Assembly (NCBI GenBank): GCA_029776995.1
Contig: JAKOTZ010000094.1
Coordinates: forward strand, 1-41,573
Direction: 5' to 3'
DNA length: 41,573 bases
Source: Candidatus Hydrogenedentota bacterium
GTDB lineage: Bacteria; Hydrogenedentota; Hydrogenedentia; Hydrogenedentales; CAITNO01
In this document: piece after piece, positions 1-41,573 of the stretch
Layout of the letters: each line of letters starts with the position of its first letter
How positions within the stretch are numbered: the stretch's first letter is position 1
Position numbers and translations under genes: made by a program
The notes under the pieces: model-generated
Database searches by the model: none
What the model was told of the DNA's origin: nothing
What the model saw: only the letters and a program-made list of their open reading frames with translations

Positions 1-174
1 CAAATCCGTGTCCTGTTTGGGGTGCGGATTATTCGGCCCATTAATCTGTTTGCCAGTATAGTTAAAAAACAGCGTTTTCTCCCAAACGCAATGAAATAGC
101 GGATGTTTCGGAACTGTTACGTTAGGGGTTAAGTTACTGTTGCTAAATATTTGTATTGTTGGAAAGGCCGTAAA

Positions 175-1722
175 ATGAACATCGGCGATGTGTTGAACGC
201 AGTATTCTCGCTTTTATCCTCCCGCATGACCCGCCAGATTGAGAAAGACCCAGAATTTCGCCGGGAGTTGTTAACCGCGTTTCGAAAACTGGTGGGTTAT
301 ATCGAAGAACTGGAACATCAGGAAAAAGCCAACCGATGGGTAGACCCCGCCATATCCCGGAAGGTAGATGAACTCCGACACGCGGTCAACCAGAAAGGAA
401 GCCTTCAGTCGGACGCAAACTGGAAAAGCGCCGCTGAAAAATATGCGGCACAGACCGAGAATGAAAAACCCGAACGGGAACGCATTTCAGACGATGAACT
501 CCGGCTGATCCAGGAACGGTGTACCCTGAAATCAAAGGCGGTTCGCTGGTGCATTACCCGGCAATTTCACAGCGCGGACGGCATAACAGAAGACAGTGAT
601 CAGGTACGCCGGGAACTTATTGAACAGGCCAAGACGGTTCCCGACTGTTATCTGTGGATGCTGCGTATGGACTGCGATGCTTCGGACACAGATAAGAGCG
701 CTTACGAATGCTGGGAAAATCTGGCGGAATGTTTCGAGAATATGGCGCTGGTTGCGGAACTGGTACAGGCCGTGCTTCCCTACCGGGAAGAACAGCGGGA
801 TCTCATGGAATTGGCCGTAAAGTACACAGCGGAAGCTCAATCGGCTCTGCGTGTCGCGGTTTATGAAGCCGGAAACAAATTGCCGGATCCGGATCAGGAG
901 AAATGCTTCTGGTGGCTGAGGCGCACAACCGAAGAACAGCGCATATTCGTGGAACGGCACATGCGCTGGAACGATCCGGCAGACGCCTCGGCCTGGCTTG
1001 ACCTGCGGGAGCGGATAGAAAAGCTGAATTCGGAATTTCATGAGCGGCTGCACCTGGACCGGCAGGTCCCCAAACTGCTGAACCGCGCCCGTTTCCACGT
1101 GAAAATGATTGAAGGGGACCGAGCTGATCCGGAAGGTCATGACTGGAAAGTAATCGCTGACTGCGTGAGGAAGCTGCTTGATCTCGGTATCAAGCCCAGC
1201 CATACGGCCATGCGCGAGCTGCTTTTCCCAATCCGCAATATCATCGAACAGCAGCCTCCGGATATATTCCAGACGATTCAGCCGGTACTGGATGAAATTC
1301 GCCGGTACGAGTCCCTGGCGCCCGCTGCCGCCGAAGGCACCTACGCCGGGGAGTTAACGGAAGAAGTTGATAAAGTCAGGCAACTGGTAAAAGGTAAAAA
1401 ACTGGTTATGCTTGGGGGAATCCCGCAACAGTCCGCCCGGCAAAGTATCATTGAAGCTTTCGAACTTGAAGACCTGATCTGGATAGACTCGCGCGCCCAT
1501 GAGAGCGTGGAGCATTTTCGCCCGTATGTGTATCAGCCGAACGTGGCCGCGTTTCTGCTGCTGATCCGCTGGTGCAGCCATGCTTTCGGAGCCCTGGAGG
1601 ACGACTGCCAGAAAGCAAATGTTCCCTTCATACGCGTCACCGGCGGTTACAGCCCCAATCAGATAGCCCACCAGATTCTGGCACAGGCTGAAGACAAGCT
1701 AAAAGTCTCTGAAAAACAATAA
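175..1722 (+). CDS. Unknown protein with C-terminal DUF2325-like domain
   Basis: A 515-residue soluble protein of unknown function. The ATG at 175 is preceded by GGAAAGG at 161-167 with good spacing, so I prefer it to the upstream in-frame TTG at 151. The first 400 residues are charged, Trp/Cys-containing and mostly helical, and I recognise no family there. The last 100 residues (from 'KLVMLGG') resemble DUF2325: a Rossmann-like strand ending in GG, a middle segment about a residue 'seen' on a partner ('LIWIDSRAHE'), then 'RWCSHAF' and 'VPFIRVTGGYS'. There is no signal peptide or membrane segment, so it is probably cytoplasmic. It stands alone, converging on the acylphosphatase gene with an 8-base gap. 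The domain call is by pattern only and the function is unknown. Confidence 0.75.
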   Translation: MNIGDVLNAVFSLLSSRMTRQIEKDPEFRRELLTAFRKLVGYIEELEHQEKANRWVDPAISRKVDELRHAVNQKGSLQSDANWKSAAEKYAAQTENEKPERERISDDELRLIQERCTLKSKAVRWCITRQFHSADGITEDSDQVRRELIEQAKTVPDCYLWMLRMDCDASDTDKSAYECWENLAECFENMALVAELVQAVLPYREEQRDLMELAVKYTAEAQSALRVAVYEAGNKLPDPDQEKCFWWLRRTTEEQRIFVERHMRWNDPADASAWLDLRERIEKLNSEFHERLHLDRQVPKLLNRARFHVKMIEGDRADPEGHDWKVIADCVRKLLDLGIKPSHTAMRELLFPIRNIIEQQPPDIFQTIQPVLDEIRRYESLAPAAAEGTYAGELTEEVDKVRQLVKGKKLVMLGGIPQQSARQSIIEAFELEDLIWIDSRAHESVEHFRPYVYQPNVAAFLLLIRWCSHAFGALEDDCQKANVPFIRVTGGYSPNQIAHQILAQAEDKLKVSEKQ

Positions 1723-1730
1723 GCGGTTCC

Positions 1731-2003
1731 CTACCGGCGAATATGGAAGCCCCGCTCCATATTTTCGGCATCGGGAAGAATGTTCTGCTCCACAGATGAA
1801 ACAGCGGCCGAAGGAGGCCCCTCGGAACAGAGGCTTACAACTGCTTTGACGTCCGGATCAGGACCGGACAACTCAACTTCGACAGACCCATCAGGGAGAT
1901 TGCGCACCCATCCGTCCAGATTCCGACGGATGGCCGTTTCCTGCAACCACCACCGAAATCCAACCCCTTGAACATGGCCCCGGATAAGCAACCTGACCCG
2001 CAT
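1731..2003 (-). CDS. acyP: Acylphosphatase
   Basis: A 90-residue acylphosphatase, which hydrolyses carboxyl-phosphate bonds of acyl phosphates in the cytoplasm. The diagnostic motifs are complete: 'GHVQGVGFR' near residue 10, with the phosphate-binding Arg, and 'GWVRNLPDGSVEVE', with the catalytic Asn. The length is normal for the family. The start is the ATG at 2003, which gives the standard N-terminus just before 'RLLIRGHVQG'; a longer frame would overlap the preceding gene. It lies 26 bases behind the HEAT-repeat gene on the same strand and is probably co-transcribed with it. It ends in TAG at the expected family length, so TAG is a working stop codon in this genome. Confidence 0.93.
   Translation of the reverse strand: MRVRLLIRGHVQGVGFRWWLQETAIRRNLDGWVRNLPDGSVEVELSGPDPDVKAVVSLCSEGPPSAAVSSVEQNILPDAENMERGFHIRR
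1740..1763. repeat. 8-bp perfect inverted repeat at a convergent gene end
   Basis: AATATGGA (1740-1747) and TCCATATT (1756-1763) pair perfectly around an 8-base loop rich in C. On the plus strand it is followed by a short T run. It lies inside the 3' end of the acylphosphatase gene and just after the plus-strand gene ending at 1722, where a terminator would be expected. The T tract is weak, so the terminator role is uncertain. Confidence 0.35.
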
Positions 2004-2029
2004 GCCTGTTTTCCCGCTGTCGAAACCCC

Positions 2030-3385
2030 TCAAAAGCCTACATCGGGGGTCAGCGCATGCCACCGTTTTCTGAATTGCGGATCCGCCAGGCCGATAACCG
2101 TTGACGCCGCCGCCAAAGCGATTTCCCGGTTCACGTTCTCGATGGACGGCTGCAACAAATTCATCAGGCGTACGGATCCCAAATCCAGAAACACATCAAA
2201 AACCGCTTTGCGCGTCGCCAGGCTTTCACTGCGGAGCACATCCTGAAACACCGCCATGGTAGTTGGGTCGCCGGCCGAAAAGAGCGCCCCGGCATTCTTC
2301 GCGCGGTAGATCAGATTGCTTTCCGTGGGATCTTCCCGACGCTGCAGCCTGGACCGAAGAAACTGCGTGGCCTCCCAGTCTCCCTCTTTGGCCAGAATCA
2401 GCGCCACATCCGGAGCCAGCGTCGGATAGGTGCTGAAAATTTTCTTCAACTCACTCACGGCATCCGGCGTCTTCAACCAGTAGAGCACCATGACAATTCT
2501 CAGCCGCACGATCCCGTCGTAACTGGGCAGCATCACATGCATCTGCTCGATTATATCGTCCCCGCCCAGCGTGCTGAGGGCAAAGACCGCGGCGCGTCCT
2601 TTTTCTTCATTCGGCTCCGTTATCATGACCAGAAGCCTGGGAATAATCTCTCTGTTTCCCAGCCGCGCCAGCGCCCTGGTGGCCGGGGCGGACAATTCGA
2701 CGGCGCGGTCCTGAAACATTCTGAACATCAACGGCTGGAAATCCGCCACGCCGGTCAGTCCGCAAAGTTCGGCGGCCAAAGCCCTGGCTTCCCGATTGCC
2801 GCTCTCGATTCCCTGCTGCAGAATGTCCTTGGATACTTCATCACCGGCCAGATATAACGCCCTGGAAGCCCGGAGCTGCACCATGATGTCATTGGTTTCC
2901 GCCAGTTTTTTCAGATATTCGGAAGCGTCTTCGTCACGGTAGAGCGCCAGCAAAGCGGCGGCCATCAACTTCTGATTTTGATCATCATTGGCTTCCTGGA
3001 AGATTTCGCGGGTTCTGGCCAAGGCCCGATCCACGACCCGCTGCTGTTCGGCCCGCAACACCTGGCTTTCCGCAAGGCTCTGGCGGGCTTCCACCTTTCC
3101 GTCCTGCACCCGGATCTCAGCGATGTTGTCCAAAAGATAAATTACATCCAGTCCGCTTTGATTAACCAGTGTGACAGTACCAGGATTTACCGATACCACT
3201 TTGAGATTTTTATCTTCAGCCCCACTATCCTTAAGCACCACAGTAACCAGCGTTTCCGTGCCTGCTAAATCTTTCAGGGATACCTTCTGGTCTGTTCCTG
3301 TCACCGGCACCTCAGCCCACCCACTGGAACCCATGAGGATCAGCATGGCTCCCAGCAGGTACGTCGGCCTGTATCCAAAACGCAT
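2030..3385 (-). CDS. Secreted HEAT-repeat protein
   Basis: A 451-residue protein with an N-terminal signal peptide (a hydrophobic stretch ending around 'GSSGWA') and a body of HEAT-like helical repeats. These are recurring units such as 'VQLRASRALYLAGD', 'NREARALAAELCGL' and 'LSAPATRALARLGN' from about residue 150 onward. Before the repeats is a small beta-rich region of about 90 residues. The start ATG at 3385 has a strong AGGAGG Shine-Dalgarno at 3393-3398, which decides it against an upstream in-frame start. HEAT repeats are protein-binding scaffolds, and the signal peptide places it in the periplasm or at the surface. The partner is unknown. The acylphosphatase gene follows 26 bases downstream. 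Confidence 0.85.
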   Translation of the reverse strand: MRFGYRPTYLLGAMLILMGSSGWAEVPVTGTDQKVSLKDLAGTETLVTVVLKDSGAEDKNLKVVSVNPGTVTLVNQSGLDVIYLLDNIAEIRVQDGKVEARQSLAESQVLRAEQQRVVDRALARTREIFQEANDDQNQKLMAAALLALYRDEDASEYLKKLAETNDIMVQLRASRALYLAGDEVSKDILQQGIESGNREARALAAELCGLTGVADFQPLMFRMFQDRAVELSAPATRALARLGNREIIPRLLVMITEPNEEKGRAAVFALSTLGGDDIIEQMHVMLPSYDGIVRLRIVMVLYWLKTPDAVSELKKIFSTYPTLAPDVALILAKEGDWEATQFLRSRLQRREDPTESNLIYRAKNAGALFSAGDPTTMAVFQDVLRSESLATRKAVFDVFLDLGSVRLMNLLQPSIENVNREIALAAASTVIGLADPQFRKRWHALTPDVGF

Positions 3386-3596
3386 AGGAATTCCTCCTCT
3401 TTTGACTATACCCAAATCAAGAAGTGACAACACAAGAATCATACCCCAGCGCGCGGGTAAAAGTCATCCCCGCAACGCCACACGATACCGCACAGATGTT
3501 ACTGGTTGCCTCGGATCGATGGCCAAACCGAGTTTTTGTTCAGTCGGCACCATGAAGTAATATGACCACTGCCCCGACAATGGAAAGGTACCAGCC

Positions 3597-4565
3597 ATGC
3601 GCGTACTGGTTACAGGCGGAGCCGGATTTATCGGATCGCACCTTTGTGAATCTTTGATCAAACAGGGGGATGAAGTATATGTGCTGGATGACCTGAGTAC
3701 GGGGCGTTTTGAAAATATCGAGCATCTGCCGAATGTGCGCTGTGTGGTGGACTCCACCCTGAACCAGGAAATTGTCCGGGACCTCGTGCGGGAAGTGGAC
3801 CGTGTATACCACCTTGCCGCAACGGTTGGTGTGCAGCTGGTAGTCAATCATCCCATTCGCACAATCGTTAACAATATCCGCGGAACGGAAACGGTCCTTG
3901 AAGAAACCTGCCGTTACCGAAAACCCCTGCTGATTACCTCTACCAGCGAAGTTTACGGTAAAGGCACAGGTGACGTATTCCGGGAAAATGACGACCGTGT
4001 AATCGGTCCGACCCACCGTTACCGGTGGTGTTACGCGGAATCCAAGGCGGTTGACGAGTTCCTCGCCCTGGCTTACTGGCATGAAAAACGCCATCCAGTG
4101 GTGATCGTCCGCCTTTTCAACACGGTTGGCCCCCGGCAGACCGGCCGCTACGGCATGGTTATTCCCACATTTGTCCGCCAGGCGCTGCTGGGCGAGCCCT
4201 TAACGGTTTACGGGGATGGCCAGCAGACGCGGTGCTTTGCCTACGTAGGTGATGTCGTCCCGGCTCTGATGGCTCTGATGGATCATCCTCAGGCACAGGG
4301 CCAAGTGTTCAATGTCGGCAGCCAGGAGCGTGTCACGATAGAAGAGCTGGCTCGCCGGGTGATCGCCCGCACGGGCAGTTCTTCCACTATACGGTACATC
4401 CCTTACACCCAGGCATTCGGTCCCGGTTATGAAGACATGCGTCACCGCGCACCCTGCCTGGACAAAATCCGGGATCTGATCGGCTACTCCCCCAAAACAT
4501 CCCTGGATGAGATTATTGACAGCGTAATAGTTTATGTCAAGGACCAGCTGCAACGGGGAATCTGA
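3597..4565 (+). CDS. NAD-dependent nucleotide-sugar epimerase/dehydratase
   Basis: A 322-residue extended short-chain dehydrogenase. The Rossmann glycine motif 'VTGGAGFIGSH' is at residues 5-15, and the catalytic Tyr-x3-Lys is at Tyr146/Lys150 ('YAESK'), with the conserved 'TSTSEVYG' before it. 'GPRQTGRYGMVIP' and 'VYGDGQQTRCFAYVGD' are typical of the UDP-glucuronate decarboxylase, dTDP-glucose dehydratase and UDP-glucose epimerase group. The enzyme would remodel a nucleotide-activated sugar for LPS or glycan synthesis. The exact substrate cannot be read from the sequence. The ATG at 3597 has GGAAAGG at 3582-3588. It is transcribed away from the HEAT-repeat gene across a 211-base gap. Confidence 0.92.
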   Translation: MRVLVTGGAGFIGSHLCESLIKQGDEVYVLDDLSTGRFENIEHLPNVRCVVDSTLNQEIVRDLVREVDRVYHLAATVGVQLVVNHPIRTIVNNIRGTETVLEETCRYRKPLLITSTSEVYGKGTGDVFRENDDRVIGPTHRYRWCYAESKAVDEFLALAYWHEKRHPVVIVRLFNTVGPRQTGRYGMVIPTFVRQALLGEPLTVYGDGQQTRCFAYVGDVVPALMALMDHPQAQGQVFNVGSQERVTIEELARRVIARTGSSSTIRYIPYTQAFGPGYEDMRHRAPCLDKIRDLIGYSPKTSLDEIIDSVIVYVKDQLQRGI

Positions 4566-4600
4566 CAGATAAAATTAACATGCCCCGTGTTAAGATGCGC

Positions 4601-4999
4601 TTATTCATCTTCCGACTCTACGGGCACCGCATAGTCAAACCCGTAAACGTCCGTATACCAGACGGGACCACACGCCATACCGCCATAGGTAATCTCAAGC
4701 ACCAGGAGATTGTTCCCGTAACCCGCTTTCTTCAGCAACCGCGGGAATTTTTCTAATTCCATAGCATCGCCCGCACAATGGTTTGTTCTCTGAGTGTAAT
4801 CCTCAGATGTATAGTCATATTCGCCACTGCAAGCGGTAAAAGCAAAGGCCAAGTGAGGACACGGGATGATGTCGCCAGTGTAAGTGTTAAAGATCTTCTG
4901 CCCACAAAGTGGGCAGTGGACTACAGGGGGTGGGTAACCAAAGGGCTGTTCAATACGGGCATACTGGGGTTTCGGTTTTTTCTCATCCATGATGGTCAC
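4601..4999 (-). CDS. Small zinc-binding hypothetical protein
   Basis: A 132-residue acidic protein that I do not recognise. It has a zinc-ribbon-like N-terminal region with 'HCPLCGQ', then 'PCPH' about 20 residues later, plus two further Cys ('TACSG', 'NHCAG'). The C-terminus is acidic ('VESEDE'). There is no signal peptide. The start is either GTG at 4999, with GAGG at the normal distance (5006-5010), or ATG three codons later at 4990. A perfect palindrome lies directly upstream of the ribosome binding site. It converges on the epimerase gene with a 35-base gap. Confidence 0.7.
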   Translation of the reverse strand: MTIMDEKKPKPQYARIEQPFGYPPPVVHCPLCGQKIFNTYTGDIIPCPHLAFAFTACSGEYDYTSEDYTQRTNHCAGDAMELEKFPRLLKKAGYGNNLLVLEITYGGMACGPVWYTDVYGFDYAVPVESEDE

Positions 5000-5013
5000 T
5001 CTCAGCCTCAGCA

Positions 5014-5028
5014 GTTAAGAAACTTAAC
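5014..5028. repeat. Perfect palindrome GTTAAG-AAA-CTTAAC before a ribosome binding site
   Basis: Six-base arms around a 3-base loop, only a few bases upstream of the GAGG of the small zinc-protein gene. It could be an operator or a small RNA hairpin near the ribosome binding site. It has no T tract, so it is not a terminator. Function is not shown. Confidence 0.4.
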
Positions 5029-5086
5029 CGCTCAAACAGCCTACTCCTTCCGCCTATCGCGGAAACCACCAGTGCATACTCGACCT

Positions 5087-5115
5087 GTCCTGTTAAACAG
5101 TACTTCTTACAGGAC
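5087..5115. repeat. 7-bp inverted repeat in the 140-base spacer
   Basis: GTCCTGT (5087-5093) and ACAGGAC (5109-5115) pair across a 15-base loop between the PASTA gene end and the zinc-protein gene start. No T run follows on either strand, so it is not a clear intrinsic terminator. It could be a protein-binding site. Confidence 0.3.
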
Positions 5116-5139
5116 TCAACCATTTACTGCCCTTTACAG

Positions 5140-7200
5140 TTAACGCACGGCCCGGCGCAAAGATACCGCTACCAGGGTCATCAGGCTGATACCCACCAGC
5201 AACAGGTCGCCGGCCATCATCTTGAAGGGCCAAAGATTTCGCAGACATCCGAAACATCCGCCGATTCGAAGGTATTTAGCCAGCTCTTCCTGCGTGATAA
5301 CGCCATCGCTGTTTCGGTCGATCGTATTAAAGATATCTTCTGTCATTCCCGGCAGTACGTCAAGCACTTCCTCGAACGTCAGATTCCCGTCACTGTTGAC
5401 ATCAGCAATCACGAAATTACGGTACAGAACCCGTTCGATTTCCGCATTATCCGGCGGAGCCGGTTTGGCGCCCCGGGAAACTACCAGAGTTACCTGGGTA
5501 TCCGCGGGAACTTCATAGTCTGGAAGCGGCGACTGGCTTATTACCTGATTTTCAGGAATATCCATCCGGAACTCTTTCCGCACAATGATATTAGCCGGAT
5601 CAATGCCAGCGTTGATCAACTCTCCCCGGGCATCATCGTAAGGCAGTCCCACGACGTTGGGCATAATTACCGGACACTTGCCGGTCGAAACGTGAATGGT
5701 AACTTCACCTCCCAGATCTGCTGAAGCATTAGCAAGCGGAACCTGCCGTATAACTTTCCCCGACGCTACGCGGTTGTTGCACTCGGATTGGATTTTGACG
5801 GTCAAACCGGCAGTTGTCAGCAAAGCGACCGCTTCTGCTTCGGTTTTTCCGACTACATCCGGGACGGTGACGGGACATGGACCGGACGAAACCGTCACGT
5901 CAACCACCGTCGGAATGGCCACCAGCGCGCCAGCCGCGGGGGTCTGAGAGAGAATGCCGCTGGCCGTGTTATTGTCACACGCGGAACCTGCCACATTGAG
6001 CGAAAGGGAAACCGCCGCAAGCGCAGCCTGGGCTTCTTCGAGCTGGGCACCCGCAATATCGGGAACCGTCACACAGCTTGTATTAGAGACAGTAAACGCA
6101 ACGGCTGTCCCCGGATTTACCTGGGTACCGTCCTGAATACTTTGGGCTAAAACCAGCCCGTTCGGACCGGAAGTCTGACACTGGCGGGTAACCGTGCCCG
6201 ATGTCAATCCGGCTGCGCCCAGCACCGCAACCGCTTCGGATTCAGTGAGTCCGGTAAGCACGGGAACTGTCACACATGGTCCCGCTGAAACCTGGTAACT
6301 GACGGCACCGCCTGTCGGAAGCGAGGTCATCGGACTTGGATTCTGGGTCATTACCGTACCGGCCGGAACACTTGGGTTGCACACACGGGTAATCGTGCCG
6401 GGAGTTAATCCGGCAGCCCTGATACGGCTGGACGCCTCAACCTCGCCCAAACCAATAATCGCGGGCACTAAAACATTTCCCAACGCGCCTCCAGTGCTGG
6501 TGCAACGCCCATTAGCAACAATCAGCGTAACCGGAGTGCTCAATCCCGCCTGGGTTCCTCCAGCCGGATCCTGTGAAGCCACATCCCCGATGGCGATCAG
6601 GTCACTGCACTGCCTGGAAACAGCCGACACAAAAAAACCGGCACTTTGCAGAATCTGACGCGCCTGCTGTTCCGGATAACCCACCACGTTTGGAACCGTT
6701 GTGCAAAATCCAGAAGATACCGTGATTTCCACCGCGGAACCGACATTCACCGTCGTGCCACCAGCCGGGTTCTGAGCAAACACCTGCTGCGCAGGAACCG
6801 TATCACTGCACTGTAAAATTACGGATGCGTACAGATTAACCCCCTGCAAAAGCTCCTGCGCGGCCACGCTGGACAGACCAACCAGATCGGGAACGCCTAC
6901 CGTACACGGACCAGTCACGATGGTCAGCATGACTGTTGCCGGCAAAGAAACATCGCTGTTCGCGGCTAGATCCTGATCCAAAACTGTATTGACTTCCGCA
7001 GTATCAGAGCAGCCCGGGGTGGTTGCGACATACAACCCCAAAGCTGTTAACTGCGCCTGCGCTGCAGTCAGCGTCAACCCATGCACATCCGGAACAGTAA
7101 CCGCACCGGCGGTACCAACTCCCAAAAGGATTATCGCAAAAACATAACCCAGATACTTTCCTGCGTTCAGGTTCCGGTCGGGATGCCATATACACTTCAT
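5140..7200 (-). CDS. Secreted eight-PASTA protein with EF-hands and a C-terminal membrane tail
   Basis: A 686-residue exported protein. The ATG at 7200 has GGAAGGA just upstream and is followed by a signal or anchor segment (about residues 17-33). Eight PASTA domains of about 68 residues follow from residue 34 to about 585; each opens with a variant of 'VTVPDVVGLT'. PASTA domains bind peptidoglycan or muropeptides in Ser/Thr kinases and penicillin-binding proteins, but there is no kinase or transpeptidase here. Seven of the eight repeats have two Cys at matching positions, and the eighth lacks both, which suggests a disulfide in each. Two EF-hand loops follow near residues 600 and 627 ('DVNSDGNLTFEE', 'DRNSDGVITQEE'). 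The end is 'GGCFGC', a linker, a hydrophobic segment (about 660-682) and Arg-Arg, like a sorting tail. Probably an envelope-associated calcium-binding protein. Confidence 0.9.
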   Translation of the reverse strand: MKCIWHPDRNLNAGKYLGYVFAIILLGVGTAGAVTVPDVHGLTLTAAQAQLTALGLYVATTPGCSDTAEVNTVLDQDLAANSDVSLPATVMLTIVTGPCTVGVPDLVGLSSVAAQELLQGVNLYASVILQCSDTVPAQQVFAQNPAGGTTVNVGSAVEITVSSGFCTTVPNVVGYPEQQARQILQSAGFFVSAVSRQCSDLIAIGDVASQDPAGGTQAGLSTPVTLIVANGRCTSTGGALGNVLVPAIIGLGEVEASSRIRAAGLTPGTITRVCNPSVPAGTVMTQNPSPMTSLPTGGAVSYQVSAGPCVTVPVLTGLTESEAVAVLGAAGLTSGTVTRQCQTSGPNGLVLAQSIQDGTQVNPGTAVAFTVSNTSCVTVPDIAGAQLEEAQAALAAVSLSLNVAGSACDNNTASGILSQTPAAGALVAIPTVVDVTVSSGPCPVTVPDVVGKTEAEAVALLTTAGLTVKIQSECNNRVASGKVIRQVPLANASADLGGEVTIHVSTGKCPVIMPNVVGLPYDDARGELINAGIDPANIIVRKEFRMDIPENQVISQSPLPDYEVPADTQVTLVVSRGAKPAPPDNAEIERVLYRNFVIADVNSDGNLTFEEVLDVLPGMTEDIFNTIDRNSDGVITQEELAKYLRIGGCFGCLRNLWPFKMMAGDLLLVGISLMTLVAVSLRRAVR

Positions 7201-7331
7201 GTTGTTATCCTTCCGATTCTGCACTCTCGCTGTATCCGGCTCAACGCGCAATATTTCCAATACGGGTATTCAGTAATACCTGTTCCTCAATGCATTGTTT
7301 CGACTGATGCAGCGCTATTATGTCAAGAATT

Positions 7332-7360
7332 ATTTTAGCCCAATTCCCTAAAATTGACAA
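7332..7360 (-). promoter_or_regulatory. Sigma-70-type promoter for the PASTA gene
   Basis: On the minus strand, TTGTCA (7360-7355) and TAAAAT (7337-7332) are separated by exactly 17 bases. Both boxes are one base from consensus. Transcription would start near 7325, leaving a leader of about 125 bases before the ATG at 7200. The region is markedly AT-rich compared with its surroundings. Confidence 0.55.
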
Positions 7361-7398
7361 TATATTTTTGGGAATATTTTTCAACATAGAAAAACAGA

Positions 7399-7404
7399 TA
7401 TAAT
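7399..7404 (+). promoter_or_regulatory. Possible -10 box for the U32 gene
   Basis: A perfect TATAAT lies 20 bases before the ATG at 7425, but the sequence 17 bases upstream is only a poor -35 match. The predicted start point would leave a leader of about 14 bases with no Shine-Dalgarno, so the gene may be near-leaderless. Weak evidence. Confidence 0.3.
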
Positions 7405-7424
7405 TCTCCTGTTTTCAGATTTTT

Positions 7425-8726
7425 ATGAAGCATCCATCAAAACCTATCCGCTCCCGAAAACAGGAAAAGCCCGAACTGCTTGCGCCGGCGGGTCGCATCG
7501 AGACGTTTTGCGCCGCATTGGACGCGGGGGCTGATGCCGTGTATGCCGGAGCGCACGCGTTCAACGCAAGGATGCGCGCGCCTAATTTTACCATCGATGA
7601 GCTTACCCGCATGGCTGATTACGCCCACCGCAGCGGAAAAAAACTCTATCTGACTGTAAATACAATCGTTAAAGACACAGAATTAAATGCACTCAAACAG
7701 TTGCTCAGGGATATGCGCGCCATCCACCCGGATGCCTTGATCGTCCAGGATATTGACACAGCCCACCTGGCGCAGCGTATCTGCCCAAACATCCCTCTGC
7801 ACGCCTCCACGCAAATGACCATCCACAACGTGGATGGCGCGCTGGCCGCGCAAAAAATGGGATTTGCCCGGGTCATTCTGGCGCGCGAATGCACCATTGA
7901 AGAAATCCGGGAAATCCGATGTTCCTGTGAAATTGAACTAGAAACTTTCGTCCACGGCGCCATGTGCTACTCCATGTCGGGGCAATGTTTCGCCAGCGGG
8001 CTGATTCACGGTAAAAGCGCCAATCGGGGACGGTGCCTGCAACCATGCCGCAGACTTTTCCAGGGTATCCCGGAGAACGCAGGCAACCGTTCAGAATCAA
8101 ACAAGGAAGAAACGACAGATCCTTCTTCCCCTCTTTCTGATGAAAACCGGTGTTTCCCCGCATATTCCATGCGTGACCTTTGCGCTGCGCCCATTCTTGA
8201 GCGGCTGATCGCATCCGGCATCAGCTGCTTTAAAATTGAGGGGCGCATGAAGCCACCAGAGCAGGTTGCCCAGATTGTGCGCGCCTACCGGCTACTGATC
8301 GATGCCTGGCCCAAAATTACCGCGGAGGTCATGGAAGAAAGCCGCCAACTGCTGGAAACCGCCGTCGGCCGGGAACCTCATACCGGGTATTATCTCAGCA
8401 GCACCCCTCCAGTACTGGGCGCCAAAGAAACACAGTCCGGCCGGCCGGTCGGACGCAGTGAAAGCGCCGATACGCCTGGCTTTTTCCGGATATCTCCGCG
8501 GGTCCCCCTGAAAGTCGGAGACCGGCTCCGCGTACAGCTGAACCCAAACAGCCCACCTCAGGGTTTCACCATCCGCCAAATCCTTTACCAGGGCAGATCC
8601 ACTAAACGCCCGCCGGTTGGCGCCACGATAGAAGTCGCAGCGCCCTTCAATATCCCTCCGGGACGCTGGATCGTCAAGGCGTCCGACGCTGACGCAATAC
8701 CCCGCGGTTTCGCCCATCGCATCTAG
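7425..8726 (+). CDS. U32-family RNA hydroxylase/peptidase-like protein, catalytic part
   Basis: A 433-residue U32 family protein. It opens with 'PELLAPAGRIETFCAALDAGADAVYAG', shown here as positions 16-42, the standard TIM-barrel start. It has the U32 signature 'FVHGAMCYSMSGQC' followed by 'NRGRCLQPCR', supplying Cys residues that in the TrhP/RlhA branch support an Fe-S cluster used for RNA hydroxylation. 'FKIEGRMKPPEQVA' and a small beta domain after it are also typical. The family was first named as peptidases, but characterised bacterial members modify tRNA or 23S rRNA, so RNA modification is the better guess. The frame stops at TAG 8724-8726 and then continues open in the same frame, so this may be the first part of one longer protein (see findings). 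Confidence 0.88.
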   Translation: MKHPSKPIRSRKQEKPELLAPAGRIETFCAALDAGADAVYAGAHAFNARMRAPNFTIDELTRMADYAHRSGKKLYLTVNTIVKDTELNALKQLLRDMRAIHPDALIVQDIDTAHLAQRICPNIPLHASTQMTIHNVDGALAAQKMGFARVILARECTIEEIREIRCSCEIELETFVHGAMCYSMSGQCFASGLIHGKSANRGRCLQPCRRLFQGIPENAGNRSESNKEETTDPSSPLSDENRCFPAYSMRDLCAAPILERLIASGISCFKIEGRMKPPEQVAQIVRAYRLLIDAWPKITAEVMEESRQLLETAVGREPHTGYYLSSTPPVLGAKETQSGRPVGRSESADTPGFFRISPRVPLKVGDRLRVQLNPNSPPQGFTIRQILYQGRSTKRPPVGATIEVAAPFNIPPGRWIVKASDADAIPRGFAHRI

Positions 8727-8729
8727 TCC

Positions 8730-9353
8730 ATGATGGACGAAATCTTTCAAGGACCCTCAGATTCTCCATCAGCCCCCCCAGGTTCCGTTGAAAACACCGT
8801 ACCCATTTCAGACGACCTGCCATCTTCTTCTCAGCGGGAACCGCGGAGTGCTGAAGGTCAACCGTGCCGATGGATTTTCCTGTCCTCCGCAGACCAGGCG
8901 CTGCAACTTGCCGAGCATACCGCGTTCCAATCCAAATACAACAACCGGGAAAACCGCATATGCGTTCCCGTGGAGTCGGTCCAAGAGGAAGCTTTCACCC
9001 GACTTATCCGCGCAACGGAACATGGAGGGCGGCTTGGCCTGATTTTCCCCCAGTTTTATTTTGGCCTCCACGCGCGGGAATATCTGTATGAAACGCTAAA
9101 AAGAGGGCTGGCTATGGGCGTCCGGAACCTGGTAATTTCACACCCCGCCCATTTTCAGGTGGTGCGATCACTGGGCAAACGCCGGATTACGCTGCTGGCG
9201 GGCGCCGGTTTCCATTTGATGAATCGGGAGTCCATCAATCATGTGCTGGGAGAAGGTGCGCGCGTCGTTCAGGTTTCGCTGGAATGTGACCGCGAGAACT
9301 GGCAAAGCCTGGTCATGCATTTCCCGGTTGGCACCCTGGCGATAACGGTATAG
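8730..9353 (+). CDS. U32-family protein, second part (possibly a split or interrupted gene)
   Basis: A 207-residue frame starting at ATGATG only three bases after the TAG of the U32 gene and in the same reading frame. No good ribosome binding site is visible, so translation would depend on reinitiation or readthrough. The first 45 residues are a Pro/Ser-rich linker. The rest resembles the accessory C-terminal region of long U32 proteins, with a run like 'RITLLAGAGFHLMNRESI' then 'VVQVSLECDRENWQSL', which matches the usual pattern of a buried strand, Asn/Ser turn, 'S-E' strand and leucine-rich helix. It ends at a second TAG (9351-9353), just after 'GTLAITV', where relatives usually continue with a Tyr. 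It may be expressed as a truncated product. Confidence 0.6.
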   Translation: MMDEIFQGPSDSPSAPPGSVENTVPISDDLPSSSQREPRSAEGQPCRWIFLSSADQALQLAEHTAFQSKYNNRENRICVPVESVQEEAFTRLIRATEHGGRLGLIFPQFYFGLHAREYLYETLKRGLAMGVRNLVISHPAHFQVVRSLGKRRITLLAGAGFHLMNRESINHVLGEGARVVQVSLECDRENWQSLVMHFPVGTLAITV

Positions 9354-9674
9354 CATCACCCTCCCGCTTTTCAGTCGCGCGCGCCCGGACCGCGGCTGCG
9401 TGACCAGCGCATCAGCCTGACGGAACCCAGGATAACCCTGAAGGTAATCCGCCGTCAGGAAATTACATATTCCATCAGCGCGTCACCGCTGGTATTGCCG
9501 CCCCGCATAATTCCGGAAGCGGAACGGGCGCACTGGATTTACGATTTCAGCTGGGATGACTTTGGCGCAGAAGAAATCCAGAAACAGATTCACAATGCGG
9601 AAAACACCGCAGGGTCAGAAGCGTCCCATCAGTCCGGCTGGAAAAAACATCCGCTGTTCGGCACGCTGGAGTAG
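9354..9674 (+). pseudogene. C-terminal remnant of the U32 protein after an in-frame TAG
   Basis: After the TAG at 9351-9353, the same frame stays open for 106 codons to another TAG at 9672-9674. The translation looks like protein: 'FQSRAPGPRLRDQ', then beta-like strands ('RITLKVIRRQEITYSI'), 'HWIYDFSWDDFG' and a basic end 'GWKKHPLFGTLE'. No start codon with a ribosome binding site is visible, so it is either a dead tail left by a nonsense mutation or part of a readthrough product. It ends 15 bases before the convergent agmatine deiminase gene. Confidence 0.6.
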
Positions 9675-9688
9675 CGGATCCACACTCC

Positions 9689-10810
9689 TTAAATCAGCTG
9701 CTCTTCTTTGGTAAGGCAGTGAATGGTCCCCAGCCCCCACACCAGGTCCACGGCGTGGATTCCCCTCACTTCCCGATCCGGAAAACATTCCGCAATGATG
9801 CCGAGCGCAAACCGGTCCGCCGGATCGTTAAAGGTAGGAACCAGCACCGTTTCATTGGTAATTAAAAAGTTCGCGTAGCTGGCGGGAAGCCTGACGCGAT
9901 CAAAAACAACCGGTTGCGGCATGGGAAGTGAAATGATCTCCAGTTTTGCCCCATCAGGCAGTTTCACGCCTTCCAGACGTTCCCGATTTTCCTCCAGTGC
10001 GACGTAGTTGGGATCCGAAGAAGAAGCTTCCCGGCACAGCAAGACCTGATTTTGCCCGACAAAGCGGCACACGTCATCCACATGTCCGTGGGTATCGTCC
10101 CCGATTATCCCTTTGTTCAACCAGATCACCTGTCTGATCCCAAGATATTCCCGGAAACAGTCTTCGTAATCCCGCCTGGACATGCCCGGATTTCGGGTCT
10201 GCACCGCTGAATCCAGCAGACATTCTTCGGTGGCCAGCAGCACGCCCGCGCCATTCGAATCAACCGCTCCGCCTTCCAGCACAACAGGAACCCCGCGCCA
10301 TGACGCCTCCTGAAACGGCAATGCCATCTCCCGGACATATCTGCCTGCCCACTGGGCATCCCTGAGATGATTCGGATAACGGGCCCAACCATTAAACCGA
10401 AACAGTACAGCCTCCAGCCGCGGAGGAGAAGACGGGGATTCCACCACGGTCCAGAAGGGAGAAATGTCCCGCATCCAACCCCGATCCAGCGGGCATACGT
10501 CAAAAATGATCCGGTCCATTACCGCGCCAGCCCGCATCAACGCCCGGCGCGCCCGGTCCAATGCGGCAGAACTGGCCACTGCCATACGCAATAGCTGTGT
10601 TCTGGAAACCAGTCGGGCAATCTCGGCAACAGCCCAGCACGCCGCGTGATATTTTCCCGGCCAGTCCGCCGGGTTTACCGGCCAGGCCAGGTGCACACAG
10701 GACTGGGGCTCCCATTCGGCAGGCATCCGTTTTCGGGGAACACCCTGTGCCGCCGCATACGCCTGTTGACCGGCTGATTTTGGCTTCTTTTCGGACCTTA
10801 AAGGTCTCAC
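9689..10810 (-). CDS. aguA: Agmatine deiminase
   Basis: A 373-residue agmatine deiminase, which converts agmatine to N-carbamoylputrescine and ammonia. Family motifs are complete: 'MPAEWEP' near the start, 'DRGWMRDISP' (active-site Asp), 'VLEGGAVDSNG' (Glu), 'GDDTHGHVDDVCRF' (His and Asp), and near the end 'GLGTIHCLT' with the catalytic Cys (about residue 365). The chosen start is GTG at 10810. It overlaps the TGA of the amidase gene as GTGA and has GGAG at a suitable distance; a later ATG at 10726 lacks a ribosome binding site. With the amidase it completes the agmatine-to-putrescine route. No arginine decarboxylase is in the window. Confidence 0.95.
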   Translation of the reverse strand: MRPLRSEKKPKSAGQQAYAAAQGVPRKRMPAEWEPQSCVHLAWPVNPADWPGKYHAACWAVAEIARLVSRTQLLRMAVASSAALDRARRALMRAGAVMDRIIFDVCPLDRGWMRDISPFWTVVESPSSPPRLEAVLFRFNGWARYPNHLRDAQWAGRYVREMALPFQEASWRGVPVVLEGGAVDSNGAGVLLATEECLLDSAVQTRNPGMSRRDYEDCFREYLGIRQVIWLNKGIIGDDTHGHVDDVCRFVGQNQVLLCREASSSDPNYVALEENRERLEGVKLPDGAKLEIISLPMPQPVVFDRVRLPASYANFLITNETVLVPTFNDPADRFALGIIAECFPDREVRGIHAVDLVWGLGTIHCLTKEEQLI

Positions 10811-11721
10811 CCGCCATTCTCCGCCCGTTGTTCCCGCCATCGCCGGGTCAAATCGCCATAGAGATCCACACGACGGTCCCTGAGAAAAGGCCAATTCCTG
10901 CGGACGGTCTCGATTTCTCCCCAATCCACATCCGCAAACAATATTGTCTCTTCAGCATCGCCGGCACAGGCCAGCACCTGCCCCTGCGGTCCTGCCACGA
11001 ACGAAGTTCCCCAGAATTCAATGCCCGCCGGATCGCCTTCCGACTGCTCAAAACCAACCCGATTCGCCGCGGCCACGTAACAGGCGTTGGCTACGGCATG
11101 CCCCCGCTGGACCGTCATCCAGGCCTCCCGCTGCACTGTCCCATAACGTTCTTTTTCCGATGGGTGCCAGCCGATAGCTGTGGGATAGAAGAGAATTCCC
11201 GCTCCGTCCAGCGCCGCCAGGCGAGCGGCTTCCGGATACCACTGATCCCAGCAGATCAACACGGCGATCTGTCCATAAGCCGTATTGAATGCGCGGATTC
11301 CCAGGTCGCCTGGCGTAAAGTAGTATTTTTCATAGTATCCCGGATCATCCGGAATATGCGTTTTGCGGTACCGGCCGGCCACGGATCCGTCCGCATCGTA
11401 AATAACCGCGCTGTTGTAGTAGAGTCCCGGAGCCACCCGTTCAAAGAACGGCACGATCAATACAACCTGAAGGCGAGACGCCAGGTCCCGCATTTCAACC
11501 AGCGTGGGATGGTTTTCCAGAACCGCCAGGTCAAACCGTGAAAAAGATTCCACCCGGCAGAAATAATGCGTCCGATACAGTTCCGGCAGGCAGATGATTT
11601 TTGCGCCGTTTTCTGAAGCGCGGGCGATCAGATCAACGGCATGTTCCTGATTGATCACAGGATCCTCTAGCACTCTGGGCTGAATAACCGCGATGCGGGT
11701 CGGCTGATCGGTATGGTTCAT
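10807..11721 (-). CDS. aguB: N-carbamoylputrescine amidase
   Basis: A 304-residue nitrilase-superfamily enzyme that hydrolyses N-carbamoylputrescine to putrescine, CO2 and ammonia. The catalytic triad is visible: Glu47 in 'LPELY', Lys in 'YRKTHIPDDPGY' and Cys in 'LICWDQWYPEAAR'. 'FFERVAPGLYYNSA' and 'GIEFWGTSF' are typical of the carbamoylputrescine branch rather than general nitrilases. The ATG at 11721 has GGAAG 9 bases upstream and follows the MFS gene stop by a single base. It overlaps the deiminase start by 4 bases, so the three genes are translationally coupled. Confidence 0.95.
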   Translation of the reverse strand: MNHTDQPTRIAVIQPRVLEDPVINQEHAVDLIARASENGAKIICLPELYRTHYFCRVESFSRFDLAVLENHPTLVEMRDLASRLQVVLIVPFFERVAPGLYYNSAVIYDADGSVAGRYRKTHIPDDPGYYEKYYFTPGDLGIRAFNTAYGQIAVLICWDQWYPEAARLAALDGAGILFYPTAIGWHPSEKERYGTVQREAWMTVQRGHAVANACYVAAANRVGFEQSEGDPAGIEFWGTSFVAGPQGQVLACAGDAEETILFADVDWGEIETVRRNWPFLRDRRVDLYGDLTRRWREQRAENGG

Positions 11722-11722
11722 A

Positions 11723-13279
11723 TCAGAAATCTTCCGTTTGAATGGGTACCCTGTCCGCTGCCGGTTGATCCAGATTCGCGTCGCTGTGCCTGGTCCGGCG
11801 AAATAATGGAAGCAGTGTAGCAAAAGCCAGCATATGGCGCACTCCGGCAACCGTGGAAACCTGCCGGGCCATCTGGAGAATTTCCCCCATGGCAGCCGTG
11901 CGCACAAAGCGTTCATCGGTTTCTCCCTGTTCCCGCACACTCAGCAGCCTGTGTATCGCGTACAGCCCAAGCAGGAACGCCGCCACAAATACATAGTCCA
12001 ATCCCCGCAAATCCAGCGCGGGAAGTTCAAACATCGAGGCAGTCCCCACGTCACTACTGTAGCGCAACACCAAACTGACCACCCTGTTTTCGAGCAGGTC
12101 GGCGCTGATACCCGCTATCAGCGGCGCGAGTGTGGCAACGATACCCGAAATCAGCGCCGCATCGGCCAGGTAGGATCCCCCTCTGCCGGCCGGGGCCAGT
12201 TTCAGCGACAGATTATTGACGCACAGGTTCACGCCCGCTGTCCCGATACCGGCCATAACGTGTATGCACAGCAACAGCGGAATCGTCAGGATATGCTTTT
12301 CCGGAAGCGTGGTAAAGGGCCACATCAGAAAAGAAAACACGAACAAGGGGGCTGATACCAGCAGAACGGATTTATTGCTGAACCGGTCAGCCAGCCTGCC
12401 CCACAGGGGATAAAAAACAACGTTCACCAGCTGGCTCAAAGTTGCCGCGCCGATTACCCACGCCATGCTCAGTTCCAGCCTGCGAATCATGTACACGGCA
12501 AAAAACGGCGCCGCCATGTTAACCGCAAACTGCCACCAGCCCAGGAAGATCAGCAGCTGCCGGAAATTGGAATCCCTGAACGGCCGCAGCAACGCCAAAA
12601 AAACAGACTCCTGGCTGCCGTTCTTCATTTTGGGCTCGGGTATCCAGAAAAAGAGCAGCGTGCTGACCACGCCCGCGCAGGAGGCCGTGAAAAAGATAAT
12701 GATGTAGGCCGAGCGGGTCCCCCCACCCCAGTTTCCAAGCCAGTGCCCCCACGCGTCAATGCCGAATGCCGCCACTACGCTGATTACGGCTCCGGCCGCA
12801 GTCGCCCAGGTAAGCCTTCGGGTAAACACGCGGTTGATTTCCTGTTCAGGAATCAGATCGCGCATCCATGAATTAAACGCGCAGGTAGCTACGTTAATGA
12901 GGCCGTAATGCACCGTAAGCATCAGCAAAAGCGAAATCAGCACCTGCCGGGAGGGAAGCAACAGGGCGGCCAGCGGTATCAGAAACCACATGGAACGGCT
13001 GACAAACAGCGCCAGAATCAATACCAGCTTCCTTCGCTGCGTCCGTTCAACCAGAAATACCGCCGGCGCCTGAAGGGTCATGGCCAAGGGGCCCAAGGCG
13101 GAAATTACCCCGACCATGGTGTTGCCCGCCCCCAACAGAACCGCAAAACCGATCAGAAAACCGCCGGTGGTCAGGATGCCCATTATCTGCGCAAATACCA
13201 CCTCGTACACCAGCAGACGCAATCCCTGCCGAAGCATTCTGTCAGGTATTTCCGCGCTGGGTGCCAACAAAACAAACAT
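11723..13279 (-). CDS. MFS transporter in the agmatine operon
   Basis: A membrane protein of about 518 residues with roughly 12 hydrophobic segments and an MFS-type loop motif ('YPLWGRLADRFSNKSVLL') in the middle of the second half. A long cytoplasmic tail of about 70 residues follows the last segment. It lies one base upstream of aguB and is the first gene of the operon, so it may move agmatine, putrescine or a related cation; this is inferred from position only. The start is unsettled: ATG 13279 has GGAG directly against it (too close), ATG 13237 has a distant GGAAA, and a longer frame opens with TTG at 13360. All three give the same membrane domain. Confidence 0.82.
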   Translation of the reverse strand: MFVLLAPSAEIPDRMLRQGLRLLVYEVVFAQIMGILTTGGFLIGFAVLLGAGNTMVGVISALGPLAMTLQAPAVFLVERTQRRKLVLILALFVSRSMWFLIPLAALLLPSRQVLISLLLMLTVHYGLINVATCAFNSWMRDLIPEQEINRVFTRRLTWATAAGAVISVVAAFGIDAWGHWLGNWGGGTRSAYIIIFFTASCAGVVSTLLFFWIPEPKMKNGSQESVFLALLRPFRDSNFRQLLIFLGWWQFAVNMAAPFFAVYMIRRLELSMAWVIGAATLSQLVNVVFYPLWGRLADRFSNKSVLLVSAPLFVFSFLMWPFTTLPEKHILTIPLLLCIHVMAGIGTAGVNLCVNNLSLKLAPAGRGGSYLADAALISGIVATLAPLIAGISADLLENRVVSLVLRYSSDVGTASMFELPALDLRGLDYVFVAAFLLGLYAIHRLLSVREQGETDERFVRTAAMGEILQMARQVSTVAGVRHMLAFATLLPLFRRTRHSDANLDQPAADRVPIQTEDF

Positions 13280-13377
13280 CTCCAGGTTATACGCGCCGCA
13301 GATTAGAGAATAATATGCGGCAACTGATGGTTTTGTTTCTAGTGCTTGAGCGAATCCCAATCCTGAAAGGATTTACA

Positions 13378-13623
13378 ATGGACATTCGGGAACTGAATGG
13401 AAACAGGGTTTTATTCTGCTGTTACGGAAAGCATTGCCGAAAAGCCGCAAAACGCATTAAAAAGGCGGTATCCGACAACAGCAAGAAAATCGTCCTGGTT
13501 AAATCCGACTGCATGAAAAAATGCGGTAAGAAGCCAGTCTTCTTTCTGGCCGAGGCTAATGGGGGACGCTTTATTCTTGAGGGATCCGCTGAGGAAATCT
13601 GCAATCTTCTCGAAACGCCATAG
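13378..13623 (+). CDS. Thioredoxin-like [2Fe-2S] ferredoxin domain protein
   Basis: An 81-residue protein of the thioredoxin-like [2Fe-2S] family. The four cluster ligands are in the expected pattern: Cys-x4-Cys in 'CYGKHC' and Cys-x3-Cys in 'CMKKC' about 30 residues later. These proteins carry a two-iron cluster on a thioredoxin fold and act as small electron carriers or sensors; the partner here is unknown. The ATG at 13378 has GAAAGG at 13365-13370. It is divergent from the MFS gene and convergent with the matrixin-like gene. It ends in TAG at a normal length. Confidence 0.85.
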   Translation: MDIRELNGNRVLFCCYGKHCRKAAKRIKKAVSDNSKKIVLVKSDCMKKCGKKPVFFLAEANGGRFILEGSAEEICNLLETP

Positions 13624-13658
13624 AAACGAACTTTTTTACGCCGGCTTACAATCGGCAA

Positions 13659-14312
13659 TCAGGGAGCTGCTGCCAGAGTTCTGAGATACTGAATATAGTC
13701 GTCCAGGGCAATACGCTTTGAGGCGGCCGAAGAAGCATCAGATACTACCTCCCCGGAACCAGATATGGATGATTTTTGTCTCATGGCCGCCTGGTCCGCG
13801 TTGAGCGCCTGAACGCCCGCCGCATTATCGGCGTACACCACCTTTTCCTGGGTTTCCGGCTCCACCCGGATCAGCTGCTTACCCTGGACGCCGCCAAAAA
13901 TCACCAGACCCCGCCCCGGGTATTCCCGCATATAAAGAATAACCTCTTCCCCTTCAGCAAAAGACGGGATTCCGGATGCCACCAACCCAATGCCTTCAGC
14001 CTGCCCTCCAATAATGGAAAAGGTTATCCGGGGAAGCGTATTCCCGTCTTCAGATGAGCCCGTATCCACGGTGCCCTTTATGACTTCAAGCACTTCCAAG
14101 GTCACATCCGTATAGATTAGAAACGAGCCGGGAACCCGCCGGGGGGCCGTCTGCACCACTTTCCCGTGAATTATATGGGTTACGCTGTTAACCATCTCCG
14201 GTGTCGTACGGGGCAGCAGCTGAGCCTGGGCGGACCCTGCTCCCACAACCAAAATCCCGATCAGCATCCAAATCGCCGTAGAGCCGATTCCTGAATCATG
14301 AATTTTCCGCAT
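13659..14312 (-). CDS. Possible internal translation start for the second secreted domain
   Basis: Inside the 834-residue frame, ATG at 14312 is preceded by AGAAGGAAG at ribosome-binding distance and opens a typical signal peptide: basic start, a hydrophobic core and 'SAQA' as a cleavage site. A 217-residue protein would result. Its body has the look of a small secreted domain often found beside matrixins, beginning 'TPEMVNSVTHIIHGKVV'. It could be made separately as well as, or instead of, the fusion. Whether both products exist cannot be read from the sequence. Confidence 0.45.
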   Translation of the reverse strand: MRKIHDSGIGSTAIWMLIGILVVGAGSAQAQLLPRTTPEMVNSVTHIIHGKVVQTAPRRVPGSFLIYTDVTLEVLEVIKGTVDTGSSEDGNTLPRITFSIIGGQAEGIGLVASGIPSFAEGEEVILYMREYPGRGLVIFGGVQGKQLIRVEPETQEKVVYADNAAGVQALNADQAAMRQKSSISGSGEVVSDASSAASKRIALDDYIQYLRTLAAAP

Positions 14313-16163
14313 ACGCTTCCTTCTGATCCCATAGGCCAATCCTGCCGAAGCCAGCAGGACTATCGCCATTCCCAAAACGATCGTGTCCCAATGCCGAATC
14401 GCTGTTCTGGCCGAGCTGAAAGCTGCCGCATTCCGGGCCAGGAAACGCGCCAGAACGGGTGATACGCGATACCAGGTATCCACCAGGGCAGTCCCGGCCA
14501 CAGTCTTCAACAGTACGTTATCCCGAAAACTTCTCAGTCCGCAGTTTATTTTTCTGAGCACCGCGCTGGTTATGGTCTCGGTATCAATTTCCGTTCCTCC
14601 CTCCCCGCCTCCGCCACCGATACCATCCAGAACGTTCAGCGGACAGACGTCATTAGGATCCCCGAACATAGGCCGATTCAGGGGCAGCATCGTCGGAATG
14701 GTTTTCCCACTTTTGGCGCTCACCGGCTGGTTTTTCTTGAAGTCCCATACAATCGGGGTGCCCGCGGCATAATTTTCGATGCCGTAAACATTCCCGTTTT
14801 CATTGAATACTTCCGACACGTAATTCGTGGAAAATTCCGATTCCGGCCGGACATTAACCGTAAAGCTCAGCGGCGGCGTCCCCTGCATCGTATCAAACGT
14901 CGCAGGACCCAATCCCGGAGGCGCCTGGCGCTCCAGTCCACTTCCATCCAGGGGGTTCATGGTCAGCGTGTATGAGGTAGTAAAGAACTGGCCGTTCGTG
15001 GAGGGAATTTCCAGCTGTTTCCACAGCCCCACCAGATGGAATTTACCTACCAGATTCCGGTTGGTGTACCGCACGTACAGGCCGCTCATCGTGCTGAAGA
15101 GCGGGATACGGGAGGCACCCTGGCTGTTGGCGACATCCGCCCAGGCCACGATGTGCGCCCCTGATATCGGGGCGGACGGAATACCCGTACCCCGCCTGGT
15201 CCGGGTTCGGGCTTCCTGGCTGATGGTAAAAAAGTTTTCCTGGCCGTCTTTTAAAGGATAGAGGAACGAAACACCCGAAATGTCATCCGGAGCGAGGTCC
15301 CGCCACCCAAAGGTCAACTCCCCGGACGCCTCCTCCGTGAGAAACGCCACAGGAAACATGGATGGCGTCGCGCCAACCAGTTTTGGAATACCGTCCACGC
15401 CCGTCAGCTGCAAAGCAGCGGTTTCGGTGGGAAGCCCCAACCCATTTTCCGTGTCGTACGGCTCCAGGTTGTTCAGCGGTGTCGGCCCCAGTCCCAACGC
15501 CATACCCACCGCATGCACAACAGTGGCCTTGAGATCAATGGCGCCAAGGCTGGTCAGGCCGGTATCCCGGTGGGCGGCCGCGCTGATGATGATATCGCAA
15601 TCCAGGATATTCCCTGATGGAACGATGGTCGTGGACTGGCCATTCTGCACGGGCACGTCCGTGATGGCGTAGGCCACAAGCGTAACCCCCAGCAGCGAAT
15701 CCACTTCAGGAATAATCGCGTCTGCCGGGTCGGGCAGGAAATTACTGCCACCGGAGGGAGAGTAGAGCCCGCCAGCCTCCGAAACCTGCATGAACACCGT
15801 AGGAAGGTAATCGGGCGTTGTAATTCCCGGGACAATAGCGTCCTGAAATTCACCCTGAAACCGGAATCGAACGAAACTGGTGGGCACATTTTCCCAAACG
15901 CGGAAGCCTTCTTTAACCAGCTTGATCTCCTCGGGGGTAAATCCCCTGGGGCCGCTTTCCAGGCGGAAGGGGAGCCCCTCACCCGCCTCTATCAGACCAT
16001 TGTTATTGGTATCAAAATCAACGATCGGCCAAACCGCAAAACGCATTTGCCCGAATTCATTGAACCCGCCTACCGGAAAGAAGGCCGACGCGGTACCGGC
16101 CATCAGCAGCGATGCCAGCATAATCCCCCCGGCCACAATTGGGATACAGCTTGCCTTTTTCAC
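13659..16163 (-). CDS. Matrixin-fold pseudoprotease fused in frame to a second secreted domain
   Basis: An 834-residue exported protein. The GTG start at 16163 has AAAGGA 7 bases upstream and a clear signal peptide ('LASLLMAGTASA'). After a calcium-loop-like 'DTNNNGLIEAGE', residues about 70-303 have the matrixin metalloprotease layout, with 'LGAIDLKATVVHAVG' and the downstream 'DDISGVSFLYP'. But the zinc motif HExxHxxGxxH reads His217, Ala218, Met221, Gly224, Pro227, so the catalytic Glu and two zinc ligands are missing. A Gly-rich linker and a membrane segment ending in Arg-Arg-Lys-Arg (about 592-617) follow. Residues 618-834 look like a separate protein with its own signal peptide ('GAGSAQA') and a beta-rich domain ('HIIHGKVVQ', 'VLEVIKGT', 'FAEGEEVILYM'). 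Probably co-transcribed with the giant gene upstream. Confidence 0.85.
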   Translation of the reverse strand: MKKASCIPIVAGGIMLASLLMAGTASAFFPVGGFNEFGQMRFAVWPIVDFDTNNNGLIEAGEGLPFRLESGPRGFTPEEIKLVKEGFRVWENVPTSFVRFRFQGEFQDAIVPGITTPDYLPTVFMQVSEAGGLYSPSGGSNFLPDPADAIIPEVDSLLGVTLVAYAITDVPVQNGQSTTIVPSGNILDCDIIISAAAHRDTGLTSLGAIDLKATVVHAVGMALGLGPTPLNNLEPYDTENGLGLPTETAALQLTGVDGIPKLVGATPSMFPVAFLTEEASGELTFGWRDLAPDDISGVSFLYPLKDGQENFFTISQEARTRTRRGTGIPSAPISGAHIVAWADVANSQGASRIPLFSTMSGLYVRYTNRNLVGKFHLVGLWKQLEIPSTNGQFFTTSYTLTMNPLDGSGLERQAPPGLGPATFDTMQGTPPLSFTVNVRPESEFSTNYVSEVFNENGNVYGIENYAAGTPIVWDFKKNQPVSAKSGKTIPTMLPLNRPMFGDPNDVCPLNVLDGIGGGGGEGGTEIDTETITSAVLRKINCGLRSFRDNVLLKTVAGTALVDTWYRVSPVLARFLARNAAAFSSARTAIRHWDTIVLGMAIVLLASAGLAYGIRRKRMRKIHDSGIGSTAIWMLIGILVVGAGSAQAQLLPRTTPEMVNSVTHIIHGKVVQTAPRRVPGSFLIYTDVTLEVLEVIKGTVDTGSSEDGNTLPRITFSIIGGQAEGIGLVASGIPSFAEGEEVILYMREYPGRGLVIFGGVQGKQLIRVEPETQEKVVYADNAAGVQALNADQAAMRQKSSISGSGEVVSDASSAASKRIALDDYIQYLRTLAAAP

Positions 16164-16255
16164 GGCTCTATCCTTTCCGCGCTGCGGCGATGATTCTCTG
16201 CCGCACCAACGTCTTTCTTTTCCTGCTCCGCATCAAAGCTCCGCCAATTTCCCTT

Positions 16256-19200
16256 TTACGATTCAGTTAACTTGGAACCCTGCCTCCGAACAGCTCCCAG
16301 CAATAGCAGGCCCAGCGCGCCCGCTAATACCATGCCATCCCCTACGCCCGCACCTTTGTCCGCGTCGGGGGCAGGGGCGCACGCAAACAGCCCGAAGAAT
16401 TTGCGGTGCCGCACGGCGTCATTCTTGTACTCGAAGCCTTCCAGCAGTACGTCTTCGTTATTTCGGGCCGTATTCCGGACCCGCACATCCAGTTTCCCCG
16501 GATTCGGCAGGCCGCCCGACGGAAACGCGACTTCAATCTCCGTGCCGTCCTGCGCCACGCGGGTTACGGGCATCCTGGTAATGCCGAAGTAGACCTCGAC
16601 ACCCCCCTCGCTGTCAAAGTTCTCACCGCGAATCAGAACCGGGAACACGTCTTTTCCGCCCACCGGAGGATTCACGGAGAGGATTTTGGGCCGTCTCGAC
16701 GCGGATCCCGGCACCAGCGTAAAGAGATCGGACCGCGTAGCCTCTTCTCCGGTAACCGGATTCCGCACAAGCAACACAACCGGTTCACGCGGAACCTGGC
16801 CCGAGCGCGTGCTGATTTCCAGGCTGATACTCTCGTTACTGGCTCCGGTGACCGTCACATCATAACCGGACATGACCACTACGGGATTGGTGCCGAAATT
16901 CCTTCCGTATATGACCAGCGAGAACGGTTCTCCCGGAATCGTCTGGGACGGAAGAGACGTCTGTGACACCGAATCTATCACCAGGGAGTTGGGGCCTATT
17001 GCCCGGCTGCGGGCGATCAGCACACCCGACCTGCGTTTTTTAGAGGTATGCGAACGGATCCAGTTGAAACCACTGTTATCCTGCCGCACTCCGGCTTTTG
17101 CGCCATCCATGTAGTAATAAGAGGGGGGATTCCGGAAGAAGGTAATAAACCCGACTCCCCGTTCGGCCCACGGGAATTCACGGAACTTGACAAAATCATC
17201 CCGGTCTTCGCCGGGCAGGTTCGCCCAGGTATCCGGATCAGGCTCGGTGGGCGTATTGGGTCCCCATCCGACAATACCGGCCCGGAACGCGTCATTGACC
17301 TGCATCCTACTGGACGCGCGAACGACCACGAAGAAATCTGACCCGCTGTTGGCATCCGTCGCGTCACCGCCAAAATTATCGGGAATCCACTGGCGGTTCC
17401 GGGTCTGCTGCGCCCTGGGAACCGGATAATCATCGGTACCCGGGGTTGAGAAGACAAATTTGACCTGAATATTTTCCGCACTTTGGCCCGTAAACCGCGG
17501 CGGTGCGTCCAGGATCAGGGGGATATCGATATCGGGGTCAAAGAGGCCGTTCCGATTGTTGGGATTCCAGTCATTGTCACGGTAAATGGCCACCCCGCTG
17601 AGGCGCTGGTCGATATCCAGCGGCAACAGGTCTACCAGCGGATTAAAGTTGTTGGCCGGAAGATCCGGATACAGCTCTATGATGCATTCCTCAAAGAAGG
17701 TAGGATCCCGCACGATCAACCAGCGGCCGTTTCGGGGCGTTCCGCTGCGCAAAGCAAGTTCATTCGTCGAGTTGGAGATGATTTCGTAGCTTTCATACCG
17801 CTCATCCACCAGGAAATCACCGGCGTAGGCATTAACCGCCCAGTTTGCGGAGGGAACACGGAACCCATTGGTTACGCCATAACCGTCCCCGCCTGAAGCC
17901 ACCACCGTATTGCGTCCCGAGGCCATATCCAGACCCAGAACGGGCACTGCCGCTCCGGCAATATCCAGATCGGCCCGACGGTTGGTCATGTCATTTATGC
18001 GCAGCGGCACGTTCGTGACCATCATATCATGGCCGTAGAAATCCTGGACCGGGTCTTCATCCGGATTGGTTTTGATAAAGGCGGTGGCGCTGGTATTGAC
18101 CTGCGGGAAGAACTGAACTCCCGCCTTGCGCTGATTTTCCGGCCTGGTGGGCAGGGTTGCCGGAATCACCGCGCGGAACTGCTGGAACCGGGGCGCTTTT
18201 TCGGAAAGCGCAACGGAAATGAACAGGTCGTCTCCCGGCTGGAGCGTATTGGGATCCAGGGCTTTTTCATCTCCCGCACCACCGGACTGCAACACGGAGG
18301 CCACCGGCAACAGCCCTGCCAGCGTACCGGCATCACTGTTGTCTTTGGTGTTAACCTGGTCAAGAATCTGGTCCACCAGATTTCCAGAGGTATCTCCCCG
18401 CGGCACGATCCAGTTATTCCGGGGGTAGAGGGTAACTACCCACGCCCGGTCCGCATCATCCACCAGCCCATTCCCATCCATATCATCGGGAGACCCGTCG
18501 CCGTCCAGGTCCACCAGCTCCGGAACCGAGGCCCATTTGAGGCCGCTTACCGGCACGATCTGGTCCAACAGCGGAAGTGGCGTATTATCATCGGGATACC
18601 CTGACAGGTCTTCCGTGTTAAAGAATAGACCATTTCCATCCGAGTCCTCCCACAGCAACAGTCCTGACCTGAGGGAGGTATTGTCATTGGAATCCGGATC
18701 CAGCGGTTTAAGCATATCCGGAGTAAATCCCGGTCCCCAGAGCGCCACAGTAATCGAGGCCACTGCCACAGGCTGCCCGGCCGCGACGATTGGATCCGCG
18801 CTCGACGCCAGGTTAATTCCCAGTAAGGCCTCGTGGCTGCCATTGGTCTCCATTTTCTGGGTCAGCAGGCGCGCGCCGATGTCCGCGGGCCGCCACTGGC
18901 TCAACCGCGGCAGTTCACCAGGTTTCAGCTCTCTGGTCCAGTTATCATAGGAAGGCAAAACCGGCGGCTGGGGCGGACTGGGATATGCGGAAGACCTCGG
19001 CCCCACCGGCGGAACATCACCGAACTGGGTGCTGGTGTTGAAGAAAGGCGCAGTTTCAAAGGCAAACTGACCGTAACTCCTTGAATCATCCAACAACAGA
19101 GAGACTGTAAAATTACCGCCCAAATTAACGGTATCGCCGAAAAACAGCCTCCATTCGTTCACATTTGGAGCATGGCCATTCTGGAACTGCTGCTGCTCCA

Positions 19201-22200
19201 GGCCGAACGGATCAGTCCAGCGGCTGAATCCCGTCGGACCTCCCACCCCAATATTGGTATACCCGGCATAGCTGAGGTTTCTAATCTCGAGCGTGCTTAA
19301 ATTCTGGAAATTCACCAATGGGGTATAAAACAGGTCGGAACGGCTGGCATAGTTGGAATCGGTTTCATAGGTGATCACCAGGTCATGAACGTCCAACCCC
19401 ACCTTAAACGTTTTGGCGGTGTACTGATTGAATGTACGCTGCGGCCACCAGGGCTCGTTGGGCAGCCATCGGGGATCATCCTGCCACGGTGACAGGATCT
19501 GGTTACCGTACTGCAAGCCTTGTGCGGGAATCTGGCTGTCCACGAATATGCCGCCTACACCGTGCTGTTTCTGCGGATCATAGCGACGCGGCTCAATAAA
19601 CGCTTTGAAATCCGCCCCATAGGCTATGCCCGTATTATCGCCCGGCAGCAGAGAGACGTCTTTATAACCGGAATCCGTGCGGACAACAACGAAATAATCT
19701 GGGCTTTTCTCCGAAGCAATAACAAGGGAACCATGATTATCCGGAATTGCCTCAACAGTTCCCTCGGTAAAGTCTCGGGAGCTTCGATTGTCAACGTTGG
19801 CATCTTTCCTCGTCCCGCCCCACAGCCGCAGTGAAATTTTCCACCATGGATCACCGCCGCCGGGCGGGAAAGGAATGTATTCCCAAACCGGAGGCTGTTC
19901 ACCTGTGATAAATTTGGTTGCGGGCAACATGGGATAGTCGCCATTGAAAGTCAACCCGCCTTCGGGATTCGGCGTGGGCGGATCAAACAGCCCGTTATTG
20001 TTGGTATCATGCCACACCCAGATGCCGTTATAGGTCAGGTCATCGCCTTTGGCTTCTTCATCGTAAATTGGATACCCCCACGTATTGACCGTAATCCGTT
20101 TCAGCCCATTGCGGGGATCAAACCCGCCATTGCCGGGAGGCCCGTAAGGATCAGCTCCAACATCGGTCAGAATTACGTTCACTTCACGCAACTGGGCTTT
20201 ATCTTTCCAAGTATCATAGGACCGCGGCACTTCCGAATCATTGAAATGGACCGTGCTGGTTGAATGGACATTGATACCCAGAACGCTTTGCCACTGATCC
20301 AGCGATACCAGCGGCCTCAGCTGCAACAGCTCGCCGGCAACAATATCCAGCAGCTGATTCGGCGAATTCCAGCGGGGACGGGATTGTTCGTTCAGGGGCG
20401 TATACAGAAACACCGGGAAATTCCATGCATCCGCAAACAGAACACTCCGTCCTCCGGGAGTTCCATAATAGTCGTATACCGTAAAGGAGGAAGAATAGAA
20501 CGCTTCCGCTTCAAGGGTCTCCGGCGTGTCCCCGAAGAAATCGGGCGAATAGCTGTCAATCGGTTTTCCTTCCTCATCTACGGGCCGTCCACCGGTTCGG
20601 GGGTCGATCATTTCGGCGTTCAACACTTCCACACCCATGGTCAGCTGGCTGCGCCAGGTCGCGGAAGTACGCACGGCAACAATATACGATTTGCCTTCCA
20701 GGCTGTCCTCCGTGTTGGGTCCCGCGTCCACCCGGAACTGCGGATTTGCCGCCGTGCCATTGCCGATAAAGTCAAGCCTGTAGGCCACGCCAAAACGGTC
20801 CTGAACCGTCAGGATGGAACCAACCGGCGCCCCTGTGTTATCCCATGTGAACAGCAGGCGGTCAAAATACGGATCCAGCTCACCGTTCAGGGTCCGTTCA
20901 TAGGTGGCTTCCGCCTCCTCACTGGCCTTGCTCTCCAGGAACAGCCCGAACTCCAGCAGGTCGGTGGGATGAGGACCGCTTGAGTTCATGTATCCCAATT
21001 CATTGGAATCCCTGTCGTCTGCCCGAAGCAGGTAGGTCAGGGTGCGCAACACGCGCGGCGCGAAATTCTCGGGTTCTTCCCCGTAGCTCATGGTGAACCG
21101 GAACAGCGGCACCCAGTCGCTCAGCGGCAGCAGCGCTTCCTGGTCGCGCACTTTGCTTTCAAAGGTAATATCCGCCGCGGGCACGTCTGTTCCTCCTCCT
21201 CCGCCTCCACCGCCGCCCGGATCATCACATCCGATGCACTCCAACACCGTTACATACGCAGTACGCCTGAGCGTACGAACAATGGTCTCCGTTCCGCACT
21301 GGAAAGTCACCTGCAGGGTTACATCGTATATGCCCGGCGTAGTGTACTGGTGGGAAGGATTCTGCTCGGTGGAGGTGGAACCGTCCCCAAAATTCCAGAA
21401 CCAACTGACGATCTGACAGCCTTCCCCCGCGACACTGCCGTCGCTGAAGGTAACGTTCAAATTCGGCTGGGGTGTCCCCGGTGTAATGTTGCCTCTGGTA
21501 GGCGTGCCGGAGAAGTCCGCATAGGGCGTTCCCAGAATCTCGATATAATCCACTTTACGAACGGTCGTATTGACGCCATAAACACTGGTTACCGTGACCG
21601 TAACGGTGTATGTTCCTTCCGCGGCATATTGGTGAACCGGATTAAGCTCTGTGGATGTTGTGCCATCGCCGAAGTCCCAGAGCACCTGGGCTACCTGCAC
21701 CGCGCCGGTAAGCGTAAAGGCGACGTCTCCGCCAACCCGCTGTCGGGTGGGCACGCCCACGAAATCGATCTGCGGCGGAGCCAAAGATGTCACGGTAGCG
21801 CTCCGCCCCCAGATGTATGGATTGGTACGCAACCAGTTCCGCAGAGCGGCAAAATCAGCTCCCTCCTGGCTGCGGTCTACATCCTGTCGCGGTACCACCC
21901 GATGGGTCAGCTTGTCATAACCCCAGTAATACACAGGGAGCGGATTCTGGAACAGCGTGATCACGCCAAGCCCGCGATTGCCCCAGGGGAACTCGCTGAA
22001 AATATCAAACTGGTCCGGCGGAATCTGGAGAGCGCCGGAATTCAAAGCCGGCATGAAGTTATCCGGGTCAGGCTCCGTAGGCGTATTAGGTCCCCAGGAC
22101 ACAATTCCTGCCTGGAATTGGTCACCCTGCGACATACGGGTGGACGCGCGCACCACCACAAAGAAGTCAGGACCGTAGTCAGGATCCGATGGCGACAGCC

Positions 22201-25200
22201 CGATATTGTTGGGGATCCACTGGCGGTTGCGATCCTGGGTTTCATAGGCAACCGTATTCCGTCCCACCAGATTATCCGTACCGGGTTTAGCAAACGAGAA
22301 GCGGACCTGATATTCCGGCTCGCCGCCCACCGTACCGATGAAAACGGGGGGACCGTCAAGCCGCAAAGGCAGGTCAATATACTCGGTGATATTGCCATTG
22401 GCGTCCCGAACCGGCGGATCAAACACGCCGTTGCGGTTAAGCGGGTGCCAATCGTTATCCCGGTACAGCGCCACGCCGCTGAACTGTCCATTGACCGGGT
22501 CTTCCACGCTCAATGGCAGGAAGTCATTAATCAGGTCAAATTTTCCGGAGTTGCCCACATCGTAAAATTCGACCGTCAACTCCTCGAGGAAAGACGGATC
22601 TTTGACCACATACCATGGGCGGTCTCCGCGGGGCGCGCCTGCCCGAAGCTGCAACTGGCGCCCATTAACTCCGGTAATCTGGTAGGCTTCCACCCGCGCT
22701 GCCGCCAGGTCTCCCTGCGACAGGCCAATGAGATAACATCCGATGACCTGATTGGACCACCCATTGTTGTAATAGCCCGGGGCATCGGGATTGGTTCTCA
22801 CATCCGCATCCGCCACCGTGAAGTTGTTGCCAGCCGGCTGCCCGGTAGTGCCGCGGGCCACAACATTTTCCGGCCGATTGGCGGACATATCCACGCCAAG
22901 GACCGCAGCTTCGAGGCCGCCCGGCTGAATCACCGGACCGCCGGATGACTGCTGCATGGAAGACGTGGCATCCAAGACCCTGGCGTACACGTCAGCGGCC
23001 AGCATATCGTGACCGTAGAAGTCCTGGACAGCCCCTTCTTCCGGACTCCGTTTGGTCTCGGTATCCACCACGGAATAAGCGCGCGGCATAATCTGCACGC
23101 CTGCGAATACCGCATTTTCCGGGGTGCGGGAAGGCAGTTTGGCTGGTACCAGCGCCCGGAATTCCGAATGGGCCTTCATGTTTTCAGAGGGCCGAACCAC
23201 TACAAACAAGTCGTCCCCACCATTCCGGTCGCTTACACTTAACGCTTTTTCATTACCGGCCGGAAAATCAACCAGTTGCGGAGCGCGAGTCCAAAAACTC
23301 GGCCAATCCGCCAGTGTAACCGGTGACTGATCCTCCGCTTTGGTGTCATCCGTGTCGTCCAGCCGGGCATCCCTGCTGGGGATCGGCCAATTGTCCCTGG
23401 GGAAGAGCTGCACCACCCAGGCCAGATCGGACAACCCATCCCACGCTGCCTGCTGCTGCGGAGTTAATTGGGCCACGTCGTCCGGATCATCCGGATCGCC
23501 CAGGAACACCACCCCATCTCCGCTCACGTCATCAGGTTCGTAATCTCCGTTCAGGTCAACCGGCTCAGGCGCATCTTTCCATGCCAGGGTTCCAGTTTCC
23601 AGGGGAACAATACGGTCCGTGAACGCGGGCACAGGCGACAAATCGGAGAATAACGGCCCATCGAACACTCCATTCTGGTTTGAGTCCTCATACAGCAGGA
23701 CGCCGGAAGCGAACAGTTCACCGTTCGGGTCCAATGACGCCAGCTGATCCGGAGTAAATTCCGGCCCCCAGAATGCCACCGTTATTCCGCTGAGATACAA
23801 CGGCCGGGAAGCCAGCACAGCCGGATCGCTTACCCCGCACACGTTAACGCCCAGCATGGCCACGGGCATGAGCCCCGGGGTAATCCGCTGCCGCAACAGC
23901 CGGGCGGCCCATGCCTGACTGTCATTCAGCAACTTTTCAGGCGTCCAGTCTTCAAGCCGGGGATACGTTCCCTTCAAAAGGGTATCTTCCACGATCATCC
24001 AGCGGCCGCGATCCACAGCAAAGGCCTGGCCGACAGGCACGCCATAGGGATATTCCAGAACATTAGCCCCGGCATCGAGATAAGCGCCATGCCCCTTACG
24101 CAGTGTCAACAGGTTTCCATTGCTGGATTCGATGTAGTAACGCCCGCCATACCGATCCACGAGCCACTTTCCGGCGAGATTAGCCGGCAACCCGGAATCC
24201 GGATACCGCAGGTCGTTCACTTCGAAGATATAAACATCGTTTTCGTACGTCTTTTCAGCTATGGGCTGTCCGGGCACCGCGGGACCGGGCACATAGAAAG
24301 GTTGATTGTCCCCACCGTCATTTTCCAGCCAGCAGCGGCTGGTAAGCCCCCATGCCACGCATGCCGCACCATCCTGATACCCCGACCACGTGGGATACCT
24401 GGGCAGGGTTGGCTGCTGGGGCGGATTCGGGAAGAAAGTGGACCTCGGGTCACGCAACTGGGCGTCGATATTGTCCCCATACAGCGCAAAGGGCACCGTT
24501 TCAAAGGCGAACTGAATGTCCGTCAGGGAATCATAAAGCGTTGGCGCGAACGCGCTGAGATCAGAAGTGATGCCCAGGTTGTACCGGTCAAGGGTGATGC
24601 TCCGCCATTCCAGAATACCGAAGTAGTCCGTGAGATCGCTCAACAGGAACGGCGTATTGCTGATCGGCGGCAACGCGGGCACCCCCGTGTCATTCAGAAC
24701 CGGATCGATAAATGCCGGATCTGTCCAGATGCTGAGCATGGTGCGGGAATTTCCGCGCCCCATCGCGCCGTCATACCGATCTACCAGCGCCGGGAAGAAA
24801 CGCAACCACTGCTGGGAAGGCATGATGGGCGTAATTTTTCCATAGCGGTTGCTGGTACTGTAGGTCAGCACCAAGTCGTGAATTTCCACCCCGCTGCGCA
24901 TTGGCTTGGCGGTTTCCACGCCATGGAACCGTTCATTCCAGAAAGGGAAATCATATACCTCATTATTCTCGCAGGGAATAACTCCCGGAGGACATACCCG
25001 CGTCCATTCCGTATAGTCCTGCCAGAAGAGCCCGGCAAGCGGCTGTTCATTTGCTTTGGATGGATACCCTTCGGCGGTTTCTTCGATAATCTTCCTGGCT
25101 AAGGCGGTCGCCTGACTCCAGAAGAGGATTCCACCGCTCCAGTGTCCATTGTCCCGGGGATCCCAGCGGCGGGGTTCGATAAACACCCGAAAATCTGCCC

Positions 25201-27397
25201 CCAGATTTATGCCTGTCCCGTCACCTGGAAGTCCTGATACATCCGTGAATCCGCTGTCGGAACGAAAAACAACGAAATAATTCGGGAAATTCTCCACCTT
25301 GTCCAAATCGCTCTGATGCTCGGGATCCGTAGTGTAGCCGCGGGGAGTGGTTTCAGGTCCTGCCCGTCGCCGTCCACCGACCGTATATCCACCATTTGCG
25401 TTACCAATTGCGCCCAAACTTATCTGAATTTTCCACCAGGGGTCCCCTCCACCCGGCGGGAACGGTTCGTATTGCCATTCGTGATTACCATAATTGACGA
25501 GCTGTATATCGCTACCCGTAAAGCCCCGCATGGGAATCATGGGATAGTCCACAAAGGACACGCCGGTAGTTCCATTGGGCACCGGCGGATCAAAAATGCC
25601 GTTCACGTTGGTGTCGTGCCACAGCCATACTCCATTGAAAGCGTAATCTTCGCCGATCGCCGAATCTGCCCCACTTTGCTGTTTCAGCGTAAACGTTTCA
25701 AAACCGGTGCGGGGATCAAATCCGCCATTACCGGGATAGGAGTAGGGATCAGCTCCGATATCCGTAAAGACAAGGTGAACGTCCGTTGGCTGGTCGTAGC
25801 CATAGCCGCCTTTGGCATTGATGGCCAGGGCTACTGTCCAGGATTCAACCGAGAACAGTTGACGCAAATCCATCAATTCGCCGCCGACGAAATTCAATGC
25901 GGTATTGCTGATATCCCACCGCGGACGGGTAAACCCTGGAACAGGCGTGTACATCATAACTTGTTCGTTCCAGAGGTTTTTCCGCTGCCTGAAGCTGCCG
26001 CCTCCACGGGGATCGAAGATATCGAAATAACTGAGAATGGCTCCGTCCGAAATTAACGGTTCGGGAACCGGAGCAAAAAAGTTCGGGTTGTAGTTGTCTA
26101 CAAACTCACCCTGATCATTAATCGGCGCGGCAAAAAGCACCCAGTTATTGGTGCCGAAATCGTACACGTAAGGCTGCATGAGGGCCGTATCCAGCTGGTA
26201 AATCAGGCTCCTGCCCGCCGGCCACGACGCGGACAACCGCACGCAAACGACATATGAGTACCCGTCATCGGGGCCCGCTACCACCCAGTCTCTCTCGGGA
26301 ATGATAGGGGGGGTCCCCCGCTTGGGACCATTATTACTGAATCCCTGTAACTGGTCTATCTCGCCGACCGGGAACAGGGGGCTTGTGGTATCCAGCGTAA
26401 AGTTCAACCGGTAATTGGCATCATCCACCTGGTAGACTAGACCACTCGGGCCAACAACACGTCCCGCATCCGGATCAGGAGCCTGGTTAACCGGCATTTC
26501 ATAGGGCCAGCCTTTGTTGTCCCACCGGGCGAAAAGATATCTGCTGTTGGCCAGGCTGATTTCGGATGAGGAGGCTGCCCCCACCGCTATGAGGCTTCGC
26601 ACGGTGTCCGCATTGTCAGGCAGTCCCCCGGGGAATCGGAACAGCGCGAATTCCTGGAAATCCTGCTCTGTCGGAGAGGTTGTGCCGCCCTGGTTGGGAT
26701 CCGCTTTGATCGTGAAAATCAGCTTGGTCAGCGCGCGCGGCGCGGGATCCTGCTCGTTGTAACGCATGTTGAAACCGAACAGGGGCACCCAGTCTCCGGC
26801 AGGCAGCTGATACTGGTTGTCACTGATGTAGTCTTTTGCCTCGAAATCCGCAGAGGGCATAGTGAAAACCTGCATATACGCCGAAAATATCAGTTGCGGA
26901 GGCGCGCAGGTACTGAGCGTCGAGCCGTCGGCCAGCAGGGTTTCTACCTCTACCAGCACGTCATAGGCGCCGACCTGATTGGGCGCGTTACCCGAGACGG
27001 AAGGCAACGCGGCAATAATTCCCAGCGGAGCAGGGTTTACGACGATCTGATCCGGCTGGGGTTTGGGTTCAGTCGGATCCGCCAGGTAGGCTTTGTAATT
27101 CGTTACCGTGGTGGGATTGAAATACCATGCCGCCCGGTTGATCCGGAGATATTGATTGGTTCCAGCATCGCGGGCCTCAATGGAAAAAGTCAATGCGGCG
27201 CCCGGTTCAGCGGGAGAGGGACTGACATAAACTTCGTACCGAACCCCATCGCAGGTGATGGCCTTTTCATCCGCCTTGCCGCCCGTATCATCTGCGACCG
27301 CATGCCATCCGGTTAACAGCGGTATAAGTCCTGCCGCCAGGACTCCCGCGCTGTAAACCAATCTCCGCATCCACATGCCGCTTTTACCTGTATTCAC
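16256..27397 (-). CDS. Giant secreted duplicated protein with PKD and IPT/TIG-like domains
   Basis: A 3713-residue secreted protein. The GTG start at 27397 has GGGAGAG 6 bases upstream and is followed by a signal peptide; an earlier TTG at 27412 lacks this support. Two homologous halves (about residues 1-1865 and 2075-3440) share many segments, for example 'FPPGGGDPWWKI', 'GADFRVFIEPRR' against 'GADFKAFIEPRR', and 'AVQDFYGHDM' against 'PVQDFYGHDM'. Between them lie two PKD domains ('WDFGDGTTSTELNPVHQY', 'WNFGDGSTSTEQNPSHQY') and a nine-Gly linker. Each half holds three DxNxNGxFD-type loops likely to bind calcium. IPT/TIG-like domains follow (about 3475-3660), then Cys, a Gly/Asp linker, a hydrophobic segment and Arg-Arg. 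The two halves have no family I recognise. An adhesin, sheath or surface-layer role is plausible but unproven. Confidence 0.88.
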   Translation of the reverse strand: MNTGKSGMWMRRLVYSAGVLAAGLIPLLTGWHAVADDTGGKADEKAITCDGVRYEVYVSPSPAEPGAALTFSIEARDAGTNQYLRINRAAWYFNPTTVTNYKAYLADPTEPKPQPDQIVVNPAPLGIIAALPSVSGNAPNQVGAYDVLVEVETLLADGSTLSTCAPPQLIFSAYMQVFTMPSADFEAKDYISDNQYQLPAGDWVPLFGFNMRYNEQDPAPRALTKLIFTIKADPNQGGTTSPTEQDFQEFALFRFPGGLPDNADTVRSLIAVGAASSSEISLANSRYLFARWDNKGWPYEMPVNQAPDPDAGRVVGPSGLVYQVDDANYRLNFTLDTTSPLFPVGEIDQLQGFSNNGPKRGTPPIIPERDWVVAGPDDGYSYVVCVRLSASWPAGRSLIYQLDTALMQPYVYDFGTNNWVLFAAPINDQGEFVDNYNPNFFAPVPEPLISDGAILSYFDIFDPRGGGSFRQRKNLWNEQVMMYTPVPGFTRPRWDISNTALNFVGGELMDLRQLFSVESWTVALAINAKGGYGYDQPTDVHLVFTDIGADPYSYPGNGGFDPRTGFETFTLKQQSGADSAIGEDYAFNGVWLWHDTNVNGIFDPPVPNGTTGVSFVDYPMIPMRGFTGSDIQLVNYGNHEWQYEPFPPGGGDPWWKIQISLGAIGNANGGYTVGGRRRAGPETTPRGYTTDPEHQSDLDKVENFPNYFVVFRSDSGFTDVSGLPGDGTGINLGADFRVFIEPRRWDPRDNGHWSGGILFWSQATALARKIIEETAEGYPSKANEQPLAGLFWQDYTEWTRVCPPGVIPCENNEVYDFPFWNERFHGVETAKPMRSGVEIHDLVLTYSTSNRYGKITPIMPSQQWLRFFPALVDRYDGAMGRGNSRTMLSIWTDPAFIDPVLNDTGVPALPPISNTPFLLSDLTDYFGILEWRSITLDRYNLGITSDLSAFAPTLYDSLTDIQFAFETVPFALYGDNIDAQLRDPRSTFFPNPPQQPTLPRYPTWSGYQDGAACVAWGLTSRCWLENDGGDNQPFYVPGPAVPGQPIAEKTYENDVYIFEVNDLRYPDSGLPANLAGKWLVDRYGGRYYIESSNGNLLTLRKGHGAYLDAGANVLEYPYGVPVGQAFAVDRGRWMIVEDTLLKGTYPRLEDWTPEKLLNDSQAWAARLLRQRITPGLMPVAMLGVNVCGVSDPAVLASRPLYLSGITVAFWGPEFTPDQLASLDPNGELFASGVLLYEDSNQNGVFDGPLFSDLSPVPAFTDRIVPLETGTLAWKDAPEPVDLNGDYEPDDVSGDGVVFLGDPDDPDDVAQLTPQQQAAWDGLSDLAWVVQLFPRDNWPIPSRDARLDDTDDTKAEDQSPVTLADWPSFWTRAPQLVDFPAGNEKALSVSDRNGGDDLFVVVRPSENMKAHSEFRALVPAKLPSRTPENAVFAGVQIMPRAYSVVDTETKRSPEEGAVQDFYGHDMLAADVYARVLDATSSMQQSSGGPVIQPGGLEAAVLGVDMSANRPENVVARGTTGQPAGNNFTVADADVRTNPDAPGYYNNGWSNQVIGCYLIGLSQGDLAAARVEAYQITGVNGRQLQLRAGAPRGDRPWYVVKDPSFLEELTVEFYDVGNSGKFDLINDFLPLSVEDPVNGQFSGVALYRDNDWHPLNRNGVFDPPVRDANGNITEYIDLPLRLDGPPVFIGTVGGEPEYQVRFSFAKPGTDNLVGRNTVAYETQDRNRQWIPNNIGLSPSDPDYGPDFFVVVRASTRMSQGDQFQAGIVSWGPNTPTEPDPDNFMPALNSGALQIPPDQFDIFSEFPWGNRGLGVITLFQNPLPVYYWGYDKLTHRVVPRQDVDRSQEGADFAALRNWLRTNPYIWGRSATVTSLAPPQIDFVGVPTRQRVGGDVAFTLTGAVQVAQVLWDFGDGTTSTELNPVHQYAAEGTYTVTVTVTSVYGVNTTVRKVDYIEILGTPYADFSGTPTRGNITPGTPQPNLNVTFSDGSVAGEGCQIVSWFWNFGDGSTSTEQNPSHQYTTPGIYDVTLQVTFQCGTETIVRTLRRTAYVTVLECIGCDDPGGGGGGGGGTDVPAADITFESKVRDQEALLPLSDWVPLFRFTMSYGEEPENFAPRVLRTLTYLLRADDRDSNELGYMNSSGPHPTDLLEFGLFLESKASEEAEATYERTLNGELDPYFDRLLFTWDNTGAPVGSILTVQDRFGVAYRLDFIGNGTAANPQFRVDAGPNTEDSLEGKSYIVAVRTSATWRSQLTMGVEVLNAEMIDPRTGGRPVDEEGKPIDSYSPDFFGDTPETLEAEAFYSSSFTVYDYYGTPGGRSVLFADAWNFPVFLYTPLNEQSRPRWNSPNQLLDIVAGELLQLRPLVSLDQWQSVLGINVHSTSTVHFNDSEVPRSYDTWKDKAQLREVNVILTDVGADPYGPPGNGGFDPRNGLKRITVNTWGYPIYDEEAKGDDLTYNGIWVWHDTNNNGLFDPPTPNPEGGLTFNGDYPMLPATKFITGEQPPVWEYIPFPPGGGDPWWKISLRLWGGTRKDANVDNRSSRDFTEGTVEAIPDNHGSLVIASEKSPDYFVVVRTDSGYKDVSLLPGDNTGIAYGADFKAFIEPRRYDPQKQHGVGGIFVDSQIPAQGLQYGNQILSPWQDDPRWLPNEPWWPQRTFNQYTAKTFKVGLDVHDLVITYETDSNYASRSDLFYTPLVNFQNLSTLEIRNLSYAGYTNIGVGGPTGFSRWTDPFGLEQQQFQNGHAPNVNEWRLFFGDTVNLGGNFTVSLLLDDSRSYGQFAFETAPFFNTSTQFGDVPPVGPRSSAYPSPPQPPVLPSYDNWTRELKPGELPRLSQWRPADIGARLLTQKMETNGSHEALLGINLASSADPIVAAGQPVAVASITVALWGPGFTPDMLKPLDPDSNDNTSLRSGLLLWEDSDGNGLFFNTEDLSGYPDDNTPLPLLDQIVPVSGLKWASVPELVDLDGDGSPDDMDGNGLVDDADRAWVVTLYPRNNWIVPRGDTSGNLVDQILDQVNTKDNSDAGTLAGLLPVASVLQSGGAGDEKALDPNTLQPGDDLFISVALSEKAPRFQQFRAVIPATLPTRPENQRKAGVQFFPQVNTSATAFIKTNPDEDPVQDFYGHDMMVTNVPLRINDMTNRRADLDIAGAAVPVLGLDMASGRNTVVASGGDGYGVTNGFRVPSANWAVNAYAGDFLVDERYESYEIISNSTNELALRSGTPRNGRWLIVRDPTFFEECIIELYPDLPANNFNPLVDLLPLDIDQRLSGVAIYRDNDWNPNNRNGLFDPDIDIPLILDAPPRFTGQSAENIQVKFVFSTPGTDDYPVPRAQQTRNRQWIPDNFGGDATDANSGSDFFVVVRASSRMQVNDAFRAGIVGWGPNTPTEPDPDTWANLPGEDRDDFVKFREFPWAERGVGFITFFRNPPSYYYMDGAKAGVRQDNSGFNWIRSHTSKKRRSGVLIARSRAIGPNSLVIDSVSQTSLPSQTIPGEPFSLVIYGRNFGTNPVVVMSGYDVTVTGASNESISLEISTRSGQVPREPVVLLVRNPVTGEEATRSDLFTLVPGSASRRPKILSVNPPVGGKDVFPVLIRGENFDSEGGVEVYFGITRMPVTRVAQDGTEIEVAFPSGGLPNPGKLDVRVRNTARNNEDVLLEGFEYKNDAVRHRKFFGLFACAPAPDADKGAGVGDGMVLAGALGLLLLGAVRRQGSKLTES

Positions 27398-27545
27398 CGC
27401 ATGCTCTCCCAATCCGCGCGCATACCAGACGTCCGATCCGCCCGGCCTTCCGCGGGGAAGTCTTACACTTTACGCCTGTCGGTCGTTCCTGATACAGAAA
27501 GACCTCTTCATTCATGCTGAAAAATACTCTTATTCCATGTCAAGA

Positions 27546-27574
27546 TTTATAACATAATCGCCGCCATGTGTCAA
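27546..27574 (-). promoter_or_regulatory. Strong sigma-70-type promoter for the giant protein gene
   Basis: On the minus strand, TTGACA (27574-27569, perfect) and TATAAA (27551-27546) are spaced by exactly 17 bases. Transcription would start near 27539, giving a leader of about 140 bases before the GTG at 27397. This is the best promoter match in the window and fits high expression of a surface protein. Confidence 0.75.
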
Positions 27575-27639
27575 GAGTTAAATTGCCGCAATTCCAAATA
27601 TTACCAAGATTTAAGTTTTTGGGATGCTTTTTTTGCCCA

Positions 27640-29523
27640 TTACGTGTTTGTTTTCTCATTTTGCGCATTGTTCCCTGACTCCTGATCCAGGGGCCGCAAT
27701 CCTTTCACGGCGGCACGAACAGTTTCAATGACCTCCTGGGAAACCAGGAATTGCCCCTCCCGTTCCGCTATTTCGGCAAACCGTTTTTGAGGATCCGCCG
27801 GATCGGGATTACCGATACGCACAGGCCCATGCTTCTGCTCCCCCTGGGGCGGAACCCCATCACTGTAAACAACCGCCGCAAAAACCGGATTGTCCAATCC
27901 CGATACCTGCGTGTCAACCGGCTGGGACAGTACAGTGGCGCACTGCAGGTCACTCAGGACATCCAGAATGGCTTTGGCGTCCGCCTGATTCTGTATTGAC
28001 CATCCTTCGGGCTCCACCACCCGCCAGCGTCCTTCCCGCCTGCCAAGCACGTAGTTCCGCCCGTCCAGGCTGAACTCAATCCGGTTTACGGAATTGCTGT
28101 CAAACCGCATCAGCGCGCGGGAACGAAACGTGGCGGGATCCACCAGCAGCGCCTGCGCGGCCACACCGACCAGGCGAATAACGCCCCCGCTGTCCTGGGT
28201 AGCCAGCCAGGCGTCCGCCTGGCTGGGATCCGGTTTCAAGCGACATTCCGCCCGGCTTCCATCCGCGTAGGCAAATGTAAAACGTACTTCGGGATCGTCT
28301 AATCCGACTGCCTCAGGAGACTGCTCAACGACTTCTCCGCGGGTTTCCTTGACTACTGCCAGATAACCTGAAATAACCTGGTCGCTCACATCGCTGAATG
28401 AAGGATCCACCAGGCGCCAGGAACCATCCTGATCCCGCTTTAAAGTAAATCCTCCCTTGTCTCTGTGGCATATTATTTCAGAAAGTTCCGCGACACGTCG
28501 GGTAATCAGTCGGGTCTCGCGCCACTGTGTTGGCCGTTTAGGAATCAGTTCCACCAGTCGGGGATCCACCAGTTCCACTGAATTCTGTCCTGCCCTGCGG
28601 ATGAACAGCCCGCCCGAACCGTCCGCGTTTTCAAGATTGCCGATCAGAAAGGTTTGGGCGTGTCCCTGCGCCGTGTCCGCCAGCGTAATGCGCGCCCGAG
28701 GCGGATCCAGACCGAAATCCGCGTAATTTTCCGGATGGTCGTAAAATTTGGCCACCACACCAAACTGAAAGTACTGGGCCAGCTCATCCAGCGCTTCCTG
28801 GTCCGCCGGCGCTTGAACCGGACTCACCAGCCTCCAGGGGCTCTGTGCGTTATCGCGCTCGGCGCGTACCACGACAGATTCAGCCCCAGGCCGCATGGCC
28901 TCCCCATTCTCCGGCAGGGCATCGCCCTCGCGCCAGATAAACGCGAATTCAATCATCCGGATAGGCGCGTCCCGGTTATCCACAATAAATTTATGCCGGA
29001 GGTCATCCAGGGAACGGTTGAATTCAAAAAACATTTCCCGGGTGATGAGGAATATGGTCCTATCTTCAGGCCGGCAGGCATAGCGGAACCGTTCCGTGGG
29101 TTCCTGGTCCCCAAATATTAAGGTATCTTTTTGCCCATCCCTCGTGCCGAATTCGACACGCAGCACGGGCGGGTCCAACCCATACTCCGCAAGGTTTTCA
29201 GACGGATTCCGTAAAACCCGTTCCGACGACAGCGCTCCGTATTTTTCCACGACCCGGTTCCACAGCGGCTGGTGCGGCGGAATAGTTGGATCCGGCTTAA
29301 CCATCTTCCACGGCGCATCCGAAGATTCACGGACAGCGCGGACTTCCGGCGCGTCCAGCTGGGTAATGGCCACCTCGCTGATTTGAGCCGGGTCCAGCCG
29401 GGCTACCTTTTTCAGCTCTTCCTGGCGAACCTCTCTCCGTTCCCGCCACTGCTGGACGCCAAAATACAACGCGACCATCAGGACCAGAACCAGTCCGAGC
29501 GCCAGCGTGTGCCTGCCGGTCAT
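27640..29523 (-). CDS. DUF4340 family membrane-anchored protein
   Basis: A 627-residue protein with one N-terminal membrane segment (about residues 5-24) and a large extracytoplasmic body. It contains the DUF4340 layout: repeated units opening with 'APWKMVKPDP', 'SPWRLVSPV', 'GSWRLVDPS' and 'GRWRVVEPEG', each followed by a helix and a 'YGLDPP'-type turn ('EYGLDPPVLRV', 'DFGLDPPRARI'). Such proteins usually accompany the ATPase, permease and GldG genes of Gld-type exporters and are thought to work with them in the envelope, with an unknown substrate. The ATG overlaps the previous gene's stop as ATGA. It is the last gene of the operon. Confidence 0.9.
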   Translation of the reverse strand: MTGRHTLALGLVLVLMVALYFGVQQWRERREVRQEELKKVARLDPAQISEVAITQLDAPEVRAVRESSDAPWKMVKPDPTIPPHQPLWNRVVEKYGALSSERVLRNPSENLAEYGLDPPVLRVEFGTRDGQKDTLIFGDQEPTERFRYACRPEDRTIFLITREMFFEFNRSLDDLRHKFIVDNRDAPIRMIEFAFIWREGDALPENGEAMRPGAESVVVRAERDNAQSPWRLVSPVQAPADQEALDELAQYFQFGVVAKFYDHPENYADFGLDPPRARITLADTAQGHAQTFLIGNLENADGSGGLFIRRAGQNSVELVDPRLVELIPKRPTQWRETRLITRRVAELSEIICHRDKGGFTLKRDQDGSWRLVDPSFSDVSDQVISGYLAVVKETRGEVVEQSPEAVGLDDPEVRFTFAYADGSRAECRLKPDPSQADAWLATQDSGGVIRLVGVAAQALLVDPATFRSRALMRFDSNSVNRIEFSLDGRNYVLGRREGRWRVVEPEGWSIQNQADAKAILDVLSDLQCATVLSQPVDTQVSGLDNPVFAAVVYSDGVPPQGEQKHGPVRIGNPDPADPQKRFAEIAEREGQFLVSQEVIETVRAAVKGLRPLDQESGNNAQNEKTNT

Positions 29524-31193
29524 TGATGTTTTTTCCTCCAGAAAATCATAGCGATGGTTGCCGCCAGCACCGCCTGCAGTCCCAGCATAACCGAAAGCCA
29601 GGCCACGGTGCGCCGCTCAACGTCACTGAGCATAAGCGGCGTCATCTCCAGCGCCGTGGGACGCATGGCCAGCAGATCTTCGCTCTCACACAGCCAGGCT
29701 ACCGCGTTCAGGATAAAGGTCAGGTTGCCCGGCACCGAAAGATAGGCGTTTGAAACAAAATCCGTGTCGCCAACGACAATCAGCCTGGCTTCGCCTCGTC
29801 CCCGGGGGCTGCTGTTGCGGTCCACCTGGCGAACCGCGGCCACCGCAAGAGGCACCGGACCTTTCAGGTCCACCTCGTCAAACGACGCGACGCCCGCCTT
29901 AATCAGTCGTTCCACATCCGTTTCCCCCCAAAAAGATGGCAGGGAACGCAACAGAATATCCGCCCCCACTTTCTCAGGAAGCTCACGGCTGACCGTAACC
30001 GACCGAGCGGCTACCATCAGGATGTTCTGCTCAAATCGGGCTGTCACCGGGTGATTTTTACTGAAACACCCGCGAAAACTGAGGAAACCTTCTTCCACTT
30101 CCGAGAAAGGCGCGTCATCGGGGCGCAGTTCAATATCAAAACGGTTTTCTTTCGCGTCCGTCACCACCACGTCCGCGCCGACCAGAACACCGTAATTTTT
30201 CTCAAGCCAGGGCCGCAACTGTTCCCGGGCGGCAACAGCCGGATCGATGTTCCGCCAGGGATCCAACAGGATAAGCATACGCCCGCCGCCGTCCATATAG
30301 CGGTTTATCGCTTCGATTTCCAGCGGGTGCAGGTCAGACGAGGGTTTGTTAATCACCAGCAGGTCACAGTCAGCGGGCACTTCCGGATCTGATATTTTTA
30401 TCGCCAGCCTGTCGACCGTGTAGGATTCTCCGCTCAGCAGATTCCCCAACATGGAGCCCCCTTCCTGGGGGTCCTGATTCAAGATATCCCGCTCCTGATG
30501 GCCGGTAAGAAAATACACCTTAGGGTTTTCTTCCCGCAGTACGTTAATCAGCGCGTTGGTAAAATCCCGTTCCTCAAGCCGGGGACTGCCGCCGGACAGG
30601 GTAATTACCCGTTTCCGGTCCCCGCTGCGGATGACCACTGTACCCTGCGGTGAGGCGTGTGTAATGCCCAGATCCTCCACCTTGAGCTTCTCCACGGTCG
30701 GGTCCAGCAGCTCCACGGTAAGTTGGTCAGTATACTGTTTACACAGGTCAAGAAAACGGAGGGTTTTTTCGCGGGCAATCGCGACCATCTCGTCGTCCGA
30801 TTCCAAAAAAAAGCATGTCGCCGTCACGGGTTTGTCCATGTTTTCCAGCACTTGAATGGTCAGAGGGGACAGGGACCGCAAGCCCTCGCGTGTCAGATCC
30901 CAGGATGCGTTCCAGCTTGCAACGATCAAATAGATCACCACGCAGATGCCCAGAAAAAACACGGACGAAACAACCGCATTGAGACCGCCCAGCGCGCGGG
31001 CTGATTCACGCGCGCGTCCTTTGGCTGCCATAAAGACCCCGATGAGGGCATATCCTCCGCTCAGGAGGGCAGCCACCAGACAGAGAAACACCGGAATGGC
31101 AAAAACATCGGCGTAAACAAACAGCAGGTTGGCGGCAAGCAATACTAACCCAATTGCCATCCATCCTGCCAGCCCGGCTCCAGGAAGTTTCAT
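29520..31193 (-). CDS. GldG-like ABC exporter accessory protein
   Basis: A 557-residue membrane protein. The ATG at 31193 follows the permease stop by one base and has GAGAGGAAA upstream; a longer frame from 31229 has no support. Three hydrophobic segments are followed by the conserved 'WDLTREGLRSLSPLT', which marks GldG-type proteins, and then a large periplasmic domain with 'VYFLTGHQERDI' and 'GGRMLILLDPW'. A final membrane segment near the C-terminus ends in 'WRKKHQ'. In Bacteroidota GldG belongs to a Gld transporter needed for gliding; in other phyla the substrate is unknown. Confidence 0.92.
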   Translation of the reverse strand: MKLPGAGLAGWMAIGLVLLAANLLFVYADVFAIPVFLCLVAALLSGGYALIGVFMAAKGRARESARALGGLNAVVSSVFFLGICVVIYLIVASWNASWDLTREGLRSLSPLTIQVLENMDKPVTATCFFLESDDEMVAIAREKTLRFLDLCKQYTDQLTVELLDPTVEKLKVEDLGITHASPQGTVVIRSGDRKRVITLSGGSPRLEERDFTNALINVLREENPKVYFLTGHQERDILNQDPQEGGSMLGNLLSGESYTVDRLAIKISDPEVPADCDLLVINKPSSDLHPLEIEAINRYMDGGGRMLILLDPWRNIDPAVAAREQLRPWLEKNYGVLVGADVVVTDAKENRFDIELRPDDAPFSEVEEGFLSFRGCFSKNHPVTARFEQNILMVAARSVTVSRELPEKVGADILLRSLPSFWGETDVERLIKAGVASFDEVDLKGPVPLAVAAVRQVDRNSSPRGRGEARLIVVGDTDFVSNAYLSVPGNLTFILNAVAWLCESEDLLAMRPTALEMTPLMLSDVERRTVAWLSVMLGLQAVLAATIAMIFWRKKHQ

Positions 31194-31194
31194 A

Positions 31195-32028
31195 TCACTT
31201 TCCTCTCCAGTGGCGGCTTTCCAGGGCACGGAAGGTCAGAAACAGGAAGAACGCCGCGAACAGCAGGTAATAGGCGATATCATGTGGGCGCAGCACTCCC
31301 AGCGTCAGGTCCCGGGCATGCGCATCCAGAGGCAGCTGCGTCAGCAGCCCGCGGAACAGTTCCCACACGCCACCGATAACCCGACGCAGCGCTTCAGGCC
31401 AGCCTTCCGGGGCCGGATTCCGCTGAGGCAGTTTTTCGCCCACGTTACCCGCGATGTACATCACCAGGTTCACGCCAAAAGTCAGCGTTCCGGCAACCAC
31501 CTGTGAACGGGATATGGCCGAAATAAACATGCCCAGGCTGAGCAGCGCCAACCCCATCAACACCACCGTGGCCACCCCCAGCGCAATGGCAGCCGGTTCC
31601 AGCGGCCTGAACCAGGACGCGAGAAAAAGGTGCAGGGCGAGCACCGGCATCATGAGCAGCAGCATGCCGACTGCCGCTAGGTATTTTCCAAACACAATGT
31701 CCCGGTCTGTCAGGGGCCAGGTCAGCAGCAGTTCCAGCGTGCCCCGGTTTCGTTCCTCCGCCAGAAGCCGCATGGTAATCAGCGGCGACAGAAACATGAA
31801 CAGAATGCCGCAGAAAACAAGGTAAGGGCTGATCAGCGCTTCCCCAAAATTCGGGATGGAGGTATAACCGTAGGCGGGAGGCTGGATGGAAACTTTTGAA
31901 TACATGAACAAAGACAGGACAAAAGCCAGTCCGCAAATCAGGGCATACACGCCCAGCGCCACGTAGCCGACAGGCGTCTGGAAATAACTGATAAATTCGC
32001 GCCGGCAAACGGTCCAGATTCTGTTCAC
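31195..32028 (-). CDS. ABC-2 type permease (GldF-like)
   Basis: A 277-residue membrane protein with about six hydrophobic segments. It opens with 'VCRREFISYFQTPVGYV', typical of ABC-2 permeases of the GldF/NosY branch, and has the conserved 'MRLLAEERNRGTLELLLTWP' coupling region. It forms the membrane pore with the ATPase encoded just upstream. The ATG at 32028 overlaps the ATPase stop as ATGA, a sign of coupled translation. Confidence 0.93.
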   Translation of the reverse strand: MNRIWTVCRREFISYFQTPVGYVALGVYALICGLAFVLSLFMYSKVSIQPPAYGYTSIPNFGEALISPYLVFCGILFMFLSPLITMRLLAEERNRGTLELLLTWPLTDRDIVFGKYLAAVGMLLLMMPVLALHLFLASWFRPLEPAAIALGVATVVLMGLALLSLGMFISAISRSQVVAGTLTFGVNLVMYIAGNVGEKLPQRNPAPEGWPEALRRVIGGVWELFRGLLTQLPLDAHARDLTLGVLRPHDIAYYLLFAAFFLFLTFRALESRHWRGK

Positions 32029-32783
32029 GGCTCTATTTCCTCTTCGGCAGTCGCCCGTTCTCCCCGGTCAGACACGTCCGCGGCAACAGCCCGCATGAAC
32101 AACTCCTCCAGTGATCCACTGCCTGACTGAACATCCGGCACCGCTCCGTCGTATACCAGCCTTCCCCGGTGGATAATGATCACGCTGTCGCAGACCATCA
32201 CCACTTCTGGCAGGATGTGCGTGCTCAGCAGAACGGTATGCTCTCCCCCGAGGGCTTTTATCATGGCGCGCACTTCCGCGATCTGACGAGGATCCAGCCC
32301 CACCGTGGGTTCGTCCAATATCAGCACGGGCGGATTACCGAGGAGCGCCTGCGCCAGCCCCACCCGCTGGCGGTAACCTTTGGACAGGTTTCCGATTATC
32401 CGCCTGGCCATCGCAGTCAGCCCGCAACGCTCTATAACACGACCGATTTCCTCCCGACGTTCATTCCGGGGAATCTGTTTGACCCCGGCCACAAAACCCA
32501 GAAATCCCGAGACCGTCATCTCTTCGTACAGAGGCACGTGTTCCGGAAGATAGCCGATCCGGCGCTTTACCTCCAGCGGATGGCTCGCCACATCGAAATC
32601 GGCCACACGTACAATTCCTTCACTGGCAGGCGTGAATCCTGTGATAACCCGCATGGTGGTGGATTTACCGGCGCCGTTCGGGCCGAGAAAACCCGTAATC
32701 CGACCCTTTGGGATCGTAAAGGTAATGCTGTCTACGGCCCGCAGCGGTCCGTACCGTTTAGTCATTTCCACAACTTCGATCAT
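32025..32783 (-). CDS. ABC transporter ATPase (Gld/CcmA-type)
   Basis: A 252-residue ATPase with all nucleotide-binding motifs: Walker A 'GPNGAGKST' (residues 34-42), signature 'LSKGYRQR', Walker B 'VLILDEPTVGLD' and the switch His in 'LLSTHIL'. It has the CcmA-like family features ('RIGYLPEHVPLYEEMTV'). It powers export with the neighbouring permease and is the first gene of the four-gene operon. The ATG at 32783 has GGGGA about 8 bases upstream. Confidence 0.95.
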   Translation of the reverse strand: MIEVVEMTKRYGPLRAVDSITFTIPKGRITGFLGPNGAGKSTTMRVITGFTPASEGIVRVADFDVASHPLEVKRRIGYLPEHVPLYEEMTVSGFLGFVAGVKQIPRNERREEIGRVIERCGLTAMARRIIGNLSKGYRQRVGLAQALLGNPPVLILDEPTVGLDPRQIAEVRAMIKALGGEHTVLLSTHILPEVVMVCDSVIIIHRGRLVYDGAVPDVQSGSGSLEELFMRAVAADVSDRGERATAEEEIEP

Positions 32784-32957
32784 GTTATGATCCCCGGGAA
32801 GCTGCCGAAAATCTGTCAGTGAGCGCGGTAATTTTTTGAGAAACGACGATAATTTTTCCGTTCAGATCTGTTCACCCGGCAAATAATTCCCTGTATGTTC
32901 AGGTCTCTGCCTGTCTCCAGAAAGCATATATCAATATTTTGTAAAAAAACTTTGATA

Positions 32958-32979
32958 TTGGCACAATATGTAGTGCAAA
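32958..32979 (+). promoter_or_regulatory. Imperfect inverted repeat, possible activator site
   Basis: TTGGCAC (32958-32964) and GTGCAAA (32973-32979) form an inverted repeat with one mismatch, centred about 86 bases upstream of the predicted sigma-54 start point. Activators of sigma-54 promoters commonly bind at such a distance. Without a known regulator this is only a candidate. Confidence 0.3.
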
Positions 32980-33028
32980 ATTCAGTGTAATCGGTTGTAA
33001 CGTGTTTTTTCAACTTCCTCATCCGTTT

Positions 33029-33044
33029 CGGCACAGGCATTGCT
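33029..33044 (+). promoter_or_regulatory. Sigma-54-type promoter
   Basis: CGGCAC-N5-TTGCT matches the consensus TGGCAC-N5-TTGC(A/T) at all but one base, with GG (33030-33031) and GC (33042-33043) exactly 12 apart as required. The start of transcription would be near 33055, leaving a short leader with the ribosome binding site GAAAGGA at 33061-33067 before the ATG at 33074. Confidence 0.6.
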
Positions 33045-33073
33045 GAAGTGATGCAGAATTGAAAGGACATCCC

Positions 33074-33310
33074 ATGATCACGCAATGCTGCGTATGCAAA
33101 AAAGTTCACGCGTCGGAAGGGTGGCAGAACCTGACACCAGCCCGACTGGCAGCCATGAACGGACCCATCAGCCATGGGTATTGTCCTGAATGCCTGGCCA
33201 AAGCATTGGCCGATATCGAGTCCCTGGTCAATCCGACAGCCGCGCATCAGGAGAAGAAAGAAACTGCCGCTATTCCTCTTCTGGCAGCCATTCCCGGCGC
33301 GGTTCGCTGA
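33074..33310 (+). CDS. Small stand-alone zinc protein of the 'SHGxCPEC' type
   Basis: A 78-residue protein with a treble Cys pattern: 'CCVCKKV' near the start, a Trp, and 'SHGYCPECLAKAL' about 35 residues later. This pattern is known as a short zinc module at the C-terminus of many PAS-domain and response-regulator proteins of Gram-negative bacteria, where it reads much like 'CxxCKKIR...W...SHGICPEC'. Here it stands alone with no sensor domain. The ATG has GAAAGGA at 33061-33067, and an apparent sigma-54 promoter lies just upstream. It may be a small regulator or adaptor; this is inference from the motif and promoter. Confidence 0.75.
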   Translation: MITQCCVCKKVHASEGWQNLTPARLAAMNGPISHGYCPECLAKALADIESLVNPTAAHQEKKETAAIPLLAAIPGAVR

Positions 33311-33347
33311 TATAAAACACCCGATCCGACATTCCTATCCGATTCTA

Positions 33348-35624
33348 TTACGAAGGCCCTCCTGAAAGGCGGGACATCAGCACCGCAAGGCCGGAGATGG
33401 CGCATGTGCCCAGCATCAGCAGAGCCAGCGCCAGTCCCAGTTTCCATGAAAACGGCTGATATAAAAATTCCACTTCTGAGGATCCGGCCGGAACCACCAC
33501 TGCCCGCGCAAAACCATTCGCCTGATAAATCGGGGTCCGTCGACCATTGACCCGGCAAATCCAATCAGGATCCCACGCGTCTGCCACCATCAGCAGCGCA
33601 GACTGGTTCGACTGCACCTGGAGGGTTAATCGCTGTTCCGAATCTGACATGACGGACACGCTGTCGTCCAACTGGTTTTCTGCCTCCGGTTTTCCCTCCA
33701 GGGCCAGCCGGTCGGCTAAAATCCGCGTATCCTCCGCGCCCAGCCGCAACACGCACACTTTTTCAAGATCAACTGTCTTCACTATGGACAATACGGACTC
33801 TGAATCCGGAGCAGCCGCCCACTGGTGATACAAAGAAATCTGCGGAACCGGTTGTTGCCGCACCCATAAGCTTACTTCTCTATCCAGTCCTGCGCGGGAA
33901 AACCCCATATCGTGAAGCGCATCCGTTTCCTTTTCAGAAGAAGAAAGCAAAGCGTTAACGGCGTATACCCGCAGCATTGAATGCACTGCTTCCGCCGATA
34001 TACTGTCGGACACTATCTGTTGCCCCTTCTGAGGAAGCGTCAAATTATCAGGCGCCTCCAACAGGTTCCACCCCCCAAAAAACGGCACGCCAGCAACCAT
34101 GCCCAGATTACGGCTGCCCGGAACTTCGTCAGACAACAACGGAAAAACCGCCGCCCGGCCCTGTACTTTCGACACCTGCAACCGGCCGGCGATTTCAGAC
34201 ACGGCTGCCCGGGAAATCCCCTGAAGTCTCCCCGGAAGGTTCATGGGAATAATCATTTCCCGGTACAGGGTCACCGCCGTAACTACCAAAAGTAAAAACC
34301 GAAATACCCCGCCCGGATAAGGATGCCCCCAAATGAACATACCGATACAGCACACGGCAAAAAACAGCAGGAATCCCCGCGCCACCCCCCCGGTTATCAC
34401 GAAAATCCCGCCACTCACAAACAGAAAAATGATCAGCAGTCGGCGGCGCGTCCACAATGGCTCAGGGCCAAACAGCGTATCCGCCCCAAAAGCGCATAAC
34501 ACCGCCAACCCTGCCTGTCCCGCAAGAGCAAACATTTCCCATCTGATACTGCCGGGATATAAAAAATTCCCCGCCACCCCCAGCGGCAGAAAAGCAGCCA
34601 TAACCGCCGGCGCCGCGACGTGAGGTTTCTGCCGCAAACCGCTCAGCGCGGCCAGGGCAAGCAGCAGCGACACGGGATGAATATAAATCAGGTGCAACGA
34701 AAACGCGGCGTCTCCCCACCTGATTCCATCCCGCGGCGTCAACAGGTGTTCGACCACCTGTCCCGCGCGACCGGGCAAAACACAGCATGCGGGAAGCCCA
34801 GACCAGATCAGATCCGCTTTTCCCGCGTTCCAAAACATCTGCCTCAACGCAGGACCCCACTGAGGAACCATAATCATCAACGCGCCGCCGACCATAAGCA
34901 GCAGCCCGAGTATGGCATGCCCGTCTCTTTTGGGCTTCCCAACACGGGAAAAAAACGTGTCTCCCGCCCAACCGCACACCCACCCCTGTACCAGGGCGGC
35001 AATCACTCCAATTGCCGCTGCCGCCGGGTCCCCGGACAGCATCAGAAGGCCCAGCGAAATGGCACCGATGACCAACGGAGCAGCGCCGGAGCGGGAAAAC
35101 AGCGCGCCCGCGGCCCAACAGGCGAGGGGCAGCCAGCAGAAAACCGTTTCCAGCGCAGGGCGTCCGGATGCGGCCGCGGAAAAAGGGCCAAGAAGATAAA
35201 CCGCTGCGGCCAACAGGGATGACAGGGCTGAAACGCCCATGGCGCGGGTCCACAGCACCATGAAACAACCTGCGAGCGTCAGGCAGCCCATACCGTGCGC
35301 CAGCACCGCCTGATCAAAAGGCAACCAGGCGAATATCCACGTAAAAGGAGCCATAACAGGCATACGGGGATCCGCAATCAGAGAAAATCCTCCCTGCTGA
35401 TCCGGGCACCACAGAGGAAATTGTCCGGCTTTCAGTGCTCGGGAAATAGCCGACATAGCGGGCCAAACCCAATCTCTCAGCCAGAGATCCTCCGCCAGAA
35501 CGCAGTCCGCTGCCGGAACGAAACGCGCAACCGCGGAAAACAGCACGATACAGACCGGCACACCAACCCAAGGAAAAAATCCCGGGCGGATCCGCGTTGT
35601 TTCCTTAGGTTGAATTCCGGTCAT
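33348..35624 (-). CDS. YfhO-like multi-pass membrane protein
   Basis: A 758-residue protein with about 12-14 hydrophobic segments and a soluble C-terminal domain. The N-terminal loop has the YfhO-type 'GQFPLWCPDQQGGFSLIADP', and the end has 'MVADAWDPDWICRVNGR', 'FARAVVVPAGSSEVEFLYQP' and a last membrane segment, all as in the YfhO family. Characterised relatives act in transfer of sugars onto envelope polymers such as lipoteichoic acid, so a glycan-modifying role is likely. It overlaps the binding-protein gene by 20 bases and is the last gene of the kdtA operon. Confidence 0.85.
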   Translation of the reverse strand: MTGIQPKETTRIRPGFFPWVGVPVCIVLFSAVARFVPAADCVLAEDLWLRDWVWPAMSAISRALKAGQFPLWCPDQQGGFSLIADPRMPVMAPFTWIFAWLPFDQAVLAHGMGCLTLAGCFMVLWTRAMGVSALSSLLAAAVYLLGPFSAAASGRPALETVFCWLPLACWAAGALFSRSGAAPLVIGAISLGLLMLSGDPAAAAIGVIAALVQGWVCGWAGDTFFSRVGKPKRDGHAILGLLLMVGGALMIMVPQWGPALRQMFWNAGKADLIWSGLPACCVLPGRAGQVVEHLLTPRDGIRWGDAAFSLHLIYIHPVSLLLALAALSGLRQKPHVAAPAVMAAFLPLGVAGNFLYPGSIRWEMFALAGQAGLAVLCAFGADTLFGPEPLWTRRRLLIIFLFVSGGIFVITGGVARGFLLFFAVCCIGMFIWGHPYPGGVFRFLLLVVTAVTLYREMIIPMNLPGRLQGISRAAVSEIAGRLQVSKVQGRAAVFPLLSDEVPGSRNLGMVAGVPFFGGWNLLEAPDNLTLPQKGQQIVSDSISAEAVHSMLRVYAVNALLSSSEKETDALHDMGFSRAGLDREVSLWVRQQPVPQISLYHQWAAAPDSESVLSIVKTVDLEKVCVLRLGAEDTRILADRLALEGKPEAENQLDDSVSVMSDSEQRLTLQVQSNQSALLMVADAWDPDWICRVNGRRTPIYQANGFARAVVVPAGSSEVEFLYQPFSWKLGLALALLMLGTCAISGLAVLMSRLSGGPS

Positions 35625-36942
35625 CTCTTCCGGGCCTGCCTTCCGCCTGGGTAGCCCGCTTCAGCGCGCGGGTCCCTTCCCTCTGCAGCCACTCCGCAAC
35701 TTCGCGGGCCGTACGGGTACCGGACATTACCTCGGTCAGCGCCCGTTCCACCAAAACCCTGACCTGCTGCCAGCCATCCACGTTGGGTTCCGATCGCGCG
35801 AACTCCAGGCAGTCATAGGGGACACGGTTGGGCGGCCACGTATCCCAGTTTTGCCGGATCAGCGGATGCGTCAGCGCGGACCGGCGTACCGGCAGATAGC
35901 CGGTGGCCACGGCCCACCGCGCGGCCTGCTCCGGCTGGGTAAACCATCGGACAAACCCCCACGCCGCCTTCTGCTGCGGTTCAGGAACCGGGAAAATGGT
36001 AACGTTGGGGCCGAACAGCACTGTAGCGGGGCGCCGGGGGTTTTTCTGGGGAATGGGCACGATATCCAGCAGCGTTGCGCCCTTTTCTCCCGCCATTTTC
36101 AGCAGGTAGGTTCTGCTGGAACTGGATCGCATCACAAACGCCGCGTCTCCCCGAACCAGCGCGATGTTATCGTCAAATGTGCCTGGTGGAGCCAGACTGA
36201 GCAGGCCTTCCCGAACCATCTCCTCCAGCAGACTGAAGGACGCGAGGGATTCCGGACCATCGTATTGCAGCCGGCTGCCGTCATACACCTCCCCGCCCAT
36301 ACTGAATACCATGCCGCTGAAGGTCGAACAGTCCGGAACCGCTGCCAGCGCCGCTTTTCCGGTTGCCTGATGGATGGTCCGGCAGGCCTCCAGAAAATCC
36401 GTCCAGGTTTCCGGCGCTTTCTGAATCCCCGCGCAGCGCATGACTTCCCGGTTACAATACATCACCAGCACGCTTTTGGCCAGGGGAAAAGAGTACATCC
36501 GGTTTCCATGGAGAGCATAACGATTGCATTCCAGCGTCGCCGGAAAAAAATCCGACAGGTCTTTTTCGGTCAGTCCCACCTGCGGGTCATGAATCCACCG
36601 ATCCAGCGGAACGGCCGCCCCGGCGGCGATGTATTCACTCGTCATACTCTCATAAGATACCGCCATGGCGGGCAGCAGTCCCGCCTGTATGCCGGCCGAT
36701 ACTTTTCTGAAGATTTCCGCGTAACCGCCACCGTGCTCCCAGCGAATCGGCAACAGCCGGGATTGCGCGTTGAATTCCTCTACCATCCCGCGCATCAGCG
36801 CGGCGCTCTGCGTGTCCTGCCTGTCCCAGAAAACGGCGGCATTCGGATCCACGGGCAGGAAAGAACCCCTGTCCCGTCTGCATGCCGTTTCCAATGAGAG
36901 GACGGACACCGCAATCAGTATGACCGATAACCGGATGCTCAT
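35605..36942 (-). CDS. ABC transporter substrate-binding lipoprotein (sugar type)
   Basis: A 445-residue extracellular binding protein. The signal peptide ends in the lipobox 'LETAC', with Cys21 as the lipidated residue. The body has family-1 solute-binding features ('VFWDRQDT', 'YSFPLAKSVLVMYCNREV', 'PETWTDFLEACRTI', 'AAWGFVRWFTQPEQAARWA'). The ATG at 36942 overlaps the permease stop as ATGA. It would deliver a sugar, oligosaccharide or similar solute to the two permeases upstream. No specificity can be read. Confidence 0.92.
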   Translation of the reverse strand: MSIRLSVILIAVSVLSLETACRRDRGSFLPVDPNAAVFWDRQDTQSAALMRGMVEEFNAQSRLLPIRWEHGGGYAEIFRKVSAGIQAGLLPAMAVSYESMTSEYIAAGAAVPLDRWIHDPQVGLTEKDLSDFFPATLECNRYALHGNRMYSFPLAKSVLVMYCNREVMRCAGIQKAPETWTDFLEACRTIHQATGKAALAAVPDCSTFSGMVFSMGGEVYDGSRLQYDGPESLASFSLLEEMVREGLLSLAPPGTFDDNIALVRGDAAFVMRSSSSRTYLLKMAGEKGATLLDIVPIPQKNPRRPATVLFGPNVTIFPVPEPQQKAAWGFVRWFTQPEQAARWAVATGYLPVRRSALTHPLIRQNWDTWPPNRVPYDCLEFARSEPNVDGWQQVRVLVERALTEVMSGTRTAREVAEWLQREGTRALKRATQAEGRPGRDDRNST

Positions 36943-37817
36943 CCTTTGACCCCCGTCGCCATCATGGTATCCGAAACGGCGCGCTGGGCCAGCAGAAACA
37001 GCAGTACGCTGGGAAGCATCACTATCGTCGCCGCGCACATGAGAAGATGCAACTGTACCCCCGATTCCGTGGTAAAGACAGTAAGCCCCACCTGCACGAC
37101 TCTGCGGGATCCGTCCGCGGTCACAATCAACGGCCACAGGAGGGCATTGTAGCTTCCCAGAAACGCAAACACCGCGGTAACCGAAAGCGTCGGCCGCACC
37201 AACGGCAGGGCCACCCGGAATAAAAACCGCAGGGAACCGCATCCGTCGAGCCGGGCTGCTTCGTAATACTCAAAGGGAACAGCCAGGAAGGCCTGGCGCA
37301 TGAGAAATATGGAAAAACCATTGGCGCACCAGGAAATGATCAGCGCCGCCAGGCTGTTGTACCAGCCCAGCCGGGTAACCAGCACAAAATTCGGAATGAA
37401 AATCGCTTCAAAAGGCACCATCATCGCCCCGACCGCCAGCATAAAGGCCAATTTTTTACCGGGGAAATGCAGAAAAACCAGCGCGTACCCCGCCAGGGTA
37501 GCGCTCAAAGCAACAGCAGCCGACACCGTACCTGCCACGATAAAGGTATTGAGGAAATAGCGGGGGAAGGGCGATGAACGCCAAGTCTCCAGGTAATTTT
37601 CCCAGTGCCATGACGCGGGCCACACCCCCAGGCCGGGGGTTACCGCGTCTTCAAATGACTCCAAAGACGTGCTGATCATCCAGAGAAACGGCCAGCAGAA
37701 AAGCAAAGCGCCGGATGACAGCCCGAGATACAGCCAAAACTGCCTCCCGCCCCGGCGCGTTCTGCCCCGACGGAGCCAGGCCATACGGGATAACGCAACC
37801 GGAATTTTCCTGTTCAT
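36939..37817 (-). CDS. ABC transporter permease (MalG-type)
   Basis: A 292-residue inner-membrane permease with about six hydrophobic segments and the coupling motif 'YYEAARLDGCGSLRFLFRVALPLVRP' shown here as one helix about 70% along the protein, which binds the ATPase. The N-terminus is basic, and 'WPFLWMISTSLESF' is typical of the MalG/UgpE family. The ATG overlaps the stop of the other permease gene by 4 bases. Confidence 0.93.
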   Translation of the reverse strand: MNRKIPVALSRMAWLRRGRTRRGGRQFWLYLGLSSGALLFCWPFLWMISTSLESFEDAVTPGLGVWPASWHWENYLETWRSSPFPRYFLNTFIVAGTVSAAVALSATLAGYALVFLHFPGKKLAFMLAVGAMMVPFEAIFIPNFVLVTRLGWYNSLAALIISWCANGFSIFLMRQAFLAVPFEYYEAARLDGCGSLRFLFRVALPLVRPTLSVTAVFAFLGSYNALLWPLIVTADGSRRVVQVGLTVFTTESGVQLHLLMCAATIVMLPSVLLFLLAQRAVSDTMMATGVKG

Positions 37818-38758
37818 GACATGGATCGTCCCCTGTCCAGCATGCGGAACTGAAGAGCCGTCAGCACAATGATCAGGACTGTAAGTATCACCGCCACCGC
37901 TGAGCCATACCCCCAGTACCCAAATTCATAAAACTGCGCGTAGGCATAGTAGATCAGCGTCTGCGTCTCGGGCAGTACAGTGCTGCCCTGGGTAAGGGTA
38001 TAAATGCTGTTGAAGGACTGTAATGTTTTACACATGCCCGCCACCGCCAGAAACAGCAGCGTGGGACGCACCGCGGGCAATACGATCCGAATGGCCAGCG
38101 TGACACTTCCCGCCCCATCCAGGCGGGCCGCTTCTTCCAGTTCCCGGGGCATGGCCTGCAGCGCGGCCAGAAAGACTACCACCATGAAACCGGAAAGATG
38201 CCATATGTCAAACAGGATGATGCAGCACAGCGCCAGGCTAGGACCCCAGTCCGCCGGAATCCAGCCTCCGGTCAGCAGAAACAGCACCCCGCGGGATTCC
38301 AGCAGCCACCGCTGCGGCGGCAGCCCAATCCAGGACAGCAGCTGATTCGCCACGCCGTAGCGGGGATTGAACAGTGCCCGCCACACCATGGCCGCGGCAA
38401 CAGTGGACGTAATGTAGGGGATGAAGAAACAGGTGCGCAACAGCGCGCGCCCGGGACCCACGCGGTGCAGGCCATACGCGATGGCAAATCCCAGGGCCAG
38501 CGACGCGGGAACTATGCCCAACACGTAATACGCGGTCACCCGCAACGCCATCCAGAAATCCGGCGAGGTCAGCGCCTCCCGGTAATTGTCCAGCCCCACC
38601 CAGGGTCCCGGACCGCGCCGTCCACCGTATAGGCTCATCCTGAAAGCAATGAACATTGGAAAATACGTAAAAATAAAAAGCAGCAACAGAGCCGGACTTA
38701 ATAAGACACCCGCCAGCGCGCGCTCACGGTATTTTTCCGACACGGTTCTGAAAGACAC
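37814..38758 (-). CDS. ABC transporter permease (MalF/UgpA-type)
   Basis: A 314-residue permease with about six hydrophobic segments, an N-terminal 'LLSPALLLLFIFTYFPM' segment and the EAA motif 'LEEAARLDGAGSVTLA'. The start is GTG at 38758 with a strong GGGGAGG 9 bases upstream. It lies just after the kdtA stop, which falls inside this leader. It partners with the MalG-type permease to form the channel. The ATPase is not in the window and is probably shared or encoded elsewhere. Confidence 0.93.
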   Translation of the reverse strand: MSFRTVSEKYRERALAGVLLSPALLLLFIFTYFPMFIAFRMSLYGGRRGPGPWVGLDNYREALTSPDFWMALRVTAYYVLGIVPASLALGFAIAYGLHRVGPGRALLRTCFFIPYITSTVAAAMVWRALFNPRYGVANQLLSWIGLPPQRWLLESRGVLFLLTGGWIPADWGPSLALCCIILFDIWHLSGFMVVVFLAALQAMPRELEEAARLDGAGSVTLAIRIVLPAVRPTLLFLAVAGMCKTLQSFNSIYTLTQGSTVLPETQTLIYYAYAQFYEFGYWGYGSAVAVILTVLIIVLTALQFRMLDRGRSMS

Positions 38759-38764
38759 GACGGG

Positions 38765-40060
38765 CTACCTCCCCTGCCCTTCACGGTTCTTCTGGGAAAT
38801 AATCTCCGCGAGGCAGGCCAGATTCCTGCCCACGGCTCCCTGCCCTTCCAGTACAGCCTTTCTGCCGCGTGATCCGACCCGGATTCGTTCATCCGGATCC
38901 GCCAGCAACCGCCGGAGCGTTTCTTTGAGCTGCCCCGGAGCCGCAAGACGCAAAGATCCTCCCGCGCGCTCCAGGGCGGCTGCCGCGTCCGGAAAATTGC
39001 CCATATACGGGCCATACACCGTCGGCACGCCCAACGCGGCGGATTCCAGCGGATTGTGCCCTTCCACGCCCGGAAAGAAACTCCCACCGATTACCGCAAC
39101 GGATGCCAGGCTGTATAAACCAATTAAATCCCCTAGCGTGTCCGCCAACACCACTTTCCCCGGTCCGGACTTCCCGGACTTGAGCGCCGAAAGCCGCACC
39201 GCCTTAAACCGGTTCAGTACGCGATTAATTTCGTCCGCCCGTTCCACATGCCGCGGGGCAACAACCCAGCACACTTCGGGAAAATCTTCCTGCAGCGCGT
39301 CTATGCAGTCCGCCGCCAGAAGCTCATCCCCGGGCCGGGTGCTTCCGAATACCACAACTGCACCGGAGCCCGACCCGGACAGCCCCAGGCACGCGCGCAA
39401 GTGATGCTGCTTATCCGGATCCGGCTCCAGCGTCACGGCATCGAACTTCAGGCTGCCCGCCACCCGAACACGCGACTCATGGACCCCCAGCACGCAAAAC
39501 CGTTCGGCGTAGGTTTCATTCTGCGCGGCAACCAGCGCCAACTTCGCGAACGCCGGCCGGAACAGCGCGCCGAACCGGCGGTAACGCGGCAGCGCCTTAT
39601 CACTGATTCGCCCGTTCAGCACGGCCACCGGTATCCCGCGCCGGGCAGCCTCCGCCAGAAACCCAGGCCATATTTCCGTTTCCACCAGGGCAATAACCCG
39701 AGGAACCGCCCGGTCAAAAAATCGCGACAGACTCCCCGGATCATCAAAGGGAAACCAGTATGTCCGGTCCGGACCGGCCAGATCCGCGGCGCGCGTGTAA
39801 CCCGAAATTGTGGAAGCCGACAGCAGAACAGGACAATCAGGCCACATCTTTTCCGCGTCCCGCAACAGGGGACGGGCTGTGTTCACCTCCCCCAGGCTGC
39901 AGGCATGGAACCATATTCCGCCAGTGGGAACGGAACACGGCTGCATCCAAAACCGCCCTGCCAACGGCCGATACCGGGAACTTCTTTCCAATACAGTCCG
40001 CATCAGGGGAGCGGCGGCAACGGTCGTTTGCCTGTACAGTTTTTCACTCCAGGTCAACAC
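38765..40060 (-). CDS. waaA: 3-deoxy-D-manno-octulosonic acid (Kdo) transferase
   Basis: A 431-residue Kdo transferase that adds Kdo to lipid A at the inner membrane, so the cell makes LPS. The N-terminal domain has the catalytic Glu58 in 'CSLGEV' and 'LVETEIWPGF'. The C-terminal domain has 'VFGSTRPGDEL' and 'VIGGSFFPGVEGHNPLE', the sugar-nucleotide binding signature. The first 40 residues lack the strongly hydrophobic anchor seen in E. coli, so membrane attachment may differ. The start is GTG at 40060 with a perfect GGGAGG 5 bases upstream. It ends in TAG at a normal length. It lies first in a group with ABC permease, binding protein and YfhO genes. Confidence 0.95.
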   Translation of the reverse strand: MLTWSEKLYRQTTVAAAPLMRTVLERSSRYRPLAGRFWMQPCSVPTGGIWFHACSLGEVNTARPLLRDAEKMWPDCPVLLSASTISGYTRAADLAGPDRTYWFPFDDPGSLSRFFDRAVPRVIALVETEIWPGFLAEAARRGIPVAVLNGRISDKALPRYRRFGALFRPAFAKLALVAAQNETYAERFCVLGVHESRVRVAGSLKFDAVTLEPDPDKQHHLRACLGLSGSGSGAVVVFGSTRPGDELLAADCIDALQEDFPEVCWVVAPRHVERADEINRVLNRFKAVRLSALKSGKSGPGKVVLADTLGDLIGLYSLASVAVIGGSFFPGVEGHNPLESAALGVPTVYGPYMGNFPDAAAALERAGGSLRLAAPGQLKETLRRLLADPDERIRVGSRGRKAVLEGQGAVGRNLACLAEIISQKNREGQGR

Positions 40061-40077
40061 ATGCGCCTCCCGCGGTC

Positions 40078-40118
40078 AAAAATACATCGCGCGGCGGGTT
40101 TAACCACCGCCGCGCGAT
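40078..40118 (-). terminator. Intrinsic terminator after the secretin gene
   Basis: A perfect 12-base stem, ATCGCGCGGCGG (40086-40097) with its complement at 40107-40118, around a 9-base loop. On the minus strand it is followed by GTA and five T. It sits 30 bases after the secretin stop and only about 7 bases before the ribosome binding site of waaA. Confidence 0.85.
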
Positions 40119-40147
40119 ATTCTACCCTATCCCGGTATCCGCCCGGA

Positions 40148-41573
40148 TCAGATAGGACTCTGCGTTGCCTCGGGGCGGGACGTGTCCGCGCCTACATTGA
40201 AGAAACGGGCTCCCGTCGAATCGACAATCTGCGGTGTCACGAAAATCAGCAGGCTGGACTGTTTGGTCTCTTTGCTCTTACCCTGGAAGAAGAAGCCGAT
40301 TACCGGGATATCCGCCAGGTATGGCATCTTATCCGTTGCTTTGGAAGTCTGGTCCTGAACCAGACCGCCCAGCACCAGCGTGTCTCCGTCGTGAACAATC
40401 ACGTTGGTCCATACCGCCTGCCAGGAAGTCGTCGGGAGCACAAACTCGTTGGTCAGGTTGTTCCCGTTGATGACCTGAGTCTGCTGGAAGGTCTTCTGGC
40501 CGACCCGGGTACGGACTTCCGGATTCAGCCACAGGCGAACCTGGTCGTTGTCCCGAATCTGCGGAGTCACCGACAGAGAAATACCAAAATTATAGGATTG
40601 CGGGATAAGCCGGTTAATGAAGTTGGTCGTATTTCCGCCGCTCACCCCACCATAGTAATTACCATAGTAATTCTGGTAAATATCCGTGTAAATAGCAGAC
40701 ACATAATACTCTGTGGTGAAATCCGCGATCACTGCGGGTTTCCGGTTCATCGTGGTTACCCGCGGCGCGCTCAGCAGTTCGGATTCACCAATGCTGTCCA
40801 GGTAGTCCAGGGTCAAGCTCAGCTTGTCGCCGTCCCCGCTGTTGATGATATTCCCCAGAATCGAGAACGTCGGCGCGCCTGTGGACGCTGGATTGATCAG
40901 GCCGCCGATGGTGGCATCAGTGAATGTGTTGTTAAACACGCTGCTGCCATCGGGCCTGGTGTAGAAAGGAACGGTTTCGTCAATGCCATCGCCGTTAATA
41001 TCGTAGTTATAGAACCCATTCTGCTGTAAAATCGGGATGGGGCGTTCCCTGTTATTCTTATCCGACAAAGACGCATCCCATTTAAACCCGATTTTTTTCA
41101 GGTCATTCAGGCGAATGGTGACAAATTTGGCTTCGATGCTCACCTGTTTGGGCGTGACGTCGATCTGCGCCAACTGTTTTTCGAAAGTATCCAGGTTGGA
41201 AGGCGTGTTTTTAACGATCAGCATGTTGTTTGCCGGGTTGTAAATCATGTCGGACAGCACTTCATTGGTATACGGCTCATACACCGGCGGCACCAGCCGT
41301 TCCAGCATGGAAAGCAGATCGCTGCCCAGGCCGAAGTTGCTCTGCCCCGCTCCCAGCTGGGCCTGATTCTGATAGGCGCCGTATCCGCCGCCGTAACCGG
41401 TGGTTGCGCCGCCCATGGCTCCAGTGCCGGTCGAACGCAAACCGAGGGTACCAATCGTGGCCGGCATTTCACCTACCATGGTGTCACTGATGGTACTGAA
41501 CAGATCCGAAATATTACTGATGACCGTAACGTCCATGCCTTCGCCTCCCATCATACCGCCGCCATAGCCACCC
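40148..41573 (-). CDS. Secretin (type II secretion/type IV pilus outer-membrane channel), N-terminus missing
   Basis: The C-terminal 475 residues of an outer-membrane secretin; the frame is open at the right edge, so the start lies outside. A ring-building domain ('NMLIVKNTPSNLDTFEKQL') is followed by the secretin channel region ('VSIEAKFVTI', 'SAPRVTTMNRKPAVI', 'GISLSVTPQIRDNDQVRL', 'VIVHDGDTLVLGGLVQDQ' and the closing 'PYLADIPVIGFFF' and 'SSLLIFVTPQIVD'). The visible N-terminal part is Gly-rich. Between the domain start and the channel are unusual inserts: a calcium-like loop 'DINGDGIDE' and a Tyr/Gly-rich stretch. These channels export proteins or extrude pili. The gene ends at a strong terminator. 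Confidence 0.92.
   Translation of the reverse strand, partial: GGYGGGMMGGEGMDVTVISNISDLFSTISDTMVGEMPATIGTLGLRSTGTGAMGGATTGYGGGYGAYQNQAQLGAGQSNFGLGSDLLSMLERLVPPVYEPYTNEVLSDMIYNPANNMLIVKNTPSNLDTFEKQLAQIDVTPKQVSIEAKFVTIRLNDLKKIGFKWDASLSDKNNRERPIPILQQNGFYNYDINGDGIDETVPFYTRPDGSSVFNNTFTDATIGGLINPASTGAPTFSILGNIINSGDGDKLSLTLDYLDSIGESELLSAPRVTTMNRKPAVIADFTTEYYVSAIYTDIYQNYYGNYYGGVSGGNTTNFINRLIPQSYNFGISLSVTPQIRDNDQVRLWLNPEVRTRVGQKTFQQTQVINGNNLTNEFVLPTTSWQAVWTNVIVHDGDTLVLGGLVQDQTSKATDKMPYLADIPVIGFFFQGKSKETKQSSLLIFVTPQIVDSTGARFFNVGADTSRPEATQSPI

Follow-up and report, generated by a model that had tools for sequence, protein, structure and literature searches.

The stretch analysed here (the window) is 41,573 nt long and comprises one entire contig of a metagenome-assembled genome of Candidatus Hydrogenedentota (3.41 Mb, 262 contigs, 97.3% complete). 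Between positions 7425 and 9674, it carries a reading frame for a U32-type protein. The translation of this frame contains exactly two internal stops, TAG at 8724–8726 and TAG at 9351–9353, and ends in a third TAG at 9672–9674, as an earlier note made from the sequence alone had described. Five sense codons past this terminal TAG, an in-frame TAA follows at 9690. The frame can be divided as follows:

7425..8726, plus strand: ORF1, the U32 catalytic domain and a U32_C-like barrel, 433 residues, stopping at the first TAG (8724); Pfam PF01136, 6.5e-72
8724..8726, plus strand: first internal TAG, in a predicted linker helix past the U32_C barrel
8727..9350, plus strand: first part of the former tail, a linker rich in Pro and Ser together with the greater part of a second alpha/beta barrel (predicted); ~50% identity to the sister
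9351..9353, plus strand: second internal TAG (residue 643), where a core strand of the second predicted barrel ends
9354..9674, plus strand: former C-terminal 106 residues with the motif PPAFQSRAPGP and the original gene end, TAG 9672; 63.8% identity to the sister

ORF1 is presumed to be still translated. Its PF01136 match (242 bits) lies above the Pfam threshold of 22.4, and its cysteines 181, 188, 204 and 208, spaced C-x6-C-x15-C-x3-C, are invariant across a 25-sequence alignment. The spacing C-x6-C-x15-C-x3/4-C has been reported for U32 [4Fe-4S] proteins (PMC6747719), and the four residues are presumed to be the cluster ligands. Elsewhere in the window, on the minus strand, an open frame of 3,718 codons occupies positions 16256–27412 and is conserved in the sister genome.

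This sister is another Ca. Hydrogenedentota genome of the same genus (G001), in which the U32 gene (locus L081) forms one frame of 778 codons from stop to stop with no internal stop. The frame aligns end to end with that of the window, so the latter can be read without a frameshift, in agreement with the earlier note. Since the sister frame is uninterrupted and the alignment complete, the continuity of the window frame is not due to chance. The genes flanking the U32 frame are intact and collinear with those of the sister. At the sites of the internal TAGs, the sister has CAG (Gln) at 8724 and TGG (Trp) at 9351, and it uses TAA as the terminator. More distant relatives, likewise, each encode one protein of ~740–860 residues, which answers in the affirmative the question in the earlier note of whether homologues form a single protein of about 750 residues. 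Given these single-protein relatives and the sister codons, both internal TAGs are derived, each lying one base from its counterpart. Relatives beyond the sister have Glu or Asp at the 8724 site. For 9351, the predicted Tyr is present in five of the eight more distant relatives examined, but Phe (1/8) and His (2/8) also occur there, and the closest relative has Trp.

No other U32 gene was found in this genome. Within the family, a U32 domain is present in seven of 17 genomes (none was found in the other ten), which represent three of the seven genera; since only these seven genomes have one, the gene is dispensable and its loss tolerated. Both members of the genus have a shorter spacing from the U32_C barrel to the second barrel than same-family relatives, and the tail measures 316 residues in the sister vs. 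~385 in other relatives of the same family.

The structure predicted for the full frame (mean pLDDT 78.9) places the last strand of the U32_C barrel at residues 415–420, a helix at 429–442 and a low-confidence linker at 445–477. The second alpha/beta barrel is modelled in the region of residues 482–643 before the second TAG, and its strand 638–643 ends at that TAG. In the model, the first TAG falls in the helix just past the U32_C barrel and is followed by the disordered linker and the second barrel. The best Foldseek matches by fold are the U32 peptidase MK0906 (5d88) and a U32 C-terminal domain (4he6); no solved structure matching by sequence was found. Short U32 homologues of 416–446 residues end at most ~25 residues from the point near residue 421 at which the query alignment stops, and a domain search located U32_C at the very end of one of them. 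The first TAG thus sits at a real module boundary, right after a complete U32 + U32_C module.

The earlier note had considered this TAG a possible natural gene boundary. This holds for the module boundary, where short U32 proteins end, but a natural arrangement of two genes is refuted, because all close homologues are single proteins. That ORF1 and a second reading frame, restarted at the ATG at 8730 past the first TAG, now act as two functional genes is very improbable. The sequence TAG-TCC-ATG-ATG puts start codons directly 3' of the stop, the second part is predicted to be a separate domain, and translation could, in principle, resume at the ATG at 8730. However, a ribosome-binding site before 8730 is not evident, the second TAG interrupts the second barrel shortly before its end, and no stand-alone homologue of the tail was found among the loci searched.

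Amber readthrough was also raised for this frame. It would require that an internal TAG is decoded at useful efficiency, either by a suppressor tRNA that is absent from the assembly or by a near-cognate one, that full-length protein is made, and that TAGs are tolerated genome-wide. Such decoding is quite unlikely. None of the 43 tRNAs detected in this 97%-complete assembly has a CUA anticodon, all of them carrying ordinary ones, and a relaxed E-value adds no more than one poor match. A direct pattern search for CUA anticodon arms matched nothing but D arms, in two tRNA-Glu genes. PylS is absent by profile search, the best match scoring 20.8 bits against a cut-off of 178; this match adjoins a release factor 2-like match and is most likely a generic class II synthetase. 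The search for an amber suppressor tRNA or pyrrolysine machinery proposed earlier thus came back empty, and RF1 is intact in this genome. Furthermore, TAG behaves as a normal gene end: once the internal ones are removed, it terminates ~11% of genes here vs. 8.5% in the sister (p ~0.12, not significant), extra back-up stops after TAG were not found, and the spacing from TAG to the following in-frame stop shows no shortening. On the other hand, the 43 do not include tRNAs Ala-UGC, Ile-GAU or Arg-UCU, so the tRNA set is incomplete and one more tRNA could be missing.

In the tRNA-Trp(CCA) gene of this genome (L050, G000:C155:9381-9309, minus strand), a G.A mismatch tops the anticodon stem, leaving a stem of 4 bp. 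PMC13092985 links tRNAs with a 4-bp anticodon stem to UGA, not UAG, decoding.

Internal stops were surveyed in a ~1.0 Mb sample of this genome and in 0.93 Mb of the sister by seeking coding sequence on either side of a stop and then reading the cases singly; the homology scan for internal stops ran on called genes only. In the first sample, pieces continuing in frame past the stop numbered 12/34 for TAG, 18/177 for TGA and 14/98 for TAA. In the ~1.0 Mb, 10 genes are interrupted by TAG, at 12 sites in all; an internal TAA was counted once and an internal TGA twice, and at least one frameshift was noted. Besides the U32 gene, about a dozen genes of this sample have internal stops. The sister sample contains about one internal TAG. 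Apart from the U32 gene, the internal TAGs lie in the following loci:

L169, 8858-7218, G000:C198, minus strand: sodium:solute symporter interrupted by a single TAG (8633); identity otherwise 93% to the orthologue in the sister, which is intact, and 71–78% to others in the family
L191, 6287-9502, G000:C241, plus strand: RND efflux pump whose only lesions are two internal TAGs (8120, ~9221); the sister genome gave no strong match to it
L175, 17322-16510, G000:C52, minus strand: flagellin with TAG between RELAV and AANGT; a tandem paralogue has Gln at the site
L203, 17444, minus strand: protein with TAG at a site where the long clostridial homologue aligned to it has Tyr
L171, 15346: metallo-beta-lactamase-fold protein
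L170, 3265, minus strand: Gfo/Idh oxidoreductase
L167, 2208: DUF6807 protein
L185, 562: protein without family assignment
L206: Ig-like surface protein with an internal TAG (826) and an internal TGA (2848)

Codon usage with a transition bias gives a nonsense opportunity for TAG:TAA:TGA of 53:21:25. TAG accounts for 12 of the 15 internal-stop sites, compared with an expectation of ~53% (p ~0.03), or for 10 of 13 by gene (p ~0.07); these p-values are rough, because the cases were judged partly by eye and after the data had been seen. Broken genes number 13/790 here vs. 1/710 in the sister (p ~0.002, hand-curated), a difference that could stem from recent gene decay or from consensus error.

The ~10 genes with an internal TAG in an otherwise intact and conserved sequence, together with the over-representation of TAG and the near-absence of such genes in the sister, are consistent with readthrough. 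Nevertheless, TAA, TGA and frameshift lesions are present too, and the TAG sites correspond to different residues (Gln, Trp/Tyr, Tyr), as expected from one-base changes. In yeast, the in-frame stops of pseudogenes mimic reassignment, mostly via single transitions, and, according to the same paper, every stop-codon reassignment then known in bacteria concerned UGA (PMC8629427). Genome-wide recoding of TAG was rejected, since several cases proved to be normal neighbouring genes, genes are also interrupted by other stop types, and mutational opportunity favours TAG. A lineage-wide form of readthrough, in which this lineage of Hydrogenedentota reads through internal TAGs at useful efficiency, with a decoder that is near-cognate or missing from the assembly, while TAG still ends genes, is decidedly improbable. 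The readthrough option of the earlier note is not supported.

Among ordinary explanations, the chief rival to truncation is an artefact of sequencing or of strain mixing. Erroneous consensus bases, or alleles of minor strains, would then account for some or all of the internal stops in this fragmented assembly, which we regard as unlikely. The division of the genome into 262 contigs, the lone stops in highly conserved genes (the symporter mentioned above, at 93% identity, and a gene with a TGA lesion, at 94%) and the far lower number of broken genes in the sister are compatible with such errors. However, the presence of at least two lesions per gene in the U32 gene, the RND pump and L206 exceeds the expectation for scattered errors, which, moreover, should follow the opportunity ratio given above, and the last 251 kb of the survey are free of internal stops. 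We infer that both TAGs of the U32 frame are real in the organism.

The pieces of the frame still show constraint. Comparison with the sister (dS ~1.6) yields a dN/dS of 0.09 for the part preceding the first TAG, 0.31 for the part that separates the two and 0.18 for the part beyond the second. The tail evolves faster than the first module in intact relatives too, so its higher dN/dS is not by itself a sign of decay. Before the first TAG, 16 lineage-specific changes in the window stand against 22 in the sister, indicating from the alignment that the first module is under equal constraint in both lineages. In the tail after the first TAG, the numbers are 32 and 19 (p ~0.09, not significant alone), an excess that at best hints at relaxation. 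With a relaxation signal this slight at most, any loss would be recent.

The state of the frame is most likely due to ordinary recent truncation or decay and not to a special reading of TAG. It is probable that a long-form U32 gene was recently truncated by a nonsense mutation and received a second hit in its tail, TAG being an ordinary stop. Very recent decay is also the best-supported part of the earlier note, given the intact single-gene orthologues, the one-base TAGs, the lack of any other lesion and the constraint still visible. Against truncation, two nonsense changes without a frameshift are slightly unusual for a neutral pseudogene, and the internal stops of the genome lean towards TAG beyond the mutational expectation.

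The proposed course of events starts from the single-gene ancestry shown by the relatives, with one gene that encoded a long-form (RlhA-like) U32 protein. A nonsense mutation at codon 434 would recently have truncated it, and a second one would then have struck the tail, in this presumed order. With TAG terminating translation, the ribosome would make the 433-residue U32 + U32_C protein. This product, which forms a complete module and keeps the four presumed Fe-S cysteines, may retain function by analogy with short-form U32 enzymes, while the second barrel would no longer be translated and would be starting to decay. As truncation, the case is an ordinary one: a long U32 protein is cut at a module boundary to the architecture of the short forms, and genomes of the family often lack the U32 gene. 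The finding would matter much more if the modest genome-wide excess of internal TAGs reflected real readthrough.

Among known systems, the long U32 proteins of the RlhA (YdcP) type share with the ancestral form the N-terminal U32 domain, the cysteine spacing C-x6-C-x15-C-x3/4-C and a second half-protein, all in one polypeptide. The sister and family orthologues, at ~740–860 residues, are of the long form like RlhA; rRNA hydroxylation by the window protein is putative. They differ from this type in that DUF3656 (PF12392), present in a clostridial long form, had no match in the window, the sister or a same-family relative, and the window tail is cut off by a TAG. The short-form U32 proteins (TrhP/YegQ, YrrO-like; U32 + U32_C) have the same length and architecture as the 433-residue product, but the short form in the window derives from a long gene by truncation. 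ORF1 matches the NCBIfam TrhP model (NF011996) with an E-value of 2.6e-56, and its assignment as TrhP was rejected because the score of 191.3 bits lies below the curated cut-off of 534. With nonsense-mutated bacterial pseudogenes, the gene shares in-frame stops one base away from the sister codons and a recognisable remainder. It differs from them in that it has no frameshift or deletion yet, and the part before its first stop is a complete module that may still be used.
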